Notes under the pieces: model-generated
Told to the model about the DNA's origin: nothing
The model's input: the letters and a program-made list of their open reading frames with translations, nothing else
Databases searched by the model: none
Program-made: the position numbers and the translations under genes
Shown here: piece by piece, positions 1 to 64,000 of the stretch
How positions within the stretch are numbered: position 1 is the stretch's first letter
How the letters are laid out: every line of letters begins with the position of its first letter
Source of the DNA: Cellulomonas humilata
GTDB lineage: Bacteria > Actinomycetota > Actinomycetes > Actinomycetales > Cellulomonadaceae
Direction: 5' to 3'
NCBI RefSeq assembly: GCF_013359775.1
Contig: NZ_JABMCI010000043.1
Coordinates: 1-64,000, forward strand
DNA: 64,000 bases

Positions 1-2
1 CC

Positions 3-1061
3 TCCCGCCCGGCAACGGGCCGGCCGCCCGCACGGCCCGCCGGCACCCGCCCGCAGGCCGCGCCGACCCGGCCGAGCACCCCCGCCGCACCGCCGCAGCC
101 TCCCGGGGGGCACCGCAGCCGGAAGCCGCTCATCGGGCTCGTCGCGGCACTGCTGGTGGTGGCAGTCGTCGCGTGGCCGATCGGTCTCGCGGTCTGGGCC
201 AACGGCAAGGTCCAGCACACCCCGGCGCTCAGCGGCGCGGCGAACACCCCGGGCACCACCTACCTGCTGACGGGCTCGGACTCGCGGGCGGACGGAGCGG
301 TCGGCGAGGACGGCACCGAGGGCGCGCGGACCGACACGATCCTGCTGCTGCACGTGCCCGACAGCGGTCCGACCGCGCTGATCTCGCTCCCGCGGGACAC
401 CTACGTGGACATCCCCGGGCACGACCCGTCGAAGCTCAACGCCGCCTTCTCCTGGGGCGGGGCACCGCTGCTGGTGCAGACGGTCGAGGGCCTCACGGGC
501 CTCACGGTGGATCACTACGCCGAGATCGGCATGGCCGGCGTGGAGCAGATCGTCGACGCGGTCGGCGGCGTGAACCTCTGCCACGACGCCAACGTGAACG
601 ACCCCGACTCGGGCATGGTCTGGGTGGCCGGCTGCCACGACGTCGCCGGCGAGCAGGCGCTCGCGTTCGCCCGCATGCGCAAGGCGGACCCCACGGGCGA
701 CGTCGGCCGCGCCGAGCGTCAGCGCCAGCTCATCGGCGCCGTGATGGGCAAGGTCAAGCCGAGCCAGCTGCTGTTCCGCCCGACCCAGCAGGTGGCGCTC
801 ATCGACGCCGGGACGCAGGCCCTGACCGTGAGCGACGAGACCGGCATCGTCGACATGGGCAGGCTGGCGCTCGCGTTCCGGGCAGCCAACGGCGCCGACG
901 GCATCACCGGCACCCCGCCCATCGCCAGCATCGACTACCGGCCCGGCGGCAACGTCGGCTCGACCGTCCTGCTCGACCCTGACCTCGCGCCCGCGTTCTG
1001 GGTGGCCATCGCGGACGGGTCCCTGCCTGCCGGTCCGGTCGGCGGGATGCCCGGGGCCTGA
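3..1061 (+). CDS. LytR-CpsA-Psr (LCP) family cell-wall glycopolymer ligase, 5' end cut by window
   Basis: LCP proteins are membrane-anchored phosphotransferases that attach glycopolymers such as teichoic acid or arabinogalactan to peptidoglycan. The open frame runs without a stop to the window edge, so the true start lies upstream. The first 40 or so visible residues are Pro/Ala/Arg-rich and look cytoplasmic. A single hydrophobic helix follows (GLVAALLVVAVVAWPIGLAV), then the LCP domain outside the membrane. Visible family motifs are GSDSR, the SLPRDTYVDIP loop with its conserved Arg, KLNAAF, and FARMRK ahead of a GRAERQRQ helix. An internal GTG at 156 falls inside the helix and is an unlikely start. 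The stop lies 4 bp from the convergent acyltransferase stop, and the two form a small 7-bp hairpin. The family is certain; the substrate is not. Confidence 0.9.
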   Translation, partial: SRPATGRPPARPAGTRPQAAPTRPSTPAAPPQPPGGHRSRKPLIGLVAALLVVAVVAWPIGLAVWANGKVQHTPALSGAANTPGTTYLLTGSDSRADGAVGEDGTEGARTDTILLLHVPDSGPTALISLPRDTYVDIPGHDPSKLNAAFSWGGAPLLVQTVEGLTGLTVDHYAEIGMAGVEQIVDAVGGVNLCHDANVNDPDSGMVWVAGCHDVAGEQALAFARMRKADPTGDVGRAERQRQLIGAVMGKVKPSQLLFRPTQQVALIDAGTQALTVSDETGIVDMGRLALAFRAANGADGITGTPPIASIDYRPGGNVGSTVLLDPDLAPAFWVAIADGSLPAGPVGGMPGA

Positions 1062-1065
1062 GCCC

Positions 1066-2193
1066 TCAGGCCATCGCCTCCACCAACCGGGGGCCGCGCA
1101 TCACGCGGTCGAGCACGGCAGCGCGCGGTCGCTCCAGGGCGGCGAGGGTCGCGCTGCGGAGCCGGGGGCCCAGCGGGACCTCGACGTACCGGTGCACCAC
1201 CCACGCCAGGGCGGTCACCACCCCGAGCGCCGCCGCGAGGGCGACCGCCGCGGGCACGTGGTCGGCGAGCAGCCGGATCACCGCCAGCCCCCAGTACTCG
1301 TGCACCAGGTACAGCGGGTAGGTGAGCGTGCCGAGCACGACGAGACGGCGGTGCTGCCAGCGGCTCACCCGCGTGAGCACGACGACCGCGACGAGCGCGA
1401 CGCACCCGATCACCGCGAGGCCGAGCAGCGCGGTCGAGGGCGTGTACCCGGTGGTCCGTCCGAGCACGGCCGCGCGGGACGGGACGACGAGGGCGACCGC
1501 GAGCGCGGTGTTCACGGCGACCGCGGCCCACGGCAGCACGCGGCGACGGGCGGACTCGCGGTCGCCGACCAGCACGTACAGCGCCATCCCGGCGGCGAAC
1601 AGCGGGGCGTAGTCGGCGATGAGCAGCGCGGCGAGACCGTCGGCCCCGGCGCGCTCGGCGAGCAGGGCGACCCACGGCCAGGCCAGTGCGACACCGACGA
1701 CGCGGCGGCGGGTGATCCCGACCAGAGAGAGCACGCCGAGCAGCAGGTAGAACCGCAGCTCGGTCCAGAGAGTCCAGTAGACGCCGTCCACGTGCTCCAC
1801 GCCGAGGGCCGGCTGCAGCATCGTGAGGTTCACCAGCACCTGGTGCGGGGTGACGTGCTTGCCCTCCGGCCAGACCAGCAGCAGCAGGGCGCCCGTCGCC
1901 AGAACCGCCACCCAGTACGCCGGGTAGAGCCGGGCGACGCGCGACGCGACCACCTGCGCCGTCGGACGACCCCACGCCGTCATGAGGATGACGAAGCCGC
2001 TGATCACGAAGAACAGCTCCGGCCCGAGCGAGCCGTAGCCCGTCCACCGGCCGATGCCGCCGAGCCGGTCGGCCTGCCCCTCCCCCCACGCCGAGCTGGT
2101 GCGCGCCGTGAAGTGATAGAGCACCACGGCAGCAGCCGCGAGGAACCGGAGGGCGTCGAGCGCGGCGAGCCGCGGGCGGGGCGCAGAGGTCAT
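1066..2193 (-). CDS. Acyltransferase 3 family integral membrane protein
   Basis: A 375-residue polytopic membrane protein of the acyltransferase 3 (OafA/YrhL-like) family, which O-acylates cell-surface polysaccharides or lipids. The N-terminus shows the hallmark LDALRFLAAAAVVLYHF, where the His is the conserved catalytic candidate, followed by ELFFVISGFVI and about ten hydrophobic segments. I chose the ATG at 2193 (MTSAPRPR) over a start 12 codons upstream. A TAGCGT -10 hexamer sits 7 nt before this ATG, so the message is probably leaderless, and the family alignment starts here. The gene is downstream of purE on the same strand with its own promoter. The acyl acceptor is unknown. Confidence 0.88.
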   Translation of the reverse strand: MTSAPRPRLAALDALRFLAAAAVVLYHFTARTSSAWGEGQADRLGGIGRWTGYGSLGPELFFVISGFVILMTAWGRPTAQVVASRVARLYPAYWVAVLATGALLLLVWPEGKHVTPHQVLVNLTMLQPALGVEHVDGVYWTLWTELRFYLLLGVLSLVGITRRRVVGVALAWPWVALLAERAGADGLAALLIADYAPLFAAGMALYVLVGDRESARRRVLPWAAVAVNTALAVALVVPSRAAVLGRTTGYTPSTALLGLAVIGCVALVAVVVLTRVSRWQHRRLVVLGTLTYPLYLVHEYWGLAVIRLLADHVPAAVALAAALGVVTALAWVVHRYVEVPLGPRLRSATLAALERPRAAVLDRVMRGPRLVEAMA

Positions 2194-2264
2194 CCGCTCG
2201 ACGCTAGGCAGCCCGGGCCGGGCCCGCACGCCGAGCGGGGGCTCCGCACGGACCCTTCACACGG

Positions 2265-2804
2265 TCAGACGCTGAAGCCCACGCTCGGCCGGGAGGTCGT
2301 CTGGGACCGCAGCCGCTCGCCCTTCCCGTCGGCCTGGCCCTCGAGGTCCTTCTGGAACGCGGCCATCGCGGCGCGCAGGCGCGTGGACTGCTCTCCCTCC
2401 CCCGAGGCCAGGATGCGGACCGCGAGCAGGCCCGCGTTCCGCGCACCGCCGATGGAGACGGTCGCCACGGGCACGCCCGCGGGCATCTGCACGATGGACA
2501 GCAGGGAGTCCATGCCGTCGAGGTAGGCCAGCGGCACGGGCACCCCCACGACGGGCAGCGTGGTCACGGCGGCCAGCATGCCGGGCAGGTGGGCCGCTCC
2601 CCCCGCACCGGCGATCACCACGCGCAGGCCGCGGTCCGCGGCGGTGCGGCCGTACGCGATCATCTTCTCCGGCTGACGGTGCGCGGAGACGACGTCGATC
2701 TCGACCGGCACGTCGAACTCGGCGAGCGCCTCCGAGGCGGCCTTCATCACGGGCCAGTCCGAGTCGGAGCCCATGACGATCCCCACCAGGGCCTGCGCTG
2801 CCAT
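2265..2804 (-). CDS. purE: N5-carboxyaminoimidazole ribonucleotide mutase PurE
   Basis: Class I PurE (179 aa) moves the carboxyl group of N5-CAIR to give CAIR in de novo purine synthesis, in the cytoplasm. Signature segments are [13 protein letters not shown], the SAHRQP loop with the catalytic His, [12 protein letters not shown] and GVPVPL. The length is normal for the family, with a short basic tail. The ATG at 2804 is preferred over the GTG one codon upstream because a GGAG Shine-Dalgarno lies 6 nt before it. It follows purK on the same strand after about 90 bp, and the two act in successive steps. Confidence 0.96.
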
Positions 2805-2893
2805 CACCGTCTCCGTCCGTGCAACCGATCAGCTACGGCGACGCCGCGCGCCCATCATCACCCAGCCTGCGCGCTGCGGGTGCCCTGTTCGCG

Positions 2894-4060
2894 TCAGGCG
2901 GACGCGTCGCCCCGCAGCACGGCCGCCGCGGCGACCGCGCGGCGCCGGACGTCGTCGAGGTCGTCGCCGCTGACGTTCACGTGCCCGAGCTTGCGCCCCG
3001 CGCGCACCTCCTTGCCGTACAGGTGCACCTTCGCACCGGCGTCGAGCGTGGCGACGTCCGCGAGCGCGTCCGTGGGGTCCGGCAGCGCGCTGCCGAGCAC
3101 GTTCGCCATCACGGTCCACGGTGCGCGCGCCGACGTGTCGCCGAGGGGCAGGTCGAGCACCGCGCGCAGGTGCTGCTCGAACTGGCTGGTCACGGCACCG
3201 TCGATGGTCCAGTGGCCGGAGTTGTGGGGTCGCATGGCCAGCTCGTTGACCAGCACGCGCGGCGGTCCGCCCGCGCTGTCGGCGACCTCGAACAGCTCCA
3301 CCGCGAGGACGCCGGTGACGCCGAGTCCCGCGGCGATCCGCGTGGCCACGTCGAGGGCCTCCGCCCGCGTCGACGGATCCAAGCCCGGGGCGGGGGCGAC
3401 GACCTCGGCGCACACGCCGTCGCGCTGCACCGACTCGACCACCGGCCACGTGCGGATCTCGCCGCTGGGGCGTCGCGCCACCAGGACGGCGAGCTCGCGG
3501 GTGAACGGGACCTTCTCCTCCGCCAGGAGCGGGACACCGGTGCCGTCGGCGACCGCGGCGAACCAGTCCTCGACCTCGCCGGCGGCGCGGACCACCCGGA
3601 CACCCTTGCCGTCGTACCCGCCGCGCGACGTCTTCACCACCGCCACCCCGTCGTGCTCCGCCAGGAACGCGGCGAGGTCAGCGGCGTTCGACAGTGCCGC
3701 CCAGGCCGGGACCGGGACCCCCAGCGCCGCGAGCCGGGTGCGCATCACGATCTTGTCCTGCGCGTGCACCAGGGCGGCCGCGTCCGGGTGGACCGCGACC
3801 CCGGCCGCCTCCAGCCGGTCCAGCAGAGCGTTGGGCACGTGCTCGTGCTCGAACGTCAGGGCGTCGGCCCCGTCCGCCAGGCGCGTGATCGCGGCCTCGT
3901 CGGACGCGGACCCGACGGGGGCGTCGACCACCACCTGCGCCGCCGAGGACGTCGGGCTCTCGACCAGGACCCGCAGGTGCACCCCGAGCGCCGTCGCCGC
4001 CGGCGCCATCATGCGGGCCAGCTGGCCACCACCGACCACGGCCACCACGGGTGCTGTCAC
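2894..4060 (-). CDS. purK: N5-carboxyaminoimidazole ribonucleotide synthase PurK
   Basis: An ATP-grasp enzyme (388 aa from this start) that carboxylates AIR with bicarbonate and ATP to N5-CAIR, feeding PurE. Visible features are the N-terminal dinucleotide-like VVAVVGGGQLARMM, FEHEHVP, the ATP-grasp segments VVKTSRGGYDGKGV and EEKVPFTRELAV, and NELAMRPHNSGH near the metal/substrate site. The longer frame could begin at GTG 4072, but that codon lies inside a TAGTGT -10 hexamer (4069-4074). A transcript starting about 8 nt downstream would begin at GTG 4060, so a leaderless start there is preferred. The divergent neighbour is a GtrA gene, an arrangement also known in mycobacteria. Confidence 0.94.
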   Translation of the reverse strand: MTAPVVAVVGGGQLARMMAPAATALGVHLRVLVESPTSSAAQVVVDAPVGSASDEAAITRLADGADALTFEHEHVPNALLDRLEAAGVAVHPDAAALVHAQDKIVMRTRLAALGVPVPAWAALSNAADLAAFLAEHDGVAVVKTSRGGYDGKGVRVVRAAGEVEDWFAAVADGTGVPLLAEEKVPFTRELAVLVARRPSGEIRTWPVVESVQRDGVCAEVVAPAPGLDPSTRAEALDVATRIAAGLGVTGVLAVELFEVADSAGGPPRVLVNELAMRPHNSGHWTIDGAVTSQFEQHLRAVLDLPLGDTSARAPWTVMANVLGSALPDPTDALADVATLDAGAKVHLYGKEVRAGRKLGHVNVSGDDLDDVRRRAVAAAAVLRGDASA

Positions 4061-4189
4061 GGGCGACGACACTAGCCGAGCGCCGCAGCGCGCCGAAACG
4101 CTTCGCCCTGGCCCGCACGAGGCCCCACCCAGGCCGTCGGGCTATCCTCTCTGGACTGCCCGACACCACACCCACGCCCGAGGAGCTCC

Positions 4190-4705
4190 GTGAGCGCGCA
4201 CGACGAGCTGACCGCCAGCCCGTCCGTCCTCGCGCCCACGACTCCGCCCCTGGCCTCCACGGTCCGTGCGGCCGCCCTGCGTGCACGCGCCTACGAGCTG
4301 GCGCGGTTCCTGTCGGTGGGCGGGGTCGCGTTCGTGGTCGACCTGGGCCTGTTCAACCTCCTGCGGTTCGGCCCGGGGCAGCTGCTGGAGCACAAGCCGC
4401 TCACCGCGAAGATCCTCTCGGTGATCGCGGCGACGTTGGTGTCCTGGCTCGGGAACCGCCACTGGACGTTCTCCCGGCAGCGCACCGACCGCCCCACGCG
4501 CGAGCTGGTCGTGTTCACCGCCATCAACCTCGTCTGCGCGGTGGTGCCGGTGCTCACGCTGGCGTTCTCGCACTACGCGCGCGCCCTGACCACCCCGCTG
4601 GCGGACAACGTGGCGACCGTGATCGGCATCGCGATCGGCACCGCGATGCGCTACGTCGCCTACAAGCGCTGGGTGTTCACGGGGTCCACCCGACCGACGG
4701 CCTGA
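4190..4705 (+). CDS. GtrA family membrane protein (putative polyprenyl-phosphate-sugar flippase)
   Basis: A 171-residue protein with a polar N-terminal extension of about 35 residues and four hydrophobic segments typical of GtrA/DPMS_TM proteins, which are thought to flip polyprenyl-phosphate-linked sugars for cell-envelope glycosylation. Diagnostic residues are RFLSVGGVAFVVD at the first helix, SWLGNRHWTFSR between helices 2 and 3, and RYVAYKRWVF at the end. The GTG start is preceded by a GAGGAG ribosome-binding site at about 4181, with TATCCT upstream as a possible -10. It is divergent from purK, which matches the actinobacterial synteny. The sugar carried is unknown. Confidence 0.9.
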   Translation: MSAHDELTASPSVLAPTTPPLASTVRAAALRARAYELARFLSVGGVAFVVDLGLFNLLRFGPGQLLEHKPLTAKILSVIAATLVSWLGNRHWTFSRQRTDRPTRELVVFTAINLVCAVVPVLTLAFSHYARALTTPLADNVATVIGIAIGTAMRYVAYKRWVFTGSTRPTA

Positions 4706-4708
4706 GCG

Positions 4709-5905
4709 TCAGGGCACGTCCGCCTGCACGATCACCGCGTCACCCGACGCGGTGACGTCGCCGTCGGTCGCCGGCACGAACGCCGACTGCCCACGGGTGA
4801 GCAGGAACGAGCCGTCGTTCTGGGTCGAGACCTCGGCCTCGCCCTCGATGCACACCACGACCCGCGGGCCGCGGCCGGGGATCCGGATGGGACCCTCGTC
4901 GGTCAGGCGCGTCACCGACAGCTCGAAGTCGTCCACGGGCGCGTAGAAGATCCGCGTCGAGGTGAACACCCGCTCAGGGGCGATCCGGATGGGCGGGGCG
5001 GCCACGCAGTCCACGTTCCGCAGCAGCTCGTCGACGTCCACGTGCTTGCGGGTCAGTCCCGCGCGGAGCACGTTGTCGGAGTTGGCCATGATCTCGACGC
5101 CGACCCCGCGCAGGTACGCGTGCACCGCGCCGGCCGGGACGAACAGCGCCTCGCCCGGCCGCAGCGTGACGGGGTTGAGCAGGACGGACGTCACGGCGCC
5201 GGGGTCCCCCGGATAGGCGGCTGCGAGGCGGATGACCGTGCGGTCGGTGCGCGGCGACGGGGAGCCCTCGGTCAGCCGGCGCGCGCAGGCGTCGACGAAC
5301 TTGGCCACGTCGTCCGCGCCCGGCCGGGTGTCCGGCAGCAGGAGCCACTCGAACGCCTGGCGGACGCCGGTCGAGGTGGGGTCGCTGACCAGCAGGGAGT
5401 GCAGGTCCGCAGCGAGGGGGGCGTCGAGGTCAGCCAACAGCTCCGCCGCGCGCCGGGGCGCGCGGAACCCCACCATCGCGTCGAACCGGGTCAGCGCGTA
5501 CAGGAGCTCGGGCTTGTGGTTGGTGTCCCGGTAGCTGCGCGTCGGCGCATCCACGGCGATCCCGGCGCGCTCCTCGTCGGCGAACCCGGCGCGGGCGCGC
5601 TCGATCGAGGGGTGGACCTGGAGCGAGAGCGGGGCGTCGGCGGCGATGATCTTGAGCAGGTAGGGCAGCTGGGAGCCGAACCGCGAGCCGACGTCCCCGC
5701 CCAGGTGACGGGCCGGGTCGGACGCGATCAGCCGGTCGAGCGAGATCGGTCCGTCCTCGGTCTCGACGATCGAGGGGGCGCTGGCGTGGGCGCCGAACCA
5801 CGCCTCAGCGACCGGGCGGCCGTCCGGCACCAGTGCGAGCACGTCCTGGATCGCGGTGGTCGATCCCCACGCGTAGCTCTGCGTGGCGGGCGTGATCCGG
5901 TACAC
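4709..5905 (-). CDS. manA: Mannose-6-phosphate isomerase (type I)
   Basis: A zinc enzyme interconverting fructose-6-phosphate and mannose-6-phosphate, supplying GDP-mannose for glycans. It is 398 aa, a normal type I length. Zinc-site motifs are SLQVHPS (residues 94-100), NHKPE (about 129-133) and VPAGAVHAY (His near 264). The N-terminal ITPATQSYAWGS is also typical. The GTG start is supported by an AGGAGAG Shine-Dalgarno and a TAACCT hexamer upstream. The stop is 4 bp from that of the convergent GtrA gene. Placement beside envelope genes fits mannosylated wall components, though that link is inference. Confidence 0.95.
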   Translation of the reverse strand: MYRITPATQSYAWGSTTAIQDVLALVPDGRPVAEAWFGAHASAPSIVETEDGPISLDRLIASDPARHLGGDVGSRFGSQLPYLLKIIAADAPLSLQVHPSIERARAGFADEERAGIAVDAPTRSYRDTNHKPELLYALTRFDAMVGFRAPRRAAELLADLDAPLAADLHSLLVSDPTSTGVRQAFEWLLLPDTRPGADDVAKFVDACARRLTEGSPSPRTDRTVIRLAAAYPGDPGAVTSVLLNPVTLRPGEALFVPAGAVHAYLRGVGVEIMANSDNVLRAGLTRKHVDVDELLRNVDCVAAPPIRIAPERVFTSTRIFYAPVDDFELSVTRLTDEGPIRIPGRGPRVVVCIEGEAEVSTQNDGSFLLTRGQSAFVPATDGDVTASGDAVIVQADVP

Positions 5906-6010
5906 GGCGGTGCTCTCCTGCGGGTGCTCGGTGGTCAGGTTGGCGTCCCAGGTTACTTGGCCGCCCGCCTCGGCCGGCGCGGTCCGCCGGGTGAGACCTG
6001 GACATGTCGG

Positions 6011-7333
6011 TCAGCGTCGGCGCCGGTCCGGCCGGGCGGAGACGACGGCGCCCAGCGGCAGCACCACGTCCGGGCGCAGGGACGCGGGGACGCCGGACAG
6101 GAACAGGGCGAAGACGGCGGGCCGGCGCTGGGCGAGCTCGAGGCGGCCGCCGTCCGCGGAGGCCAGGTCGCGGGCCAGGGCCAGGCCGAGGCCGGTGCCC
6201 CTGCCCGAGGTCACCTCGCGCTCGAAGATGCGCGGCGCGAGGTCGTCCGGCACGCCGGCGCCCTCGTCGGCGACCTCGACCACCACCGCACCCGACGGTC
6301 CGCTGGGGCGCGACCGGACCGTCGTGGTGCCGGCGCCGTGCTTCAGCGAGTTCTCGACGAGCGTGGCGATCACCTGCGCGAGCGCACCGGGCGTGGCGAG
6401 CACCTGGGTGGCGGGGTCCACCTCGACGACGAGCCGCCGGCCCACCGCCTGGAACGTCGGCTGCCACTCCTCCTCCTGCTGGTGCACCACCTCGAGCAGC
6501 CGGAGCGCCTCGGTGGTGCCGCCCGCGACCCGGCGCGAGCTGGCGAGGAGGTCGTCGACCACCCGGACGAGGCGCTCGACCTGCTCGAGCGAGATGCGCG
6601 CCTCCTCGCCCACGGTCGGGTCGTCGGTGGCGAGCATGATCTCCTCGAGCCGCATCGACAGCGCGGTCAGTGGCGTGCGCAGCTGGTGGGAGGCGTCGGA
6701 GGCGAACTGTCTTTCGGCCGCCAGCCGGCCGGCCATCCGGTCGGCGCTCCGCGCCAGCTCGGCGGCGACCAGGTCGATCTCCTCGACCCCGGAGGGTTCC
6801 AGGCGCGGACGCACCTGTCCCGCGCCCAGCTGCTCGGCCGAGGCGGCCAGGTAGACGAGCGGAGCCGTCAGACGGTTGGCCTGCCAGATGGCCATGGCGA
6901 TGCCCGCGGCGAACGCGACGACGGCGGCCACGACGACGAGCGCGATGACCCGCGCGCTGAGCCAGAACACGTCCCACCACGACACGTACAGCAGGACGGT
7001 GGCGCCCGTGTCGGAGTCCACCTTCACCGACAGGCTGCGGCCCTGGATGCGGTCACCCGCCCGGTACACCTCGCCGTCCGGCGCCTGCACGACCACGGAC
7101 GCCGGGATGTCGCCCGGCCCGCCCGCGGCGTTCTCGAACATCCGGTTGGTCAGCGGGATGTCCTGCTCGAGCCGGAAGTCGACCGCGCGGGCGGTGTCGG
7201 CCGCACGCGACTGGAGCGCCTGCATCTCGTTCTCGCGGACCAGCTGCGCGCCCAGGAAGGCCAGGGGGAAGCCGAGCAGGACCACCGCGACGGTCACCGC
7301 CGCGATCGTCGCCTGCAGGACGCGACGACGCAA
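6011..7333 (-). CDS. HAMP-containing sensor histidine kinase, partner of the adjacent OmpR-type regulator
   Basis: A 440-residue sensor. TM1 is at about residues 8-30 and a small extracellular domain covers about 31-120. TM2 lies at about 125-150, then HAMP, the dimerisation/phosphoacceptor helix with SHQLRTPLTALS (His216), and an HATPase domain (VENSLKHG, DEGAGVP, GTGLGLALA). The start appears to be TTG, 3 bp after the upstream regulator's stop. No better ATG or GTG precedes TM1, and translational coupling to the regulator would explain a weak start. The cognate regulator is the gene directly upstream. The signal is unknown, because the sensor loop has no recognisable domain. Confidence 0.9.
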   Translation of the reverse strand: MRRRVLQATIAAVTVAVVLLGFPLAFLGAQLVRENEMQALQSRAADTARAVDFRLEQDIPLTNRMFENAAGGPGDIPASVVVQAPDGEVYRAGDRIQGRSLSVKVDSDTGATVLLYVSWWDVFWLSARVIALVVVAAVVAFAAGIAMAIWQANRLTAPLVYLAASAEQLGAGQVRPRLEPSGVEEIDLVAAELARSADRMAGRLAAERQFASDASHQLRTPLTALSMRLEEIMLATDDPTVGEEARISLEQVERLVRVVDDLLASSRRVAGGTTEALRLLEVVHQQEEEWQPTFQAVGRRLVVEVDPATQVLATPGALAQVIATLVENSLKHGAGTTTVRSRPSGPSGAVVVEVADEGAGVPDDLAPRIFEREVTSGRGTGLGLALARDLASADGGRLELAQRRPAVFALFLSGVPASLRPDVVLPLGAVVSARPDRRRR

Positions 7334-7336
7334 AGC

Positions 7337-8038
7337 TCAGGCCCGCTCGGACGCGCCCGCGCCGCCGGTCTCGAAACGGAAGCCCATGCCGCGCACCGTG
7401 GTCACGTAGCGCGGGGCGTTGGCGTCGTCGCCGAGCTTGCGGCGCAGCCAGGAGACGTGCATGTCCAACGTCTTGGTCGAGCCGGTCGGGTCCGAGCCCC
7501 AGACCTCGCGCATGAGCGTCTCGCGCGCCACGACCGTGCCGGCGGCGCCGACGAGCACGCGCAGCAGGTCGAACTCCTTGGCGGTGAGGTGCAGCTCCCG
7601 CTCGCCCTGGAACGCGCGGTGGGCGGCGACGTCGACGCGCACGTTCTGCGCGTGCAGCTCGTCCTCGTCCGCCGGGTCACCCACGCTGCGGCGCAGCAGG
7701 GCGCGGACCCGGGCGAGCAGCTCGGCCAGTCGGAACGGCTTGGTGACGTAGTCGTCGGCGCCCGCGTCGAGGCCGACCACGAGGTCCACCTCGTCGGCCC
7801 GGGCGGTGAGCACGAGCAGCGGGGTGGTCAGGCCGAGGTTCCGGATGGCGCGGGCCACGTCGAGCCCGTCCATGTCCGGCAGCCCGAGGTCCAGGACCAC
7901 CAGGTCAGCCGCGGCGGCCCCGTCGATCGCACCTTGACCGGTGCCTTGCACGCGCACGTCGTAACCTTCACGCCCGAGGGCGCGGGCCAAAGGCTCGGCA
8001 ATCGCGGGATCGTCCTCGGCCAGCAGCACCTGGGTCAT
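7337..8038 (-). CDS. OmpR/PhoB-family response regulator
   Basis: A 233-residue DNA-binding regulator with an N-terminal receiver domain (acidic pocket AEDD, phosphoacceptor Asp50 in VVLDLGLPDMDG, DDYVTKPF with the conserved Lys) and a C-terminal winged helix (LTAKEFDLLRVL, then LDMHVSWLRRKLGD and TVRGMGFRFE). It is paired with the kinase that follows 3 bp downstream. A TAGCAT hexamer lies 6 nt before the ATG, so the operon message is probably leaderless. It is divergent from a second, NarL-type system across about 150 bp. Confidence 0.94.
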   Translation of the reverse strand: MTQVLLAEDDPAIAEPLARALGREGYDVRVQGTGQGAIDGAAAADLVVLDLGLPDMDGLDVARAIRNLGLTTPLLVLTARADEVDLVVGLDAGADDYVTKPFRLAELLARVRALLRRSVGDPADEDELHAQNVRVDVAAHRAFQGERELHLTAKEFDLLRVLVGAAGTVVARETLMREVWGSDPTGSTKTLDMHVSWLRRKLGDDANAPRYVTTVRGMGFRFETGGAGASERA

Positions 8039-8191
8039 TTGCCCATGCTAGGTCATGGGACGGTCTTGACCACCAGCGGGGCGCGCCCAGATGTTCGCGT
8101 GAACCGTCTGCCCCCGGGGACGGACGGCGGGCGGGTCCCGGTCGTCCTGCAGGGGCACGACGATCGGAGCCCTCACGCCTACCCTCGGGGG

Positions 8192-9496
8192 GTGACGAGA
8201 TGGGAACGCCTGCTGCGGTGGGAGGAGGCGCACCGGTTCGCGGTCGACGCCACCGGCACCGGGTTCCTGCTGCTGGTGATGGTCGCGACGTCGACGGACA
8301 TCGCCAGCTCGACGAGCAACGCGATGCGCACCTTCGCGTCGCCGCTGATCGCGATCGCGATCGTCACCCCGCTCGCCTGGCGCCGCGTGCGACCCGCCGC
8401 GTCCGCCGCGGCCGTGTACACCGTGGGGCTGCTCCAGCTCGCGTTCTGGACGCCCCTGGTGCTGCCTGCCGACATCGCCGTGCTGGTCGCGCTCTACTCC
8501 GTCACGGTGCACGGTCCCCGGTGGGCGCACCGGGTGGCGATCGTCGGTGCGCTCGTCGGCTCGGTCCTGCTGGGCGTCGTGATGAACGGGTGGTACGGCG
8601 CCGCCGCGGTGTCGACGGCCGTCTTCGCCGGCGTGGTCGCCCTGTCGGTGTGGGCGTTCGGCCTGGTCCGGCGCTCCCGGCGAGAGACCATCGCGGCCCT
8701 CGTGGACCGCGCGCGGCAGCTGGAGGTCGAGCGCGACCAGCAGTCGCAGATCGCCACCGCGGCGGAGCGCGCCCGGATCGCCCGGGAGATGCACGACATC
8801 GTGGCGCACTCGCTGACCGTGATGATCGCCCAGGCCGACGGAGGCCGGTACGCCGCGGACGCCGACCCCGGCGCCGCGACCCGGGCGCTGGGCACGATCG
8901 CCGAGACGGGCCGCGCCGCACTCACGGACATGCGGCGGCTGCTCGGCGTCCTGCGCGGCAGCGGGGACCGCGAACCAGGCGCGGAGCTGCCCGGGCCGGG
9001 TGGACTCGGCCACGGCGCGGTCCCGGGGTTCGCACCGCAGCCTGCCGAGTCGGACATCGGCGCCCTGGTCGACCAGCTCCGCGCCAGCGGTCTGCGCGCG
9101 TCGCTCGTGCGCATGGGTGAGCCCCGCAACCTCCCGCCCGGCGCTGGGCTGACCGTGTTCCGGATCGCGCAGGAGGCGCTGACCAACGTGCTCAAGCACG
9201 CCGGGCCCGATCCCCTGGTCACGGTGCTGGTGCAGTGGCTCCCCGACGCGATCGTGCTCGAGGTCACCGACGACGGCCGCGGCGCCTCCGCCGACTCCGA
9301 CGGGCTGGGGCAGGGTCTGCTCGGCATGCGCGAGCGCACCACGATGTTCGGGGGGACGGTTGCCGCCGGACCCCGTCCGGGCGGCGGGTTCCGGGTCCGC
9401 GCCCAGCTGCCCACCCCCGGGGACGGCCCTGCCGGCCGCGCCCCCACCGACGAGAGGAACTCCGTGATCCACACCCAGGACGAGGCCACCCGATGA
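8192..9496 (+). CDS. NarL/DesK-type sensor histidine kinase (HisKA_3)
   Basis: A 434-residue sensor with about five N-terminal membrane helices and no sizeable extracellular domain. A coiled linker follows, then HisKA_3 with AREMHDIVAHSL (His201) and an HATPase domain (EALTNVLKHAG, VTDDGRGA, GLLGMRERTTMFGG). Actinobacterial kinases of this shape often sense envelope stress or antibiotics; that is family knowledge, not shown here. The frame is open far upstream, but membrane topology and a TACCCT hexamer 6 nt before GTG 8192 fix a leaderless start. Its stop overlaps the regulator's ATG (ATGA). Confidence 0.92.
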   Translation: MTRWERLLRWEEAHRFAVDATGTGFLLLVMVATSTDIASSTSNAMRTFASPLIAIAIVTPLAWRRVRPAASAAAVYTVGLLQLAFWTPLVLPADIAVLVALYSVTVHGPRWAHRVAIVGALVGSVLLGVVMNGWYGAAAVSTAVFAGVVALSVWAFGLVRRSRRETIAALVDRARQLEVERDQQSQIATAAERARIAREMHDIVAHSLTVMIAQADGGRYAADADPGAATRALGTIAETGRAALTDMRRLLGVLRGSGDREPGAELPGPGGLGHGAVPGFAPQPAESDIGALVDQLRASGLRASLVRMGEPRNLPPGAGLTVFRIAQEALTNVLKHAGPDPLVTVLVQWLPDAIVLEVTDDGRGASADSDGLGQGLLGMRERTTMFGGTVAAGPRPGGGFRVRAQLPTPGDGPAGRAPTDERNSVIHTQDEATR

Positions 9497-10209
9497 GCGA
9501 CAGCCCGATCCGCGTCGCCCTCGTGGACGACCAGCAGCTGGTGCGGGCCGGGTTCCGGATGGTCATCGACTCGCAGGCCGACCTCGAGGTCGTGCTCGAG
9601 GCCGGCGACGGGGCGCAGGCGGTGCGGGCCCTCGACCCCGCGGCACGGACGGCCACCGGTCCGGTGGACGTGGTGCTCATGGACGTCCGGATGCCCACCA
9701 TGGACGGCCTCACGGCGACCGCGCAGATCACCGCGCGCGCCACCGACGACGCCCCGGCGCCCCGCGTGATCGTGCTGACCACCTTCGACCTCGACGAGTA
9801 CGTGCTGTCGGCGATCCGGGCGGGCGCCAGCGGGTTCCTGCTCAAGGACGCGCCCCCGGAGGAGATGCTCGCCGCCATCCGCACCGTGCACCGCGGGGAC
9901 GCCGTCATCGCCCCGTCCAGCACCAAGCGGCTGCTGGAGCACCTGGTCACCGCGCTGCCCCCCGACGAGCCGGGCACGCCGACGGACCCCGCCCGGCTCG
10001 CCGTGGCCGACCTCACCGACCGCGAGCGCGAGGTGCTGGTGCTGATGGCGCGTGGCCGGTCGAACACCGAGATCGGCTCCGACCTGTTCGTCGCGGAGGC
10101 CACCGTCAAGACGCACGTGGGCCGCATCCTCGCCAAGCTGCACGCCCGGGACCGGGTGCAGGCCGTCGTCGTCGCGTACGAGACCGGTCTGGTGCGGCCG
10201 GGGTCCTGA
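9493..10209 (+). CDS. NarL/LuxR-family response regulator
   Basis: A 238-residue two-domain regulator. The receiver domain has the acidic VDD and phosphoacceptor Asp64 in LMDVRMPTMDG. The C-terminal LuxR helix-turn-helix is LTDREREVLVLMARGRSN...TVKTHVGRILAKL. It is translationally coupled to the kinase through an ATGA overlap. An ABC exporter operon starts about 100 bp downstream on the same strand. This kinase/regulator/ABC order is common in actinobacteria, where the regulator controls the transporter; control of this one is inference from position. Confidence 0.95.
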   Translation: MSDSPIRVALVDDQQLVRAGFRMVIDSQADLEVVLEAGDGAQAVRALDPAARTATGPVDVVLMDVRMPTMDGLTATAQITARATDDAPAPRVIVLTTFDLDEYVLSAIRAGASGFLLKDAPPEEMLAAIRTVHRGDAVIAPSSTKRLLEHLVTALPPDEPGTPTDPARLAVADLTDREREVLVLMARGRSNTEIGSDLFVAEATVKTHVGRILAKLHARDRVQAVVVAYETGLVRPGS

Positions 10210-10312
10210 TCGGCCCACGGGATGACGGACGACCACACCAGGGCCTGATGCGCCGGGCCGGGGCGGCTCCGTAGCGTCGAGAGCGTCATCACCGCCCCCG
10301 AAGGAGCCCCCC

Positions 10313-11104
10313 GTGGACACCACCGTCTTCCGCCCGCTGGACACCCCGCCGCACCCCCCGGCCACCGTGGCGGTCAGCGCCCGGTCGCTGACCAAGGTCT
10401 ACGGGAAGGGTGCCGCCGAGGTCCGGGCGCTCGACGGTGTCGACGTCGACTTCGCGGCGGGTGCCTTCACGGCGATCATGGGGCCGTCCGGCTCCGGCAA
10501 GTCGACGCTCATGCATGTCCTCGCGGGACTGGACGGGGCCACCGCGGGCACCGCCCGGCTCGGCGCCACGGAGATCACGTCCCTCGACGACACCGCGCTG
10601 ACGCGCCTGCGCCGCGACCGCGTCGGGTTCGTGTTCCAGAGCTTCAACCTGCTGCCCATGTTCACGGCCGAGCAGAACATCCTGCTGCCGCTCGAGCTGG
10701 CCGGGTCGGCGGTGGACCAGGAGTGGTTCGACACCCTGGTGTCCACGCTCGGGCTGGGTCAGCGGCTGACGCACCGGCCCTCCGAGCTGTCCGGTGGGCA
10801 GCAGCAGCGCGTGGCCATCGCCCGCGCGCTCATCGCCAGGCCGGAGGTCGTCTTCGCCGACGAGCCGACGGGCAACCTCGACTCCCGCTCGGGCGCGGAG
10901 GTGCTGAGCTTCCTGCGGCGCTCGGTCCGGGAGCTGGGCCGCACGATCATCATGGTCACGCACGACCCGACGGCTGCCGCGTACGCGGACCGGGTGGTCC
11001 TGCTCGCCGACGGACGGATCGCGGGCGACATCGCGGACCCGACCCCGGAGTCCGTCCTCACCGGCCTCGAGGCCCTCCGCGCGCTCGACCAGGCGGCCCT
11101 CTGA
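10313..11104 (+). CDS. MacB/LolD-like ABC transporter ATP-binding protein
   Basis: A 263-residue ATPase of the MacB/LolD/FtsE class that pairs with FtsX-like permeases to act on envelope lipids, peptides or drugs rather than to import. Walker A is GPSGSGKST (residues 57-65), the signature is LSGGQQQRVAIARAL (about 159 on), Walker B is VVFADEPTGNLD, and the switch His lies in MVTHDPTAA. An N-terminal extension of about 20 residues is unremarkable. A GAAGGAG Shine-Dalgarno precedes the GTG. Its TGA overlaps the permease ATG by one base, so the two subunits are coupled. Confidence 0.95.
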   Translation: MDTTVFRPLDTPPHPPATVAVSARSLTKVYGKGAAEVRALDGVDVDFAAGAFTAIMGPSGSGKSTLMHVLAGLDGATAGTARLGATEITSLDDTALTRLRRDRVGFVFQSFNLLPMFTAEQNILLPLELAGSAVDQEWFDTLVSTLGLGQRLTHRPSELSGGQQQRVAIARALIARPEVVFADEPTGNLDSRSGAEVLSFLRRSVRELGRTIIMVTHDPTAAAYADRVVLLADGRIAGDIADPTPESVLTGLEALRALDQAAL

Positions 11105-13695
11105 TGCTGCGACTCACCCTGGCGCAGATGCGCCGCAGCCTCGGTCGCCTGACCGCCGCCGCGGTCGCGATCGCCATCGGCACCGCCTTCCTGGCCACCA
11201 CCCTGCTCGCCGGCAACGTCATGACCCGCACCGGCTACGACGCGGTCACGGCGACCTACGCGGACGCCGACATCGTGGTGAGCGGCGAGGTCACGCAGGC
11301 CGAGCTGGAGGACGTGCGCGCCCTCCCCGACGTCCAGGCCGCCGACGTGCTCGCCCCGACCGGCATCGAGATCCGCAAGGGCGGCACCAGCCGCTGGGAG
11401 CTCGTGCTGGCCACCACCGACGACCCGCGGCTGAGCTCGCTCGCGGTCGACGACGGTACCGTGCCGTCCGGCACCGGCGAGATCGCGCTGCCTGCCGCGA
11501 CGGCGAAGGCCCTCGGGGTCGACGTCGGCGACACGGTGCAGGTCCGGTGGACCACGGCCGTGCCGGTCGACGACCCCACGGCGGGCACTGACGAGTCGGC
11601 CGCGCCCCAGGAGGCCTGGGAGACCGTCGACGACGACGTGCTGGTGACCGGCATCGCCGCGGACCCGTCGAGCGCGTGGTCGCAGGCCGGTGGCGCGGGG
11701 CTGGTGACCACCGACGACCTCCTGCGCTGGACCGGCGTCGAGTCCCTCACGGAGCTGGGCTCGGACGTCCTCGTGGTCGCACGCCCCGGTGTCGGCGCCG
11801 ACGCGCTGCGCGACGCGGTCGCACCCGTGGTGCCGGGGTCCGAGGTGCTGACCAAGGACCAGGCGGCCGCGGAGGCGGTCTCGGAGTTCTCGAACGGCGG
11901 GAACGTCCTGGTCACGATCGTGCTGGGGTTCGCCTCCGTCGCGCTGCTCGTCGCCGCGCTGGTCATCGCCAACACGTTCCAGGTGCTCGTCGCGCAGCGC
12001 ACCCGCACGCTGGCCCTCCTGCGCTGCGTCGGTGCGGGCAAGGGGCAGCTGCGCCGCTCCGTGCTGACGGAGGCGGCGATCCTCGGGTCGGCCGCGTCCG
12101 TGGTCGGACTCGTCTTCGGCCTGGTCCTCGGGCAGACGGCGCTGATCGTCCTGGGCCGGCTGGACCTCGGCGTGCCGCTGCCGAGCACCATCCAGGTCAC
12201 GCTCCCCGTGGTGCTGGTGCCGCTCCTCGTGGGCACCGTGGTCACGGTGCTCGCCTCGCTGGTGCCGGCGCGCGAGGCGACCCGCGTGTCGCCGATCGCC
12301 GCCCTGCGCCCCGCGGACGCCCCCGCCGTCGGCGCCCGCGGAGGACGCGTGCGGCTCGTCGCGTCGATCCTGCTCATGCTCGGGGGCGTCGGCGTCCTGC
12401 TGCTCTCCACGGCGCTGGCCAGCGCCGGTGGTGCCGATCCCACACTCATGCTCGGCGTCGCGGTGCTCGCCGGGGCGCTGTCGTTCGTCGGGCTCCTGCT
12501 CGGGGCCGTGTTCTGGGTGCCGAAGGTGGTCGCGTTCGCCGGGCGGCTGCTCGCGCGGACGGGCACCAGCGCCCGCCTCGCGGCAGCCAACACGGTGCGC
12601 AACCCGCGCCGGACGGCCGCGACGAGCGCCGCCCTGCTGATCGGCGTCACCCTCGTGGCGATGATGAGCACCGGCGCCGCGAGCGCGCGTGTGTCGCTGG
12701 CGCAGGAGCTGGACGAGCACTTCCCCGTGGACCTGATGGTCGACGGCTCGGTCCAGGGCGACGACCCGACCCTGCCGTCCGACGTCACCGACGCGGTGGT
12801 CGGCGTCGCGGGCGTGGACACGGTGCTCGAGATGCGCACCGCCTGGGTCCCGCTGAAGGACGACACCTGGGTCATGGTGGCCGCACCCGCCGACGGTGCA
12901 GCCACGGACGTGCTGCGCGACCCGCGCACCGCCGACGACCTCGCGGACGGCACGCTGCTCCTGCCGAAGGTCTACGCGGACCGCGCCTCGGACGAGAGCC
13001 TCCCGGTGGCCGCGTACACGACCGCTCTCGACACCTCCGAGCCCGCACCGGGCGGGGGCGAGGTCCCGCTCCAGCCGGTGGCGAGCGACCTGGGCGGGAT
13101 CTACGCGCTCGTCACGCCGGCCACCCTCGACGCGCTGGCGCCGAGCGCGCCCGTGTCGATGCTGTGGGTGGCGCTCGACCCCGACGCGGACGCGGCGCTC
13201 GTGCTCCAGGAGGTCCGGTCGGCCCTGCCCGACACCCCGGCGGAGGTGAGCAGCGCCGGGGCACAGCGGGCCAGCGACGAGGCGGTCATCGACTCGCTCC
13301 TCGCCGTGGTGGTGGGGCTGCTGGGCGTCGCCGTCGTGATCGCGCTGATCGGCGTCGCGAACACGCTCTCGCTCTCGGTCCTGGAGCGGCGCCGCGAGTC
13401 CGCGACGCTGCGGGCGATCGGGCTGTCGCGACGCCAGCTGCGCTGGATGCTCGCGGTCGAGGGGATGCTCATCGCGGGCGTCGGCGCGGTGCTCGGTGCC
13501 GGGCTCGGGCTCCTGTACGGCTGGGCCGGTGCCGTCGTGGTGTTCGGTGAGGTCGGTGACGTGGTCCTGGTGGTCCCCTGGTCGCACCTCGCACTGCTGC
13601 TGGTGGTCGCGCTGGGCGCGGGGCTGCTCGCCTCGGTGCTGCCGGGCCGGGCGGCCGCCCGGACCTCGCCGGTCGCGGCCCTCGCGGTCGACTGA
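11104..13695 (+). CDS. FtsX-like ABC transporter permease (two FtsX domains)
   Basis: An 863-residue permease made of two tandem MacB/FtsX units. Each has a membrane helix, a large extracellular domain and three further helices. The FtsX core appears twice: near VALLVAALVIANTFQVLVAQRTRTLALLR and again near VVIALIGVANTLSLSVLERRRE. A lone ATPase partner lies immediately upstream (ATG overlaps its stop). Homologues export lipids, peptides or antibiotics or sense envelope stress. The substrate cannot be read from sequence, but the adjacent NarL-type two-component system suggests an envelope-stress or resistance role. Confidence 0.92.
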   Translation: MLRLTLAQMRRSLGRLTAAAVAIAIGTAFLATTLLAGNVMTRTGYDAVTATYADADIVVSGEVTQAELEDVRALPDVQAADVLAPTGIEIRKGGTSRWELVLATTDDPRLSSLAVDDGTVPSGTGEIALPAATAKALGVDVGDTVQVRWTTAVPVDDPTAGTDESAAPQEAWETVDDDVLVTGIAADPSSAWSQAGGAGLVTTDDLLRWTGVESLTELGSDVLVVARPGVGADALRDAVAPVVPGSEVLTKDQAAAEAVSEFSNGGNVLVTIVLGFASVALLVAALVIANTFQVLVAQRTRTLALLRCVGAGKGQLRRSVLTEAAILGSAASVVGLVFGLVLGQTALIVLGRLDLGVPLPSTIQVTLPVVLVPLLVGTVVTVLASLVPAREATRVSPIAALRPADAPAVGARGGRVRLVASILLMLGGVGVLLLSTALASAGGADPTLMLGVAVLAGALSFVGLLLGAVFWVPKVVAFAGRLLARTGTSARLAAANTVRNPRRTAATSAALLIGVTLVAMMSTGAASARVSLAQELDEHFPVDLMVDGSVQGDDPTLPSDVTDAVVGVAGVDTVLEMRTAWVPLKDDTWVMVAAPADGAATDVLRDPRTADDLADGTLLLPKVYADRASDESLPVAAYTTALDTSEPAPGGGEVPLQPVASDLGGIYALVTPATLDALAPSAPVSMLWVALDPDADAALVLQEVRSALPDTPAEVSSAGAQRASDEAVIDSLLAVVVGLLGVAVVIALIGVANTLSLSVLERRRESATLRAIGLSRRQLRWMLAVEGMLIAGVGAVLGAGLGLLYGWAGAVVVFGEVGDVVLVVPWSHLALLLVVALGAGLLASVLPGRAAARTSPVAALAVD

Positions 13696-13709
13696 CCTGC
13701 TCGCCCGCG

Positions 13710-13734
13710 GGCCCACCGAGATGACCGGTGGGCC
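13710..13734 (+). terminator. Hairpin terminator after the ABC exporter
   Basis: A perfect 9-bp GC-rich inverted repeat (GGCCCACCG/CGGTGGGCC) with a 7-nt loop starts 15 bp past the permease stop. There is no strong U-tract, as is usual at this GC content. Confidence 0.55.
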
Positions 13735-13808
13735 TGTGGGCGGCGTGGCGCGTCCCGGGCGCGGGGCCGACGCCGCCCGTGCGGCGGGGCGCGCGACAGG
13801 GTCGTGCC

Positions 13809-16800
13809 GTGCGGTTCACCTTGCTCCACCCCGACCCCGCCCGCGGTCCGGGGCTCCAGACCACCGACGTCGAGGCGGACGTCGGCACCGCCCTATCGGC
13901 GCTGCGGCCCGCGCTCGCCCGGGTGAGCGGCTACCCGGGGTGGGCCAGCACCGGGGTGCGCCCCGCGGTCGCGGCCGCCGTGCTCGACGACCACCACACC
14001 GTCGGGCAGCCGCCGCTGGTCGAGGGGTGCGTGCTGCGGGCGGAGCCGGGGCCGCGCACGACGGTCGACGTCGCCGTGGCATCCGCGTGGCACGTGGCGG
14101 TCACGGCGGGTCCCGACAGCGGCGGCGTCGTCGCGGTACCGGTGGACGCGGCCATGACGGTCGGCCCCGCGGGCTCCTGCCTTGCCGTGCACGACGACAC
14201 GTTCCCGGCCGTGCAGGTCCGGCACCGGCGCGGGCGGGTGCAGCTGCGGACGGGGCTCCTGTGGCGGCGGTGGCGGACCGAGCGGCCCCGCCGGGTCGGG
14301 GCGTCGACCGTCGTCCTGCGCGCCGCCCCGGACAGCTCACCCGGGAGCCGACCGGCCGAGCCGGTCCCGGCCGCGCGCCCGGCCACCTGGCTCACCCCGC
14401 TGGTCGGCTCCGTGGCCCTGGCGGTGGCGCTCCGGCAACCCCTCCTCGCGCTCGCGGGCCTCGCGGTGCCCCTCGTCGGTCTGGGCGCTGCCGGGGTCAC
14501 CCGGTTCCGGCGGCGGCACGGCGCGGGGGACGACGAGTCGGTGCGGGACCCGGCCGCACTGGTGGCCGCGACCGTCCGGGCCGCCCTGACCGGCAGCGAT
14601 CCCGCCACGCTCGACCAGCCCTGGGACGCCGGCGGCTCGTTGGCGGTGGTCGGTCCACGAGCGCTGGTCCTGCCCGTGGCCCGAGCCGTGGTCCTCGGCA
14701 CGCTCGGCACCCATCTGATCGGGACGCTCGCGGTCCGCACCCGGCACGACACCGACTGGTCGTGGTGCGTCTGGGTGACCGCGGCCGACGCCCCGCTCCC
14801 CCACGGGCCGCACGAGGCACTCGTCGTCGCGGACCAGCCCACCGACCCGGCCGCGCTCGCCCGGTGGCGTGCGTCCGCGCCGCCCGCGCACCGCCTGCTC
14901 GTCGTCGCCGGCTCCGCAGCCGAGGTCCCTGCGTGGTGCCGCGCCCGGCTGGAGGTGGGCCTGCGGTCGGTCCGGCTGCGCGACGCGTCGGGCACGGTCC
15001 GGGACGTCCCTCGGCACACGCTGACCGCGCAGCGCGCGCTCGACCAGGTGCGCGCCGCCGTCGCCGTCCGGGCGGCCACCGATCCGGTGGGCACCGGCGC
15101 TGCGCTCCCGCCGCGGGCGTCGTTGGCCGCGCTCGACGGGATCCCGGCGCCCGACCGGGTGTCCGCCGTGTGGGCGGTGCCCCGCTCCGGGCTCGTCGCG
15201 GCGCTGGGCGTCGGTGCGGGAGGGCGCACCGTCGCGGTGGACCTCGTCGCCGACGGGCCGCACGTGCTGGTCGCGGGCACCACGGGCGCCGGGAAGTCGG
15301 AGCTGCTCACCACCCTGGTCCTGGCCCTCGCCCTGACGCACCCGCCCGACCGGCTGGCGATCCTGCTGGTCGACTTCAAGGGCGGGACGGGTCTCGGGCC
15401 GGTGTCGGGGCTGCCGCACGTGCTGGAGCACGTGACGGACCTGGACGCGGCGCACGCACGGCGGGTCCTCACCGCGCTCCGCGCCGAGCTGCGTCGCCGC
15501 GAGCACGCCCTGGCCGCGGAGGGAGCCCGTGACCTCGCCGAGCTGGATCCCGCGGCTGCGGGCACACCGCCGCGCCTGCTCGTCGTCGTCGACGAGCTCC
15601 GCGCCCTGACCGAGGACGTCCCGGAGGCAGCAGCGGCTCTCACCCGGATCGCCGCACAGGGGCGCGCGCTCGGCGTCCACCTCGTGCTGGCCACCCAGCG
15701 TCCGGCGGGGGCCGTCGGAGCCGACCTGCGCGCGAACGTCGCGTTGCGCATCGCCCTGCGCGTGACGGACCAGGCCGACTCGACCGACGTGCTCGACGCG
15801 CCGGACGCCGCCCTCATCGACCCGGCGGTGCCGGGCCGCGCGTGGGTGCGCCGCGGGACGCGGTCCCTCGAGCCGGTGCAGGTCGCTCGCGCGGTCCTGG
15901 CGCCCGCCGCCCCGACCGTCCGGCCGGCCCGTCCGTGGTCGTCCGGTGGTGTCGGGTGGTCACCGGACCACCCAGCGGTGGCACAGCCGGTGGACGACCC
16001 CGTCGAGGTGTGGGTGCGGGCTGCCGTCGAGGCCTCGTCGGGTCGGCCACCGGGCGGCCGGTGCCCGTGGCTGCCGGCACTCCCACCGGTGGTCACGCGT
16101 GCGGACGTCCCGGACGGGCCCGGGCTCGCCCTGGGAGTCTCGGACCTCCCGGACGAGCAGCGCCGGGGTGCGGTGCGCTGGGACCCGTCCGCGGGGCCGC
16201 TCCTCGTCCTCGGCGGTCCGCGCTCGGGACGCACGACCGCCCTGCTCGCGGCGGGCCTGGAGGCGCTGGACCAGGGCTGGGAGCTCCACACGGTCGGCCT
16301 GCCTCCCGACGCCGTGCGCCGGCTCCGGGCAGGTGACCGGCAGGGCCGTCTGGGCAGCACTCTCCAGTCCGACGACCCGCGGTCGGTGGCCCGCCTGCTC
16401 GAGCTGGCTGTGGCGTCGGGACGGACGCGGGTGCTGGTCCTGGTCGACCGCCTCGACCTGCTCCTCGAGTCGCTCGGCGGGCTCGCGCGCGGCGCGGGCG
16501 CGGAGCGGCTGACCGCGCTCTGGCGGGGCAACGCCGGTGGTCCCGCCCTGGCAGCGGGTGCCGACGTCGGCGCGGCGGTGCTGCGGCACGCCGGCTCGTT
16601 CGCCCACCGGCTGGTGCTCCCGCTGCCGGACGCGACGCTCGACGCGCTGGCGGGCGTGCCCGGCGAGCTGGCGGGACGCCGCACCACCGCCGGTCGGGCG
16701 GTGCACGTGGACGCCGGCGGCGCGGAGCTGTGCCAGGTCGTCCTGCCTGAACCGGAGCACGAGCCCGACCGGTCCAGGGTCTCGCGGGACAGTGCCGTGC

Positions 16801-17429
16801 TGCTGGTGCGCAGCCTGCCCGACCGGGCGGAGCTGCCCGTCGGCACGGAGGCCCTGGACGGGCTCACCGTCCCGCTGGGACCGGGGGGTGATGACGGCGG
16901 GACCCTGCGGGCCGACCTCACGCACGGTCTCCTCGTGGCGGGTCCGCCCGGGTCGGGCCGCAGCACCGTCCTGGCGGTCGTCTCGCGCTCGCTCGTGCGG
17001 GCGGGGGTGCGGGTGGTCCGGCTCGTGGACCCCGCGGGCGTCGCCCCGCCTCCGCTGCCCGGCGTGCGGGACAGCGGACCGGGGGACGTCCTGTCGACGT
17101 GCGAGCGGGAGGGTGCGGCCGTGCTCCTGGTCGACGACCTGGACGAGCTGGAGCGCAGCCATCCCGGGCTGCTCGGCGCGGCGCTCACGCCGAGCCTCGT
17201 GGCCACCGTCACGTCGGCGTCCGCGGCGCAGGCGTTCCGGGGCACCGTCCCCGCGCTGCTCCGACGCCGCCGGGTGCTCGTGCTGGACCCGCACGACCCG
17301 GCGTCGGCCGAGCTGGTGGGTCCCCGTGCGCCCTGGTGCGTCGACCCCCTGCGCCGGCCCCCGGGCCGCGGCGTGCTGCTCACGGGACGGGACGCGGTCG
17401 TCGTGCAGGTCTACTCCGGTGCGTCCTGA
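13809..17429 (+). CDS. EssC/EccC-like multi-domain FtsK/SpoIIIE ATPase, no type VII partners seen
   Basis: A 1206-residue protein. The first 180 or so residues are a beta-rich, FHA-like cytoplasmic region. Two hydrophobic helices follow (about 192-230). ATPase domain 1 has Walker A AGTTGAGKSE (about 488), Walker B LLVVVDEL (about 590) and ATQRP. Domains 2 and 3 are shorter, with GGPRSGRTT (about 800) and GPPGSGRST (about 1043); LLVDDLDEL in domain 3 serves as Walker B. The order FHA-like, TM pair, three ATPases is that of type VII secretion motors. No WXG100, EccB/D/E or mycosin gene is present in this window. GTG 13809 is the first start that leaves a sensible N-terminus. The family is sure; a secretion role is inference. 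Confidence 0.85.
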   Translation: MRFTLLHPDPARGPGLQTTDVEADVGTALSALRPALARVSGYPGWASTGVRPAVAAAVLDDHHTVGQPPLVEGCVLRAEPGPRTTVDVAVASAWHVAVTAGPDSGGVVAVPVDAAMTVGPAGSCLAVHDDTFPAVQVRHRRGRVQLRTGLLWRRWRTERPRRVGASTVVLRAAPDSSPGSRPAEPVPAARPATWLTPLVGSVALAVALRQPLLALAGLAVPLVGLGAAGVTRFRRRHGAGDDESVRDPAALVAATVRAALTGSDPATLDQPWDAGGSLAVVGPRALVLPVARAVVLGTLGTHLIGTLAVRTRHDTDWSWCVWVTAADAPLPHGPHEALVVADQPTDPAALARWRASAPPAHRLLVVAGSAAEVPAWCRARLEVGLRSVRLRDASGTVRDVPRHTLTAQRALDQVRAAVAVRAATDPVGTGAALPPRASLAALDGIPAPDRVSAVWAVPRSGLVAALGVGAGGRTVAVDLVADGPHVLVAGTTGAGKSELLTTLVLALALTHPPDRLAILLVDFKGGTGLGPVSGLPHVLEHVTDLDAAHARRVLTALRAELRRREHALAAEGARDLAELDPAAAGTPPRLLVVVDELRALTEDVPEAAAALTRIAAQGRALGVHLVLATQRPAGAVGADLRANVALRIALRVTDQADSTDVLDAPDAALIDPAVPGRAWVRRGTRSLEPVQVARAVLAPAAPTVRPARPWSSGGVGWSPDHPAVAQPVDDPVEVWVRAAVEASSGRPPGGRCPWLPALPPVVTRADVPDGPGLALGVSDLPDEQRRGAVRWDPSAGPLLVLGGPRSGRTTALLAAGLEALDQGWELHTVGLPPDAVRRLRAGDRQGRLGSTLQSDDPRSVARLLELAVASGRTRVLVLVDRLDLLLESLGGLARGAGAERLTALWRGNAGGPALAAGADVGAAVLRHAGSFAHRLVLPLPDATLDALAGVPGELAGRRTTAGRAVHVDAGGAELCQVVLPEPEHEPDRSRVSRDSAVLLVRSLPDRAELPVGTEALDGLTVPLGPGGDDGGTLRADLTHGLLVAGPPGSGRSTVLAVVSRSLVRAGVRVVRLVDPAGVAPPPLPGVRDSGPGDVLSTCEREGAAVLLVDDLDELERSHPGLLGAALTPSLVATVTSASAAQAFRGTVPALLRRRRVLVLDPHDPASAELVGPRAPWCVDPLRRPPGRGVLLTGRDAVVVQVYSGAS

Positions 17430-17806
17430 CGTCGCGCCGTCACCGCGACAACGGCCGGCAGCAGGAGCCCGACGCCGACGGCGACCGCGACGACGAGCAC
17501 GAGGGCCGCCCAGACCGTCGGCTCCGCCCCGAGCCAGCCGACCGCCAGGACCACGAGCAGGATCTGCCACATGATCACCGGCGACCGCGCCCAGCGCCGG
17601 CCGCGCCACAGGCCACGGGCCGCCAGCAGGAGCAGCAGCGCGATCCCGATCCCGAAGGCCGCGAGGAAGAGGCTCGCACCTGCCATCGTCGCGGTGCCGC
17701 GTACGACGTCGGCGATCCAGGCCACCCCCAGCCCGAGGAAGGCAGCGGCCTCCAGGGTCAGCAGGAGGCAGACGACGAGCAGGGCGACGGGTCGGCGGTC
17801 GGTCAC
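17411..17806 (-). CDS. Small four-helix membrane protein of unknown function
   Basis: A 131-residue protein with four hydrophobic segments, a basic loop (LWRGRRWARSP) after the second, and a short charged tail. I recognise no family beyond a generic actinobacterial integral membrane protein. The GTG start lies 7 nt after a TAGGCT hexamer, so it is probably leaderless. Its 3' end overlaps the convergent ATPase gene by 19 bp. Codon use matches the neighbours. Confidence 0.75.
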   Translation of the reverse strand: MTDRRPVALLVVCLLLTLEAAAFLGLGVAWIADVVRGTATMAGASLFLAAFGIGIALLLLLAARGLWRGRRWARSPVIMWQILLVVLAVGWLGAEPTVWAALVLVVAVAVGVGLLLPAVVAVTARRQDAPE

Positions 17807-17916
17807 GTGCCCGAGCCTAGGCAGGTCGGCGGCGCGGGGCCGCCCCCATGTGCGCTGACCTGCACCGACGTGACGAAAGACCCATTACCACGTCCGGAGC
17901 GTGTCTCACGCCACGA

Positions 17917-17932
17917 CGTGACGCTGCTCACC
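17917..17932. promoter_or_regulatory. CRP-like palindrome upstream of whiB1
   Basis: CGTGA-N6-TCACC fits the actinobacterial CRP consensus TGTGA-N6-TCACA at eight of ten core positions. In mycobacteria whiB1 is a direct CRP target, which is the reason to note this site about 265 bp before the start. It is a pattern match only. Confidence 0.35.
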
Positions 17933-17952
17933 GCCTACGACTGGCGCGGCGA

Positions 17953-18017
17953 CACGGACTTATGTCCTACACCGGCCCTCACCTGCACCAATACGCGGGA
18001 GCGATGCTCACACAGTC
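17953..18017 (+). repeat. Imperfect intergenic repeat, copy 1 (whiB1 upstream)
   Basis: Shares with 20680-20742, in the same order, CACGGAC-NN-ATGTCC, then T(C/G)ACCTGCAC, then GGGA(G/T)CG and a CACAC-ending block. Spacing between the first two blocks is 26 versus 24 nt. The DNA is non-coding in both places. Confidence 0.6.
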
Positions 18018-18196
18018 CACCCACAGGTGTGACGAACGCCTCAGCCGTTATCGACGTGAAACCTTCCCGTAACTCTTGTGGACTTGCCATACCGGTGCGA
18101 GCCTTGATGCAGCAAGTCACCCACCCCCGATCTCATGTCCAGACTCGCGCGCCCTGACCCAGGGTGCCGTCTCGACGTGTGCCTAGGAGAGATCTG

Positions 18197-18445
18197 ATGG
18201 ATTGGCGCCACCGCGCAGCGTGTCTCGACGAGGACCCGGAGCTGTTCTTCCCCATCGGCAACACCGGTCCCGCGTTGCTCCAGATCGACGAGGCGAAGGC
18301 TGTCTGCCGCCGCTGCCCCGTCGTCGACACCTGCCTCAAGTGGGCGATCGAGACCGGCCAGGACGCCGGCGTGTGGGGCGGGCTCTCCGAGGACGAGCGC
18401 CGCGCCCTCAAGCGCCGCACCGCGCGCCAGCGCCGCGCCGGCTGA
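18197..18445 (+). CDS. whiB1: WhiB1-type iron-sulfur transcriptional regulator
   Basis: An 82-residue Wbl protein nearly collinear with mycobacterial WhiB1, an essential [4Fe-4S], nitric-oxide-sensitive regulator that binds the principal sigma factor. The four cluster cysteines are Cys9, Cys37, Cys40 (CRRC) and Cys46. The GVWGG turn is at residues 58-62 and the basic KRRTARQRR tail binds DNA. An upstream in-frame start would add 11 residues, but AGGAGA lies 6 nt before ATG 18197 and the protein then begins MDWRHRA as in orthologues. It is convergent with pdtaS, as in mycobacteria. Confidence 0.97.
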   Translation: MDWRHRAACLDEDPELFFPIGNTGPALLQIDEAKAVCRRCPVVDTCLKWAIETGQDAGVWGGLSEDERRALKRRTARQRRAG

Positions 18446-18463
18446 CCTCCCGCCGCCCCGCTA

Positions 18464-18494
18464 CGGCCCCGCCGCGCACCGCGCTGCGGGGCCG
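18464..18494 (+). terminator. Hairpin terminator after whiB1
   Basis: A 9-bp perfect stem (CGGCCCCGC/GCGGGGCCG) with a 13-nt loop, 18 bp past the whiB1 stop and between convergent genes. Confidence 0.5.
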
Positions 18495-18506
18495 AGCCAC
18501 GTCTGC

Positions 18507-18553
18507 GCCGGTCAGACGAGCCGGTCAGATGAGCCGGTCAGATGAGCCGGTCA
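18507..18553. repeat. Short tandem repeat, 13-bp unit x3 plus partial
   Basis: Three consecutive 13-bp units (GACGAGCCGGTCA, then GATGAGCCGGTCA twice) are preceded by a partial GCCGGTCA. They lie between the whiB1 terminator and the pdtaS stop codon. Confidence 0.85.
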
Positions 18554-18556
18554 GGG

Positions 18557-20038
18557 TCAGATCAGTGCCGCCGCGTCCCGCGGTCCGCGCAGGCGCGCCT
18601 CGATGACCACCGACGTGCCGCCCCCGACGCGGCTCGACCACTCGATCGTGCCGCGCATCTCGTTGGTCACCAGCGTCGAGACGATCTGCGTCCCGAGCCC
18701 GGTGCCGGCGCCACGACCGGTCGGCAGGCCGGAGCCGTCGTCGGCCACCTCGACGCGCAGGGCGTCGTCCTGCCGCTCCACGATGACCTCGACGGTCCCC
18801 GACTCCCGCCCCTCGAACCCGTGCTCGACCGCGTTGGTCACCAGCTCGGTGAGGATCAGGGCGAGCGCGGTCGCGTCCTCCGCGGGGATCGAGCCGAACG
18901 ACCCGCGCACCAGCGTGCGCACGCTCGCGCCCTCGGTGGCCACGTCCGCGGCGAGCCGGAGGCTGCGACCGACCAGGTCGTCGAACGGCACGCTCTCGTC
19001 CAGGGTCTGCGACAGGGTCTCGTGCACGAGCGCGATCGTGGCGACCCGACGCATCGCCTCCCCCAGCGCCTCCTTGGCCTCGGGCGACGCGACCCGCCGT
19101 GACTGGAGCCGCAGCAGTGCGGCCACCGTCTGGAGGTTGTTCTTCACGCGGTGGTGGATCTCCCGGATCGTCGCGTCCTTGGTGATCAGCTCGCGCTCAC
19201 GACGACGCAGCTCGGACACGTCGCGGCACAGCAGGACCGCACCGACGCGCTGGCCGTGCTCGGTCAGCGGCACCGCGCGCAGGGAGAGGGCGACGCCGCG
19301 CGCCTCGACGTCCACCCGCCACGGCGCCCGCCCCATGAGCACCAGGGGCATCGACTCGTCGACGGTGTCGTGCTGCTCGATCAGGTCCGCGGTCACCTCG
19401 ACCAGCGACCGGCCCACCAGGTCGCCGACCACACCGAGCCGGTGGAAGCAGGACAGCGCGTTCGGGCTCGCGTACAGGACCTCGCCCTCCGAGTTCAGGC
19501 GGACGAGCCCGTCGCCCACGCGCGGGGCGCCGCGGCGCGGACCGGTCGGGGCGTCGGGCGCCGGGTACTCCCCGCGTCCCACCATCGCGAAGATGTCGTC
19601 GGCCGCCTCGACGTAGTTGAGCTCCAGGCGGCTGGGGGTGCGGGCGCCGCCGAGGTTGGTCTGGCGGGCGAGCACCGCGATCGGCTTGCCGCCGCGGACC
19701 ACCGGGACCGCCTCCTCGCGCACCGCGTAGGAGCCGAACCAGCGCGGCTCGCGGGAGCGCTGGGCGGTGCGCTCGTCCAGCGACCGCTGGAGCTGGGGGC
19801 GCTGGCCCTCGGGAGCGCTCGAGCCGACGACGTCGTCGTAGTGCACCGTGGCACCGGTGGACGGGCGGCACTGCGCGATGGCCACGAAGTCGCCGTCCGT
19901 CGTCGGCAGCCAGAGCACCAGGTCGGCGAACGCGAGGTCGGACAGCACCTGCCAGTCGCCGACGAGCAGGTGCAGCCACTCGAGGTCGTGGGCATCGAGC
20001 GCGGCGTGACGAGCGGCGAGGGTGCTCAGGGTGGACAC
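18557..20038 (-). CDS. pdtaS: PdtaS-type cytosolic sensor histidine kinase (HisKA_2)
   Basis: A soluble 493-residue kinase. An N-terminal GAF-like sensor covers about 1-150, a PAS domain about 175-275, then HisKA_2 with REIHHRVKNNLQTV (phospho-His about 296) and HATPase_c (LTELVTNAVEHGF, DDGSGLP, GLGTQIV). In mycobacteria PdtaS phosphorylates PdtaR, an ANTAR RNA-binding antiterminator, and responds to nitric oxide and copper. The pdtaR partner is not in this window. GTG 20038 sits 7 nt after a TAACCT hexamer (leaderless) and matches the family's N-terminus; the longer upstream frame is rejected. Confidence 0.95.
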   Translation of the reverse strand: MSTLSTLAARHAALDAHDLEWLHLLVGDWQVLSDLAFADLVLWLPTTDGDFVAIAQCRPSTGATVHYDDVVGSSAPEGQRPQLQRSLDERTAQRSREPRWFGSYAVREEAVPVVRGGKPIAVLARQTNLGGARTPSRLELNYVEAADDIFAMVGRGEYPAPDAPTGPRRGAPRVGDGLVRLNSEGEVLYASPNALSCFHRLGVVGDLVGRSLVEVTADLIEQHDTVDESMPLVLMGRAPWRVDVEARGVALSLRAVPLTEHGQRVGAVLLCRDVSELRRRERELITKDATIREIHHRVKNNLQTVAALLRLQSRRVASPEAKEALGEAMRRVATIALVHETLSQTLDESVPFDDLVGRSLRLAADVATEGASVRTLVRGSFGSIPAEDATALALILTELVTNAVEHGFEGRESGTVEVIVERQDDALRVEVADDGSGLPTGRGAGTGLGTQIVSTLVTNEMRGTIEWSSRVGGGTSVVIEARLRGPRDAAALI

Positions 20039-20149
20039 GGGCACCAGGTTAGGTGTCGTCTGGCGGAGCCAGGTGCACGAACTGCCAGGACGCCCGGGAC
20101 GTGGCCGGATAGCCTCGGACCCACCGACCCGATCTTCGAAGGACCCATC

Positions 20150-20668
20150 GTGCGACTGAGCGTGACGATCGACCTGCCGACCGACGCCCACGCCGCGGCA
20201 CGGCTGCTCGCCGACCCGGAGTACGTCCACCAGAAGGTGCGCGCCAGCGGTGCGCTCGAGCAGCACGTGGACATCACCGGCGCGCCCGACGAGGCCTTCA
20301 CCGTGACGACGCGCCGCGCCCTGCCGACGGACCAGATCCCCGCGCACCTGCGGGGCTTCGTCGGGAGCCGGATCGACATCCGGCAGGTGGAGGCCTGGGA
20401 GGGTCCCGCGGCGGACGGCTCCCGCGTGGGGACGGTGGTCGTGGAGATCACCGGCGCCCCGGTGCGGCTCAGCGGACGCACGGCGCTGGCGCCGGCCGGC
20501 GACGGCTCGACCACCGTCACGTACGACGGTGAGCTGCGCGCGAGCGTGCCCTTGTTCGGCTCCGCGATCGAGCAGGCGACGGCCGAGGCCATCCGCTCGG
20601 CCCTCGAGGTCGAGCAGGACGTGGCGCGCCGGTGGATCGCAGGTCACGGGCCGACGCCACAGCAGTAA
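20150..20668 (+). CDS. DUF2505 family protein
   Basis: A 172-residue soluble protein of the actinobacterial DUF2505 family, whose predicted fold resembles SRPBCC/START-like ligand-binding domains. It opens with a beta strand and helix (RLSVTIDLPTDAHAAARLLADPEYV), continues with strand-rich sequence and ends in an amphipathic helix (AIEQATAEAIRSALEVEQDVARRW). The GTG start follows GAAGGA by 6 nt, and TAGCCT upstream is a possible -10. It is divergent from pdtaS. No function is established for the family. Confidence 0.85.
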   Translation: MRLSVTIDLPTDAHAAARLLADPEYVHQKVRASGALEQHVDITGAPDEAFTVTTRRALPTDQIPAHLRGFVGSRIDIRQVEAWEGPAADGSRVGTVVVEITGAPVRLSGRTALAPAGDGSTTVTYDGELRASVPLFGSAIEQATAEAIRSALEVEQDVARRWIAGHGPTPQQ

Positions 20669-20680
20669 CGATTCGGTAAC
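20665..20680 (+). promoter_or_regulatory. GTnAC-N6-GTnAC direct repeat (MtrA-type box)
   Basis: GTAAC-GATTCG-GTAAC matches the direct-repeat site described for MtrA in actinobacteria. The first half overlaps the DUF2505 stop codon and the site lies 277 bp upstream of cebE. Pattern match only. Confidence 0.35.
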
Positions 20681-20742
20681 ACGGACCGATGTCCATATCG
20701 CTCTGACCTGCACAAACACTGGTGTGGGATCGCTACCACACG
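20680..20742 (+). repeat. Imperfect intergenic repeat, copy 2 (cebE upstream)
   Basis: Counterpart of 17953-18017, with CACGGAC-NN-ATGTCC, TGACCTGCAC at 20704-20713, and the GGGATCG...CACAC block. It lies just upstream of the putative cebE -35 element. Confidence 0.6.
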
Positions 20743-20762
20743 TAAACCGCCCATGTCCGTCC

Positions 20763-20791
20763 TTGACACTCGCGGGGGCGCCGACGACAGT
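20763..20791 (+). promoter_or_regulatory. Putative sigma-70-type promoter of cebEFG
   Basis: TTGACA (20763-20768), a 17-bp spacer, then GACAGT (20786-20791). The predicted start falls just before the palindromic operator at 20804, which would let a LacI-type repressor block initiation. The leader would be about 160 nt. Confidence 0.5.
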
Positions 20792-20803
20792 ATCCGCAGC
20801 GCG

Positions 20804-20817
20804 TGGGAACGCTCCCG
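20804..20817. promoter_or_regulatory. CebR/CelR-type operator
   Basis: TGGGAACGCTCCCG differs at two positions from the 14-bp TGGGAGCGCTCCCA site bound by CebR/CelR regulators of cellulolytic actinobacteria. A weaker match, TGGGAACGCGACCA, follows at 20830-20843. The position just downstream of the promoter fits cellobiose-relieved repression. Confidence 0.65.
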
Positions 20818-20956
20818 CATCACTGCGGATGGGAACGCGACCACGCCGGGTCCACACGGCCCAACCCGACGTCCGTTCGCGCCCCCTGCGGCGAGCAGAC
20901 GACGGGTGCCCTAGGGGTACGGCGAGGACGCCGTCCGACTGACAAGGGAGTCACCA

Positions 20957-22258
20957 GTGCGCAAGACCACTAGCAAGATGTGGGCGGCCGCGGCGGGGGT
21001 CACGGGCATCGCCCTCCTCGCAACCGCCTGCTCCGGCAACTCGGACACGCCCAGCGACGAGGGGTCCGACGGCGGCACCGAGAACATCACGCTGACGCTC
21101 GGCACGTTCAACGAGCCTGGCTACACCGACGAGATGTTCGCGGCGTACGAGGCCGAGAACCCGGGCGTCACCATCGAGAACAAGAAGGCCGCGACCTCGA
21201 ACGAGGCCCGCGACAACCTGAACACGCGCCTCGCGTCGGGTTCTGGTGCCTCGGACGTCGAGATGATCGAGATCGACTGGCTCCCCGAGCTCATGCAGTT
21301 CCCCGAGAAGTTCGAGGACCTGGCGGACCCGGCGCTCGACGGTCGCTGGAAGGACTGGAAGGTCGCTCAGGCCACGACGCCCGACGGCAAGCTCCTCGGC
21401 TACGGCACCGACATCGGCCCGGAGGCCATCGCGTTCCGCGGCGACCTGCTCGCCGCTGCCGGCCTGCCGTCCACGCGTGAGGAGGTCGCCGCCGAGCTCG
21501 GCGGCGCCGACGCCACGTGGGACGACTACTTCGCCTTCGGCAAGCGGTACACCGACGCCACGGGCAAGCCGTTCTTCGACGCCGCTGGTGCCATCTACCA
21601 GGGCATGATCAACCAGGTCGAGAACGCCTACGAGGAGAACGACGGCACGATCATCGCCGCCACGAACCCCGAGGTGAAGGACATCTACGACGCCGTCACC
21701 AAGGCCTCGGTCACCGACAACCTGTCGGCGCACCTCGGCCAGTGGAGCGACGACTGGACGGCCTCGTTCCAGACGGACGGCTTCGCGACCATGCTGGCGC
21801 CGGGCTGGATGCTCGGTGTCATCGAGGGCAACTCCGCCGGCATCACCGGCTGGGACATCGCTGACGTCTTCCCCGGCGGCGCCGGCAACTGGGGCGGCTC
21901 GTTCATGACCGTCCCGTCGCAGGGCAAGAACGTCGAGGCCGCGAAGAAGTTCGCCGCCTGGCTGACGGCCCCGGAGCAGCAGCTCCAGGCCTACAAGAAC
22001 AAGGGCACGTTCCCGAGCCAGGTCGAGGCGCTCGCCTCGGACGAGCTGCTCGGCTCCACGAACGCGTTCTTCAACGACGCCCCGGCCGGCCAGATCCTGG
22101 CCAACCGCGCCGAGGGCATCATCGCCCCGTTCAAGGGCCCGAACTACTTCGCCATCAACGACGCGATGCAGTCGGCTCTGACCGAGGTCGACGTCAACGG
22201 TGGTGACGCCGCTGCTCAGTGGGACACCTTCGTGAGCGCGGTCAACGCGCTCGGCTGA
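20957..22258 (+). CDS. cebE: Cello-oligosaccharide ABC transporter substrate-binding lipoprotein (CebE-like)
   Basis: A 433-residue family 1 solute-binding protein. The lipoprotein signal is ATAC with Cys25 as the lipid anchor. The mature protein starts with an acidic, Ser/Gly-rich linker and has the two-lobed pattern of CUT1 sugar binders. Sequence and operon resemble Streptomyces CebE, which binds cellobiose and cellotriose. The start GTG has AAGGGAG before it. Two permeases follow after a strong hairpin at 22269. A CebR-type operator precedes the gene and a LacI regulator closes the cluster. Cellodextrin specificity is inferred from context. Confidence 0.85.
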   Translation: MRKTTSKMWAAAAGVTGIALLATACSGNSDTPSDEGSDGGTENITLTLGTFNEPGYTDEMFAAYEAENPGVTIENKKAATSNEARDNLNTRLASGSGASDVEMIEIDWLPELMQFPEKFEDLADPALDGRWKDWKVAQATTPDGKLLGYGTDIGPEAIAFRGDLLAAAGLPSTREEVAAELGGADATWDDYFAFGKRYTDATGKPFFDAAGAIYQGMINQVENAYEENDGTIIAATNPEVKDIYDAVTKASVTDNLSAHLGQWSDDWTASFQTDGFATMLAPGWMLGVIEGNSAGITGWDIADVFPGGAGNWGGSFMTVPSQGKNVEAAKKFAAWLTAPEQQLQAYKNKGTFPSQVEALASDELLGSTNAFFNDAPAGQILANRAEGIIAPFKGPNYFAINDAMQSALTEVDVNGGDAAAQWDTFVSAVNALG

Positions 22259-22268
22259 CGCTAGCCAG

Positions 22269-22303
22269 GGGCCGGGCCGATGGGTCACCCATCGGCCCGG
22301 CCC
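22269..22303 (+). terminator. Intra-operon attenuator hairpin between cebE and cebF
   Basis: A perfect 16-bp stem with a 3-nt loop begins 10 bp after the cebE stop and 41 bp before cebF. Such hairpins usually stabilise or partly terminate the upstream message, so the binding protein outnumbers the permeases. Confidence 0.7.
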
Positions 22304-22344
22304 TGCCAGCGAAGGCTCCGGACCACTGCCACGAAGGACACCTG

Positions 22345-23355
22345 ATGGCCACCTCCACCACCTCGCCCCACCTCGACAGCGGCCGCCGGCGCGATCCCGA
22401 TCGCGCACCCCGTCGGGTGGGCTTCAGCCAGACCCTGGGTCGCTGGGACGTCAAGGTCTCGCCCTACCTCTACATCTCGCCGTTCTTCATCCTCTTCGCG
22501 CTCACGGGCTTGTTCCCGCTGGTGTACACGGCCTACGTGTCCGTGCACGACTGGAACCTGATCGGCGGCAAGGGCGAGTTCGTCGGCTTCGAGAACTACC
22601 TCTTCGTCGTCCAGGAGCCCAACTTCTGGAAGGGCCTGCGCAACACCTTCAGCATCTTCCTCATCTCGACGGTCCCGCAGCTGATCATCGCGATCGTGCT
22701 CGCGGCGCTCCTCGACGCGAACCTGCGCGCACGGACCTTCTGGCGCATGGGCGTGCTCCTGCCCTACGTCGTCGCGCCCGTCGCGGTCAGCCTCATCTTC
22801 GGCAAGCTGTTCGCCGACAAGTCCGGCCTCATCAACACGGTGCTCGGGTACATCGGCATCGACCCGATCGGCTGGCACGCCCAGATCCTGCCCAGCCACA
22901 TCGCGATCGCGACCATGGTCGACTTCCGCTGGACGGGCTACAACACCCTCATCCTGCTCGCCGCGATGCAGGCGATCCCGAAGGACCTCTACGAGGCCGC
23001 CGTCCTGGACGGTGCCTCGCGCGTCCGCCAGTTCTTCTCGGTCACCGTCCCGATGCTGCGGCCGACGATCATCTTCGTCGTCATCACGTCGACCATCGGT
23101 GGACTTCAGATCTTCGACGAGCCGCGACTGTTCGACCAGACCGGCCAGGGTGGCCCGAGCCGTCAGTGGATGACCGCCACGATGTACATCTACGAGCTCG
23201 GCTGGGGGAACCAGAAGAGCTTCGGACGAGCGTCCGCGGTGGCCTGGATCCTGTTCCTCATCATCATCGTGATCGCCATGATCAACTTCGCGGCGACGCG
23301 CAAGATCTCGTCGGAGACCTCGGCGACGAAGAAGCGGAAGAAGGTTTCCCGATGA
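22345..23355 (+). CDS. cebF: Sugar ABC transporter permease (CebF-like)
   Basis: A 336-residue MalF-type permease with six main hydrophobic helices after a charged N-terminus of about 45 residues. The EAA loop that contacts the ATPase reads YEAAVLDGASRVRQFFSVTVPML. ATG 22345 is chosen over upstream in-frame starts because GAAGGA lies 6 nt ahead and the longer version would run through the hairpin. Its stop overlaps the next start (ATGA). Confidence 0.9.
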   Translation: MATSTTSPHLDSGRRRDPDRAPRRVGFSQTLGRWDVKVSPYLYISPFFILFALTGLFPLVYTAYVSVHDWNLIGGKGEFVGFENYLFVVQEPNFWKGLRNTFSIFLISTVPQLIIAIVLAALLDANLRARTFWRMGVLLPYVVAPVAVSLIFGKLFADKSGLINTVLGYIGIDPIGWHAQILPSHIAIATMVDFRWTGYNTLILLAAMQAIPKDLYEAAVLDGASRVRQFFSVTVPMLRPTIIFVVITSTIGGLQIFDEPRLFDQTGQGGPSRQWMTATMYIYELGWGNQKSFGRASAVAWILFLIIIVIAMINFAATRKISSETSATKKRKKVSR

Positions 23356-24266
23356 GCGCCCCCTCGCTGCCGGTCATCCGGCAGACCGCCGGCCGCGGTG
23401 CCGCCCGGGCTGCCGGTCGGAGCCGCTCCACGGCCGCCGGGTCCGACCGTCGGCCGGGCTGGGTCACGTACGTGCTGCTCGCGGTCGCGATCGTCCTGGC
23501 CATCGCCCCGCTGTACTACGCGTTCCTGCTGGCGTCGTCCAACTCGGCGTACATCGCGCAGAACCCGATCCCGTCGCTGATCCCGCAGGGCGAGTTCTTC
23601 GACAACGTCAGCAAGGTCCTGAACGGGGACATCCAGTTCTGGAAGGCGCTCGGCAACTCGATCATCGTCGGGACGGTCACCGCGCTGTCGGTGGTCCTCT
23701 TCTCCACGCTGGCCGGCTTCTCGTTCTCGAAGCTGCGGTTCCGCGGCCGCAACGGCCTGCTCGTGTTCGTCATCGCCACCACGGCTGTGCCGACGCAGCT
23801 GGGCATCGTGCCGCTGTTCATCCTGATGTCCCAGTTCGGCTGGACCGGCAAGCTCATCGCCGTCATCGTGCCCGGCCTGGTCACGGCGTTCGGCGTGTTC
23901 TGGATGACGCAGTACCTCGAGTCGGCGCTCCCCTACGAGCTCGTCGAGGCCGCCCGCGTCGACGGTGCCTCGATGATCCGGACCTTCTGGCACATCGCCC
24001 TCCCGGCGGCGCGTCCGGCGGCCGTCATGCTCGGCCTGTTCACGTTCGTCGCCTCGTGGACGAACTTCTTCTGGCCGTTCATCGTCCTGGGTAACCAGAA
24101 CCCGACGCTCCCGGTGGCCATCCAGCTGCTCCAGGCGTCGTACTTCAAGGACATGTCGCTGATCATGGCGGGCGTCACCATCTCGACGATCCCGCTGATC
24201 ATCCTGTTCTTCGTCGCCGGCCGTCAGCTGGTGGCCGGAATCATGCAGGGTGCCGTCAAGGGCTGA
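23352..24266 (+). CDS. cebG: Sugar ABC transporter permease (CebG-like)
   Basis: A 304-residue MalG-type permease: basic N-terminus, about six helices, an EAA loop VEAARVDGASMIRTFWHIALPAA, and a C-terminus typical of the family (GIMQGAVKG). It is translationally coupled to cebF by ATGA. No ATPase gene follows; actinobacterial CUT1 importers normally share a distant MsiK/MalK ATPase. Mature activity therefore needs a subunit encoded elsewhere. Confidence 0.9.
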   Translation: MSAPSLPVIRQTAGRGAARAAGRSRSTAAGSDRRPGWVTYVLLAVAIVLAIAPLYYAFLLASSNSAYIAQNPIPSLIPQGEFFDNVSKVLNGDIQFWKALGNSIIVGTVTALSVVLFSTLAGFSFSKLRFRGRNGLLVFVIATTAVPTQLGIVPLFILMSQFGWTGKLIAVIVPGLVTAFGVFWMTQYLESALPYELVEAARVDGASMIRTFWHIALPAARPAAVMLGLFTFVASWTNFFWPFIVLGNQNPTLPVAIQLLQASYFKDMSLIMAGVTISTIPLIILFFVAGRQLVAGIMQGAVKG

Positions 24267-24343
24267 GCCCCGCACACTGGTCACGGCAGGTCCCGGACCC
24301 TCACCACGGTCGCACCTCGACCGCGTGAGGCCGGTCGATGGGA

Positions 24344-24374
24344 AGGGCGGGGTGCTCCCCGAGCGCCCCGCCCT
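24344..24374 (+). terminator. Hairpin terminator after cebG
   Basis: AGGGCGGGG/CCCCGCCCT, a 9-bp stem with a 13-nt loop, 77 bp after cebG and 56 bp before the regulator start. Confidence 0.45.
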
Positions 24375-24429
24375 CCTCATCACCCGCTCGTCATCGCTGC
24401 CTCGGCAGCCACAGGAGGGAAGACCAACG

Positions 24430-25470
24430 GTGGTCGACAACATCCCGGTCCACGTGGACCCCGCGCGGCCCCCCGCGCCGACGCTCGAGCAGGTCGCCGA
24501 GCGCGCCGGCGTCTCGCGCTCGACAGCCTCTCGCGCCATCAACGGCGGGCTGCGCGTGTCTCCCGAGGCGCTCGCCTCGGTCGAGGCCGCGGTCGCCGAT
24601 CTCGGCTACACGCCGAACCGCGCCGCCCGCTCGCTCGTCACCAAGCGCACCGACTCGATCGCGCTGGTGGTCCCCGAGCCCGACGAGCGCGTGCTCTCGG
24701 ACCCGTTCTTCGCCGGCACGCTCAACGGCCTGAGCACGTCGCTCGCCGACTCCGACATGCAGGTCGTGCTGGTCATCGCCCGCCCGGGCGAGAGCGAGCG
24801 CACGGTCCGGTACCTACGCAACGGGCACGTGGACGGGGCGATCGTCGTCTCGCACCACGCCAACGACGAGCTCGACCGGGCGCTCCAGCTCTCGCACGTG
24901 CCCAACGTGTTCGTCGGTCGCCCCCTGTCCGCGGACGAGCGGGACGTGCAGTACGTCGACACCGACAACGTCGAGGGCGGTCGGCTGGCCACGCAGCACC
25001 TCATCGACCGCGGCTGCACGCGCATCGCCACGATCGCGGGACCGGCGGACATGTCCGCCGGCATCGACCGGCTCACGGGGTGGCGCAACGCCATCCGCGC
25101 GGCCGGGATGTCCGACGACGCGGTGGTGCACGGCGACTTCACCATGGCGTCCGGCACCATCGCGGCGCGCGAGCTGCTGGCGCGGTACCCCGACGTCGAC
25201 GCGATCTTCATCGCGTCCGACCTCATGGCCGCCGGGGCGCTCAGCGTCCTCGCGGAGCACGGCAAGGAGGTGCCGCGGGACGTCGCGGTGGTCGGGTACG
25301 ACAACCTCGGTGTCGCGGCGTCGACCACTCCCCCGCTGACCAGCGTCATCCAGCCGGTCGTGGCCATGGCGCGTGCGGCGGGTGCTCGGCTGCTCGACCA
25401 GCTCAACGGCGCGCCGCCGTCGCCGCCCCTGATCTTCGCCCCGGAGCTGGTCATCCGCGCCTCGGCGTAG
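24430..25470 (+). CDS. cebR: LacI-family regulator of the cebEFG operon (CebR-like)
   Basis: A 346-residue repressor. The N-terminal LacI helix-turn-helix is TLEQVAERAGVSRSTASRAING, with hinge LGYTPNRAARSL. A periplasmic-binding-like effector domain of about 270 residues follows (ALVVPEPDERV...VGYDNLG). The frame opens 60 codons earlier, inside the end of cebG, but an AGGAGGGA ribosome-binding site about 9 nt before GTG 24430 and the family N-terminus set the start. It lies directly after the transporter it probably controls. The 20804 operator is its likely target and cellobiose its likely inducer, by analogy with Streptomyces CebR. Confidence 0.9.
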   Translation: MVDNIPVHVDPARPPAPTLEQVAERAGVSRSTASRAINGGLRVSPEALASVEAAVADLGYTPNRAARSLVTKRTDSIALVVPEPDERVLSDPFFAGTLNGLSTSLADSDMQVVLVIARPGESERTVRYLRNGHVDGAIVVSHHANDELDRALQLSHVPNVFVGRPLSADERDVQYVDTDNVEGGRLATQHLIDRGCTRIATIAGPADMSAGIDRLTGWRNAIRAAGMSDDAVVHGDFTMASGTIAARELLARYPDVDAIFIASDLMAAGALSVLAEHGKEVPRDVAVVGYDNLGVAASTTPPLTSVIQPVVAMARAAGARLLDQLNGAPPSPPLIFAPELVIRASA

Positions 25471-25510
25471 TGCGACCGCGTCGACGCCACGGGAGCGCGC
25501 CGACACGGTG

Positions 25511-25548
25511 ACCGAAGGCCCGGCGGGACGACCCGCCGGGCCTTCGGT
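25511..25548. terminator. Bidirectional terminator between cebR and putA
   Basis: A perfect 17-bp stem (left arm ACCGAAGGCCCGGCGGG) with a 4-nt ACGA loop sits between convergent stop codons, 40 bp from one and 15 bp from the other. Confidence 0.8.
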
Positions 25549-25562
25549 GCTCCTGCGCCGGC

Positions 25563-28500
25563 TCAGTCGGCCGCGGGGGGCACGTGACCGAACCGGTGCA
25601 GCGTGCGGCTGACCGCCTGCTCGCGCACGACCGTGAGGAGCTCGCGCACTCCGCTGGCGAGCACGGGTCCGTCGAGGACCGTCACGTCGCCCACCCGGGT
25701 CGCCGCGGCCGCGCGCAGGCCGGGCGCCGACCCGACGACACGCACGCGCCCGGTGACGCCGCCGGCGCGCAAGCGAGCGGCGAACGCCTCGTGGGACTCG
25801 CCGGACACGTCGCTGAGGGTCACCTCGACCCCCGCCGTCCGGGCCGCGTGGCAGACCCGGTCGATCTCCCGGGAGCGGGCGTCGTCGCCGGTCCGGACGG
25901 TGAGGTGCGGGACGGGCCGGTACCGCAAGAGGTTGGCCTCGACGCGCAGTCCCGACGGGTCGTGCTCGAGACAGAGGTCGCCGGCCCAGACCCGGGCGTC
26001 GTCCGCACGCGCCCAGGCCAACCAGGCGTCGTCGTCCTGCGGTACGTCGGGGGCGTCCTGCCAGCGACCGATCTGCGCGACGTAGTGGGGCCCGCCGGCC
26101 TTGGCGCCGGGACCGACCGTGGACGCCTTCCACCCCCCGAACGGCTGGCGCCGCACGATCGCCCCGGTGATGTGCCGGTTGACGTAGGCGTTGCCCACCT
26201 CGACCCGGTCGAGCCAGTGGTCGATCTCCGCCTCGTCCAGCGAGTGCAGCCCGCCGGTCAGCCCGAACGCGACCGCGTTCTGGAGGTCGATCGCCTCGTC
26301 CAGGGTCGCGACGCGCATGATGCCGAGCACCGGGCCGAAGCACTCGGTGGTGTGGAACCACGAGCCGGGCGCGACGCCGTGCTTGACGCCCGGGCTCCAC
26401 AGCCGCCCCTCCTCGTCGAGCTGCCGCGGTGCGACCAGCCACGACTCCCCCGGGTCGAGCGTGGTCAGCGCGCGCAGCAGCTTGCCCGACGCGGGCTCGG
26501 TCAGGGGACCGACCGCCGTGCCGAGGTCGGTGGCGGGGCCGACGCGCAGGGACGACACGGCGTCGGCCAGCTGCCGGCGCAGACGGTCGGAGCGCCCGGC
26601 CGACCCGACCAGGATGGCGAGCGAGGCGGCCGAGCACTTCTGCCCGGCGTGCCCGAACGCGGACCGCACCAGGTCGGCGACCGCGAGGTCCACGTCGGCG
26701 GACGGCGTGATGACCAGCGCGTTCTTGCCGGACGTCTCGGCGAGGACGTCGAGGTCGGGACGCCAGCCGGCGAAGAGGCGTGCGGTGTCGATCGATCCGG
26801 TGAGCAGGACGCGTTCGACGTCGGGGTGGGTGACCAGGCGGCGCCCGACGTCGCCCTCGGGGCTGAGCACGACGGTGAGGATGCCGGCGGGGGCGCCCGC
26901 GGCGTCGAGCCCGCGCTGGATCGCGGCCATGGCGACCTGCCCGCAGTGCGGCGCCTGGGGAGCGGGCTTGACCAGCACCGGACTGCCCGCGGCGAGCGAG
27001 GCGAGCACCGACCCGACGGGGATGGCGACCGGGAAGTTCCACGGCGGCGTGACCACGGTCAGCCCCGAGGGCCGGTGCACCGCACCCGGCACGACGCCGT
27101 CGGCGAGGTCCGCCGCCCGGTCGGCGTAGTAGCGCGCGAAGTCGACGGCCTCGCTGACCTCGGGGTCGGCCTCGGCCACGGTCTTGCCCGTCTCGTGCAC
27201 CATCGTCGCGACCAGGTCGGCGCGGGCGTCTTCCAGCGCGACGGCGACGGCGTGCAGCGCCCGGGCGCGCTCGGCGGGCGGTGTCGCGGCCCACTCTGGC
27301 AGCGCTGCGGACGCTCGCGCGACGGCCGCGTCGACGTCGTCGACGGTGGCGACACGGATCGCTCCGTCGGGCACCGGCACCTCGCGGTCGACGATCCCCC
27401 GTGCCCACGCGCGCGCCACCCCGACGGCGGGGTCGGTGTCCGGCGTGTTGGCGAAGGTCTCGTGCCCGGGTGCGTCGGCGTACGGTCGGGCCGCGCGGCG
27501 GGCAGCGGTCGACGGCACGTGCCGGTCGCGGAACGCCACGCGGAAGGCGTCCTCCTGCGCGTCCATCGCCGCACCCTCGGCGAACAGGGCGTGCAGGAAG
27601 TTCTGGCTCGCGGAGTTCTCCTCCAGCCGGCGCACGAGGTAGGAGATCGCCACGTCGAAGTCGTGCCGGGCCACCACCGGCGTGTAGAGCAGCACGGCGC
27701 CGACCGCGTCGCGGACCGCGCGCGCCTGCGCCGGGGCCATGCCCTGGAGCATCTCCACGTCGAGGGCCTCGGAGACGCCGCGCTGCTGCGCGATCAGGTG
27801 CGCGGCGGCGACGTGGAACAGGTTGTGGCTGGCGACGCCGACCCGCAGGGCCGACGTGCGGGCGGGGTCGAGGGCCCGGTCGACGAGCCGCAGGTACGCA
27901 GCGTCGACCTCCGCCTTGGACCCGTACGGCGCCTGCGGCCAGCCGTGCAGCTCGGCCTCGACCTGCTCCATCGCCAGGTTGGCGCCCTTGACCAGCCGCA
28001 CCTTGAGGCGCGCCCCGCCGGCCTCCCGGCGCTCGGTCGCGATGCCCGTCAGCTCCTCGAGGGCGTCGGCGGCGTCGGGCAGGTAGGCCTGGAGCACGAT
28101 GCCGGCCTCGGCGCCCATCAGCTCGGGGTCCGACACCAGGCGCTCGAAGACCCGCAGGGTCAGGGTCAGGTCGCGGTACTCCTCCATGTCGAGGTTGAGG
28201 AACGTGCCGTGCCGTGCCGCGGTCAGGTACAGCGGACGCAACCGCTCGACCACCCGGGCGACGCTGCCCTCCGTGTCCCACGTGGACAGCTGGCTGGCCA
28301 CCGCGGAGACCTTCACCGACACGTAGTCGACGTCGGGACGCTCCACCAGGGCGTGCACCCGCGCGAGCCGCGCCGCCGCCTCACGCTCGCCGAGCACGGC
28401 CTCGCCCAGCAGGTTGAGGTTGAGCCGGAAGCCCTCGGCGCGGGTCGCCGCCAGGTGCGTCGCGAGGCCGGGACCGTCGTCGGCGACCAGGTGGCCGACG

Positions 28501-28844
28501 AGGCTGCGCAGCCTCTGCCGCGCCGCCGGCACGACGACGTCGGGCAGCACGGGTGCGACGAGCGCCCCGGCACCGAGCATCGCGCGGTCGAGCGGGCCGA
28601 GGAAGCCCGACGCGGCTCCGGCGGAGAGGCCGGCGAGCTCCCGGGCTGCGACGCGCACGTCCTGCGGGCGGGCGACCCGGTCGACGAACCGCACCGCCAG
28701 CTCGAGCCCCGCGGGATCCGAGACCAGCGCCGCCAGCCGCCCGGTGGTGCGGCGCTCGCGGGCCGTCTGGCCCTCCGCCGTCGCGGACAGCCAGGTCCGG
28801 GCCAACCGGATCGCGTCCTGCGTGACGTCGTGCGTCGTCGACAT
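25563..28844 (-). CDS. putA: Bifunctional proline dehydrogenase / L-glutamate gamma-semialdehyde dehydrogenase PutA
   Basis: A 1093-residue enzyme that oxidises proline to glutamate with FAD and then NAD+. The PRODH barrel fills about residues 50-430 (VSVKVSAVASQLS, NLDMEEYRDL, RLVKGAN, ASHNLF). The aldehyde dehydrogenase fills about 470-950, with PWNFPVAIP and LAETSGKNALV, and catalytic Cys737 in GHAGQKCSAAS. A C-terminal domain of about 140 residues is less conserved. There is no ribbon-helix-helix domain, so it is not an autoregulator like enterobacterial PutA. The ATG has GAGGAG before it. Glutamate made here could feed the glutamate dehydrogenase across the next gene. Confidence 0.95.
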   Translation of the reverse strand: MSTTHDVTQDAIRLARTWLSATAEGQTARERRTTGRLAALVSDPAGLELAVRFVDRVARPQDVRVAARELAGLSAGAASGFLGPLDRAMLGAGALVAPVLPDVVVPAARQRLRSLVGHLVADDGPGLATHLAATRAEGFRLNLNLLGEAVLGEREAAARLARVHALVERPDVDYVSVKVSAVASQLSTWDTEGSVARVVERLRPLYLTAARHGTFLNLDMEEYRDLTLTLRVFERLVSDPELMGAEAGIVLQAYLPDAADALEELTGIATERREAGGARLKVRLVKGANLAMEQVEAELHGWPQAPYGSKAEVDAAYLRLVDRALDPARTSALRVGVASHNLFHVAAAHLIAQQRGVSEALDVEMLQGMAPAQARAVRDAVGAVLLYTPVVARHDFDVAISYLVRRLEENSASQNFLHALFAEGAAMDAQEDAFRVAFRDRHVPSTAARRAARPYADAPGHETFANTPDTDPAVGVARAWARGIVDREVPVPDGAIRVATVDDVDAAVARASAALPEWAATPPAERARALHAVAVALEDARADLVATMVHETGKTVAEADPEVSEAVDFARYYADRAADLADGVVPGAVHRPSGLTVVTPPWNFPVAIPVGSVLASLAAGSPVLVKPAPQAPHCGQVAMAAIQRGLDAAGAPAGILTVVLSPEGDVGRRLVTHPDVERVLLTGSIDTARLFAGWRPDLDVLAETSGKNALVITPSADVDLAVADLVRSAFGHAGQKCSAASLAILVGSAGRSDRLRRQLADAVSSLRVGPATDLGTAVGPLTEPASGKLLRALTTLDPGESWLVAPRQLDEEGRLWSPGVKHGVAPGSWFHTTECFGPVLGIMRVATLDEAIDLQNAVAFGLTGGLHSLDEAEIDHWLDRVEVGNAYVNRHITGAIVRRQPFGGWKASTVGPGAKAGGPHYVAQIGRWQDAPDVPQDDDAWLAWARADDARVWAGDLCLEHDPSGLRVEANLLRYRPVPHLTVRTGDDARSREIDRVCHAARTAGVEVTLSDVSGESHEAFAARLRAGGVTGRVRVVGSAPGLRAAAATRVGDVTVLDGPVLASGVRELLTVVREQAVSRTLHRFGHVPPAAD

Positions 28845-28977
28845 GCTGCTCCTCGCTCCGCCCGTGGGCCGGGTTGCGGCCGGGCTCTCGTGGTCTGCCG
28901 TGCGGTGGCCGGGTCCGGCCTGGGGCCAGTCTGGCTGTCAAGGACCGTCCGTGCGACGTCCATCGCCCGGATGCCGG

Positions 28978-29006
28978 TTGACCCGCCCGCCGGTTCTCGC
29001 CAGGGT
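28978..29006 (+). promoter_or_regulatory. Putative promoter of the small secreted protein gene
   Basis: TTGACC (28978-28983), a 17-bp spacer, then CAGGGT (29001-29006). It would give a leader of about 55 nt before the ATG at 29070. Confidence 0.45.
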
Positions 29007-29069
29007 GAACCCGTCCGCGCACCGTTGCGCGGTCGCGCCGACGCCACCGTCGACTCCCAGGGGACCCGC

Positions 29070-29462
29070 ATGCCTGATCGTCACCGTGCCCGACGAGCAC
29101 TCGTCACCGCCCTGAGCGCCCTCGCGCTGCTGGTCGGCGGCCTCGTCGCCGCCACCCCGGCCTCCGCCGGCGACGCCCTGGAGCCGGCGCCGCTGCGCAC
29201 GGTGCCGGTCACGGGCGGTCTGGTGCAGCCCATGGCCACGATCGAGGACGAGGAGGAGTTCTGCCGGTGGTTGACCGGGGTCTACGTCAACCACCCCACC
29301 TACTACACCGTGCGCGTCTACAACTGCCGCGCCACCGACGTCTTCGTCAAGGGCGTCTACCTCAACGGCTCGTTCGGCACGTGCGTGCTTGTTCCGGCTC
29401 GCAGCTCGAGGCACCTCGGTGGCTCGGTGCTCAAGCCGCTCGACGGCGCGCAGGTCTGCTGA
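29070..29462 (+). CDS. Small secreted cysteine-containing protein, unknown function
   Basis: A 130-residue precursor. A Sec signal peptide (RHRARRALVTALSALALLVGGLVAATPASA, split here as basic region, hydrophobic core and ASA cleavage site) takes about 35 residues. The mature part of about 95 residues holds four Cys (EEFCRW, YNCRAT, GTCVLV and the C-terminal residue), enough for two disulfides, plus several aromatic residues. I recognise no family. A promoter-like TTGACC/CAGGGT pair and AGGGGA before the ATG support expression. It is flanked by putA (divergent) and glutamate dehydrogenase. The open frame extends far upstream only as an antisense shadow of putA. Confidence 0.75.
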   Translation: MPDRHRARRALVTALSALALLVGGLVAATPASAGDALEPAPLRTVPVTGGLVQPMATIEDEEEFCRWLTGVYVNHPTYYTVRVYNCRATDVFVKGVYLNGSFGTCVLVPARSSRHLGGSVLKPLDGAQVC

Positions 29463-29544
29463 CGGGTGCCCGCGGTGCGGACACGCACGGCTCGCCCCTC
29501 GGGCCTGCCGTGCGCCGACGCCACGCGGTGACAAGGTGGGGGGC

Positions 29545-30816
29545 GTGACGGACCTCACAGCGGAGACCCCGCAGCAGACCACGCCCCTCGCCACCGCCAA
29601 GGCCCAGCTCGCCGGCGCCGTCGAGATCCTTGGCTACACCGAGGGGCTCCACCGCATGCTCGCCACACCCCGGCGCGAGATGAACGTCGCTGTCCCCCTC
29701 CGGCGGGACGACGGCGAGATCGAGCTCTTCACCGGGTACCGCGTGCAGCACAACATCTCCCGCGGCCCGGGCAAGGGCGGGCTGCGCTACTCGGCCGGCG
29801 TCGACGTCGACGAGGTGCGGGCGCTCGCCATGTGGATGACCTGGAAATGCGCGGTCGTCGACGTCCCGTACGGCGGCGCCAAGGGTGGCGTCACCATCGA
29901 CCCGCGGCAGTACTCGCAGTCGGAGCTCGAGCGGGTGACCCGGCGCTACACCAGCGAGATCATGCCGATCATCGGCCCCGAGCGGGACATCATGGCCCCC
30001 GACATCGGCACCAACGAGCAGACCATGGCCTGGGTCATGGACACCTACTCGGTGAACCTCGGCTACACGATCCCCGCCGTGACCACCGGCAAGCCGCTGG
30101 CGGTCGGCGGTTCGCTCGGACGCGCGACCGCAACCTCCCGCGGTGTCGTGCACTCCGCGGCCGCCGCTCTCGGCGACGCCGGGGTCAAGCTCCACGAGGT
30201 GAGCGCGGCCGTCCAGGGCTTCGGCAAGGTCGGCTCGCACGCCGCCCGGTTCCTGCACGACGCGGGCACCCGGGTGGCCGCGGTCAGCGACGAGCAGGGC
30301 GGGGTGATGAACAGCGACGGTCTCGACATCGTGGCCCTGATGCGGCACGTGGCCGAGACGGGCACGGTCGTGGGGTTCGACGGCGGCTCCCCGATCGACA
30401 ACGCCGAGCTCCTCGCGCTCGACGTGGACCTGCTCATCCCCGCCGCGGTCGAGGGGGTGCTGGACGCCGAGGCCGCCGGCCGGGTCAAGGCGCGCTGGGT
30501 GGTCGAGGCCGCGAACGGGCCGACGACGCACGAGGGTGACCGGGTGCTCGCCGAGCGAGGCGTCGTCGTCGTGCCGGACATCCTGGCCAACGCCGGCGGT
30601 GTCGTCGTGTCGTACTTCGAGTGGGTGCAGGCCAACCAGGCGTACTGGTGGACCGAGCAGGAGATCGAGGACCGCCTGGAGCACCGCATGGTCACGGCGC
30701 ACCGGGCGGTCGCCGCGGTCGCGGGCGCCGAGGGCATCTCGCTGCGCGACGCGGCGCTGACCATCGGTGTCCGGCGCGTGGCCGAGGCGCACCTCATCCG
30801 GGGTCTGTACCCCTGA
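29545..30816 (+). CDS. gdhA: Glutamate dehydrogenase (Glu/Leu/Phe/Val dehydrogenase family)
   Basis: A 423-residue enzyme of the hexameric dehydrogenase type that interconverts glutamate and 2-oxoglutarate plus ammonium. Key segments are GPGKGGLRY (substrate Lys), WKCAVVDVPYGGAKGGV (catalytic Lys), MAPDIGTNEQTM, the Rossmann VQGFGKVGSHAA and NAGGVVVSYFEW. The frame extends through the upstream gene, but GTG 29545 gives the family N-terminus and lies 7 nt after CAAGGT, so it may be leaderless. Coenzyme choice cannot be read safely. With putA nearby, proline and glutamate catabolism is a plausible theme. Confidence 0.92.
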   Translation: MTDLTAETPQQTTPLATAKAQLAGAVEILGYTEGLHRMLATPRREMNVAVPLRRDDGEIELFTGYRVQHNISRGPGKGGLRYSAGVDVDEVRALAMWMTWKCAVVDVPYGGAKGGVTIDPRQYSQSELERVTRRYTSEIMPIIGPERDIMAPDIGTNEQTMAWVMDTYSVNLGYTIPAVTTGKPLAVGGSLGRATATSRGVVHSAAAALGDAGVKLHEVSAAVQGFGKVGSHAARFLHDAGTRVAAVSDEQGGVMNSDGLDIVALMRHVAETGTVVGFDGGSPIDNAELLALDVDLLIPAAVEGVLDAEAAGRVKARWVVEAANGPTTHEGDRVLAERGVVVVPDILANAGGVVVSYFEWVQANQAYWWTEQEIEDRLEHRMVTAHRAVAAVAGAEGISLRDAALTIGVRRVAEAHLIRGLYP

Positions 30817-30853
30817 CGGGAGTACGGACGCGGGCACGGGTGTTGCGAACGAG

Positions 30854-31906
30854 GTGACTCGTCCGAACCCCGTGCCCCTGTCCGTGCTCGACACCTCCCC
30901 GGTCGCCGTCGGCCAGTCCTCCGGCGAGGCGCTCGCCGCGACCACCGCGCTCGCGCGTGCCGCCGACGCCGCCGGCTACGCGCGCTTCTGGGTGGCCGAG
31001 CACCACGCGATGCCGGCGGTCGCGTCCACGTCGCCCGGTGTCCTGCTGGCGCACCTCGCGGCGGCGACCGACCGCATCCGCGTGGGGTCCGGCGGGGTCA
31101 TGCTGCCCAACCACCCGACGCTGGTGGTCGCCGAGCAGTTCGCGATGCTCGAGGCGCTGCACCCCGGCCGCATCGACCTCGGCATCGGCCGCGCGCCCGG
31201 CGCCGACCCGATGACCGCGGCCGCCCTGCGCCGCACCGTCGAGGGGTTGGGTGCCGAGGACTTCCCGGCCGAGGTCATCGACGTCCTCGCCCTGCTCGGG
31301 CAGCACCTGCCCGGCCGGGCTCCGTCACTGCGGGCCACCCGGCTGTCCGCGACCCCGTCGGCCACCTCGACCCCGCAGGTCTGGCTGCTCGGCTCCAGCT
31401 CGTTCAGCGCCGAGCTGGCCGGGTCGCTCGGCCTGCCGTTCAGCTACGCCCACCACTTCAACACCGGCTACACGCTCCAGGCCGCCGACGCCTACCGCCG
31501 CGCGTTCCGGCCGTCGCCGGTGCTCGACGCCCCGCGGCTCATGGTCTCGGCGTCCGTGCTGGTCGCCGGCTCCGACGACGAGGCCCACTACCTGGCGGGC
31601 CCCAGCCGAGTCATGGCCCTGTCGCTGCGCACCGGGCGGCCGCTCGGGCCGATCGTCTCCCCCGAGGACGCGGCCGCGGAGCTTGCGGCGCTGGACCCGG
31701 CCGCGGCCGCGGACTTCTTCGCCCGCGTCCCGGGCACCCAGGTGGCCACCACCGCCGACCGGGCCGGCGAGGCGCTGGCCGCCCTGGTGGAGCGCACCGG
31801 TGCCGACGAGCTGATGATCACGGGGACCGCCTACGACGTGGCGACCCGGGTGCACACGGTCGAGCAGGTGGCCGCGCGCTGGCCGGCGGTCGCGATCGCT
31901 GCCTAG
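30854..31906 (+). CDS. LLM-class (luciferase-like) flavin-dependent oxidoreductase
   Basis: A 350-residue TIM-barrel protein of the bacterial luciferase superfamily, MsnO8 or alkane-monooxygenase-like subgroup. It opens PVPLSVLDTSPV, with FWVAEHHAMPAVASTSP, RIRVGSGGVMLPNHPTLVVAEQF and RIDLGIGRAPG as characteristic segments. Such proteins use FMNH2 or F420; which one cannot be told here. The start GTG lies 38 bp after gdhA with no clear ribosome-binding site, so the exact start is less sure. The stop overlaps the convergent META gene by 4 bp. The substrate is unknown. Confidence 0.88.
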   Translation: MTRPNPVPLSVLDTSPVAVGQSSGEALAATTALARAADAAGYARFWVAEHHAMPAVASTSPGVLLAHLAAATDRIRVGSGGVMLPNHPTLVVAEQFAMLEALHPGRIDLGIGRAPGADPMTAAALRRTVEGLGAEDFPAEVIDVLALLGQHLPGRAPSLRATRLSATPSATSTPQVWLLGSSSFSAELAGSLGLPFSYAHHFNTGYTLQAADAYRRAFRPSPVLDAPRLMVSASVLVAGSDDEAHYLAGPSRVMALSLRTGRPLGPIVSPEDAAAELAALDPAAAADFFARVPGTQVATTADRAGEALAALVERTGADELMITGTAYDVATRVHTVEQVAARWPAVAIAA

Positions 31907-32259
31907 ACCCGCTGGTCGGCGGCGTGCGGGTCCCGGACCAGCCGGGCAGGGGCGATCCCGTCCAGCACCAGGGTGTCGTCGTCGGGAGCCGACACGGTCA
32001 CCGGCTCGCCGAGCAGCCGCAGCACCTGCTGCTCGCACGCCATCGCGTCCGGAGGTCCCGCCATGAGTGTGGAGACGACCGGGCCGAACGTCAGGGTGTC
32101 GCCGTCGAGCTCCCACGTGCCGCGCACGCGGTTGACGCCGGCCAGGCCGAACACCTGCCCGTCACCGTCGAACGTCAGCCACGGGGTCGCGCGGCGCCGA
32201 CCCTCCACCTGCGCGCCCTCGAGCGCCGTGAACCGCCAGGTACCCGCCAGGTCGACCAT
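31903..32259 (-). CDS. META-domain (HslJ-like) protein
   Basis: A 118-residue cytoplasmic protein made of one META domain: LAGTWRFTALEG at the start, LTFDGDGQVFGLAGVNRVRGTWE, a central LTFGPVVSTLMAGP, and VLDGIAPARLV at the end. It lacks a signal peptide. Family members (HslJ) are linked to heat shock or novobiocin resistance in E. coli, with no known biochemistry. A GATGAT hexamer 6 nt before the ATG suggests a leaderless start, the same configuration as hemH upstream. Confidence 0.85.
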   Translation of the reverse strand: MVDLAGTWRFTALEGAQVEGRRRATPWLTFDGDGQVFGLAGVNRVRGTWELDGDTLTFGPVVSTLMAGPPDAMACEQQVLRLLGEPVTVSAPDDDTLVLDGIAPARLVRDPHAADQRV

Positions 32260-32283
32260 CCCTCGATCATCGCACTGCTGCTC

Positions 32284-32976
32284 TCACCCACGGGGCTGGC
32301 GGTCTGCCCAGGTCTCCAGGCTCACGCGCGGGCCGGTGTAGAACGGCACCTCCTCGCGCACGTGGAGGCGGGCGTCGGTGGCGCGCAGGTCCCGCATGAG
32401 GTCGACGATGCGGTGCAGCTCCTGCGCCTCGAACGCGAGGATCCACTCGTAGTCGCCGAGCGCGAAGGCGGAGACGGTGTTCGCGCGCACGTCGGCGTAC
32501 CCGCGGGCGGCCTGGCCGTGCTCGACGAGCATGCGGCGGCGGTCGTCCTCGGGCAGCACGTACCAGTCGTAGGACCGCACGAACGGGTACACCGTCATGT
32601 AGTCGCCGGCCGGCTCCCCCGCCAGGAACGCGGGGACGTGCGTCCGGTTGAACTCCGCGGGCCGGTGCAGGCCCACCACGGACCACACGGGCAGCAGGTG
32701 CCGGCCGAGGTCGCTGGCGCGCAGCCGCTGGTAGGCACCCTGCACCTCCTCGACCGTCTCGGCGTGCCACCAGACCATGAGGTCGGCGTCGGCACGCAGC
32801 CCGGCCACGTCGTACCAGCCGCGGACCACGAGCCCGTCCGCGGCGACCGCGGCCTGCGCGGCGGCGATGAGCTCGGCGCGCTCGTCGTCGTCCTCGGGCA
32901 GCACCTCCTCGAGGGCGAACACGGTCCACATCGTGTACCGGACGGTGGCGTTCAGGGCCTCGGCGTCGTGCGTCAT
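32284..32976 (-). CDS. hemQ: Coproheme decarboxylase HemQ/ChdC
   Basis: A 230-residue chlorite-dismutase-fold protein that decarboxylates iron-coproporphyrin III to haem b, the last step of the coproporphyrin-dependent pathway. The actinobacterial layout is visible: catalytic Tyr130 in [12 protein letters not shown] and proximal His153 in LVEHG, 23 residues apart as in characterised actinobacterial enzymes. CTGGAG precedes the ATG, and the gene follows hemH after 25 bp on the same strand, so they are probably co-transcribed. Confidence 0.94.
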
Positions 32977-33001
32977 CGCGGGTGCGCTCCAGGTGGTGGG
33001 A

Positions 33002-34213
33002 TCAGGACCAGGGGTCGGTCGAGCAGGCGGCGGGGATGCCGGTCGGGGTTCCGGCGCGCATCTGGCAGCAGCCCGGGCGGCAGACGGACCGGTAGGGCGG
33101 CAGCGCGCCGGCCGTCGCCTCGGGCACGGGCCTCGCGGCGTCCGCGACGACGTCGGCCGTGACGGGGTGCGGTCCGCTCGCCTCCGCGTCGCGGGCCAGC
33201 GCGGCCCGCTCCAGGACGAGGTCGACCAGGCCGCGCACGAACGGCTCGCGGGTCCCGACGCTGTCGGCGCGCACCGCCACGAGGCCGAGCTCCGCCGCGG
33301 TGGCCAGCGCCTCGGTGTCGAGGTCGAAGGCGACCTCCATGTGGTCCGAGACGAAGCCGATCGGTGACAGGACCACGGCCTGCACCCCCTGCGCCGCGAT
33401 CGCGGTGAGGTGGTCGTTCACGTCGGGCTCCAGCCACGGCTGGCTGGGCGGCCCGGAGCGCGAGCAGTAGGCGAGGTCCCAGGTCACGGGCCGGCCGATC
33501 CGCTCCTCGACGGCGGCGGCCACCGTGGCGGCGACGTCGAGGTGCTGCGCGCTGTACGACGCGCCGGAGACCTGGGAGGCCTCCTCCATGGTGTCCGGGA
33601 TCGAGTGCGTGACGAAGACCAGGCGGGCATCGCGCCCGATCGACTCGAACGCCTCGGTCACCGCGTCGACGTTCGCCTGCACGAACCCGGGGTGGTTGAA
33701 GTAGGACCGCACCTTGTCGACGACCAGAGGGTGCTCGCCCTCGCCCAGGCCGACGTCGGTGCCGAGCTCGTCGAGCGACGCCCAGAGGTTCTCCCGGTAC
33801 TGCCGGCATCCCGAGTAGGACGAGTACGCGCTGGTCACGACCGCGACCATCCGGCGCGCGCCATCGCTGTACGCGGCCGACAGGGCGTCCCGGGTGTACG
33901 GCTCCCAGTTGCGGTTGCCCCACACCACGGGCAGGTCGAGCCCTCGTCGCGCCAGCTCCTCGGTGAGCGCCTTCTGCAGCGCGAGGTTCTGCCCGTTGAT
34001 CGGGCTGGCACCGCCGAAGTGGTGGTAGTGCTCGGCCACGACGGCCAGCCGCTCGTCCGGGATGTTCTTCCCCCGGGTGACGTTGCGCAGGAACGGCAGC
34101 ACGTCGTCGGGTCCGTCGGGCCCCCCGAACGAGAAGAGCAGGAGCGCGTCGTACGGGGCGACGGGGCTGCGCACGGTCGAGGTCGGGGTGCTCACGGCGG
34201 TGTCGGGGGCCAC
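33002..34213 (-). CDS. hemH: Coproporphyrin III ferrochelatase (HemH/CpfC)
   Basis: A 403-residue ferrochelatase that inserts iron into coproporphyrin III upstream of HemQ. Visible are [15 protein letters not shown] at the start, the active-site His203 in [10 protein letters not shown], and [12 protein letters not shown] near the second acid cluster. Cysteines Cys136 (SSYSGCRQY) and a C-terminal CRPGCCQ can bind the [2Fe-2S] cluster known in actinobacterial ferrochelatases. GTG 34213 lies 6 nt after GATGAT (leaderless). hemQ follows. Confidence 0.95.
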
Positions 34214-34306
34214 CTGACGATCATCGCATCGGCCGCCCGCGGGCCTCGCGGTGGGAGGCTCCCGCGGACCGTGATCTTGACCGCACGCGGTGTCAGCACG
34301 TTCCGC

Positions 34307-35275
34307 TCAGCCCTTGACGGCACCACCGAGCCCGGCGCCGCGCAGGAACATGCGCTGGAAGATCAGGAACATCAGGATCGGGATGATCGTCGCGATCGCG
34401 TAGGCGGCCATGAGCGTGCCCTTGTCGGTCGTCGCCTCGAGGGACGGGAGCCGGACCGACAGCGGCTGGAGGTCCGGGTTGCGCAGGACCAGCAGCGGCC
34501 ACAGGAAGTCCTTCCAGGACGCGATGACCGCGAACACGGACACCACGCCGAGGATCGGCTTGCTCATGGGCAACACGATCGACCAGAAGAGCCGGAACGG
34601 CCCGGCGCCGTCCACCTTGGCCGCCTCGAAGATCTCCCGCGGCAGGTTGTCGAAGAACCGCGTCACCAGCACCACGTTGAACGCGCTCGCGCCGGCCGGC
34701 AGCCAGACCGCCCAGAACGAGTTGACCAGCGAGTGATCGACCAGGGGCGGGTGCAGGATGATCAGGTAGAGCGGCACCAGGAGCACCACCGCCGGCACGA
34801 AGAGTGTCGCCAGCACCAGGGCCTGCGCGTACTTCGCCCATCGCGGTCGCAGCACCGAGAGCACGTACCCGCCGGTGGTCGCGACGAGCATCTGGGACAC
34901 CCACGACCCGGCCGCGAGCACGATCGTGTTGACGAAGTACTTGCTGATGTTGATGTCGAACCACGCCTCGTGCAGGTTCGACCACTTGACGCCGTTCGGG
35001 AAGATCGCCAGCGGGGTGCGCAGGATGTCCTGGGTCGGCGTGATCGCGAACTTGCCGAGCAGCAGCAGCGGACCCACGCACCAGACCACCAGCAGGATCA
35101 GCAGGACCACGTGCAGCGTGTTCCAGGTACCGCGAACCCGGGGTCGACGCCAGTCGGCCACGGAGAGGGCGGTGCGGTCCGCGTCGGGGCCGGCGGCACG
35201 CCTCGACCGGGTCGGGGGGTTCTCGAGGGCGTCGGGGAGCACCGCCTCCGGGAGCTTCGGGGTGGTGGTGGTCAC
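34307..35275 (-). CDS. Sugar ABC transporter permease (MalG-like)
   Basis: A 322-residue CUT1 permease. A polar N-terminal stretch of about 50 residues precedes six helices. The EAA loop is FEAAKVDGAGPFRLFWSIVLPMS, and the C-terminus LGGAVKG is family-typical. The start is the GTG overlapping the upstream permease's stop (GTGA), which fits translational coupling and rejects the much longer open frame. It closes an operon of binding protein, two permeases and, upstream, an alpha-glucosidase; no ATPase is present. Confidence 0.9.
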   Translation of the reverse strand: MTTTTPKLPEAVLPDALENPPTRSRRAAGPDADRTALSVADWRRPRVRGTWNTLHVVLLILLVVWCVGPLLLLGKFAITPTQDILRTPLAIFPNGVKWSNLHEAWFDINISKYFVNTIVLAAGSWVSQMLVATTGGYVLSVLRPRWAKYAQALVLATLFVPAVVLLVPLYLIILHPPLVDHSLVNSFWAVWLPAGASAFNVVLVTRFFDNLPREIFEAAKVDGAGPFRLFWSIVLPMSKPILGVVSVFAVIASWKDFLWPLLVLRNPDLQPLSVRLPSLEATTDKGTLMAAYAIATIIPILMFLIFQRMFLRGAGLGGAVKG

Positions 35276-36201
35276 GAGGTGCTCCAGCTGCGGGTGAGTC
35301 GGAAGTAGACCAGGGACATCACGGCCAGGAACGCCGCGAGCATGAGGCTCAGGGCCGTCGCCATGCCGTAGTTGCCGCCGAGGCTGTTCTGGAACGCGTA
35401 CCGGTAGACCAGCAGCAGGACCGAGATCGTGGCGTTGGCCGGACCGCCGCCGGTGAACAGGTAGGGCTCGAGGAACACCTGCGCGGTCCCGATGATCTGG
35501 AGGATGAAGGTGATGAGCAGGACGCCGCGCAGCTGCGGCATCGTGACGTGCCAGATCTTGCCCCAGACGGAGGCGCCGTCCACCTCGGCGGCGTCGTACA
35601 GCTCCGTCGGCACGCTGGTCAGCGCCGCGAGGTAGATGATCACCGTGCCTCCGGCGGCCGCCCAGGTGGCCTCGAGCACGAGCGACGGCATCGCCGACGT
35701 CGCGCTCTGCAACCAGGGTTGGGGCGGTATCCCGACGTACCCGATGATCGTGTTGAACACGCCCTCGGGGCGCGGGTCGTAGAAGAACTTCCACAGCAGG
35801 ACGGCGACCACCGGCGGGACGACGACGGGCAGGTAGGCCAGGGCCGAGAACAGGCCCTTCGCGCGGCGCACCTCGCTCATGAGCACGGCGGCGATCAGCG
35901 GCACCGGGTACCCGAAGATCAGTGCCAGGAGCGCGAAGTACGCGGTGTTGCGGACCGCCATCGGCAGCACCGGGTCGGCGAAGACGCGCTGGAAGTTCTC
36001 CAGGCCCACCCACTCCGTCACGATCAGGTTCGTCTTCTGGAAGCTCATGACGACGGCCTTGACGATGGGCGCCCACGAGAAGACCCCGAAGATCACCAGC
36101 ATCGGCAGCGCGAACACCAGGGTGGTCAGGCCGCCGCCGCGCACCCAGCTCACAGGGGTGCGTCGGTGTGCCGAGGTCGCGACGAGGGTGTCGGAGGTCA
36201 T
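35272..36201 (-). CDS. Sugar ABC transporter permease (MalF-like)
   Basis: A 309-residue CUT1 permease with a short cytoplasmic N-terminus, six helices and an EAA loop YDAAEVDGASVWGKIWHVTMPQL. I placed the start at ATG 36201 (MTSDTLV), 25 codons inside the longest frame. GAAGGA stands 6 nt before it, and the longer version would run through the upstream hairpin. Coupled to the next permease by a GTGA overlap. Confidence 0.9.
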   Translation of the reverse strand: MTSDTLVATSAHRRTPVSWVRGGGLTTLVFALPMLVIFGVFSWAPIVKAVVMSFQKTNLIVTEWVGLENFQRVFADPVLPMAVRNTAYFALLALIFGYPVPLIAAVLMSEVRRAKGLFSALAYLPVVVPPVVAVLLWKFFYDPRPEGVFNTIIGYVGIPPQPWLQSATSAMPSLVLEATWAAAGGTVIIYLAALTSVPTELYDAAEVDGASVWGKIWHVTMPQLRGVLLITFILQIIGTAQVFLEPYLFTGGGPANATISVLLLVYRYAFQNSLGGNYGMATALSLMLAAFLAVMSLVYFRLTRSWSTS

Positions 36202-36244
36202 GCAGTCCTTCTCTCGGGGGTGCCGTACCGGTGCGACGAGGTGA

Positions 36245-36277
36245 GGTGCCCGGCCCGGGGGTCCCGGGCCGGGCACC
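36245..36277 (-). terminator. Intra-operon attenuator hairpin between binding protein and permeases
   Basis: A perfect 15-bp stem (GGTGCCCGGCCCGGG and its complement) with a 3-nt loop lies 9 bp after the binding-protein stop and 43 bp before the permease start, the same geometry as the cebE-cebF hairpin. Confidence 0.7.
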
Positions 36278-36286
36278 GTCAGCGCG

Positions 36287-37681
36287 TCAGCCGGCCTGGT
36301 CGATCAGGGCCTGCGACTGCGTGTTCGCCTCGGCGAGCAGCGCGTCCAGGTCCACGCCCGGGTCGGTCATCACGGCCTGCACGATCGGGAACAGCAGGCC
36401 GTACGTCTCCTGCGTCGCGCGGGCAGCCTCGGGGATGACGGGCTGCTCGAACATCACGTCCGTGTAGCCGGCCATGTGGTCGAGCGGGACGTTGACGTAG
36501 TCCTGGATCCAGCCCAGCGAGGTCTCGTACTGCTCCTTGCTGAAGATCGGGAGCGTCGGGGTCCCCACGGCCTGCGGCGGGTCCTGCTCCGCGAGGATCT
36601 TGGCGTCGGCCACGGCCTGGTCCTGGTCCACCAGCTTGGACAGGTACCAGAAGTCGATCCACTTGACCGCGGCGTCCTTCTCCTCGGCGGTCGCCTGCGG
36701 AGCCACGGCGGCGTAGGTGCCTCCACCGAGGGTGCCGGAGTCGTCACCGTCGTTCGGCAGCGCGGTCAGCCCGTAGTCCAGGTTGTCCGCCGTGACGCCG
36801 TTGTTCTGCACCAGCGCGGTGTAGATGTCCGAGCCCGACGTGTACATGGCGAACTGCCCGGCGGCGAAGCCGGAGTTGACGTCACCCCAGCCCAGCTGCG
36901 TGTTCTCGAGCAGCGAGCCGTCCGCCTTGAGGTCACCGAGGAACTGCAGCGACTCCTTGACCGCCGGGTCGGTGAGCGTGGCCTCGTAGGTGTCGCCGTC
37001 GAGCACCTGCGTGCGACCGCCGCGCGAGTAGGCCGCAGCCGTCAGCTGCCACCCACCGGCGTTGTCGAGCGCCATCATGGCGTAGCCCGGCACGCCGGTC
37101 GCGTCCTTGATGGTCTTGGCGGCCGCGCGGACCTCGTCCCACGTGGTCGGCGGCTTGTCCGGGTCCAGGCCGGCGTCCGTGAAGAGCTTCCGGTTGTAGT
37201 GCAGCGCCACGGCGTAGATGGACTTGGCGGGGACGGCATAGACCAAGCCGTCGTCGCTGAGCCCGGCCGCGAGGACCTCCGGGTTGAAGTCGTCCGCGTA
37301 GGACAGCTGCTTGACCTGCTCGTCGATGTCGGCGATCTGGCCGTTCTGGATGAGCACCTTGGTGTCGGTGGCCGGCACCTCGAACACGTCCGGCAGGGTG
37401 CCGCCGGCGAGGTCGGCCGCGAAGGTCGACGCCAGCCAGTTGTACTCCTGGGTCTCGATGTCGATGTCTGGGTACTTGGCCTCGAACTGCTCGACCCGCT
37501 CGTCGAGCGCGTCGACAGCGGTCTGCTCGGCGCCGGGCTGGAGGCCGGCGACCGTGATGGTGATCTTGTCGCCGTCGGCCGTCGAGTCGCCGGACGGGTC
37601 GTCGTCGGTGCTGCACGCGGCCAGCAGGCCGAGCGAGAGCACACCGGCCATGGCGAGCGCGGTGCTGCGTGAGGACCTCAT
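36287..37681 (-). CDS. Alpha-glucoside-type ABC transporter substrate-binding lipoprotein
   Basis: A 464-residue family 1 solute-binding protein with lipobox LLAAC (Cys23) and an Asp-rich linker after it. It has the MalE-like two-lobe pattern. ATG 37681 is preferred over a GTG two codons upstream because AGGAG sits 5 nt before the ATG and would overlap the GTG. The neighbouring GH13 enzyme points to maltose, isomaltose, trehalose or a similar alpha-glucoside as ligand; the sequence alone does not settle which. Confidence 0.85.
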   Translation of the reverse strand: MRSSRSTALAMAGVLSLGLLAACSTDDDPSGDSTADGDKITITVAGLQPGAEQTAVDALDERVEQFEAKYPDIDIETQEYNWLASTFAADLAGGTLPDVFEVPATDTKVLIQNGQIADIDEQVKQLSYADDFNPEVLAAGLSDDGLVYAVPAKSIYAVALHYNRKLFTDAGLDPDKPPTTWDEVRAAAKTIKDATGVPGYAMMALDNAGGWQLTAAAYSRGGRTQVLDGDTYEATLTDPAVKESLQFLGDLKADGSLLENTQLGWGDVNSGFAAGQFAMYTSGSDIYTALVQNNGVTADNLDYGLTALPNDGDDSGTLGGGTYAAVAPQATAEEKDAAVKWIDFWYLSKLVDQDQAVADAKILAEQDPPQAVGTPTLPIFSKEQYETSLGWIQDYVNVPLDHMAGYTDVMFEQPVIPEAARATQETYGLLFPIVQAVMTDPGVDLDALLAEANTQSQALIDQAG

Positions 37682-37778
37682 CGTCACTCCTTCGTGAGGG
37701 AACGCGCCGGACAGGGTGCCTGGACGCGATCTGGTGCTGCGGTCAGAGGTGGTGCGTGTGCGGGTGGTGCGGTCGGGG

Positions 37779-39410
37779 TCAGGCGGGGGTGCGCAGCCAC
37801 GCGGCGGTGTCGCGCGGCAGCAGACCTGCCTCGAGCGGGGCGCTCGAGAGCAGGAGATCGGTGTGGGTGGGCAGGGCGGCGGGTTCGTCGCCGAGGTTGA
37901 CGACGCACACGAGGTCGCCGCGGGCGAACGCGAGCACGTCGTCGGGGGTGTCGATCCACGTCATCGGTCCGTCACCCAGGGCGGGCTCGGCGCGGCGGAT
38001 CGCCAGGAGGTCGCGGTACAGGTGGAGGGTCGACGTCGGGTCGGCCTCCTGCGCCGTGACGGTCAGGGCCGCCCAGCCCGCGGGCTGCGGGAGCCACGAC
38101 CCGCCGGACCCGAAGCCGTACGGGGCGGACGTGCCCGCCCAGGGCAGCGGGACGCGGCAGCCGTCCCGGCCGGGGTCGACGCCCTCGGACCGGAAGTGCA
38201 TCGGGTCCTGGAGGAGCCCCAGCGGGAGGTCCTCGACCTCGGGCAGGCCCAGTTCGTCACCCTGGTAGAGGTAGAGCGATCCCGGCAGCGCCGCGGTGAG
38301 CAGCGCGGCCGCCCGGGCCCGTCGCAGGCCGACAGCCAGGTCGGTCGGGGTGCCGAAGCGCTTGGCGGCGAACGCGAACGACGTGTCCTCGCGGCCGTAC
38401 CGGGTGACCGGCCGCGTGACGTCGTGGTTGGAGAGCACCCAGGTGGCGGGCGCTCCGACGGGTCCGTGCGCGGCGAGCGTGATGTCGATCGACTCGCGGA
38501 GCTGCTTGGCGTCCCACGGCCGGGCCATGAAGTCGAAGTTGAACGCCGTGTGCATCTCGTCCGGGCGCAGGTACTGCGCGAATCGCGCCTTGTCCTGGAG
38601 CCAGACCTCGCCGACGAGGACCCGGGTGCCCGCGTACGAGTCGGCGACCGCGCGCCATCCGCGGTAGACGTCGTGCAGCTCGTCGCGGTCCACGTGCGGG
38701 TGCTCCCCCGGCCCAGGGTGGGCGGGGACCTCGGGCAGCTCCGGGTCCTTGACCAGCAGCGCGGCCGAGTCGATGCGGATGCCGGCCACGCCGCGGTCGA
38801 ACCAGAACCGGAGCACGGCCTCGAACTCCGCGACGACGTCCGGGTGGGACCAGTTGACGTCGGGCTGCTGCGGCGCGAACAGGTGCAGGTACCACTCGCC
38901 GGGCGTCCCGTCGGGGTCGGTGGTCCGCGTCCACGTGTTTCCCTGGAAGTCCGACACCCAGCCGGTGGGGATCTGCTCGCCGTGCTCGCCCTTGCCGGGG
39001 TGGAACCAGAACCGCTCACGCTCCGGCGAGCCCGGTCCGGCGGCCAGCGCGGCCTGGAACCACACGTGCTGGTCCGAGACGTGGTTGGGGACGACGTCGA
39101 TGATGGTGCGGATGCCCAGCCCGAGGGCCTCGCTGATGAGCAGCTCGGCCTCCTCGAGGGTGCCGAAGGCCGGGTCGATCGCGCGGTAGTCGGCGACGTC
39201 GTAGCCGCCGTCGGCGAGCGGGGAGACGTACCAGGGGGTCACCCAGATCGCGTCCACGCCGAGGTCCCGCAGGTACGGCAGCCGCGACCGCAGGCCCGCC
39301 AGGTCGCCGGTGCCGTCGCCGTTCCCGTCGGCGAAGCTGCGCGGGTAGACCTGGTAGATCACGGCGCCGCGCCACCACAGCGGGTCCGTCTCGGGCTGCG
39401 CCTGCGCCAC
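37779..39410 (-). CDS. GH13 alpha-glucosidase / oligo-1,6-glucosidase-like enzyme
   Basis: A 543-residue cytoplasmic retaining glycosidase. The GH13 barrel motifs are intact: IIDVVPNH, nucleophile Asp214 in GIRIDSA, acid/base Glu268 in VGEVW and Asp330 in LSNHD. It begins DPLWWRGAVIYQVYPRSFADGNGDG, shown here as WWRGAVIYQVYPRSF, typical of exo-acting alpha-glucosidases. The frame continues 43 codons upstream, but those codons are Arg-rich and unlike the family, so GTG 39410 is chosen. There is no signal peptide, so it would act on imported oligosaccharides. The binding-protein gene follows after about 100 bp. Confidence 0.88.
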   Translation of the reverse strand: MAQAQPETDPLWWRGAVIYQVYPRSFADGNGDGTGDLAGLRSRLPYLRDLGVDAIWVTPWYVSPLADGGYDVADYRAIDPAFGTLEEAELLISEALGLGIRTIIDVVPNHVSDQHVWFQAALAAGPGSPERERFWFHPGKGEHGEQIPTGWVSDFQGNTWTRTTDPDGTPGEWYLHLFAPQQPDVNWSHPDVVAEFEAVLRFWFDRGVAGIRIDSAALLVKDPELPEVPAHPGPGEHPHVDRDELHDVYRGWRAVADSYAGTRVLVGEVWLQDKARFAQYLRPDEMHTAFNFDFMARPWDAKQLRESIDITLAAHGPVGAPATWVLSNHDVTRPVTRYGREDTSFAFAAKRFGTPTDLAVGLRRARAAALLTAALPGSLYLYQGDELGLPEVEDLPLGLLQDPMHFRSEGVDPGRDGCRVPLPWAGTSAPYGFGSGGSWLPQPAGWAALTVTAQEADPTSTLHLYRDLLAIRRAEPALGDGPMTWIDTPDDVLAFARGDLVCVVNLGDEPAALPTHTDLLLSSAPLEAGLLPRDTAAWLRTPA

Positions 39411-39508
39411 TCGCGTCTCGTCTCTCGTGGGCCTCCGTCGACGTCGACGGGGCCGTTCGTCCGCTGCTCCTCGCGCGGCCGCACCGTCTGCCACGGACCC
39501 GGAGGACC

Positions 39509-39566
39509 CTGCAAGACGCCGCTGTCGCGTTCCAGACACTAAAGGAACCGACTAGAACCACGCAAG
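39509..39566 (-). promoter_or_regulatory. Promoter of the GH13 gene with CTTGCAG-like half-sites
   Basis: On the minus strand TTGCGT (39560-39565), an 18-bp spacer and TAGTGT (39536-39541) form a good promoter. A CTTGCGT half-site coincides with the -35 element and a CTTGCAG half-site (39509-39515) lies about 20 nt past the -10. CTTGCAG is the repeat bound by Streptomyces MalR. Confidence 0.5.
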
Positions 39567-39627
39567 AAACTGACAGGACAGTTATCGAAGTGTGACCGGA
39601 ACGCCGGGGGATCTCGATGAGACGACG

Positions 39628-39663
39628 CAGACCCCGCCCCGCTCGACGGCGGGACGGGGTCTG
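39628..39663 (-). terminator. Hairpin terminator after the LacI regulator
   Basis: CAGACCCCG/CGGGGTCTG (9 bp) extended by an imperfect inner GC stem, 17 bp past the regulator stop on the minus strand. Confidence 0.6.
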
Positions 39664-39679
39664 TGAGAACGGCGGAAGG

Positions 39680-40708
39680 TCAGTCCCGGACGGTCACCGG
39701 CTGCGTCGGCGCGGGGCCGGTGGAGCCGCGCACCACCAGCTCCGGCTCGAAGAGCAGCTCGTCCTGGGGCACCGCGCTGCCGTGGATCTGGCTGACCAGC
39801 AGGTCGATCGCCGCACGACCCATGGGCTCGATCGGCTGGCGCACCGTCGTCAGAGGGGGCTCGGTGCAGCTCATGAACGCCGAGTCGTCGTAGCCGACGA
39901 CGGACACGTCGTCCGGGACGCGCAGGCCGGCCCGTCGAGCGGCACGGATGACCCCGAGCGCCAACGGGTCGCTGGCGCAGACGATGCCGGTCACGCCCTC
40001 GCGCAGCAGCCGGTTGCCCGCCGCCTGGCCGCTCTCGAGGGAGTACGCGCTGCGGACCACCTGGTTCTCGCCGAGCTCCAGGCCGAGCCGCTGCGTGATC
40101 GCCTGCGCCGCACGGAGCTTGCGCTCGGACGGCACGTGGTCCACCGGACCCAGCACGAGGCCGATCTTCGTGTGCCCGAGGGAGGCCAGGTGCCCGACCG
40201 CCTGCTCGATGGCGACCTCGTCGTCGCACGAGACGCGCGGGAACGGGAGCTCCTCGATCGAGGCGTTGATGAGGACGACCGGCAGGTTCCGCCCGGTGAG
40301 CCGCTCGTAGTGGCCGTGGGTGGCGTCGCGCTGCGCGTAGTGCCCCCCGGCGAACACGATCCCCGAGACCTGCTGCCCGAGCAGGAGCTCGACGTAGTCG
40401 GCCTCCGAGACTCCCCCGGCCGTCTGCGTGCACAGGACGGGGGTGAACCCCTGCTGCGCGAGGGCGCCGCCGACCACCTCGGCGAACGCGGGGAAGATCG
40501 GGTTCTGGAGCTCGGGGAGCACCAGGCCCACCAGGCGGGCGCGCTCACCGCGGAGCTTCGTCGGCCGCTCGTACCCGAGCACGTCGAGGGCCGTGAGCAC
40601 GGCCTCGCGCGTGGACTCCGAGACGCCGGGCTTTCCGTTGAGCACGCGGCTGACCGTGGCCTCCGAGACGCCGACCTTGCGTGCTACCTCTGCGAGTCGC
40701 CGGGACAT
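39680..40708 (-). CDS. LacI-family regulator, MalR-like
   Basis: A 342-residue repressor. The helix-turn-helix is RLAEVARKVGVSEATVSRVLNG and the hinge is GYERPTKLRG. The effector domain follows (GLVLPELQNPIFPAFAEVV...VVGYDDSAFMSCTEPPLTTVRQP). ATG 40708 stands 7 nt after TACAGT, so the message is probably leaderless. Three CTTGCA-type half-sites overlap the region just upstream, which suggests autoregulation. It precedes the GH13 gene and second sugar importer on the same strand and probably controls them. MalR is the nearest family I recognise; the inducer is unproved. Confidence 0.88.
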   Translation of the reverse strand: MSRRLAEVARKVGVSEATVSRVLNGKPGVSESTREAVLTALDVLGYERPTKLRGERARLVGLVLPELQNPIFPAFAEVVGGALAQQGFTPVLCTQTAGGVSEADYVELLLGQQVSGIVFAGGHYAQRDATHGHYERLTGRNLPVVLINASIEELPFPRVSCDDEVAIEQAVGHLASLGHTKIGLVLGPVDHVPSERKLRAAQAITQRLGLELGENQVVRSAYSLESGQAAGNRLLREGVTGIVCASDPLALGVIRAARRAGLRVPDDVSVVGYDDSAFMSCTEPPLTTVRQPIEPMGRAAIDLLVSQIHGSAVPQDELLFEPELVVRGSTGPAPTQPVTVRD

Positions 40709-40731
40709 GGCTGTCACTGTACTGCGCGGGA

Positions 40732-40759
40732 CTGCAAGTGGCTTGCATCCTCTTGCAAG
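40732..40759. promoter_or_regulatory. Cluster of CTTGCA-type operator half-sites upstream of the LacI gene
   Basis: CTGCAAG (40732-40738), CTTGCA (40742-40747) and CTTGCAAG (40752-40759) form one inverted and one direct pair with a 10-bp helical repeat. They cover the -35 region of the regulator's own promoter (-10 TACAGT at 40716-40721). Confidence 0.6.
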
Positions 40760-40863
40760 CGCGCCGCACGCGTGCGTCACCCGTTCGCCGCGGCCCCGGC
40801 GTGCGGTCCGCGCCACGGGCTTCTACCGTCAGATCTGCCCACATCGCCGACGACAGGTATGCC

Positions 40864-41724
40864 GTGCCACCGACCGAGTTCCGCCCGTCGGCGACCGCAC
40901 CGCTCGGACGCCGCTACCACCTCGAGCAGCAGCTCGGCCGGGGCGGTTCCGGCGAGGTGTTCCGGGCGACCGACGCACGGCTGCACCGGCCGGTGGCGCT
41001 CAAGCTGTTCTCCATCGGCGCGGCCTCGCCCGACGAGATCCGCCGGTACGCGCACGAGGCGCGCATCCTGTCCTCGCTCGCGCACCCCAGCCTTGTCGCC
41101 CTGCTCGACGTCGGCGCGGACGTGCTCCCGGACGCCGGTCCCGTCGCCTTCCTCGTCATGGAGCTGGTCGACGGCCGCACCCTGCGCGACACCATCGCGG
41201 ACGGTCCGCTCGCCCCGTCCCTCACCGCCGACGTCGGACGGCAGCTGGCGCTCGCGCTCGGCCACGCGCACGGCGCCGGCGTGGCCCACCGCGACGTCAA
41301 GCCGTCCAACGTCCTCGTCGCCACGGACCGCGCAGAGAGCGGCGCCCGTGACGCGCCCTGGTTGCCGGTGGTCCTCGCCGACTTCGGCATCGCCGTGACT
41401 GCCGCGGGCGCGCCGCTCACGCCGCGCGGGACCTCCGGTACCGCCGGCTACCAGAGCCCGGAGCAGGCACTCGGCCACCCTGCAGGGCCCCCGAGCGACG
41501 TCTACTCCCTCGGCCTCGTCCTGCTGGAGTGCCTGACGGGCGTCCGGGCGTATCCCGGCGACCCCCTGACCAGCTCGCTCGCCCGCCTGCTGGACCCGGT
41601 CGACGTCCCGGAGCGCTTCGGCCGCGACTGGATGCGGCTGCTGCGGGCGATGACGGCGGAGGACCCCGCCGCGCGGCCCACCCCGGCGGTCGTGGCCGCC
41701 GAGCTGAGGGCCCTGCGGGTATGA
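40864..41724 (+). CDS. Soluble serine/threonine protein kinase
   Basis: A 286-residue Hanks-type kinase domain without membrane helix, PASTA repeats or other sensor. Intact catalytic residues are the glycine loop LGRGGSGEV, Lys47 (VALKLF), HRDVKPSN with Asp144, and ADFGIA with Asp173. An activation loop with several Thr/Ser (TPRGTSGTAGYQSPEQA) suggests autophosphorylation. The frame opens upstream; GTG 40864 is the first start that leaves a short, family-like N-terminus. It is convergent with MarR. The substrate is unknown. Confidence 0.88.
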   Translation: MPPTEFRPSATAPLGRRYHLEQQLGRGGSGEVFRATDARLHRPVALKLFSIGAASPDEIRRYAHEARILSSLAHPSLVALLDVGADVLPDAGPVAFLVMELVDGRTLRDTIADGPLAPSLTADVGRQLALALGHAHGAGVAHRDVKPSNVLVATDRAESGARDAPWLPVVLADFGIAVTAAGAPLTPRGTSGTAGYQSPEQALGHPAGPPSDVYSLGLVLLECLTGVRAYPGDPLTSSLARLLDPVDVPERFGRDWMRLLRAMTAEDPAARPTPAVVAAELRALRV

Positions 41725-41747
41725 ACGCAGCGGGGAGGAACACAGCC

Positions 41748-42236
41748 CTAGGCGTCTGACCCCGACGGGTCGGGGATCTGCGCCTGCGCGGCGCGCAGCT
41801 TGTCGGTGAGGGCACGCAACGTCGCCAGCTCCTCGGTGTCCAGCGCCCCCCCGACCAGGCGTCGGATCGAGCGCACGTGCCGACGGCCGATCTCGCGCTG
41901 CACGCGCCGGCCCTCGGGGGTCAGGCAGACCGCCACGCCCCGCGCGTCGCCCTGCACTGGTCCGCGCTCGACCAGGCCGGCCTGCTCGAGGCGCTCCACC
42001 ATCCGGGACAGGCTCGGTTGCGTCAGCAGGCTCCCCTCACCCAGCTCCTTGAGCCGCGCCGTGCCCCCCGGGCAGCCGGAGAGGGTGAACAGGACGTCGT
42101 ACTCGCGGATGGTCAGGTCGCCCCAGACGTCGTCGCGCTGGAACCGCCGCATGAGCGCCACCTGGGCGCGGAACAGCGACTCCCACGCCTCCGCGGCCTC
42201 CCGTGCGCCCGGCAGCTCCCGGTCCGCGTCCGTCAT
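41748..42236 (-). CDS. MarR-family transcriptional regulator
   Basis: A 162-residue winged-helix regulator: [13 protein letters not shown] helix, [14 protein letters not shown], recognition region [22 protein letters not shown], wing [17 protein letters not shown]. The ATG follows GGGAGGG. It is divergent from the xylanase gene across 186 bp. Ligand and targets are unknown; it need not regulate the xylanase. Confidence 0.92.
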
Positions 42237-42256
42237 CGACCCACGCCCTCCCTTTC

Positions 42257-42268
42257 ATGCATACGCAT
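42257..42268. promoter_or_regulatory. Small palindrome upstream of marR
   Basis: ATGC-ATAC-GCAT lies 21 bp before the MarR ATG, at a place suited to a MarR autoregulatory operator. The short arms make this a weak call. Confidence 0.3.
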
Positions 42269-42319
42269 CGATCTTGTCTCAACCGCCTCGGTTCGGGGGA
42301 TGTTCCGAGCCGGTGATAT

Positions 42320-42353
42320 CGAAAGTGTCGCGCGTCGGCGTCTGAAATGTTTC
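42320..42353. promoter_or_regulatory. Candidate tandem operators upstream of the xylanase
   Basis: CGAAAGTGTCG (42320-42330) and GAAATGTTTC (42344-42353) both resemble the CGAAACTTTCG palindrome reported as a xylan-regulatory site in Streptomyces. The first differs at two positions and the second has perfect 4-bp arms. They lie 70-100 bp before the xylanase ATG. Confidence 0.4.
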
Positions 42354-42422
42354 GGTACCTCGCGGCGGGGACCACCGACCACCACTGTGCGATCGGCACC
42401 TGGCTCAACGAGGAGGAACCCC

Positions 42423-43874
42423 ATGCCTGTCGTCCATCCACCCCGCCGTTCCGCGCTCCGCACCGCGGCGGTCGCCCTCGCGGTGACCGCCGCCGTCGGG
42501 GCCGCACTGGCGATCCCCGCGCAGGCGGCGTCGACCCTGAAGGACCTGGCCACCGCGGCCGGCAAGGACATCGGCTTCGCACTGGACCCGAACCGGCTCT
42601 CCGAGTCGGCCTACAAGTCGATCGCCGACAGCGAGTTCAACCTCGTCGTCGCGGAGAACGCGATGAAGTGGGACGCCACCGAGCCGTCCCAGAACTCGTT
42701 CAGCTACGGCTCCGGCGACCAGGTGGCCAGCTACGCCGCCAGCACCGGCAAGGAGCTGTACGGCCACACCCTCGTGTGGCACTCGCAGCTGCCGGGCTGG
42801 GTGAGCAGCCTGTCCGGGACGGCACTCGAGTCGGCGATGAAGAACCACGTCACCAACGTGGCGACGCACTTCAAGGGAAAGGTGTCGTCCTGGGACGTGG
42901 TCAACGAGGCGTTCGGGGAGAACGGCGAGCGCCGCTCCGACTCCCCGTTCCAGCAGAAGCTCGGTGACGGGTACATCGAGACCGCGTTCCGGGCCGCTCG
43001 CGCCGCCGACCCGAACGCCAAGCTCTGCATCAACGACTACAACACGGACGCCGTCAACTCCAAGAGCACCGCGATCTACAACCTGGTCAGGGACTTCAAG
43101 GCGCGCGGCGTCCCCATCGACTGCGTCGGCTTCCAGTCCCACCTGATCATCGGGCAGGTCCCCTCGACCATGCAGCAGAACCTGCAGCGGTTCGCCGACC
43201 TGGGGGTCGACGTGCGGATCACCGAGCTCGACATCCGCATGCAGACGCCGTCGGACGCCACCAAGCTGGCCACCCAGGCCGCCGACTACAAGAAGGTCTT
43301 CCAGATCTGCCTCGCGGTCAGCCGCTGCCAGGGCGTGACCATCTGGGGCATCACCGACAAGTACTCGTGGGTTCCGGGCGTGTTCTCCGGGCAGGGCGCC
43401 GCGCTCGTCTGGGACGACGGCTACGCCAAGAAGCCCGCGTACGACGCGATCGCGTCGGCCTTCGGCGGTATCACCCCGACGACGCCGCCGGTCACGCCGA
43501 CCACCCCGCCGGTGACCCCGACGACCCCGCCCGTCACGCCGACCACCCCGCCGGTCGGGGGCTGCCAGGTCACCTACGGCGTGAACCAGTGGAACACCGG
43601 CTTCACCGCGAACGTCGTCGTGAAGAACACGTCGTCGACCGCGATCAACGGCTGGACTCTCACGTTCAGCTTCCCCGCGGGCCAGGCCGTGACGCAGGCG
43701 TGGAGCTCGGTGACCACGCAGTCCGGCTCGGCCGTGACCGTGAAGAACGCGGCCTGGAACGGGTCCATCCCCGCGGGCGGCAGTCAGCAGTTCGGGTTCA
43801 ACGGCTCGCACGGCGGCACCAACACCGCACCGAGCGCGTTCAGCCTCAACGGGACGGCGTGCACGATCGGATGA
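42423..43874 (+). CDS. cex: Secreted GH10 endo-beta-1,4-xylanase with CBM2 (Cex-like)
   Basis: A 483-residue precursor. Signal peptide to about residue 35 (PAQA-AS). The GH10 domain spans about 36-349, with acid/base Glu162 (WDVVNEAF) and nucleophile Glu268 (ITELDI), 106 residues apart as in C. fimi Cex. The linker at 351-378 is four perfect TPTTPPV heptads. The C-terminal CBM2 domain (381-483) has a likely disulfide between Cys381 and the Cys three residues from the end, and Trp residues for cellulose binding. Long identical stretches to Cex make function near certain: it cleaves xylan and can act on cello-oligosaccharides. A strong GAGGAGG ribosome-binding site precedes the ATG. Confidence 0.97.
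43473..43556 (+). repeat. In-frame 21-bp tandem repeat encoding the xylanase linker
   Basis: Four 21-bp units each encode TPTTPPV. Units differ only at synonymous positions. Such linker repeats change copy number easily. Confidence 0.9.
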
Positions 43875-43879
43875 CGCGT

Positions 43880-43912
43880 CCGGCCCGGGCCCGCTCGTCG
43901 GGTCCGGGCCGG
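43880..43912 (+). terminator. Hairpin terminator after the xylanase
   Basis: A 14-bp stem (one G-U pair) starting CCGGCCCGG with a 5-nt CTCGT loop, 5 bp past the stop codon. Confidence 0.7.
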
Positions 43913-43936
43913 TCCACCTGCGGATACGCTGACGCG

Positions 43937-44512
43937 ATGACGACCGAGGCGGCCCCGCGCACCACCTACCTGCTGGTGGACGGCGAGAACATCGACGCGA
44001 CGCTCGGCTCGTCGATCCTCGGCGGGCGGCCCACCCCCGAGCAGCGGCCCCGCTGGGAACGCGTGCTGACCTTCGCGCAGCAGACGTGGAACCAGCCGGT
44101 CAAGGCCCTGTTCTTCCTCAACGCCTCCAACGGCAACCTGCCCATGTCGTTCGTGCAGGCGCTGCTGGCCATCGGGTTCCAGCCCATCCCGCTGTCGGGC
44201 GAGTCGTACGAGAAGGTCGTCGACATCGGCATCAAGCGCACGCTCGAGGCCATCCACGGCCGCGGTGGCGACGTGCTCCTGGCCAGCCACGACGGCGACT
44301 TCGCGCCCGAGCTCGAGCAGCTCGTCGACGACGAGGACCGCCGCGTCGGCCTGCTCGCCTTCCGCGAGTTCACGAGCACCCAGCTGTCCGCCCTCGTCGG
44401 CCGCGGGCTGGAGACGTTCGACCTCGAGGGCGACGTCGCCGCGTTCAACGTCCAGCTCCCCCGCCTGCGGATCATCCCGCTCGACGAGTTCGACCCGCTG
44501 CGCTACCTCTGA
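43937..44512 (+). CDS. NYN-domain protein (PIN-like nuclease fold)
   Basis: A 191-residue single-domain NYN protein, a fold related to PIN ribonucleases. Conserved acidic residues expected for metal binding are visible in YLLVDGENIDA, VVDIGIKRTLEAI and VLLASHDGDFAPEL. The ATG stands 6 nt after TACGCT (leaderless). It comes just after the xylanase terminator on the same strand but is probably unrelated. RNA cleavage is the family expectation and is not shown here. Confidence 0.88.
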   Translation: MTTEAAPRTTYLLVDGENIDATLGSSILGGRPTPEQRPRWERVLTFAQQTWNQPVKALFFLNASNGNLPMSFVQALLAIGFQPIPLSGESYEKVVDIGIKRTLEAIHGRGGDVLLASHDGDFAPELEQLVDDEDRRVGLLAFREFTSTQLSALVGRGLETFDLEGDVAAFNVQLPRLRIIPLDEFDPLRYL

Positions 44513-44645
44513 GCCCTCCACAAGGGACCTAGGTCACGGGGCCATAACGGTTACCTGCTACTGGCGCAGATTTACCTAGTACCCCGTGGCTCACATGCTT
44601 TGTGCGCTGGTAGACAGTGCGCTGGTCCCGCCCGAGAACCCCGGT

Positions 44646-44677
44646 GACCTGCCCCGTCAACGGTGACGGTGCAGGTC
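44646..44677. repeat. Inverted repeat containing GTGCAGGTC arms
   Basis: A 14-bp near-perfect stem (one mismatch, arm GACCTGCCCCGTCA) with a 4-nt ACGG loop. The outer arms extend to TGACCTGC and GCAGGTCA, the same core as the motif upstream of whiB1 and cebE. It lies about 80 bp before the membrane protein start. Confidence 0.65.
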
Positions 44678-44755
44678 AACGGACTCTTGGGCGGCCATCT
44701 ACCGGCAGCACTGCTGGAGCGGATCCGCTCCGCCAGTCACCACGACGAGGTGGTC

Positions 44756-45370
44756 ATGAAGCGTCACATCTTGGCGGGGCTCGTCCTCGCGCTCCTGACG
44801 ACAGTTATCGTCCTGATCTCCGGTCCCGAGCTCCAGGGCGTCGCCCTGCTCGGCGCGGCACTCGGCGGTGCCCTCGGCCTCGTGCCCGACCGGACCCCCG
44901 CGCAGCGCGCGGCCGGGTTCGCCGTCGGCTTCGTCGCAGCCTGGCTCGGCTACGCCCTGCGCGCCGCGGCCCTGCCCGACGCCGCAGCCGGCCGTGCCGT
45001 CGCGGTCCTCGTCGTCCTGGCGCTCTGCCTGGCGGTCGCCGGGCTCAGCCGCGGGAAGCTCCCGCTGTGGTCCGCGCTGCTCGGAGCCGCCGCGATGGCG
45101 GGTGCGTACGAGGCGACCTACACGGCCGACCCGGCATCCTTCGTCACCTCGTCGGCCGCGACCGCGACGTCGATCCTGCTCGCCGCCGGTGCGGGCTACC
45201 TCGCGACGTCGCTGCTCGGCGCCGTCGTCGAGCAGGACCGCGAGGAGGAGCGCGCCGCCGAGGTACCGCTCTTCTCCCCCGTCGAGGAGGCGGTCGACGC
45301 CAACTCCGGCGTCGCCCCGCGCCGCGGCCTGCCCGCCACCCGTCCATTCGACCCCCAGCCGGAGGCCTGA
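44756..45370 (+). CDS. Polytopic membrane protein of unknown function, partner of the heptad-repeat protein
   Basis: A 204-residue protein with about five hydrophobic helices in the first 155 residues and a charged, acidic-then-polar cytoplasmic tail. I recognise no family. ATG 44756 with GAGG 6 nt ahead is chosen over an upstream GTG 31 codons earlier, whose residues are not hydrophobic or conserved-looking. The next gene starts 2 bp after its stop, with its ribosome-binding site inside this gene, so the two are co-translated and probably act together at the envelope. Confidence 0.75.
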   Translation: MKRHILAGLVLALLTTVIVLISGPELQGVALLGAALGGALGLVPDRTPAQRAAGFAVGFVAAWLGYALRAAALPDAAAGRAVAVLVVLALCLAVAGLSRGKLPLWSALLGAAAMAGAYEATYTADPASFVTSSAATATSILLAAGAGYLATSLLGAVVEQDREEERAAEVPLFSPVEEAVDANSGVAPRRGLPATRPFDPQPEA

Positions 45371-45371
45371 C

Positions 45372-47666
45372 GTGCGACGCACGACCACCACCGCGGCCGC
45401 AGCCGTCGTCCTGATCCCCCTGCTCGTCGCCACCGCCGGATCCCCCGCGTTCGCCGCGGACTCCGGCGACGTCGCCGTCACCAACACCGAGACCGTCCAG
45501 GCCCGGCTGTCCGCGACCGGCGCCTACCAGAGCGCGCGCGTGTACGAGCAGCTGGCCCTGAGCGGCACAGGCACCACGACGATCGAGAACCCGGTCTCCA
45601 CCAAGGGCCTGCGCAACCTCGACGGGTTCGGCGGCCAGAAGGTGGTCGACGGCAAGCAGGTCACCACGCTGAGCGTCGACGGCGAGCGCCGCGAGCGGTC
45701 CGTGAGCACCTACGACAAGGACCTCCCCCTCACCGTCGAGGTCACCTACACGTTCGACGGGAAGGCCGTGCAGCCGGGCGCGGTGGTCGGCAAGACCGGC
45801 ACGCTCGGCGTGCACTACAAGGTCACCAACGTCACCGGGTCGATGCAGGACGTCACCTACGACGACGGCACCGGCACGCAGGCGACGGCCTCGGCCCAGA
45901 CGGTCATCCCGATGATCGGCCAGCTGGTCACGGTCCTGCCCGCCACGTTCACCGACGTGCAGTCCGACGAGGCCGGCATCGCCGGTGACGGACGCGGCGG
46001 CACCCGCATGCAGTTCCAGATGACCCTGTTCCCACCCATCGGCTCCGCCAGCGCCGAGTTCGGCTACACCGCGCAGGTCAGCCACGCGGTCGTCCCGAAG
46101 GCCACGCTCACGTCGATGGCGGTCTCCCCGCTCGACTACCCCTCGTTCAAGGGCGGCGCCGCCAGCTACCAGGCCGGTGCGCAGAAGGGCGTCGACCTCA
46201 CAGGCGCAGGCCTGAAGCTCGACGACTCCGTCATCCAGCTGCACGACGGCGCGGCCCAGCTGCTCGCCGGTCTGCTCCAGCTCCGCGACGGCGCGTCGAA
46301 GCTCTCTGACGGGCTCAACGACTCGGCGGTCCCCGGAGCCAACCAGCTGGCCACCGGCCTGAACCGGGACGCCGCCCCTGGTGCCGCTCAGCTGGCCGCG
46401 GGCGCCAAGCAGCTCGACGACGGCCTCGCGCAGGCCCGAGCCAAGGCGCCGCAGCTGATCGACGGGCTGGTCCAGGTGGACGGCGGGCTCGCTCAGGTCG
46501 ACGCCGGCCTGGCCAAGCTGTACGGCGACATCGGCGCGCTGCCGACGCAGGCACAACAGCTGCACGACGGCATCGCTCGGCTGCGGAACGCTATCGGCAC
46601 GACCACCACACCGGACACGCTCCTTGCGGGCGTCGACCAGCTCCGCCTGGGCATTACGGGCGCCTCCGGCCAGGCGGCGACGCTCTCCGCGGGATCGGTG
46701 ACGCTCGGCAACAAGATCCAGGCTGCTGTGGATGCCCTGGCGGCGATGAAGCCAGCGATGAACCCCGCCTACGCCGCCGACTATCAGAGCGCCATCGACG
46801 GCCTCGCCGGCGCAGTCCCCCTGCTGACCGCCACCGGCAACCCGGCGACGATCGCGGGTGGGGCGACCGCCCTCTCCACGGGGCTCGCCGGTGCTGCCGG
46901 CAATCTCGGGAGGGTGGAGTGCGGACTCAGCTCCCGCTCCCTGAGCGCGTGCCCCGCCTCGCAGCCCGGTCTGCTCGAGGGGCTCATGGCTAAGAAGGCG
47001 ACCGACAATTTCGACGGCGTCGACGCCGGTGTCACGGCCCTGGTGGACGGCGTCGTTGCCAAGGTGCAAGGCGGCGTCGGAACCGCGACCGACACGAAGG
47101 CGAACGGCACTCTCCGCGGGGGCGTCCACTCGCTCCAGGCCGGGACTGACCAGCTCAGTGCCGGCGGCGACACCCTCGCGTCCGGCCTGGCCCAGCTCGG
47201 CGCCGGTGCGAGCCGGCTGAACACCGGCGCAAGCGACCTCTCCGCAGGCATCGCCAAGGCGGCCGCCGGATCGCGGGCGCTCTCAGACGGCCTCGCGGAC
47301 GCAGCCGACGGCTCGACCCAGCTGTCCGAGGGCGCCGCCAAGGCGGCCGACGGTGCGCCGAAGCTGGTCGACGGCACGCAGCGGTTGTCCGACGAGGGCA
47401 CCTCGCAGGTGGTCGTCAGCGGCAAGGGGACCGCGGAGGACTTCGGCGTGAAGTACGCGGTGCTCAGCGCCCAGGCCGACCGGGCCGCGGCGGAGGGCAT
47501 GGCCTACGGCGCACCGGACGGTGCGGCGGGGTTCACGGCGTACTCGATCGACATCGCCGGGGTGGACGGGACCGGGGTCAGCTCGCTCGGTCGCCTCATC
47601 GCGGCGATCGCGCTGTTCGCCGCAGGGATCGGTCTGGCGACGTTCGCGCGGCGCCGGTTCGTCTGA
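45372..47666 (+). CDS. Secreted, membrane-anchored heptad-repeat protein (YhgE/Pip-like)
   Basis: A 764-residue protein with a Sec signal peptide (cleavage near PAFA-AD, residue about 28), a beta-rich domain of about 240 residues, and a long helical region of about 420 residues. That region has many LxxG heptads (GAAQLLAGLLQLRDGASKL and similar), two Cys in the middle (VECGLSSRSLSAC), and one C-terminal helix followed by ARRRF. The heptads are those of YhgE/Pip and 'X-X-X-Leu-X-X-Gly' proteins, which include the phage receptor YueB/EsaA. Unlike full Pip proteins there is only one C-terminal helix. GTG 45372 has GGAGG ahead. Function unknown; surface stalk or receptor by analogy. Confidence 0.82.
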   Translation: MRRTTTTAAAAVVLIPLLVATAGSPAFAADSGDVAVTNTETVQARLSATGAYQSARVYEQLALSGTGTTTIENPVSTKGLRNLDGFGGQKVVDGKQVTTLSVDGERRERSVSTYDKDLPLTVEVTYTFDGKAVQPGAVVGKTGTLGVHYKVTNVTGSMQDVTYDDGTGTQATASAQTVIPMIGQLVTVLPATFTDVQSDEAGIAGDGRGGTRMQFQMTLFPPIGSASAEFGYTAQVSHAVVPKATLTSMAVSPLDYPSFKGGAASYQAGAQKGVDLTGAGLKLDDSVIQLHDGAAQLLAGLLQLRDGASKLSDGLNDSAVPGANQLATGLNRDAAPGAAQLAAGAKQLDDGLAQARAKAPQLIDGLVQVDGGLAQVDAGLAKLYGDIGALPTQAQQLHDGIARLRNAIGTTTTPDTLLAGVDQLRLGITGASGQAATLSAGSVTLGNKIQAAVDALAAMKPAMNPAYAADYQSAIDGLAGAVPLLTATGNPATIAGGATALSTGLAGAAGNLGRVECGLSSRSLSACPASQPGLLEGLMAKKATDNFDGVDAGVTALVDGVVAKVQGGVGTATDTKANGTLRGGVHSLQAGTDQLSAGGDTLASGLAQLGAGASRLNTGASDLSAGIAKAAAGSRALSDGLADAADGSTQLSEGAAKAADGAPKLVDGTQRLSDEGTSQVVVSGKGTAEDFGVKYAVLSAQADRAAAEGMAYGAPDGAAGFTAYSIDIAGVDGTGVSSLGRLIAAIALFAAGIGLATFARRRFV

Positions 47667-47684
47667 CCGCTCCCCCGACAGACG

Positions 47685-47725
47685 CCGAAGGCGTGCGACC
47701 CACCCCCGGGGTCGCACGCCTTCGG
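47685..47725. terminator. Bidirectional terminator
   Basis: A perfect 17-bp stem (left arm CCGAAGGCGTGCGACCC) with a 7-nt loop between convergent stops, 18 bp from one and 4 bp from the other. Confidence 0.8.
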
Positions 47726-47729
47726 GCTG

Positions 47730-48488
47730 TCAGGAGTCGAAGCCGGTCGCGAGCGTGTCGTCGATCGCCTGCTGCACCTGCTCGCGATGCTCGGACTCGA
47801 GCAGGGCGACCCCGTGGGCGCTGCCGCTGAGCTCGACGAACGTGCTCGGGTCGTCCGCGCGTGCGACCGCCTCCGACGAGTCGACGCCGACGCTCGAGTC
47901 GTCGGTCGAGGCGATGACCAGAAGTGGTCCGTCGTAGCTGCTCGATGCCGACTGCGCGTCCTGACCGTCGAAGGCGGCCGGCGGTCCGAGCGCCACGACC
48001 GCGACCGCGTCGACCTCGGCGGCGAGCGCGGCCGAGTACGTGCCGCCCTTCGAGGCGCCGACTAGGGCGACGTCCGTCGCGCCGAGGCTGCGCAGCGTGT
48101 CGGCGGCGGCGAGGAACGACGCCCTGCCGTCGTCCGCCCAGCCGAACGACGCGACCAGGTAGCCCTCCCCCGCCAGCCGGGCCAGCTCGTCCGCCCACTG
48201 GCACGCGTCGCCCCGGTCCTGCGGCGCCAGGAGCACCCCTCGGGTGCCGCCCCCGGCGAAGGACACGAGCGTGGGGTCGTCCGCGGCGCCGGTGGTCACC
48301 GTCGCGGTGCCCGCCGGGAGGCACGCCGGGGTGTCGGCCGGGGTGAGCGAGGCGGAGATGGCGGTGGGTACCGGTGCGATCGTCGGGGTCGCCGCGTCCT
48401 CGGCCTCGCCGGGCCCACCGGACGACGTGCACGCGGCGAGGGTCAGGACGGCGACGGCGGAGGTCAGGGCGCGCACGGCTCTGGGCAT
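47730..48488 (-). CDS. Alpha/beta-hydrolase lipoprotein
   Basis: A 252-residue predicted lipoprotein. The signal peptide ends LTLAAC (Cys20), then about 40 residues of Thr/Pro/Ala-rich linker. The alpha/beta-hydrolase core has nucleophile Ser146 in GASKGG, a candidate acid near STDDSS and the catalytic His in LSGSAHG. It resembles dienelactone-hydrolase-like esterases. It would act on the outer face of the membrane. The substrate is unknown. It is convergent with the heptad-repeat gene across a strong terminator. Confidence 0.85.
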   Translation of the reverse strand: MPRAVRALTSAVAVLTLAACTSSGGPGEAEDAATPTIAPVPTAISASLTPADTPACLPAGTATVTTGAADDPTLVSFAGGGTRGVLLAPQDRGDACQWADELARLAGEGYLVASFGWADDGRASFLAAADTLRSLGATDVALVGASKGGTYSAALAAEVDAVAVVALGPPAAFDGQDAQSASSSYDGPLLVIASTDDSSVGVDSSEAVARADDPSTFVELSGSAHGVALLESEHREQVQQAIDDTLATGFDS

Positions 48489-48532
48489 CCCCCGTTCCTA
48501 GAGGAACGGAAGGTTTCGGGGCAACCCGCGTC

Positions 48533-49273
48533 TCAGGTCGCGGCGTCGTACCGGTCGAGCACGATGTCGACCAGGCGCTCGTCGGGCGCCAGCGGAGCGG
48601 TGACCACGTCGGCGCCGGCCTCGAGCACCCGGTCGTAGAAGTAGCCAGGCGCCAGCAGGTACGAGGCGACCACCACGCGTCCGCCGGGCGGCACGTCGGC
48701 CCGCGCCGTGGCGACGGCCGCCGGCACGCGCGGCTCAGCCCCGGCCCCGTAGCCGATGGTCACGGGCTGCTCCAGCCGGTCGGCCAGGCCGGCGGCGACC
48801 GACTCCACGGCGAGCGCGGCGGCGGGGTCCGTCGAGCCGGCCGCAGCCAGCACGACGAGGTCGTCGGGGGCCAGGCCTGCCGCGTCCAGGCGGTCCACCA
48901 GGATGTCCACCAGTCGAGGGTCCGGACCGAGCGGCGACGCCGCGGTGGCACCCGGCTGGTCGACCGCCGCCGCGATGTCGACCTTCACGTGGAAGCCGAC
49001 CGAGAGCAGCAGCGGCACGACGACCGCACCCGATGCGTCGCTCTCCAGGGCGTGCTCGACCACGTCGGCGACCTCGGGCTCCTGGACGTCCACGAACGCC
49101 TCGCGCACGTCGAGGTCGGGCCGCGCCGAGGCGACGCCGGTCAGGATCGAGCGGACGGCCGCGCGGCCGGCGACGTCGTCGGTGCCGTGCGAGCAGCCGA
49201 TCAGGACGGGCCCCTCGACCACGTCGTGCGGACGATCGGGCGCGGGACCGCGGGCGTGCAGCGCGTTCGTCAT
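48533..49273 (-). CDS. Sirohydrochlorin chelatase (CbiX/SirB-like)
   Basis: A 246-residue protein with two CbiX-type halves: IGCSHGTDDVAGRAAV with the metal-binding His near the start, LLLSVGFHVKVDI, and in the second half VVASYLLAPGYFYDRV. It probably inserts iron into sirohydrochlorin to finish sirohaem for NirB. Its ATG overlaps the hemD stop (ATGA), and it is the last gene of the nirBD-cysG-hemD operon. The long upstream frame is an artefact. Iron rather than cobalt is inferred from the operon. Confidence 0.88.
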   Translation of the reverse strand: MTNALHARGPAPDRPHDVVEGPVLIGCSHGTDDVAGRAAVRSILTGVASARPDLDVREAFVDVQEPEVADVVEHALESDASGAVVVPLLLSVGFHVKVDIAAAVDQPGATAASPLGPDPRLVDILVDRLDAAGLAPDDLVVLAAAGSTDPAAALAVESVAAGLADRLEQPVTIGYGAGAEPRVPAAVATARADVPPGGRVVVASYLLAPGYFYDRVLEAGADVVTAPLAPDERLVDIVLDRYDAAT

Positions 49274-50388
49274 ACGGCCTCCTCCAGCTGGAGACGGTAT
49301 CCCCTCTTGACCACCGTGCGGATGAGCACGCGGCTCCCGGTCGCGTCCCGCAGGCGCGCGATCGCCACCTCCGCGGCGTGCGGGTCCCGCGAGTCGCCCG
49401 GGAGCACGGCCAGCACCTGGTCGCGCGGGACGACGGAGCCTCCCGCGGCGGCGAGCAGCCGGAGGACCTCCAGCCCGGTGGGCGTGAGCGCCAGCACGTG
49501 CCCGTCCAGGACTGCGGTGCCGCGATGGACCTGGAGCGGTCCGGCGACGGTCTGGAGGGCCTGGAGGCCGCCGTAGTGACCGACGAGCGCGCGGACCAGG
49601 GAGCCGAGGCGGCCGCGTTCCGGGACGAGCGGCTCGATGCCGCGGTCGAGCAGCGGCTTGGCGGTGATGGGGCCGACGGCGGCCATGACGACGTTGCCGC
49701 GTCGCGCGAGCGCGACGATGCGGTCGGTGACTCCGGCGTCGTCCGCGGCCTCCAGCCAGGCGTGCGCGCCGGGTGCGGACGTGAAGACCACGGCGTCGAT
49801 CTCTCCGGCCGCGACCGCGCGGACAGATGCCTCCACCGCTGCGGGGTCCGGCGGCGGACCCCACCGGTACACGACGAGGCTGCGCACGCGCGCGCCGGCG
49901 GCGGCGAACGCCTCGTCGAGCCCGTCGGCGCCCGCGCCGTGGTGCTGGATCGCGATGTCGCGGCCGGCGACGCCCTCGTCGAGGAGCACCTCGGCGATCT
50001 CCGCGCTGGTCTCCGACTCGGCCACCCAGTCGGCGGTCAGGCCGGCCGCCTGGATCGCTCCGCGGGCCTTGGGTCCCCGCGCCACGAGGCGGGTGCCCCG
50101 GAGCATGTCCACCAGTGGCTCGGCGAGACCCAGGGCGTCCGCGGCCTCGATCCAGCCGCGGAAGCCGATCCCCGTGGTGACGACCACCGTGTCGGGCGGG
50201 TCGGCCAGCAGCGACCGCGTGCCACCCAGCAGGGCGGCGTCGTCGATGTGGGGCACCATGCTCAGCGCGGGGGCGTGCCGGAGCGTGGCTCCGCGGCGAC
50301 CCAGGGCGGCGGCGAGCTCGGCGGACCGGCGGTCCGCGGTGATGAGCACGACGAGGCCCGCGAGGGTCTGGTCGATGGGTTCGCTCAC
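49270..50388 (-). CDS. hemD: Uroporphyrinogen-III synthase fused to an OmpR-type DNA-binding domain
   Basis: A 372-residue fusion. Residues 1-265 or so form a HemD-like two-lobe domain (VVVTTGIGFRGWIEAADALG, IQHHGAGADGL, VVFTSAPGAHAWLEA, AAVGPITAKPLLDRG). Residues about 285-372 form a winged helix of the OmpR type (LTPTGLEVLRLLAAAGGSVV, EVAIARLRDATGSR, VVKRGYRL). Such fusions are known in actinobacterial nitrite-assimilation loci and may be regulators as well as, or instead of, enzymes. GTG start overlaps the cysG stop (GTGA). Whether the synthase half is active cannot be read. Confidence 0.9.
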   Translation of the reverse strand: MSEPIDQTLAGLVVLITADRRSAELAAALGRRGATLRHAPALSMVPHIDDAALLGGTRSLLADPPDTVVVTTGIGFRGWIEAADALGLAEPLVDMLRGTRLVARGPKARGAIQAAGLTADWVAESETSAEIAEVLLDEGVAGRDIAIQHHGAGADGLDEAFAAAGARVRSLVVYRWGPPPDPAAVEASVRAVAAGEIDAVVFTSAPGAHAWLEAADDAGVTDRIVALARRGNVVMAAVGPITAKPLLDRGIEPLVPERGRLGSLVRALVGHYGGLQALQTVAGPLQVHRGTAVLDGHVLALTPTGLEVLRLLAAAGGSVVPRDQVLAVLPGDSRDPHAAEVAIARLRDATGSRVLIRTVVKRGYRLQLEEAV

Positions 50389-51656
50389 AGGGCCATTGTG
50401 ACGGTGCCGGGCGCTGTGGGGTCAGACGACGCGGGGGTGTGAGCCGCGTCACCATGGTCGGGCTCGAGCAGACCGGCCGCCGCGACGGCGCCCAGGACGA
50501 TCACCGCGGGAGCGCGGACCCCGGCCGACGCGGCGACGTCGACCACGTCGTCGAGCCGCGCACGGGTGACGCGCTGACCGGGCAGAGTGCCCTCCTCCAC
50601 GAGTGCCACGGGCGTGGCGGGGTCGGCCCCGGCGTCCAGCGCCTCGGTCGCCAGCGTCGCCAGGGCACTCACGCCCATGAGCACGACGACCGTGCACGAC
50701 CCGTCCCGCAGGCCGGTGAGCGCGGCGGACGACCAGCCGTCGTGGCCGTTCATCACGTGCACGGCGCCGACCGTGCCGCGGTGCGTGAGCGGGATGCCTG
50801 CGGCGGCGGGCGCGGCGAATGCGCTGCTCACCCCCGGGATGACCTCCACCGCGACGTCGGCCTCACGGCAGGCGAGCACCTCCTCGCCGCCCCGGCCGTA
50901 GACGAACGGGTCGCCGCCCTTGAGCCGGACGACGACGCGACCGCGCTGGGCCTGCTCGACCAGGATCCGGCCGATCTCGTGCTGCGGCACCGGGTGGTGC
51001 CCGGGCGTCTTGCCGACGTCGATGATCTCCACCCCGGGAGCCAGCTCGTCGAGCACCGCCACGGGACCCAGCCGGTCGGTCACCACGACGTCCGCCTCGG
51101 CCAGCGCGCGGCGCCCGGCCAGCGTGAGGAGCCCGATGTCGCCGGGTCCGCCGCCGACCAGCACGACCCGCCCCGTGTGCGCCCGGCGCCGGCGCAGGTC
51201 CACGCGGCCCTCGCGCAGCTGCGTCGCGATGGCCTCGCGCAGCGCGAGCGTGCGTCGCGGGTCCGGGGAGCCCGTCGAGACCACGCCGACCAGGACGTCA
51301 CCCTGCTGGGTGGTCGCCGGCGTGCGGGCCGACCCCGCGGAGCCGTCCCCCGCGTCGACGCAGAACGTCTGCCGCGCGGCAGCCCACGCGACGACAGCCT
51401 CGTCCGTCGCGCGGTCGCCCGTGGCCGTGTGCACCAGCCAGGCGCCGTCGAGGTCCGGCTCGACGACCTCGCGCGGGCGCCACACGATCAGTCCCCACCG
51501 GTGCAGGTCCAGGAGCACCTCGCACAGCTGCGGCGCGACCACCTCCACCTGCGCGGCGTCGGCCAGCAGGGACTGCACGCGGCGGGCAGCCACAGGTCCG
51601 CCGCCGACCACGAGCACCCGGCGGCCGGTCAGCTGGAGCCCGAGCATGGTGGTCAT
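50385..51656 (-). CDS. cysG: Sirohaem synthase: precorrin-2 dehydrogenase domain plus uroporphyrinogen-III methyltransferase
   Basis: A 423-residue fusion. The N-terminal NAD-binding domain (RRVLVVGGGPVAARRV, residues about 10-155) resembles CysG_N. The C-terminal SUMT domain (VVLVGGGPGDIGLLTL, DRLG, RLKGGDPFVYGRGGEE, VIPGVSSAFAAPA, GIPLTHRG) makes precorrin-2 with SAM. It is shorter than E. coli CysG, whose N-terminal part also chelates iron; here a separate chelatase gene lies two genes on. ATG overlaps the nirD stop (ATGA) and its stop overlaps hemD. Confidence 0.94.
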   Translation of the reverse strand: MTTMLGLQLTGRRVLVVGGGPVAARRVQSLLADAAQVEVVAPQLCEVLLDLHRWGLIVWRPREVVEPDLDGAWLVHTATGDRATDEAVVAWAAARQTFCVDAGDGSAGSARTPATTQQGDVLVGVVSTGSPDPRRTLALREAIATQLREGRVDLRRRRAHTGRVVLVGGGPGDIGLLTLAGRRALAEADVVVTDRLGPVAVLDELAPGVEIIDVGKTPGHHPVPQHEIGRILVEQAQRGRVVVRLKGGDPFVYGRGGEEVLACREADVAVEVIPGVSSAFAAPAAAGIPLTHRGTVGAVHVMNGHDGWSSAALTGLRDGSCTVVVLMGVSALATLATEALDAGADPATPVALVEEGTLPGQRVTRARLDDVVDVAASAGVRAPAVIVLGAVAAAGLLEPDHGDAAHTPASSDPTAPGTVTMAL

Positions 51657-52039
51657 CGTCCGACCTCGACGAGTCCGTCGGTCACCCGGACGTGCCAGGT
51701 GCGCAGGTCAGGGCTGAGCCCGCGCGCGGGGACCTTGCCGGCGACGTCCAGGCAGCGGCCCGTCGTGAGGTCGAACACCTGCTTGTACATCGGGGAGGCG
51801 ACCGTCGGGACCTCGACCTCGTCGACGAACCGCGATCCGACGATGCCCCGCGAGATCACGTGCGCGTCGCTGAACGGGTCGTGCTGCTGGACCGCCAGCA
51901 CGCGGCCGTCCAGCAGGCGGAACAGGGCGACCTGCTCCCCGTCGAGGAGCGCGGCGACGCCCCGCTCGGGCGCCAGGTCGTCCAGACGGCACACGGTGGT
52001 CCACACAGCGGTGTCCAGCGTGGTCTCCAGCGCGGTCAT
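51653..52039 (-). CDS. nirD: Nitrite reductase (NADH) small subunit NirD
   Basis: A 128-residue Rieske-fold subunit of assimilatory nitrite reductase. It opens WTTVCRLDDLAPERGVAAL and contains DGRVLAVQQHDPFS, GIVGSR, PMYKQVFDLTTGRCL and a final GLVEVGR. As is common in NirD, the cluster-binding His/Cys pairs of true Rieske proteins are missing. ATG overlaps the nirB stop (ATGA), and the longer frame into nirB is rejected. Confidence 0.95.
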   Translation of the reverse strand: MTALETTLDTAVWTTVCRLDDLAPERGVAALLDGEQVALFRLLDGRVLAVQQHDPFSDAHVISRGIVGSRFVDEVEVPTVASPMYKQVFDLTTGRCLDVAGKVPARGLSPDLRTWHVRVTDGLVEVGR

Positions 52040-54627
52040 GAGCGGACCTCCAGCCGGGCACCGGCGACGAGGACGGGTTCGTGGTGGGGCGTCGGACGCG
52101 CGTCGCCGCGCTCGTCGGCCGTGGCAGGGCGGGACTGTCCACGCTCCGGCACGTAGGCGAGCGAGGGGTCGGGGGTGTCGGGGGCGTTGACGAAGGACGC
52201 GAACCGGCGCAGCTTCTCCGGATCCTCCAGCGTGGCCTTCCACTCGTCCTCGTACTCGACGACGTGCAGTGCCATCTGCTCGTCCAGGTCGGCCGCGATG
52301 CCCAGCGAGTCCTCCATGACGACCGCGCGGACGCCGTCCAGGCCGCCCTCGACGTCCTCGATCCACGGCGCCGTGCGCTGGAGGCGGTCCGCCGTGCGCA
52401 CGTAGTACAGGAGGAAGCGGTCGATGGTGCGGATCAGGGTCTCGGTGTCGAGATCCTCGGCGAGCAGCTGCGCGTGGCGCGGGGTGAAGCCGCCGTTGCC
52501 GCCGACATAGACGTTCCAGCCCTTGTCGGTGGCGATGACGCCGACGTCCTTGCCGCGGGCCTCCGCGCACTCACGGGCGCAGCCGGAGACGCCGAGCTTG
52601 ATCTTGTGCGGAGAGCGCAGCCCCCGGTAGCGGAGCTCGAGCATGACCGCGAGGGCCACCGAGTCCTGCACGCCGAACCGGCACCACGTGGAGCCGACGC
52701 AGGACTTCACGGTGCGCAGCGACTTGCCGTACGCGTGCCCGGACTCGAAGCCTGCGTCGATCAGCCGCTGCCAGATGAGGGGCAGCTGGTCGATGCGGGC
52801 GCCGAACATGTCGATCCGCTGGCCGCCCGTGATCTTGGTGTAGAGCCCGAAGTCCTTGGCCACCTCACCGATGGCGATCAGACCCTCCGGCGTCACCTCG
52901 CCGCCGGCGATGCGCGGGACCACCGAGTAGGAGCCGTCCTTCTGCAGGTTGGCCATGACGTGGTCGTTGGTGTCCTGGAGCGTGGCCCGCTCGCCCTCGA
53001 GCACGTGCGCCGGGGACGTGGTGGCCAGGATCGAGGCGACCGTCGGCCGGCAGATGTCGCAGCCGCGTCCCTCCGCCCGGGTGCCGAACCGCTCGATGAC
53101 CTGCGTGAACGACGACACGCCACTGACCCGGACGGCGTCGTAGAGCTGGGCGCGGGACAGGGCGAAGTGCTCGCACAGGGCGGTGCTGACGGCGATCCCC
53201 TGGGCGGCCAGCTCGGTGGTGACCAGCTTCTTGACCAGCGGGAGGCAGGACCCGCAGCTGGTGCCGGCCTTGGTGCACGCCTTGACCGCGCCGAGGTCGG
53301 TGCAACCGTGCTCGGTGACCGCACCGCGGATGGTGCCGGCCGAGACGTTGTTGCACGAGCAGACGGCGGCGTCGTCGGGCAGCTCCAGCTCGGGCGCTCC
53401 CCCGCCGCCCTCGGGCAGCAGGTACGCGCCCGGGTCGCCCGGGAGCTCGCGGCCGAGCATCGGGCGCAGGCTGGCGTAGGCACTGGCGTCGCCGACGAGG
53501 ACGCCGCCGAGCAGCGTGCGGGCGTCATCGGACATGACGAGCTTCTTGTAGACGCCACCCACCGGGTCTGCCCAGACGATCTCGAGGGCCCCGGGGGTCT
53601 GGCCGAACGCGTCACCGAAGCTGGCGACGTCGACACCGGAGAGCTTGAGCTTGGTGGCCGTGTCCGCGCCGGGGAACTCCGAGAAGCCCCCGAGCAGGCG
53701 GTCGGCGGTGATCTCCGCCATCGCGTACCCCGGGGCGACCAGGCCGATGGTGGCGCCCTGGATGCAGGCGACCTCGCCGACCGCGGAGATGTCCGGGTCG
53801 CTGCTGAGGCAGGTGTCGTCGACCACGATGCCGCCGCGCTCGCCGATCGCCAGCCCGGAGGCCCGGCCGAGCTCGTCGCGGGGACGCACCCCGGCGGCGA
53901 TCACGACGACGTCGGCGTCGACACGGCCCCCGTCGGCCAGCTCCAGGCGACCGACGCCGCCGCGGCGGTGGGGCTTGATCTTGGTGGTCATCGCGTTGAG
54001 GCGGACACCGACACCCAGCTGGTTGATGAGCCGGCGCAGCGCCTCGCCGCCGCCGAGGTCCACCTGCGCGGACATCAGGTGCGTGCCCACCTGGAGGACC
54101 GTGGTCCGGGCACCGAGCGCCTGGAGAGCGCCGGCCGCCTCCAGCCCGAGCAGGCCGCCGCCGAGCACCGCGCCCTTGACCACCCGGTCCTCGGAGAGCT
54201 TCTCGACGTACCCGCGCAGCGCGGCGACGTCGTCGACGGTGCGGTAGACGAAGACGCCCGGCAGGTCCGCGCCTTCGAGCGGGGGGACCCAGGCCGACGA
54301 GCCCGTCGCCAGCACCAGGTGGTCGTAGTGCTCCGTGCGGCCGCGGGCCGTGCTCACCGTCTTCGCGTCGCGGTCGAGGTGCGTCACCGCGTCGTCGCGG
54401 ACCAGCGTCACCAGCGGGTCGGACCACAGCTCCGGGTCGCCGAGCGCGAGGTCGTCGGCGTCGCGGCCCGAGAAGTAGCTGGTGAGCGCGACGCGGTCGT
54501 AGGGACGCCGCGGCTCCTCCGCCAGGACGGTGATGCGCCAGGCGCCCGCGGTGTCGCGGTCACGCAACGCCTCGACCAGCCGCTGCGCGACCATGCCGCC
54601 GCCGACGACGACCAGGTGCTGGTTCAT
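52036..54627 (-). CDS. nirB: Assimilatory nitrite reductase (NADH) large subunit NirB
   Basis: An 863-residue enzyme reducing nitrite to ammonium. Domain order: FAD/NAD module (MNQHLVVVGGGMVAQRL, then GGGLLGLEAAGAL), a BFD-like [2Fe-2S] region (CSCNNV...GTSCGSCLP), then the sirohaem/[4Fe-4S] domain with CVGSTWC and GVSGCARECAEA supplying the cluster cysteines. ATG 54627 with GGAG 8 nt ahead is the family start; the longer frame adds 34 unrelated residues and is rejected. A GlnR-type box lies 54-91 bp upstream and a TACCGT hexamer between, so nitrogen control is likely. Confidence 0.96.
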   Translation of the reverse strand: MNQHLVVVGGGMVAQRLVEALRDRDTAGAWRITVLAEEPRRPYDRVALTSYFSGRDADDLALGDPELWSDPLVTLVRDDAVTHLDRDAKTVSTARGRTEHYDHLVLATGSSAWVPPLEGADLPGVFVYRTVDDVAALRGYVEKLSEDRVVKGAVLGGGLLGLEAAGALQALGARTTVLQVGTHLMSAQVDLGGGEALRRLINQLGVGVRLNAMTTKIKPHRRGGVGRLELADGGRVDADVVVIAAGVRPRDELGRASGLAIGERGGIVVDDTCLSSDPDISAVGEVACIQGATIGLVAPGYAMAEITADRLLGGFSEFPGADTATKLKLSGVDVASFGDAFGQTPGALEIVWADPVGGVYKKLVMSDDARTLLGGVLVGDASAYASLRPMLGRELPGDPGAYLLPEGGGGAPELELPDDAAVCSCNNVSAGTIRGAVTEHGCTDLGAVKACTKAGTSCGSCLPLVKKLVTTELAAQGIAVSTALCEHFALSRAQLYDAVRVSGVSSFTQVIERFGTRAEGRGCDICRPTVASILATTSPAHVLEGERATLQDTNDHVMANLQKDGSYSVVPRIAGGEVTPEGLIAIGEVAKDFGLYTKITGGQRIDMFGARIDQLPLIWQRLIDAGFESGHAYGKSLRTVKSCVGSTWCRFGVQDSVALAVMLELRYRGLRSPHKIKLGVSGCARECAEARGKDVGVIATDKGWNVYVGGNGGFTPRHAQLLAEDLDTETLIRTIDRFLLYYVRTADRLQRTAPWIEDVEGGLDGVRAVVMEDSLGIAADLDEQMALHVVEYEDEWKATLEDPEKLRRFASFVNAPDTPDPSLAYVPERGQSRPATADERGDARPTPHHEPVLVAGARLEVRS

Positions 54628-54680
54628 GGTGTGCTCCGTCGGGCTGGGGGGTGGGGCGACTCCCACGGTAGGAACCGGTT

Positions 54681-54718
54681 GTTTCCCTGGGTGGTGCGCG
54701 CCGTTACCTCGGAGGAAC
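54681..54718. promoter_or_regulatory. GlnR-type box in the nirB / DUF1697 divergent region
   Basis: GTTTC (54681), GTTAC (54703) and GGAAC (54714) fall at the 22- and 11-nt spacings of the actinobacterial GlnR box gTnAc-n6-GaAAc repeated twice; the fourth element is poor. The likely nirB -10 (TACCGT, minus strand, 54665-54670) lies just beside it. Confidence 0.6.
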
Positions 54719-54761
54719 CTTTCCCGCACATGACGTTGGTCCTGGGTGTGAGAGTGGCGTC

Positions 54762-55295
54762 ATGAGTCCCGTCATCGCCCTGCTCCGGGCCGCCAACGTG
54801 GGCGGTCGCACCATCAAGGCCGCCCAGCTGCGCGCCGCTGCCGAGGGTCTCGGCCACACCGAGATCACCACCTACGTGAACAGCGGGAACCTCGTCCTGG
54901 TGCCCCATGGCGCGGCGGCGTCCGTGGGTCCGGACCTGTCCGGTGCCCTGTCCGCCGAGCTGGGGTTCGACGTCCCGGTCCTCACCCGCACGCTCCCGCA
55001 GTGGGACCGCATCGTGGCCCGGGTGCCGTTCACCGACGAGGTGGCCTCCGACCCGTCGCACCTGGTCCTCTACTGCTGGGACGGCACCCCGAAGGTCACC
55101 TCGTTCGACCCGACGCCGTACGGCAACGAGAAGGTGGCGTTCGCCGGGGACGAGCTGTACGCGTACTACCCCGACGGCATCGGTCGCTCCAAGCTCACGC
55201 TCCCGGTGCTGGAGAAGGCGACCGGGCGCTCCGGGACGGCCCGCAACTGGAACACGGTGCTCGCCCTGCAGCGGCTCGCCCGCGAGCGCGCGTGA
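54762..55295 (+). CDS. DUF1697 family protein
   Basis: A 177-residue soluble protein of the DUF1697 family: VIALLRAANVGGRTIKAAQLRAAAE, ITTYVNSGNLVL, and a C-terminal helix with TARNWNTVLAL, the best-conserved family motif. The ATG has no ribosome-binding site; GAGAGT 6 nt before it may be a leaderless -10. It is divergent from nirB, so the GlnR-type box could affect both, though only nirB has an obvious link to nitrogen. Function of the family is unknown. Confidence 0.88.
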   Translation: MSPVIALLRAANVGGRTIKAAQLRAAAEGLGHTEITTYVNSGNLVLVPHGAAASVGPDLSGALSAELGFDVPVLTRTLPQWDRIVARVPFTDEVASDPSHLVLYCWDGTPKVTSFDPTPYGNEKVAFAGDELYAYYPDGIGRSKLTLPVLEKATGRSGTARNWNTVLALQRLARERA

Positions 55296-55309
55296 CTAGC
55301 GTGGTCGCC

Positions 55310-55756
55310 ATGACCACCCTGTTCACCAAGATCATCGCCGGGGAGATCCCCGCCCGGTTCGTGTGGGCCGACGACGTCGCCGTGGCGTTCGGCACCATCG
55401 CGCCCATCACCGACGGGCACATGCTCGTGGTGCCGCGCGACGAGATCGCGCAGCTGACGGAGGCGTCCGACGACCTGCTGGCGCACCTGATGCGCGTGGC
55501 GAAGGCGATCGGTGCCGCCCAGCAGCAGGCCTGGTCCGCACCGCGCGCGGCGCTGCTCGTCGCCGGCTTCGAGGTGCCCCACCTGCACCTGCACGTGCTG
55601 CCGGCGTGGGACGAGGCCAGCCTGTCGTTCCGCAACGCGCGCACCGACGTCCCCGCGGCAGACCTGGATGCCGCAGCTGAGCGCGTCCGCGCCACCTTGC
55701 GCGAGCAGGGCCACGGCGCCCACGTCCCGGCGACTCTCACCAGCCCCGCCCTCTGA
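55310..55756 (+). CDS. HIT-family nucleotide hydrolase/transferase
   Basis: A 148-residue histidine-triad protein: FTKIIAGEIPARFVW at the start and the triad HLHLHVLP (His91, His93, His95). HIT proteins hydrolyse nucleoside phosphoramidates or dinucleotides. TAGCGT lies 7 nt before ATG 55310, so it has its own leaderless promoter even though DUF1697 ends only 14 bp upstream. In-frame upstream starts are rejected for that reason. Confidence 0.93.
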   Translation: MTTLFTKIIAGEIPARFVWADDVAVAFGTIAPITDGHMLVVPRDEIAQLTEASDDLLAHLMRVAKAIGAAQQQAWSAPRAALLVAGFEVPHLHLHVLPAWDEASLSFRNARTDVPAADLDAAAERVRATLREQGHGAHVPATLTSPAL

Positions 55757-55987
55757 CCCCGGCAGCGTCCGCACGATCGAGCGTCCCGGCAGTCGGATGT
55801 GCGGACGTTGCGCATCTGCGGCAGCGGTGTCCCGGGAAGAGTGACCAGTCCCCCGGGACGGTCGGCTCCGAACTCTCGGCATCGCCCCGGCGCCCAGCGG
55901 TGTTGTGCTTGCGGAGCAGGGGTGACGACAACGGCACATCCGCGAGGCAGAGTCGGACCAGCGGCGATCACAGGAAGCAGGCAGCAG

Positions 55988-57517
55988 ATGGCTGGACGTC
56001 GGGACACGGGGTTCGCGGCGCTCGCGGGGGTGGCGGCGGGCGTCGTGACGATCGGCGTGGGGTCGCTCGTCGCGCTGCTCACCGGGCCGACGTCCGACCC
56101 GCTGGTTGCCGTCGGGTCCGCGTTCGTCGATGCGACACCCGCGTGGCTGAAGGACTTCGCCGCCTCCACGTTCGGCACGGCCGACAAGGTGGTCCTCGGG
56201 ATCGGTGAGGTGGTCGTGCTGCTGGCGCTCGCTGCGCTGGCCGGGGTGCTCGCCGCGCGGCGGTGGGCGTGGGGCGCGACGCTCGTCGTGGCGCTGGGGG
56301 CGGCGGCCGGACTGGCCGCGATGGCCCGGCCGGATGCCGGCACGCTCGCGGCGGCACCCGCGATCGTCGGTGCTGTCGCCGGGCTGCTGACCTTGCGCGC
56401 GCTGGTCCGTCGGCTGCCCGCAGCGCCCGGCCGCCCCGCTCCGGACGGAATCCGGCGGCGCGCGTTCCTGCAGGCCACGGCAGCCGCGGGAGCGCTCGGC
56501 CTGGTCGGTGTGGCCGTCGGGCGGGCGATCAGTGCCGGTGCGCGCGGCGCCCAGTCCGCGCGCGCGGCGATCCGGATCCCCCGCCCGGCCACCACCGCGG
56601 CACCTGTTCCCGCGGGCGTGGACGTCGGCGTCGATGGTGTCGGCCCCTGGCAGACGCCCGCGGACGAGTTCTACCGGATCGACACCGCACTGGTGGTGCC
56701 GCAGGTCGACCCGAGCACGTGGACCCTGCGCGTCTACGGGATGGTCGAGCAGGAGATCACGCTCACCTGGGACGAGCTGCTGGCGGGCGACCTGGTGGAG
56801 GCCTGGGTGACGCTGGCGTGCGTGTCCAACCCGGTGGGCGGCGACCTCATCGGGAACCAGAAGTGGCTGGGGCTGCCCCTCGCGGACGTGCTGGCCCGGG
56901 CGCGGCCGACCGCCGACGCCGACATGGTGCTCTCGCGCAGCGTCGACGGGTTCACGGCGTCGACACCCCTGGCCGCCCTGACCGACGGGCGCGACGCGCT
57001 GCTGGCGATCGCGATGGACGGCGAGCCGCTGCCCGTCGAGCACGGCTTCCCGGTGCGCATGGTGGTCCCCGGGCTGTACGGGTACGTGTCCGCGACGAAG
57101 TGGGTGACCGAGCTACGCGTCACCAGGTTCGCCGACGCCACCGCCTACTGGACCGACCGCGGCTGGTCCGCCGAGGGACCGATCAAGACGCAGTCGCGCA
57201 TCGAGGTGCCGCGGCCGAGCAGCTCGGTGCCCGCCGGATCCGTGGTCGTGGCGGGCACCGCGTGGGCGCAGCACCGGGGGGTCACCGGCGTGCAGGTCCG
57301 GGTGGACGACGGATCCTGGAACGACGCGACGCTCGCCGACGACGGCGGGATCGACTCGTGGCGCCAGTGGTCGTGGACGTGGGACGACGCCGAGCCCGGC
57401 GAGTACCAGCTGTTCGTCCGCGCCTCCGACCCGTTGGGCCCGCAGACGGGTGCGGTGGCGGGAGTCATCCCGGACGGCGCCACGGGCTACGACACGGTCC
57501 GCGTCACGGTCACCTGA
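55988..57517 (+). CDS. Membrane-anchored molybdopterin-dependent oxidoreductase (SUOX/YedY-like)
   Basis: A 509-residue protein. Three or four helices occupy about residues 8-135, then a basic RRRAFLQATAAAG segment and another helix. An extracellular sulfite-oxidase-type molybdopterin domain follows (about 215-400; cofactor Cys278 in WVTLACVSNPVGG), then a C-terminal Mo-co dimerisation domain (about 405-509). Enzymes of this group oxidise sulfite or reduce sulfoxides; which applies here is unknown. AGGAAG precedes ATG 55988; the longer frame is not family-like. No haem partner is adjacent. The molybdate importer at the window's right end could serve it. Confidence 0.88.
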   Translation: MAGRRDTGFAALAGVAAGVVTIGVGSLVALLTGPTSDPLVAVGSAFVDATPAWLKDFAASTFGTADKVVLGIGEVVVLLALAALAGVLAARRWAWGATLVVALGAAAGLAAMARPDAGTLAAAPAIVGAVAGLLTLRALVRRLPAAPGRPAPDGIRRRAFLQATAAAGALGLVGVAVGRAISAGARGAQSARAAIRIPRPATTAAPVPAGVDVGVDGVGPWQTPADEFYRIDTALVVPQVDPSTWTLRVYGMVEQEITLTWDELLAGDLVEAWVTLACVSNPVGGDLIGNQKWLGLPLADVLARARPTADADMVLSRSVDGFTASTPLAALTDGRDALLAIAMDGEPLPVEHGFPVRMVVPGLYGYVSATKWVTELRVTRFADATAYWTDRGWSAEGPIKTQSRIEVPRPSSSVPAGSVVVAGTAWAQHRGVTGVQVRVDDGSWNDATLADDGGIDSWRQWSWTWDDAEPGEYQLFVRASDPLGPQTGAVAGVIPDGATGYDTVRVTVT

Positions 57518-57567
57518 CCGTCCACGACGTCGTCGAGCACTCGCGCGCCACGACCTGCTCGTGGTGA

Positions 57568-57623
57568 CGAGAACACCCTGAGTGGCGTTCTGGCCCGTCA
57601 GAACGCCACTCAGGGTGTTCTCG
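57568..57623. terminator. 25-bp perfect inverted repeat between convergent genes
   Basis: Two 25-nt arms (starting CGAGAACACCCTGAGTGGCG) are exact complements around a 6-nt GCCCGT loop. It sits between the molybdopterin oxidoreductase and nasB stops, so it probably terminates both. Length and moderate GC are unusual here. Confidence 0.7.
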
Positions 57624-57650
57624 ACGGGCGGCGAGCCGCTGCGATGGTCG

Positions 57651-59177
57651 CTAGACCGTGGCCGCCGGGGTGGGCTCGCGGGCGTCGTCCGTCGACGCCG
57701 CCGCCGGGGTGGGCTGGTCCGGGTCGGAGCGGCGGAGCCAGTCGACGATGCCGCACACCGCATCCTCGCAGCCGCCGCAGCCAGTGGTCGCCCGGGTCGC
57801 CGCCGCCACGTCCTGGACGCTGCGCGCACCGTGCCGCCAGCAGCCCACGATGTCGCCCTTGGTGACCCCGTTGCACCGGCACACCGTCGCGCGGTCCGGC
57901 ATCAGCGTCGGGCTGGCGGCGGGGACGGCCGTCCCGGCGACCGGCCGCATGAGCAGCTGCGCGGGGTCGGCCGGGATGGGGGTGCCGCGCGTGTAGGCCG
58001 CGACGAGGTCCGCCGCGACGGGTCCGGCGCCGACGCACGTGGCGCCGATGACGCGACCGTCGGCGACGACGACCTCGATGTGCCGGCCGCCCTCGGGGTC
58101 GCTGAGCCGCACCCGTCGACCCTCGGACACCGCGCCGGCGCCGCAGACGCCCATCGCGACGACGTCGAGCCCGACGCCCTTGACCTTCACCACGTCGGTG
58201 CCGACGGTCGGCAGAGGGACGTCGTCGCGCGCCGCCGACGGCTCGGTGAGCAGCGTGGCGAGGCGTCGTGCCTGGTCCCAGCCCTGCGCGATCAGCCCGC
58301 TGCCGCCCTCGGGAGGCTCGGCGCAGTCGCCGATCGCGAACACGCGCGCATCCGCTGGGGACGCCAGGTCGGTGCCGACGACGATGCCGCGCGCCACGTC
58401 CAGCCCGGCCCGCTGCGCGAGCCCGACCTCCGGGTAGGTGCCGGCCGTGAGCACCAGGAGGTCGGCGGGCAGCACCTCGCCGCCCTCGAGCCGCACGCCC
58501 GTCACGCGACCGTCGCTGACCACGGCCTCCTCGGTGCGGGCACCGACGCGCACGGCGATGCCGAGCGACGTCAGCCGCGCGGTGGTCACGGCGGCGGCGG
58601 GGCCGTCGAGCTGCCGGTCCATCAGGTGGGCGCCGCCGTGCACGACGGTGACGGGGACGCCACGGTGGGCGAGCCCGCACGCGACCTCGAGCCCGAGCAC
58701 CCCGCCGCCGACGACGACCGCGCGGTGGGCGTTCACGGTGGCGGCAACGATCTCGCGCGCGTCGTCGAGGGTGCGCAGCGCGTGCACGCCGGCGGGCAGG
58801 CTGTCGTCGTCGCGCCGACCGAACAGGTCCGGGATCCGGGCACGCGCGCCGGTGGCCAGCACCAGGATGTCGTACGGGTGACGCCCGCCCGCGTGGTCGT
58901 GCACGACGCCGGCAGACCGGTCGACGGTCACCGCGCGCGTGCCGGGGAGCACCTCGCTGGGGGACCGGTGGGCGTTGCGCGGCAGCGTGATCGACGCGAC
59001 GTCGAGCTTGCCGGCGACCACCTCGGACAGCAGCACCCGGTTGTACGGCTCGTACTCCTCGTCGCCGAGCACCGTCGTGCGGAACCGGCCGTCCGGATCG
59101 CGCTGGTGCAGGTCGTCGACGAACCGCGCGCCGACCATCCCGTGACCGACCACGACCACCCGGACCTGGTTGTTCAT
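57651..59177 (-). CDS. nasB: FAD-dependent electron-transfer subunit of assimilatory nitrate reductase (NasB-like)
   Basis: A 508-residue flavoprotein. FAD and NAD(P) Rossmann segments are VRVVVVGHGMVGARFVDDL and AVVVGGGVLGLEVACGLA. A NirB-like middle region follows, then a C-terminal BFD-type [2Fe-2S] domain with VCRCNGV and TGCGGCEDAVCG. It resembles the flavin half of NirB without the sirohaem domain and probably passes electrons from NADH to NasA. ATG 59177 overlaps the nasA stop (ATGA), which sets the start and marks an operon. Its acidic, Pro/Thr-rich tail is unremarkable. Confidence 0.88.
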   Translation of the reverse strand: MNNQVRVVVVGHGMVGARFVDDLHQRDPDGRFRTTVLGDEEYEPYNRVLLSEVVAGKLDVASITLPRNAHRSPSEVLPGTRAVTVDRSAGVVHDHAGGRHPYDILVLATGARARIPDLFGRRDDDSLPAGVHALRTLDDAREIVAATVNAHRAVVVGGGVLGLEVACGLAHRGVPVTVVHGGAHLMDRQLDGPAAAVTTARLTSLGIAVRVGARTEEAVVSDGRVTGVRLEGGEVLPADLLVLTAGTYPEVGLAQRAGLDVARGIVVGTDLASPADARVFAIGDCAEPPEGGSGLIAQGWDQARRLATLLTEPSAARDDVPLPTVGTDVVKVKGVGLDVVAMGVCGAGAVSEGRRVRLSDPEGGRHIEVVVADGRVIGATCVGAGPVAADLVAAYTRGTPIPADPAQLLMRPVAGTAVPAASPTLMPDRATVCRCNGVTKGDIVGCWRHGARSVQDVAAATRATTGCGGCEDAVCGIVDWLRRSDPDQPTPAAASTDDAREPTPAATV

Positions 59178-61336
59178 CGGACTCCCCCCGCGAACAGCAA
59201 CGACTCGTCCTCGAGCACCTCGACCGGGCCCTCCCACCGCTGGACGTCCACCGCGCAGACCTTGAACTCGGGCATGCCCGAGATCGGGTCGGTGGCGTCG
59301 GTGGTCAGTCGGTTGGCGCTGCTGGTGCCGCTCCAGTGGAACGGCAGGAAGACCGTGTCGGTTCGCACGGCGTCGGTCAGCCGCGCCCGGACGACCCCGC
59401 GGCCGCGGGCGGTGTCGAGCTGGACCAGGTCGGACTCGGCGATGCCGAGGCGGTCGGCGAGCAGCGGGTGGATCTCGACGTAGGGCGCCGGGGAGCTGCG
59501 CACCAGCTCCGGCACCCGACGGGTCTGCGCGCCGGACTGGTAGTGCGCGAGCACCCGGCCGGTCACCAGGAACAGGGGCGCGTCGCGGCGCAGGTCGTCC
59601 GACGGGCCGCGGTGGTCCACTGGCACGAGCCGAGCGCGGCCGTCGGGCGTCGGGAAGCGCTCGAGGAACATCCGCGGGGTGCCCGGGTGCGGCGTCGGCC
59701 CGGCGGGTACCGGCCAGAACAGGTCCGGCTCGGCGTCCAGACGCGCGTGGCTCAGCCCGCTGTAGTCGGCGCGGCCGCCCGCGGACGCCCGGGCGAGCTC
59801 GTCGAACACCAGCGCCGGCGACGTGTCGAACCGGACGGTCGAGCCGAGCCGGAGGGCCAGCTCCGCGAGGATCTCGAGCTCGCTGCGCACTCCCGGCGGC
59901 GGCGGCAGAGCCTGTCGGCGACGGATGACGCGCCCCTCGAGCGACGTCATCGTGCCCTCCTCCTCCGCCCACTGCGTGACAGGCAGGACGACATCGGCGA
60001 GCAGGGCGGTCTCCGACGGGAAGAAGTCGCACACCACGAGGAGGTCGAGGGCCGCGAGCCGCTCGCGGACGCGGTCGGCGTCCGGGGCGCTGACCAGCAC
60101 GTTCGAGCCGTGCACCAGCAGCGCGCGCGGGCCGCCCGGCGTTCCGAGGGAACGCAGCAGCTCGATCGCGGGCATCCCGGTCCGGGGCAGGTCGGCAGGG
60201 TCGACGCCCCAGACGCCGGCGACGTGCGCGCGCGCCGCCTCGTCCTCGATGGACCGGTAGCCCGGCAGCTGGTCGGCCTTCTGACCGTGCTCGCGGCCAC
60301 CCTGGCCGTTGCCCTGGCCGGTGATGGCGCCGTAGCCGGAGCCGACGCGGCCGGGCAGGCCGAGCAGGAGCGCGAGCGTGATCGCCGCCGTGACGGTGTC
60401 GGTGCCCTGCGTGCTCTGCTCGACCCCGCGGCCGGTGAGGATGTACGCGCCGGAGCCGCCGCGCGATGGTGACGCGTTGGCCAGCAGGAACGCCGCCCGG
60501 CGGAGCGACGCGACGGGGACGCCCGTGACCTGCTCGGTCCGCTCGGGCCACCACAGGGCGAGCGAGCGCCGGATGTCGTCGAGGCCCGTGGTCCGCTCGG
60601 CGAGGTACTCCAGGTCCGCGAAGCCCTCCGCGAGCACGATGTGCGCGATCCCGAGCAGCAGCGCGAGGTCGGTGCCGGGGACGGGCTGGACGTGCAGGCC
60701 GCCCTCGTCGGCGGTGAGGTCCGCGGTCGCCGAGCGCCGGGGGTCCACGACGACCAGGCCGCCAGCCGCCCGCGCTCCCGCGAGGTGCTGGACGGCCGGC
60801 GGCATGGTCTCGGCGAGGTTCGACCCGAGCAGCAGCACGGCCTGCGCGCCGCCCAGGTCGGCCAGCGGGAACGGCAGGCCTCGGTCCAGGCCGAGCGTGC
60901 GGTTGGCCCCGGCCGCCGCGCTCGCCATGCAGAACCGGCCGTTGTAGTCGATGTTCGGTGTGGCCAGCACGGTGCGCGCGAACTTGCCGAGCGCGTACGC
61001 CTTCTCGTTGGTCAGCCCCCCGCCGCCGAACACCGCGACGGACGCCGGGCCGTGCGACTCGCGCAGGGCGGCCAGCCGGGTGGCGACGAACGACAGTGCG
61101 GTGTCCCAGGAGACCGGCTCCCCGTGCAGGAGCGGGGTGGTGAGCCGGTCCGAGTGACGCAGGAGCGTGGGCGACGTCCACCCCTTCTGGCACATGCCGC
61201 CCTTGTTCGTCGGGAAGTCCCGGCCCGCGGCGGTGACGGTGCCCTCATCAGAGGTGTGCAACGTCTGAGCGCACTGGAGCGCGCAGTAGGGGCAGTGCGT
61301 CGCTGCACCCTCCGTCACCGCCGCGGGCGAGACCAT
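59174..61336 (-). CDS. nasA: Assimilatory nitrate reductase catalytic subunit
   Basis: A 720-residue molybdopterin enzyme reducing nitrate to nitrite in the cytoplasm. The N-terminal [4Fe-4S] motif is CPYCALQC...MCQKGW (Cys15, 18, 22, 49). Molybdopterin-binding segments follow (LLGSNLAETMP, VVDPRRSATA, GSGYGAITGQGNGQGGREHG), and the C-terminal dinucleotide-binding domain opens FLVTGRVLAHYQSGAQTRRV. No signal peptide fits assimilatory use. The ATG shares one base with the narK stop (TGATG). Shorter than dissimilatory NarG, typical of Nas enzymes. Confidence 0.95.
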   Translation of the reverse strand: MVSPAAVTEGAATHCPYCALQCAQTLHTSDEGTVTAAGRDFPTNKGGMCQKGWTSPTLLRHSDRLTTPLLHGEPVSWDTALSFVATRLAALRESHGPASVAVFGGGGLTNEKAYALGKFARTVLATPNIDYNGRFCMASAAAGANRTLGLDRGLPFPLADLGGAQAVLLLGSNLAETMPPAVQHLAGARAAGGLVVVDPRRSATADLTADEGGLHVQPVPGTDLALLLGIAHIVLAEGFADLEYLAERTTGLDDIRRSLALWWPERTEQVTGVPVASLRRAAFLLANASPSRGGSGAYILTGRGVEQSTQGTDTVTAAITLALLLGLPGRVGSGYGAITGQGNGQGGREHGQKADQLPGYRSIEDEAARAHVAGVWGVDPADLPRTGMPAIELLRSLGTPGGPRALLVHGSNVLVSAPDADRVRERLAALDLLVVCDFFPSETALLADVVLPVTQWAEEEGTMTSLEGRVIRRRQALPPPPGVRSELEILAELALRLGSTVRFDTSPALVFDELARASAGGRADYSGLSHARLDAEPDLFWPVPAGPTPHPGTPRMFLERFPTPDGRARLVPVDHRGPSDDLRRDAPLFLVTGRVLAHYQSGAQTRRVPELVRSSPAPYVEIHPLLADRLGIAESDLVQLDTARGRGVVRARLTDAVRTDTVFLPFHWSGTSSANRLTTDATDPISGMPEFKVCAVDVQRWEGPVEVLEDESLLFAGGVR

Positions 61337-62697
61337 CAGATGACCGTCGCGCCGAAGGAGCCGGAGCGCCGCTGGTACACGGCCCAGGTGGTGACGCTCA
61401 TGACCAGGTACAGCCCGACGATCACCCACAGGGCCGCTTGGATGTTGCCGGTGGCCGAGGTCGAGACGGCGAACCCGCGCGGGATGAGGAAGCCGCCGAA
61501 CGCGCCCACCGCACCCGCGATCCCGAGGCAGCCCGCCGCCGCCTTGACGCGGCGTGCCTTGTCCTCGTCGTCGGTGGCACCGAACCGGAAGACCGCGGGG
61601 ATCATCCGGTAGACCGAGCCGTTGCCGGCACCGGTGGCGACGAAGAGCACGAGGAACGAGGCGAGGAACGGGCCGAACGCGTGGGCACGGAGGGCGAAGA
61701 TCGCGCAGACGACGCCGGTCGCCATCACGCCGAACGCGACGATGGTGACGCGGGCACCGCCGAGCTTGTCGGCGAGCATCCCGCCGAGCGGCCGGGCGAT
61801 CGAGCCGACGAGCGCACCGGCGAACGCGATCGACATCGTGACCTCGGGGAACTGGTTCTTCAGCAGCGTCGGGAACGCGCCGGAGAAGCCGATGAACGAG
61901 CCGAAGGTGCCGATGTAGATGAACGAGATGATCCAGGTGTTCCGCGAGCGGGCGGCGACGCCGTAGCTGCGCGGGTCCGCCTTGGCGTTCGACAGGTTGT
62001 CCATGTACCGCCACGCCAGCAGGGCGGCGACGAGCACCAGCGGCACGAACATCAGGCCGGCCCGCTCGAGCTCGAGGCCGGCGGCGCCGACGATCACCAG
62101 CGGCACCGCGAACTGCACCGCGGCCGTGCCGAGGTTGCCACCCGCGGCGTTGAGGCCGAGGGCGCGGCCCTTCTCCTTCTCCGGGTAGAAGAACGAGATG
62201 TTGGCCATCGAGGAGGCGAAGTTGCCGCCGCCGACGCCGGCGAGCGCCGCGACCGCGAGCAGGGCGGGGAAGCCGAGCTGCGGGTTCTGCACGGCGACCG
62301 CGAGCGCGATGGTCGGCACGAGCAGCAGCAGGGCGGACACGATGGTCCAGTTACGGCCGCCGAAGATCGGCACGGCGAACGTGTAGGGGATGCGCAGCGT
62401 CGCGCCCACCAGGCTGGGAAGGGCGATGAGCCAGAACATCTGGTCGACCGTGAGGACGAAGCCGGCGGCGGGGAGCTGCGGGACGACGATGCTCCACAGC
62501 GCCCAGACGGCGAAGCCGAGGAACTCGGCGAAGATCGACAACCCGAGGTTGCGGCGGGCGATCGCCCGACCGACGGAGGCCCACTGGCCGCCGTCCTCGG
62601 GGTTCCAGCCGTCGATCCACCGACCGGACCGGTGGGTGAGCGGGGCTGCATCGAGAACGGGGGTGGTGCCGGCGTCGGTCGCGAGCTGTGTCGCCAT
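61336..62697 (-). CDS. narK: Nitrate/nitrite transporter of the NarK/NasA major-facilitator type
   Basis: A 453-residue MFS permease with twelve hydrophobic helices after a polar N-terminus of about 50 residues. Signature segments are GGGNFASSMANISFFYPEKEKG and, in the second half, GAGNGSVYRMIPAVF, the paired nitrate-signature motifs. It probably imports nitrate for NasA and may export nitrite. It is the first gene of the narK-nasA-nasB operon, with coupling to nasA by TGATG. TAGCGT (minus strand, near 62744) is a possible -10. Confidence 0.94.
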   Translation of the reverse strand: MATQLATDAGTTPVLDAAPLTHRSGRWIDGWNPEDGGQWASVGRAIARRNLGLSIFAEFLGFAVWALWSIVVPQLPAAGFVLTVDQMFWLIALPSLVGATLRIPYTFAVPIFGGRNWTIVSALLLLVPTIALAVAVQNPQLGFPALLAVAALAGVGGGNFASSMANISFFYPEKEKGRALGLNAAGGNLGTAAVQFAVPLVIVGAAGLELERAGLMFVPLVLVAALLAWRYMDNLSNAKADPRSYGVAARSRNTWIISFIYIGTFGSFIGFSGAFPTLLKNQFPEVTMSIAFAGALVGSIARPLGGMLADKLGGARVTIVAFGVMATGVVCAIFALRAHAFGPFLASFLVLFVATGAGNGSVYRMIPAVFRFGATDDEDKARRVKAAAGCLGIAGAVGAFGGFLIPRGFAVSTSATGNIQAALWVIVGLYLVMSVTTWAVYQRRSGSFGATVI

Positions 62698-62786
62698 GGG
62701 GACCTCCGGGAGGACAGGGTCAGGGGGGCTCGGTCGACGACGACGCTAAGCAGCGGATGTTTCGACCGACCTGTCCGCTCGGTTGC

Positions 62787-62813
62787 GCGCACGGTTCTTT
62801 TCGCGCACCGGTT
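62787..62813. repeat. Direct repeats GCGCAC(C)GGTT upstream of narK
   Basis: GCGCACGGTT (62787-62796) and GCGCACCGGTT (62803-62813) lie 16 bp apart, about 90-115 bp before the narK ATG. Each is adjacent to a GGTTGC. A possible operator for narK or a site shared with the modC 3' region; unassigned. Confidence 0.4.
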
Positions 62814-62832
62814 GCCGCGGGGGCCTGTGAGA

Positions 62833-63885
62833 TCAGGTGAGCGGACGCACCCGCACGTGCTCGGCGGGGACGCTCAGACGCACCTGCGCACCGACGTGCA
62901 GACCCAGCTGCGCGACCTGCGCGGGCGGCAGGTCCACGAGCACGTCACCCGAGGTCCGCAGGCGCACGCCGGTGGTCCCGGGCTCGAGGTCGACGACAGT
63001 TGCAGACCAGCCGTCACCGATCGTGACGGCCGACGGGGAGAAGGTCACCTGGGCACGTCCACCCGGTCGCTGCGACGCGCACGGGACGACGACGCCGTCC
63101 GGGCCGGCGAGCGCCGTGGACCCGTCGGGCAGGGCGACGAGCGTCCCGACGACGAGGTTGACCCCCGCCAGTGCGGCGGTGAACGGGTGCACCGGGTCGG
63201 TGAGCACGTCGAGCGGCCGGCCCTGCTCGACCACCTGACCGTCGTGCAGTACGACGACCCGGTCGGCGAGCGTCACGGCGTCGAGCACGTCGTGCGTGAC
63301 CAGCACCGTGGCGGTCCGGGTCCGGCGCACCTGTTCCCGGACCAGCTCGCGCAGCTCGGCGGCGGTCCGCACGTCCAGCTGGGCGAACGGCTCGTCGAGC
63401 AGCAGCACGGCCGGCTCGGCCGCGAGCGCCCGGGCGAGCGCGACCCGCTGCCGCTGCCCGCCGGAGAGGGCGTCGGGACGCCGGTCGGCCAACCCGGCCA
63501 GCCCCACCGCCGCCAGCCACTCGTCGGCCACCACTCGGGCCCGCGCCGCCGACGTCCCCGTCGCCCGCGGACCGAACGCCACGTTCTCCCGCGCGCTCAG
63601 GTGCGGGAACACCAGCGGGTCCTGACCGAGCAGACCGACGGACCGGTGCTCCGGACGGACTGCCGACTCGACCCGCTGGTCCCAGACCGCGGTGAGCGTC
63701 CGCTCCCCCACCCGCACCACACCGGCCGACGGGACGAGGTGCCCCGCCAGTACCGCGAGCAGCGTGGACTTGCCGGCACCGTTGGGGCCGAGCACGCCGA
63801 CGATCTCCCCGGGGTGCGCGGCGATCGTCACGTCGAGCGCGAAGGCCCCCCGGCGGACTGCGACCTCGGCGTGCAGCGACGTCAT
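62833..63885 (-). CDS. modC: Molybdate ABC transporter ATP-binding protein ModC
   Basis: A 350-residue ATPase. Walker A is GPNGAGKST (residues 33-41), signature LSGGQRQRVALARAL, Walker B VLLLDEPFAQLD, switch His in VTHDVLDAV. A C-terminal TOBE/MOP-like domain of about 110 residues (last strand block about 280-350) is typical of oxyanion importers. ATG 63885 is chosen over an earlier start because it overlaps the modB stop (ATGA). Molybdate is inferred from the adjoining nitrate reductase and the domain make-up; sulfate or tungstate remain possible. Confidence 0.88.
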   Translation of the reverse strand: MTSLHAEVAVRRGAFALDVTIAAHPGEIVGVLGPNGAGKSTLLAVLAGHLVPSAGVVRVGERTLTAVWDQRVESAVRPEHRSVGLLGQDPLVFPHLSARENVAFGPRATGTSAARARVVADEWLAAVGLAGLADRRPDALSGGQRQRVALARALAAEPAVLLLDEPFAQLDVRTAAELRELVREQVRRTRTATVLVTHDVLDAVTLADRVVVLHDGQVVEQGRPLDVLTDPVHPFTAALAGVNLVVGTLVALPDGSTALAGPDGVVVPCASQRPGGRAQVTFSPSAVTIGDGWSATVVDLEPGTTGVRLRTSGDVLVDLPPAQVAQLGLHVGAQVRLSVPAEHVRVRPLT

Positions 63886-64000
63886 GCGGCACGCCCCGGA
63901 CGCCACGCCCGCGCCGCGAGCAGGACCGCGACCGCCGCGAACACGAGCAGCAGTGAGAGCGCGACGGCGGTCCCCTGCGTCACCCCGGCACCGTTGAACG
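63882..64000 (-). CDS. modB: C-terminal end of an ABC permease (ModB-like), cut by window end
   Basis: The last 38 or so codons of a minus-strand gene read into the window: a polar FNGAGVTQGTAVALS segment, one transmembrane helix (LLLVFAAVAVLLAARAW) and a basic tail ending GRAA. The stop overlaps the modC ATG (ATGA). The identity as ModB rests mainly on its coupling to modC and on the helix shape. Confidence 0.6.
   Translation of the reverse strand, partial: FNGAGVTQGTAVALSLLLVFAAVAVLLAARAWRPGRAA

Follow-up and report, generated by a model that had tools for sequence, protein, structure and literature searches.

Global regulators such as CtrA, Fis, MtrA and AdpA act at sites distributed across the chromosome, including oriC. 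The operator of the LacI-family regulator CebR/CelR reads TGGGAGCGCTCCCA, and GGGACnnnnGTCCC is the DevR/DosR-type box. The part of PMC5487470 available to us names whiB1 and oriC as MtrA targets elsewhere, in the tuberculosis bacterium and S. venezuelae, and the excerpt of PMC10704036 gives the form of the MtrA/GlnR box as GTnAC-n6-GTnAC and gTnAc-n6-GaAAc.

The window analysed is a 64,000 nucleotide stretch of Cellulomonas humilata DNA. A sequence-only reading had proposed that two non-coding stretches within it, 17953-18017 upstream of whiB1 and 20680-20742 upstream of cebE, share a three-block element of ~65 bp. The three blocks, CACGGAC-N2-ATGTCC, T[CG]ACCTGCAC and GGGA[GT]CG..CACAC, are indeed present in that order at both places, and a third TGACCTGCAC lies at 17856-17865. 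The two stretches are however not copies of a 65-base module. Instead, both carry the same short site, which recurs about 30 times in the genome, including at the replication origin. We consider it likely, with a probability of roughly 0.7, that this shared signal, CTGACCTGCRNNRAYR, is a 16-bp asymmetric binding site of a chromosome-wide DNA-binding regulator. The features of the two regions are as follows.

17855 to 17870, + strand: first 16-mer site, CTGACCTGCACCGACG, the third copy of the earlier reading; TGACCTGCAC is found here in 7 of 20 whiB1 regions
17949 to 17964, + strand: decayed 16-mer (block 1), from the alignment of 20 whiB1 regions; congeners have CTGACCTGGACGTTCG or CTGACCTGGACGTATG at this position
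17978 to 17993, + strand: third 16-mer site, CTCACCTGCACCAATA (block 2); CTCACCTGC is found here in 8 of 20 regions
18047 to 18073, + strand: GTTAT-N6-GAAAC-N6-GTAAC, a direct repeat of the form of MtrA/GlnR boxes, within the promoter region of whiB1
18197 to 18445, + strand: whiB1 (WhiB family; Pfam PF02467, E 1.7e-27)
20665 to 20680, + strand: GTAAC-N6-GTAAC, a direct repeat of the form of MtrA/GlnR boxes that overlaps a DUF2505 gene at its stop codon
20683 to 20694, + strand: GGACCGATGTCC (block 1 at cebE)
20703 to 20718, + strand: 16-mer site, CTGACCTGCACAAACA (block 2)
20724 to 20739, + strand: GTGGGATCGCTACCAC, a palindrome of the LacI/CebR-operator type (block 3)
20804 to 20816, + strand: TGGGAACGCTCCC, a second CebR-type operator, kept in the aligned cebE regions
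20957 to 22258, + strand: cebE-like sugar-binding lipoprotein gene (Pfam SBP_bac_8, E 7.7e-29)
24430 to 25470, + strand: LacI-family regulator gene, candidate CebR, behind the transporter genes (Pfam PF00356, E 1.3e-13)

The middle block corresponds to the 16-bp motif, of which the genome holds 31 copies against 2 of the reversed pattern, a control that is not codon-matched; the suggestion that the signal is dispersed was correct. Four congeners gave 24 against 2, 26 against 1, 14 against 0 and 27 against 0, and for the 11-mer the excess over the reversed pattern was small in some congeners (5 against 3, 12 against 7); these genomes are related and the counts are not independent. Within the window TSACCTGCAC occurs 4 times, compared with 0.33 expected, a number reached in 0 of 100 shuffles. 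Derived from the sites at three loci, the motif reads CTGACCTGC-R-NN-R-A-Y-R, with C at position 1 and a second part at positions 11-15. The conserved parts are CTGAC at positions 1-5 and SNRAY at 11-15, and site comparison places the parts of the motif at positions 1-9 and 13-16. The 3' part, WYR at positions 14-16, played no role in site finding; counted locus by locus, it was present in 50 of 51, 26 of 27 and 32 of 39 sites, compared with 0-10 sites at the other offsets counted. Using a weight matrix built solely from the sites of other genomes, we obtained 15 non-coding matches scoring at least 16 in 860,641 bases of the C. humilata genome, against 1 for the reversed matrix; gene calls were crude, leaving 22% of the sequence non-coding, with a spurious call hiding even the cebE site.

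At cebE the 16-mer sits between an MtrA/GlnR-type repeat and a CebR-type operator, at a spacing that is fixed in most cases. Of 47 genomes with a match the best 30 were used, and TSACCTG was found upstream of cebE in 26 of these (shuffles mean 2.0, maximum 6; reversed 0/30), and the named cebE loci contained the site in 37 of 80 (reversed 2/80), including some from Arthrobacter, Cellulosimicrobium and Isoptericola. The repeat, as GTNAC-N6-GTNAC, is present in 22 of the 30 regions. It lies 38 bp from the 16-mer in 32 of 38 cases and 36-37 bp in the other 6, while the distance from 16-mer to palindrome is 21 bp in 41 of 53, 42-43 bp in 6 and out of line, at 99-125 bp, in 6; these counts contain duplicates, as the 30-region and 80-locus sets have genomes in common. 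The palindrome, which is centred on CG, matches 12 of the 14 letters of the operator TGGGAGCGCTCCCA, and the context is similar to that of CebR/CelR, with the palindrome upstream of cebE and the LacI-family gene at 24430-25470. A -35-like TTGACA at 20763 precedes the second operator. An operator of this type accounts for block 3 at cebE only: GTGGRANCGCTNCCAC was found in 24 of 30 cebE regions and 0 of 20 whiB1 regions, and GTGG-N8-CCAC was likewise found in 0 of 20 at whiB1. We looked for a CebR entry in the accessible portion of a LacI-family review and found none there (PMC4052901). The proposed composite operator fits the cebE side, where direct repeat, 16-mer and LacI-type palindrome keep their spacing.

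Upstream of whiB1, TSACCTG was found in 19 of 20 regions (shuffles mean 1.7, maximum 6; reversed 2/20), at positions that vary among congeners, and GT[TC]A[CT]-N6-GAAAC-N6-GTAAC in all 20. The 20 regions, from 60 genomes, were collected with a query that started a base late (18198 rather than 18197) and so found only genomes similar enough in DNA to match it in the wrong frame, which biases the whiB1 counts towards nearer relatives; in every one of the 20 the in-frame start reads MDWRH. Named whiB1 loci contained the site in 13 of 30, and 12 of these 13 belong to Cellulomonas, to which the whiB1 site appears to be largely confined.

The origin was compared in the best 30 of 40 dnaN loci, less one in which the dnaA end was not located. 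The 16-mer core is present in the dnaA-dnaN gap in 23 of these 29 (reversed 0; shuffles mean 1.5, maximum 6), in one orientation throughout. For neighbouring stable-RNA genes we examined 101 sites, covering 30 of 31 in C. humilata and 24/26, 22/24, 13/27 and 12/14 in the congeners, and 14 of the 101 lie 2-5 bp behind tRNA or tmRNA 3' ends. A position directly behind a tRNA is odd for a promoter regulator, and we count it against the reading that we prefer. Genes flanking the sites, named by eye, include mraZ, glnA, crgA and typA. When the C. humilata sites were compared with those retrieved from four congeners, 10 of 30 lacked a counterpart and, on the congener side, 36 of 77 matched none in C. 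humilata, so site turnover is high.

Could the 16-mer itself be a lineage-specific MtrA binding site? The targets agree, since oriC, dnaA, dnaN and whiB1 are among those listed for MtrA in the available part of PMC5487470 and the 16-mer is present at both oriC (23/29) and whiB1 (19/20). The strict GTNAC-N6-G[TA]NAC is found in none of the dnaA-dnaN gaps of the 29 loci, and CTGAC is similar to GTnAC. Against this, the boxes in the excerpts of PMC6265350 and PMC13189361 are GTnAC-like direct repeats with an 11-bp period, and by that form the 16-mer contains no such repeat; it has other letters, C at position 1 and parts spaced 10 bp. Repeats of the form published for MtrA/GlnR (and AfsQ1-like) boxes in the excerpt of PMC10704036, with GTnAC or GAAAC half-sites and a 6-bp spacer, do occur at 20665-20680 and 18047-18073, but they lie beside the 16-mer at cebE and whiB1 and not in it. 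We therefore regard MtrA as an unlikely owner of the 16-mer.

Less likely again is that the 16-mer belongs to a mobile or extragenic repeat scattered through the genome, or to a small RNA or 3'-end RNA signal, with no regulator involved. The 14 sites close behind tRNA or tmRNA ends would suit it, as would one site 13 bp behind rnpB and others in four near-identical repeated loci. However, relative to the RNA gene both orientations occur (11 opposite, 3 the same), the flanks differ between whiB1, cebE and oriC, where the 16-mer alone is common, and at cebE the spacing to the other boxes is fixed. The small RNA once suggested is without support, as an Rfam search of 17000-21500 gave 0 matches up to E 5, and a known RNA family or riboswitch was rejected because none matched at either stretch.

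The ~65-bp composite operator or repeat module, common as a unit to both upstream regions, draws on the order of the three blocks and on a gapped local alignment score of 33, which 0 of 1000 dinucleotide-shuffled intergenic pairs reached (mean 20.8, maximum 32). When the whiB1 stretch was run against 5,080 windows of 101 bases, a score above 27 was seen only over the cebE stretch. We consider this modest evidence, because many intergenic pairs were available for picking. A pattern of two blocks, GGACNNATGTCC-N5..15-ACCTGCAC, has two matches in the genome, exactly at the two stretches, but was found in 0 of 57 other genomes searched. Among congeners block 1 as written was found in 1 of 20 whiB1 regions (C. 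humilata itself) and 8 of 30 cebE regions. For block 3 the counts were 1/20 and 4/30, and for block 2, scored as + strand T[CG]ACCTG, 18/20 and 26/30, so that by the comparison with relatives which the earlier reading had asked for, block 2 alone holds up as a shared feature. The 8 cebE regions, which have CACGGACNNATGTCC, are those of the nearest relatives, and the cebE palindrome is found at whiB1 in 0 of 20. Barring a closer relative with all blocks at both loci, the congener alignments refute the module, which we consider very improbable and reject as one unit. The shared element was confirmed in part, as a common non-coding signal, and the interpretation given to the two stretches is partly supported.

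That the similarity is due to chance, with CTGACCTGC frequent merely through biased codon usage, is barely credible: the reversed-pattern control lacks codon matching and 11 of 30 C. humilata sites fall inside the crude gene calls, but the non-coding excess is 15 to 1 and the site keeps its place in 23/29 oriC gaps and 26/30 cebE regions.

Several other binders were considered. GGAC-N4-GTCC, similar to the DevR/DosR-type box, is present in both stretches but in only 9 of 20 whiB1 and 10 of 30 cebE regions, and its whiB1 copy shares bases with the decayed 16-mer; we rejected it because GGACNNATGTCC, with one mismatch allowed, is not above chance in the window (4 found, 5.4 expected). McdR and WhiB2 were set aside since their motifs, in the part of PMC9040748 available, differ from the 16-mer, as was mIHF, for which the accessible part of its ChIP study gives no common motif (PMC6155035).

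We favour the chromosome-wide regulator, although the small excess in some congeners, the narrow range and shifting place of the whiB1 site, the site turnover and the 6 aberrant palindrome distances count against it. Since the two conserved parts resemble a direct repeat of 10 bp, this protein would probably have two tandem helix-turn-helix heads, as in an OmpR/PhoB-type response regulator or an AraC-type protein. It may act from far upstream, as an activator or an architectural factor. At cebE it would act together with MtrA or GlnR and in opposition to CebR, and at whiB1 through two intact 16-mers and one decayed copy. A literature search by topic and by sequence strings, the latter judged by the titles listed, gave no description of the 16-mer; most subscription journals lie outside it, so this is no proof of absence. 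It is possible, though we put this forward tentatively, that an undescribed global regulator of the Micrococcales acts at the origin and at stable-RNA gene ends as well as at the promoters of whiB1 and of sugar uptake.

The 16-mer takes the place of the proposed 65-bp module and, being present at oriC, a WhiB-family gene and a cellobiose-type uptake promoter, outlines a putative regulon ahead of its regulator. Should the protein control the origin, the Micrococcales would have an origin-binding regulator beside MtrA. The 16-mer is similar to the sites of CtrA, Fis, MtrA and AdpA in that there are tens of copies and that these lie at the origin and near growth-related genes, although its letters differ from the motifs known for these. 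If the tentative reading is correct, a Micrococcales regulator would tie the start of replication and growth capacity to nutrient supply, in a manner comparable to CtrA and Fis in proteobacteria.

A sequence-only reading had proposed a three-block element of ~65 bp shared by the regions upstream of whiB1 (17953-18017) and cebE (20680-20742). The letters of the blocks are present at both stretches, and their gapped alignment scored 33, a value equalled by none of 1000 dinucleotide-shuffled pairs of the two intergenic regions (mean 20.8, maximum 32). In the C. humilata genome that holds the window (4.65 Mb, 71 contigs) the two-block pattern occurs at these two stretches only, and it was found in none of the 57 other genomes searched. 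Upstream alignments covered 20 genomes of the genus for whiB1, C. humilata included, and 20 of the 30 fetched regions for cebE. Judged from these, block 2 (T[CG]ACCTG) is the only part both common to the two loci and retained in relatives, and the three-block module is not upheld. The shared signal is real, but its unit is a genome-wide motif of 16 bp rather than a 65-bp module. The earlier observation is confirmed in part, and its interpretation is supported in part. The features concerned are as follows.

17855 and 17978, the two intact 16-mer copies upstream of whiB1
18047-18073, GTTAT-N6-GAAAC-N6-GTAAC repeat of MtrA/GlnR type at whiB1
18560-20041, minus strand, gene for a PdtaS-type histidine kinase, flanked by whiB1 and by the DUF2505 gene that precedes cebE
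20665-20680, GTAAC-N6-GTAAC direct repeat of MtrA/GlnR type at cebE
24430-25470, LacI-family gene

Counting both strands, TSACCTG is found in 19/20 whiB1 regions (a sample biased to nearer relatives) and 26/30 cebE regions (the best 30 of 47 genomes), compared with shuffle means of 1.7 and 2.0 (maximum 6 each) and with 2 and 0 regions for the reversed pattern. Among 80 loci from named records, 30 have whiB1 at 2.6-3.0 kb upstream of cebE; the site is present at whiB1 in 13 of these 30, 12 of them Cellulomonas, and at cebE in 37 of the 80 (reversed pattern, 2), with some members of Arthrobacter, Cellulosimicrobium and Isoptericola having it and others lacking it. One record titled Vibrio cholerae strain 35D (L225) has a cebE locus resembling those of Arthrobacter, and this assembly is probably mislabelled or contaminated. 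Upstream of whiB1 in some congeners (loci L016, L012, L018, L020 and L021) TGACCT forms an inverted pair, AGGTCAG...CTGACCT.

Block 1 (CACGGAC-NN-ATGTCC) is found upstream of whiB1 in C. humilata alone (1/20 regions). Since G077, a genome of the same genus, has CGACCTGGACTTTCGTCC at this position and further congeners have CTGACCTGGACGTTCG or CTGACCTGGACGTATG, whiB1 block 1 is a decayed copy of the block 2 motif. At cebE its letters are retained in 8/30 regions. The third block at cebE corresponds to a palindrome, GTGGGATCGCTACCAC, which has the form GTGGRANCGCTNCCAC in 24/30 regions and agrees in 12 of 14 letters with the CebR operator; at whiB1 the palindrome was found in 0/20 regions.

Sites for reading the motif were picked by the core [CT][CT][CG]ACCTG[CG] alone. 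They proved to conserve W-Y-R at positions 14-16 as well, and this second part was present in 50/51 distinct cebE, 26/27 whiB1 and 32/39 oriC sites; at the remaining offsets counted it occurs in 0-10 sites. A single protein with two tandem DNA-reading heads would probably recognise CTGAC and then SNRAY 10 bp further. The 16-mer CTGACCTGCRNNRAYR occurs 31 times in C. humilata, against 2 for the reversed pattern, a control that is not codon-matched, and 24/2, 26/1, 14/0 and 27/0 times (motif/reversed) in four congeners. For CTGACCTGCAC alone the counts are 29/2 in C. humilata, while two genomes from a different family of the order gave 16/4 and 10/1. Eight congeners gave 20/7, 21/1, 10/4, 12/4, 5/3, 13/3, 12/7 and 14/4, so the excess is small in some of them, and in larger genomes of the class it is mostly 1.5-2 fold. 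A weight matrix built without C. humilata sites gave, at a score of at least 16 over 860,641 bases of that genome, 28 matches against 7 for the control, and 15 against 1 outside our crude gene calls. Weaker matches in the window lie at 44664-44679 (minus strand, TTGACCTGCACCGTCA, score 18.5) and 51696-51711 (minus strand, CTGACCTGCGCACCTG, score 14.8).

At oriC the core is present in 23 of 29 dnaA-dnaN gaps (from the best 30 of 40), with all copies in one orientation and at least two copies in nine gaps; the reversed pattern gave 0 and shuffles a mean of 1.5 (maximum 6). The C. humilata oriC (locus L384, contig C68) has two 16-mer-type copies, 582 and 251 bases before dnaN. Across five genomes, 14 of 101 sites examined begin 2-5 bp after a tRNA or tmRNA 3' end, 11 of them running opposite to the RNA gene and 3 along with it; several are mutual orthologues. 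One further site lies 13 bp behind rnpB. In C. humilata such sites, all opposite, follow tRNA-Asn, two tRNA-Arg and tRNA-Ser (L287, L292, L293, L298); 2 of 10 tRNA 3' flanks in the scanned part of the genome carry a site. A simple activator does not account for the tRNA 3'-end sites, at which the candidate regulator could act as an architectural factor or a roadblock. Single sites lie upstream of a putative mraZ and behind a putative glnA, both named by eye. Four near-identical repeated upstream regions of C. humilata (L059, L064, L082, L113), three near contig ends, each have a 16-mer a few bases ahead of a promoter-like stretch. Against sites fetched from four congeners, 20 of 30 distinct C. 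humilata sites could be paired with one in a comparable position (some in coding sequence, four from one repeated locus and one resting on a short tRNA-region match), and 36 of 77 congener sites match none in C. humilata.

At cebE the GTAAC repeat is present in 22/30 regions. Pooling two cebE region sets with genomes in common, its start precedes that of the 16-mer by 38 bp in 32 of the 38 regions having both (36-37 bp in 6). From the 16-mer start to the palindrome start the distance is 21 bp in 41 of 53 regions, 42-43 bp in another 6 and 99-125 bp in the last 6. Distances of 21 and 42 bp correspond to two and four turns of the helix, which suggests that the proteins would sit on one DNA face. 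At whiB1 GT[TC]A[CT]-N6-GAAAC-N6-GTAAC is retained in 20/20 regions. In other actinobacteria, direct repeats of this kind are boxes for GlnR or MtrA (PMC10704036, PMC6265350, PMC13189361), and in both M. tuberculosis and S. venezuelae whiB1 is among the targets of MtrA (PMC5487470). It is unlikely that the 16-mer is itself an MtrA site: oriC and whiB1 are both MtrA targets, but the boxes published for MtrA differ from the 16-mer in letters and spacing, and true repeats of GTnAC type adjoin the 16-mer; for these reasons we give the candidate regulator no name.
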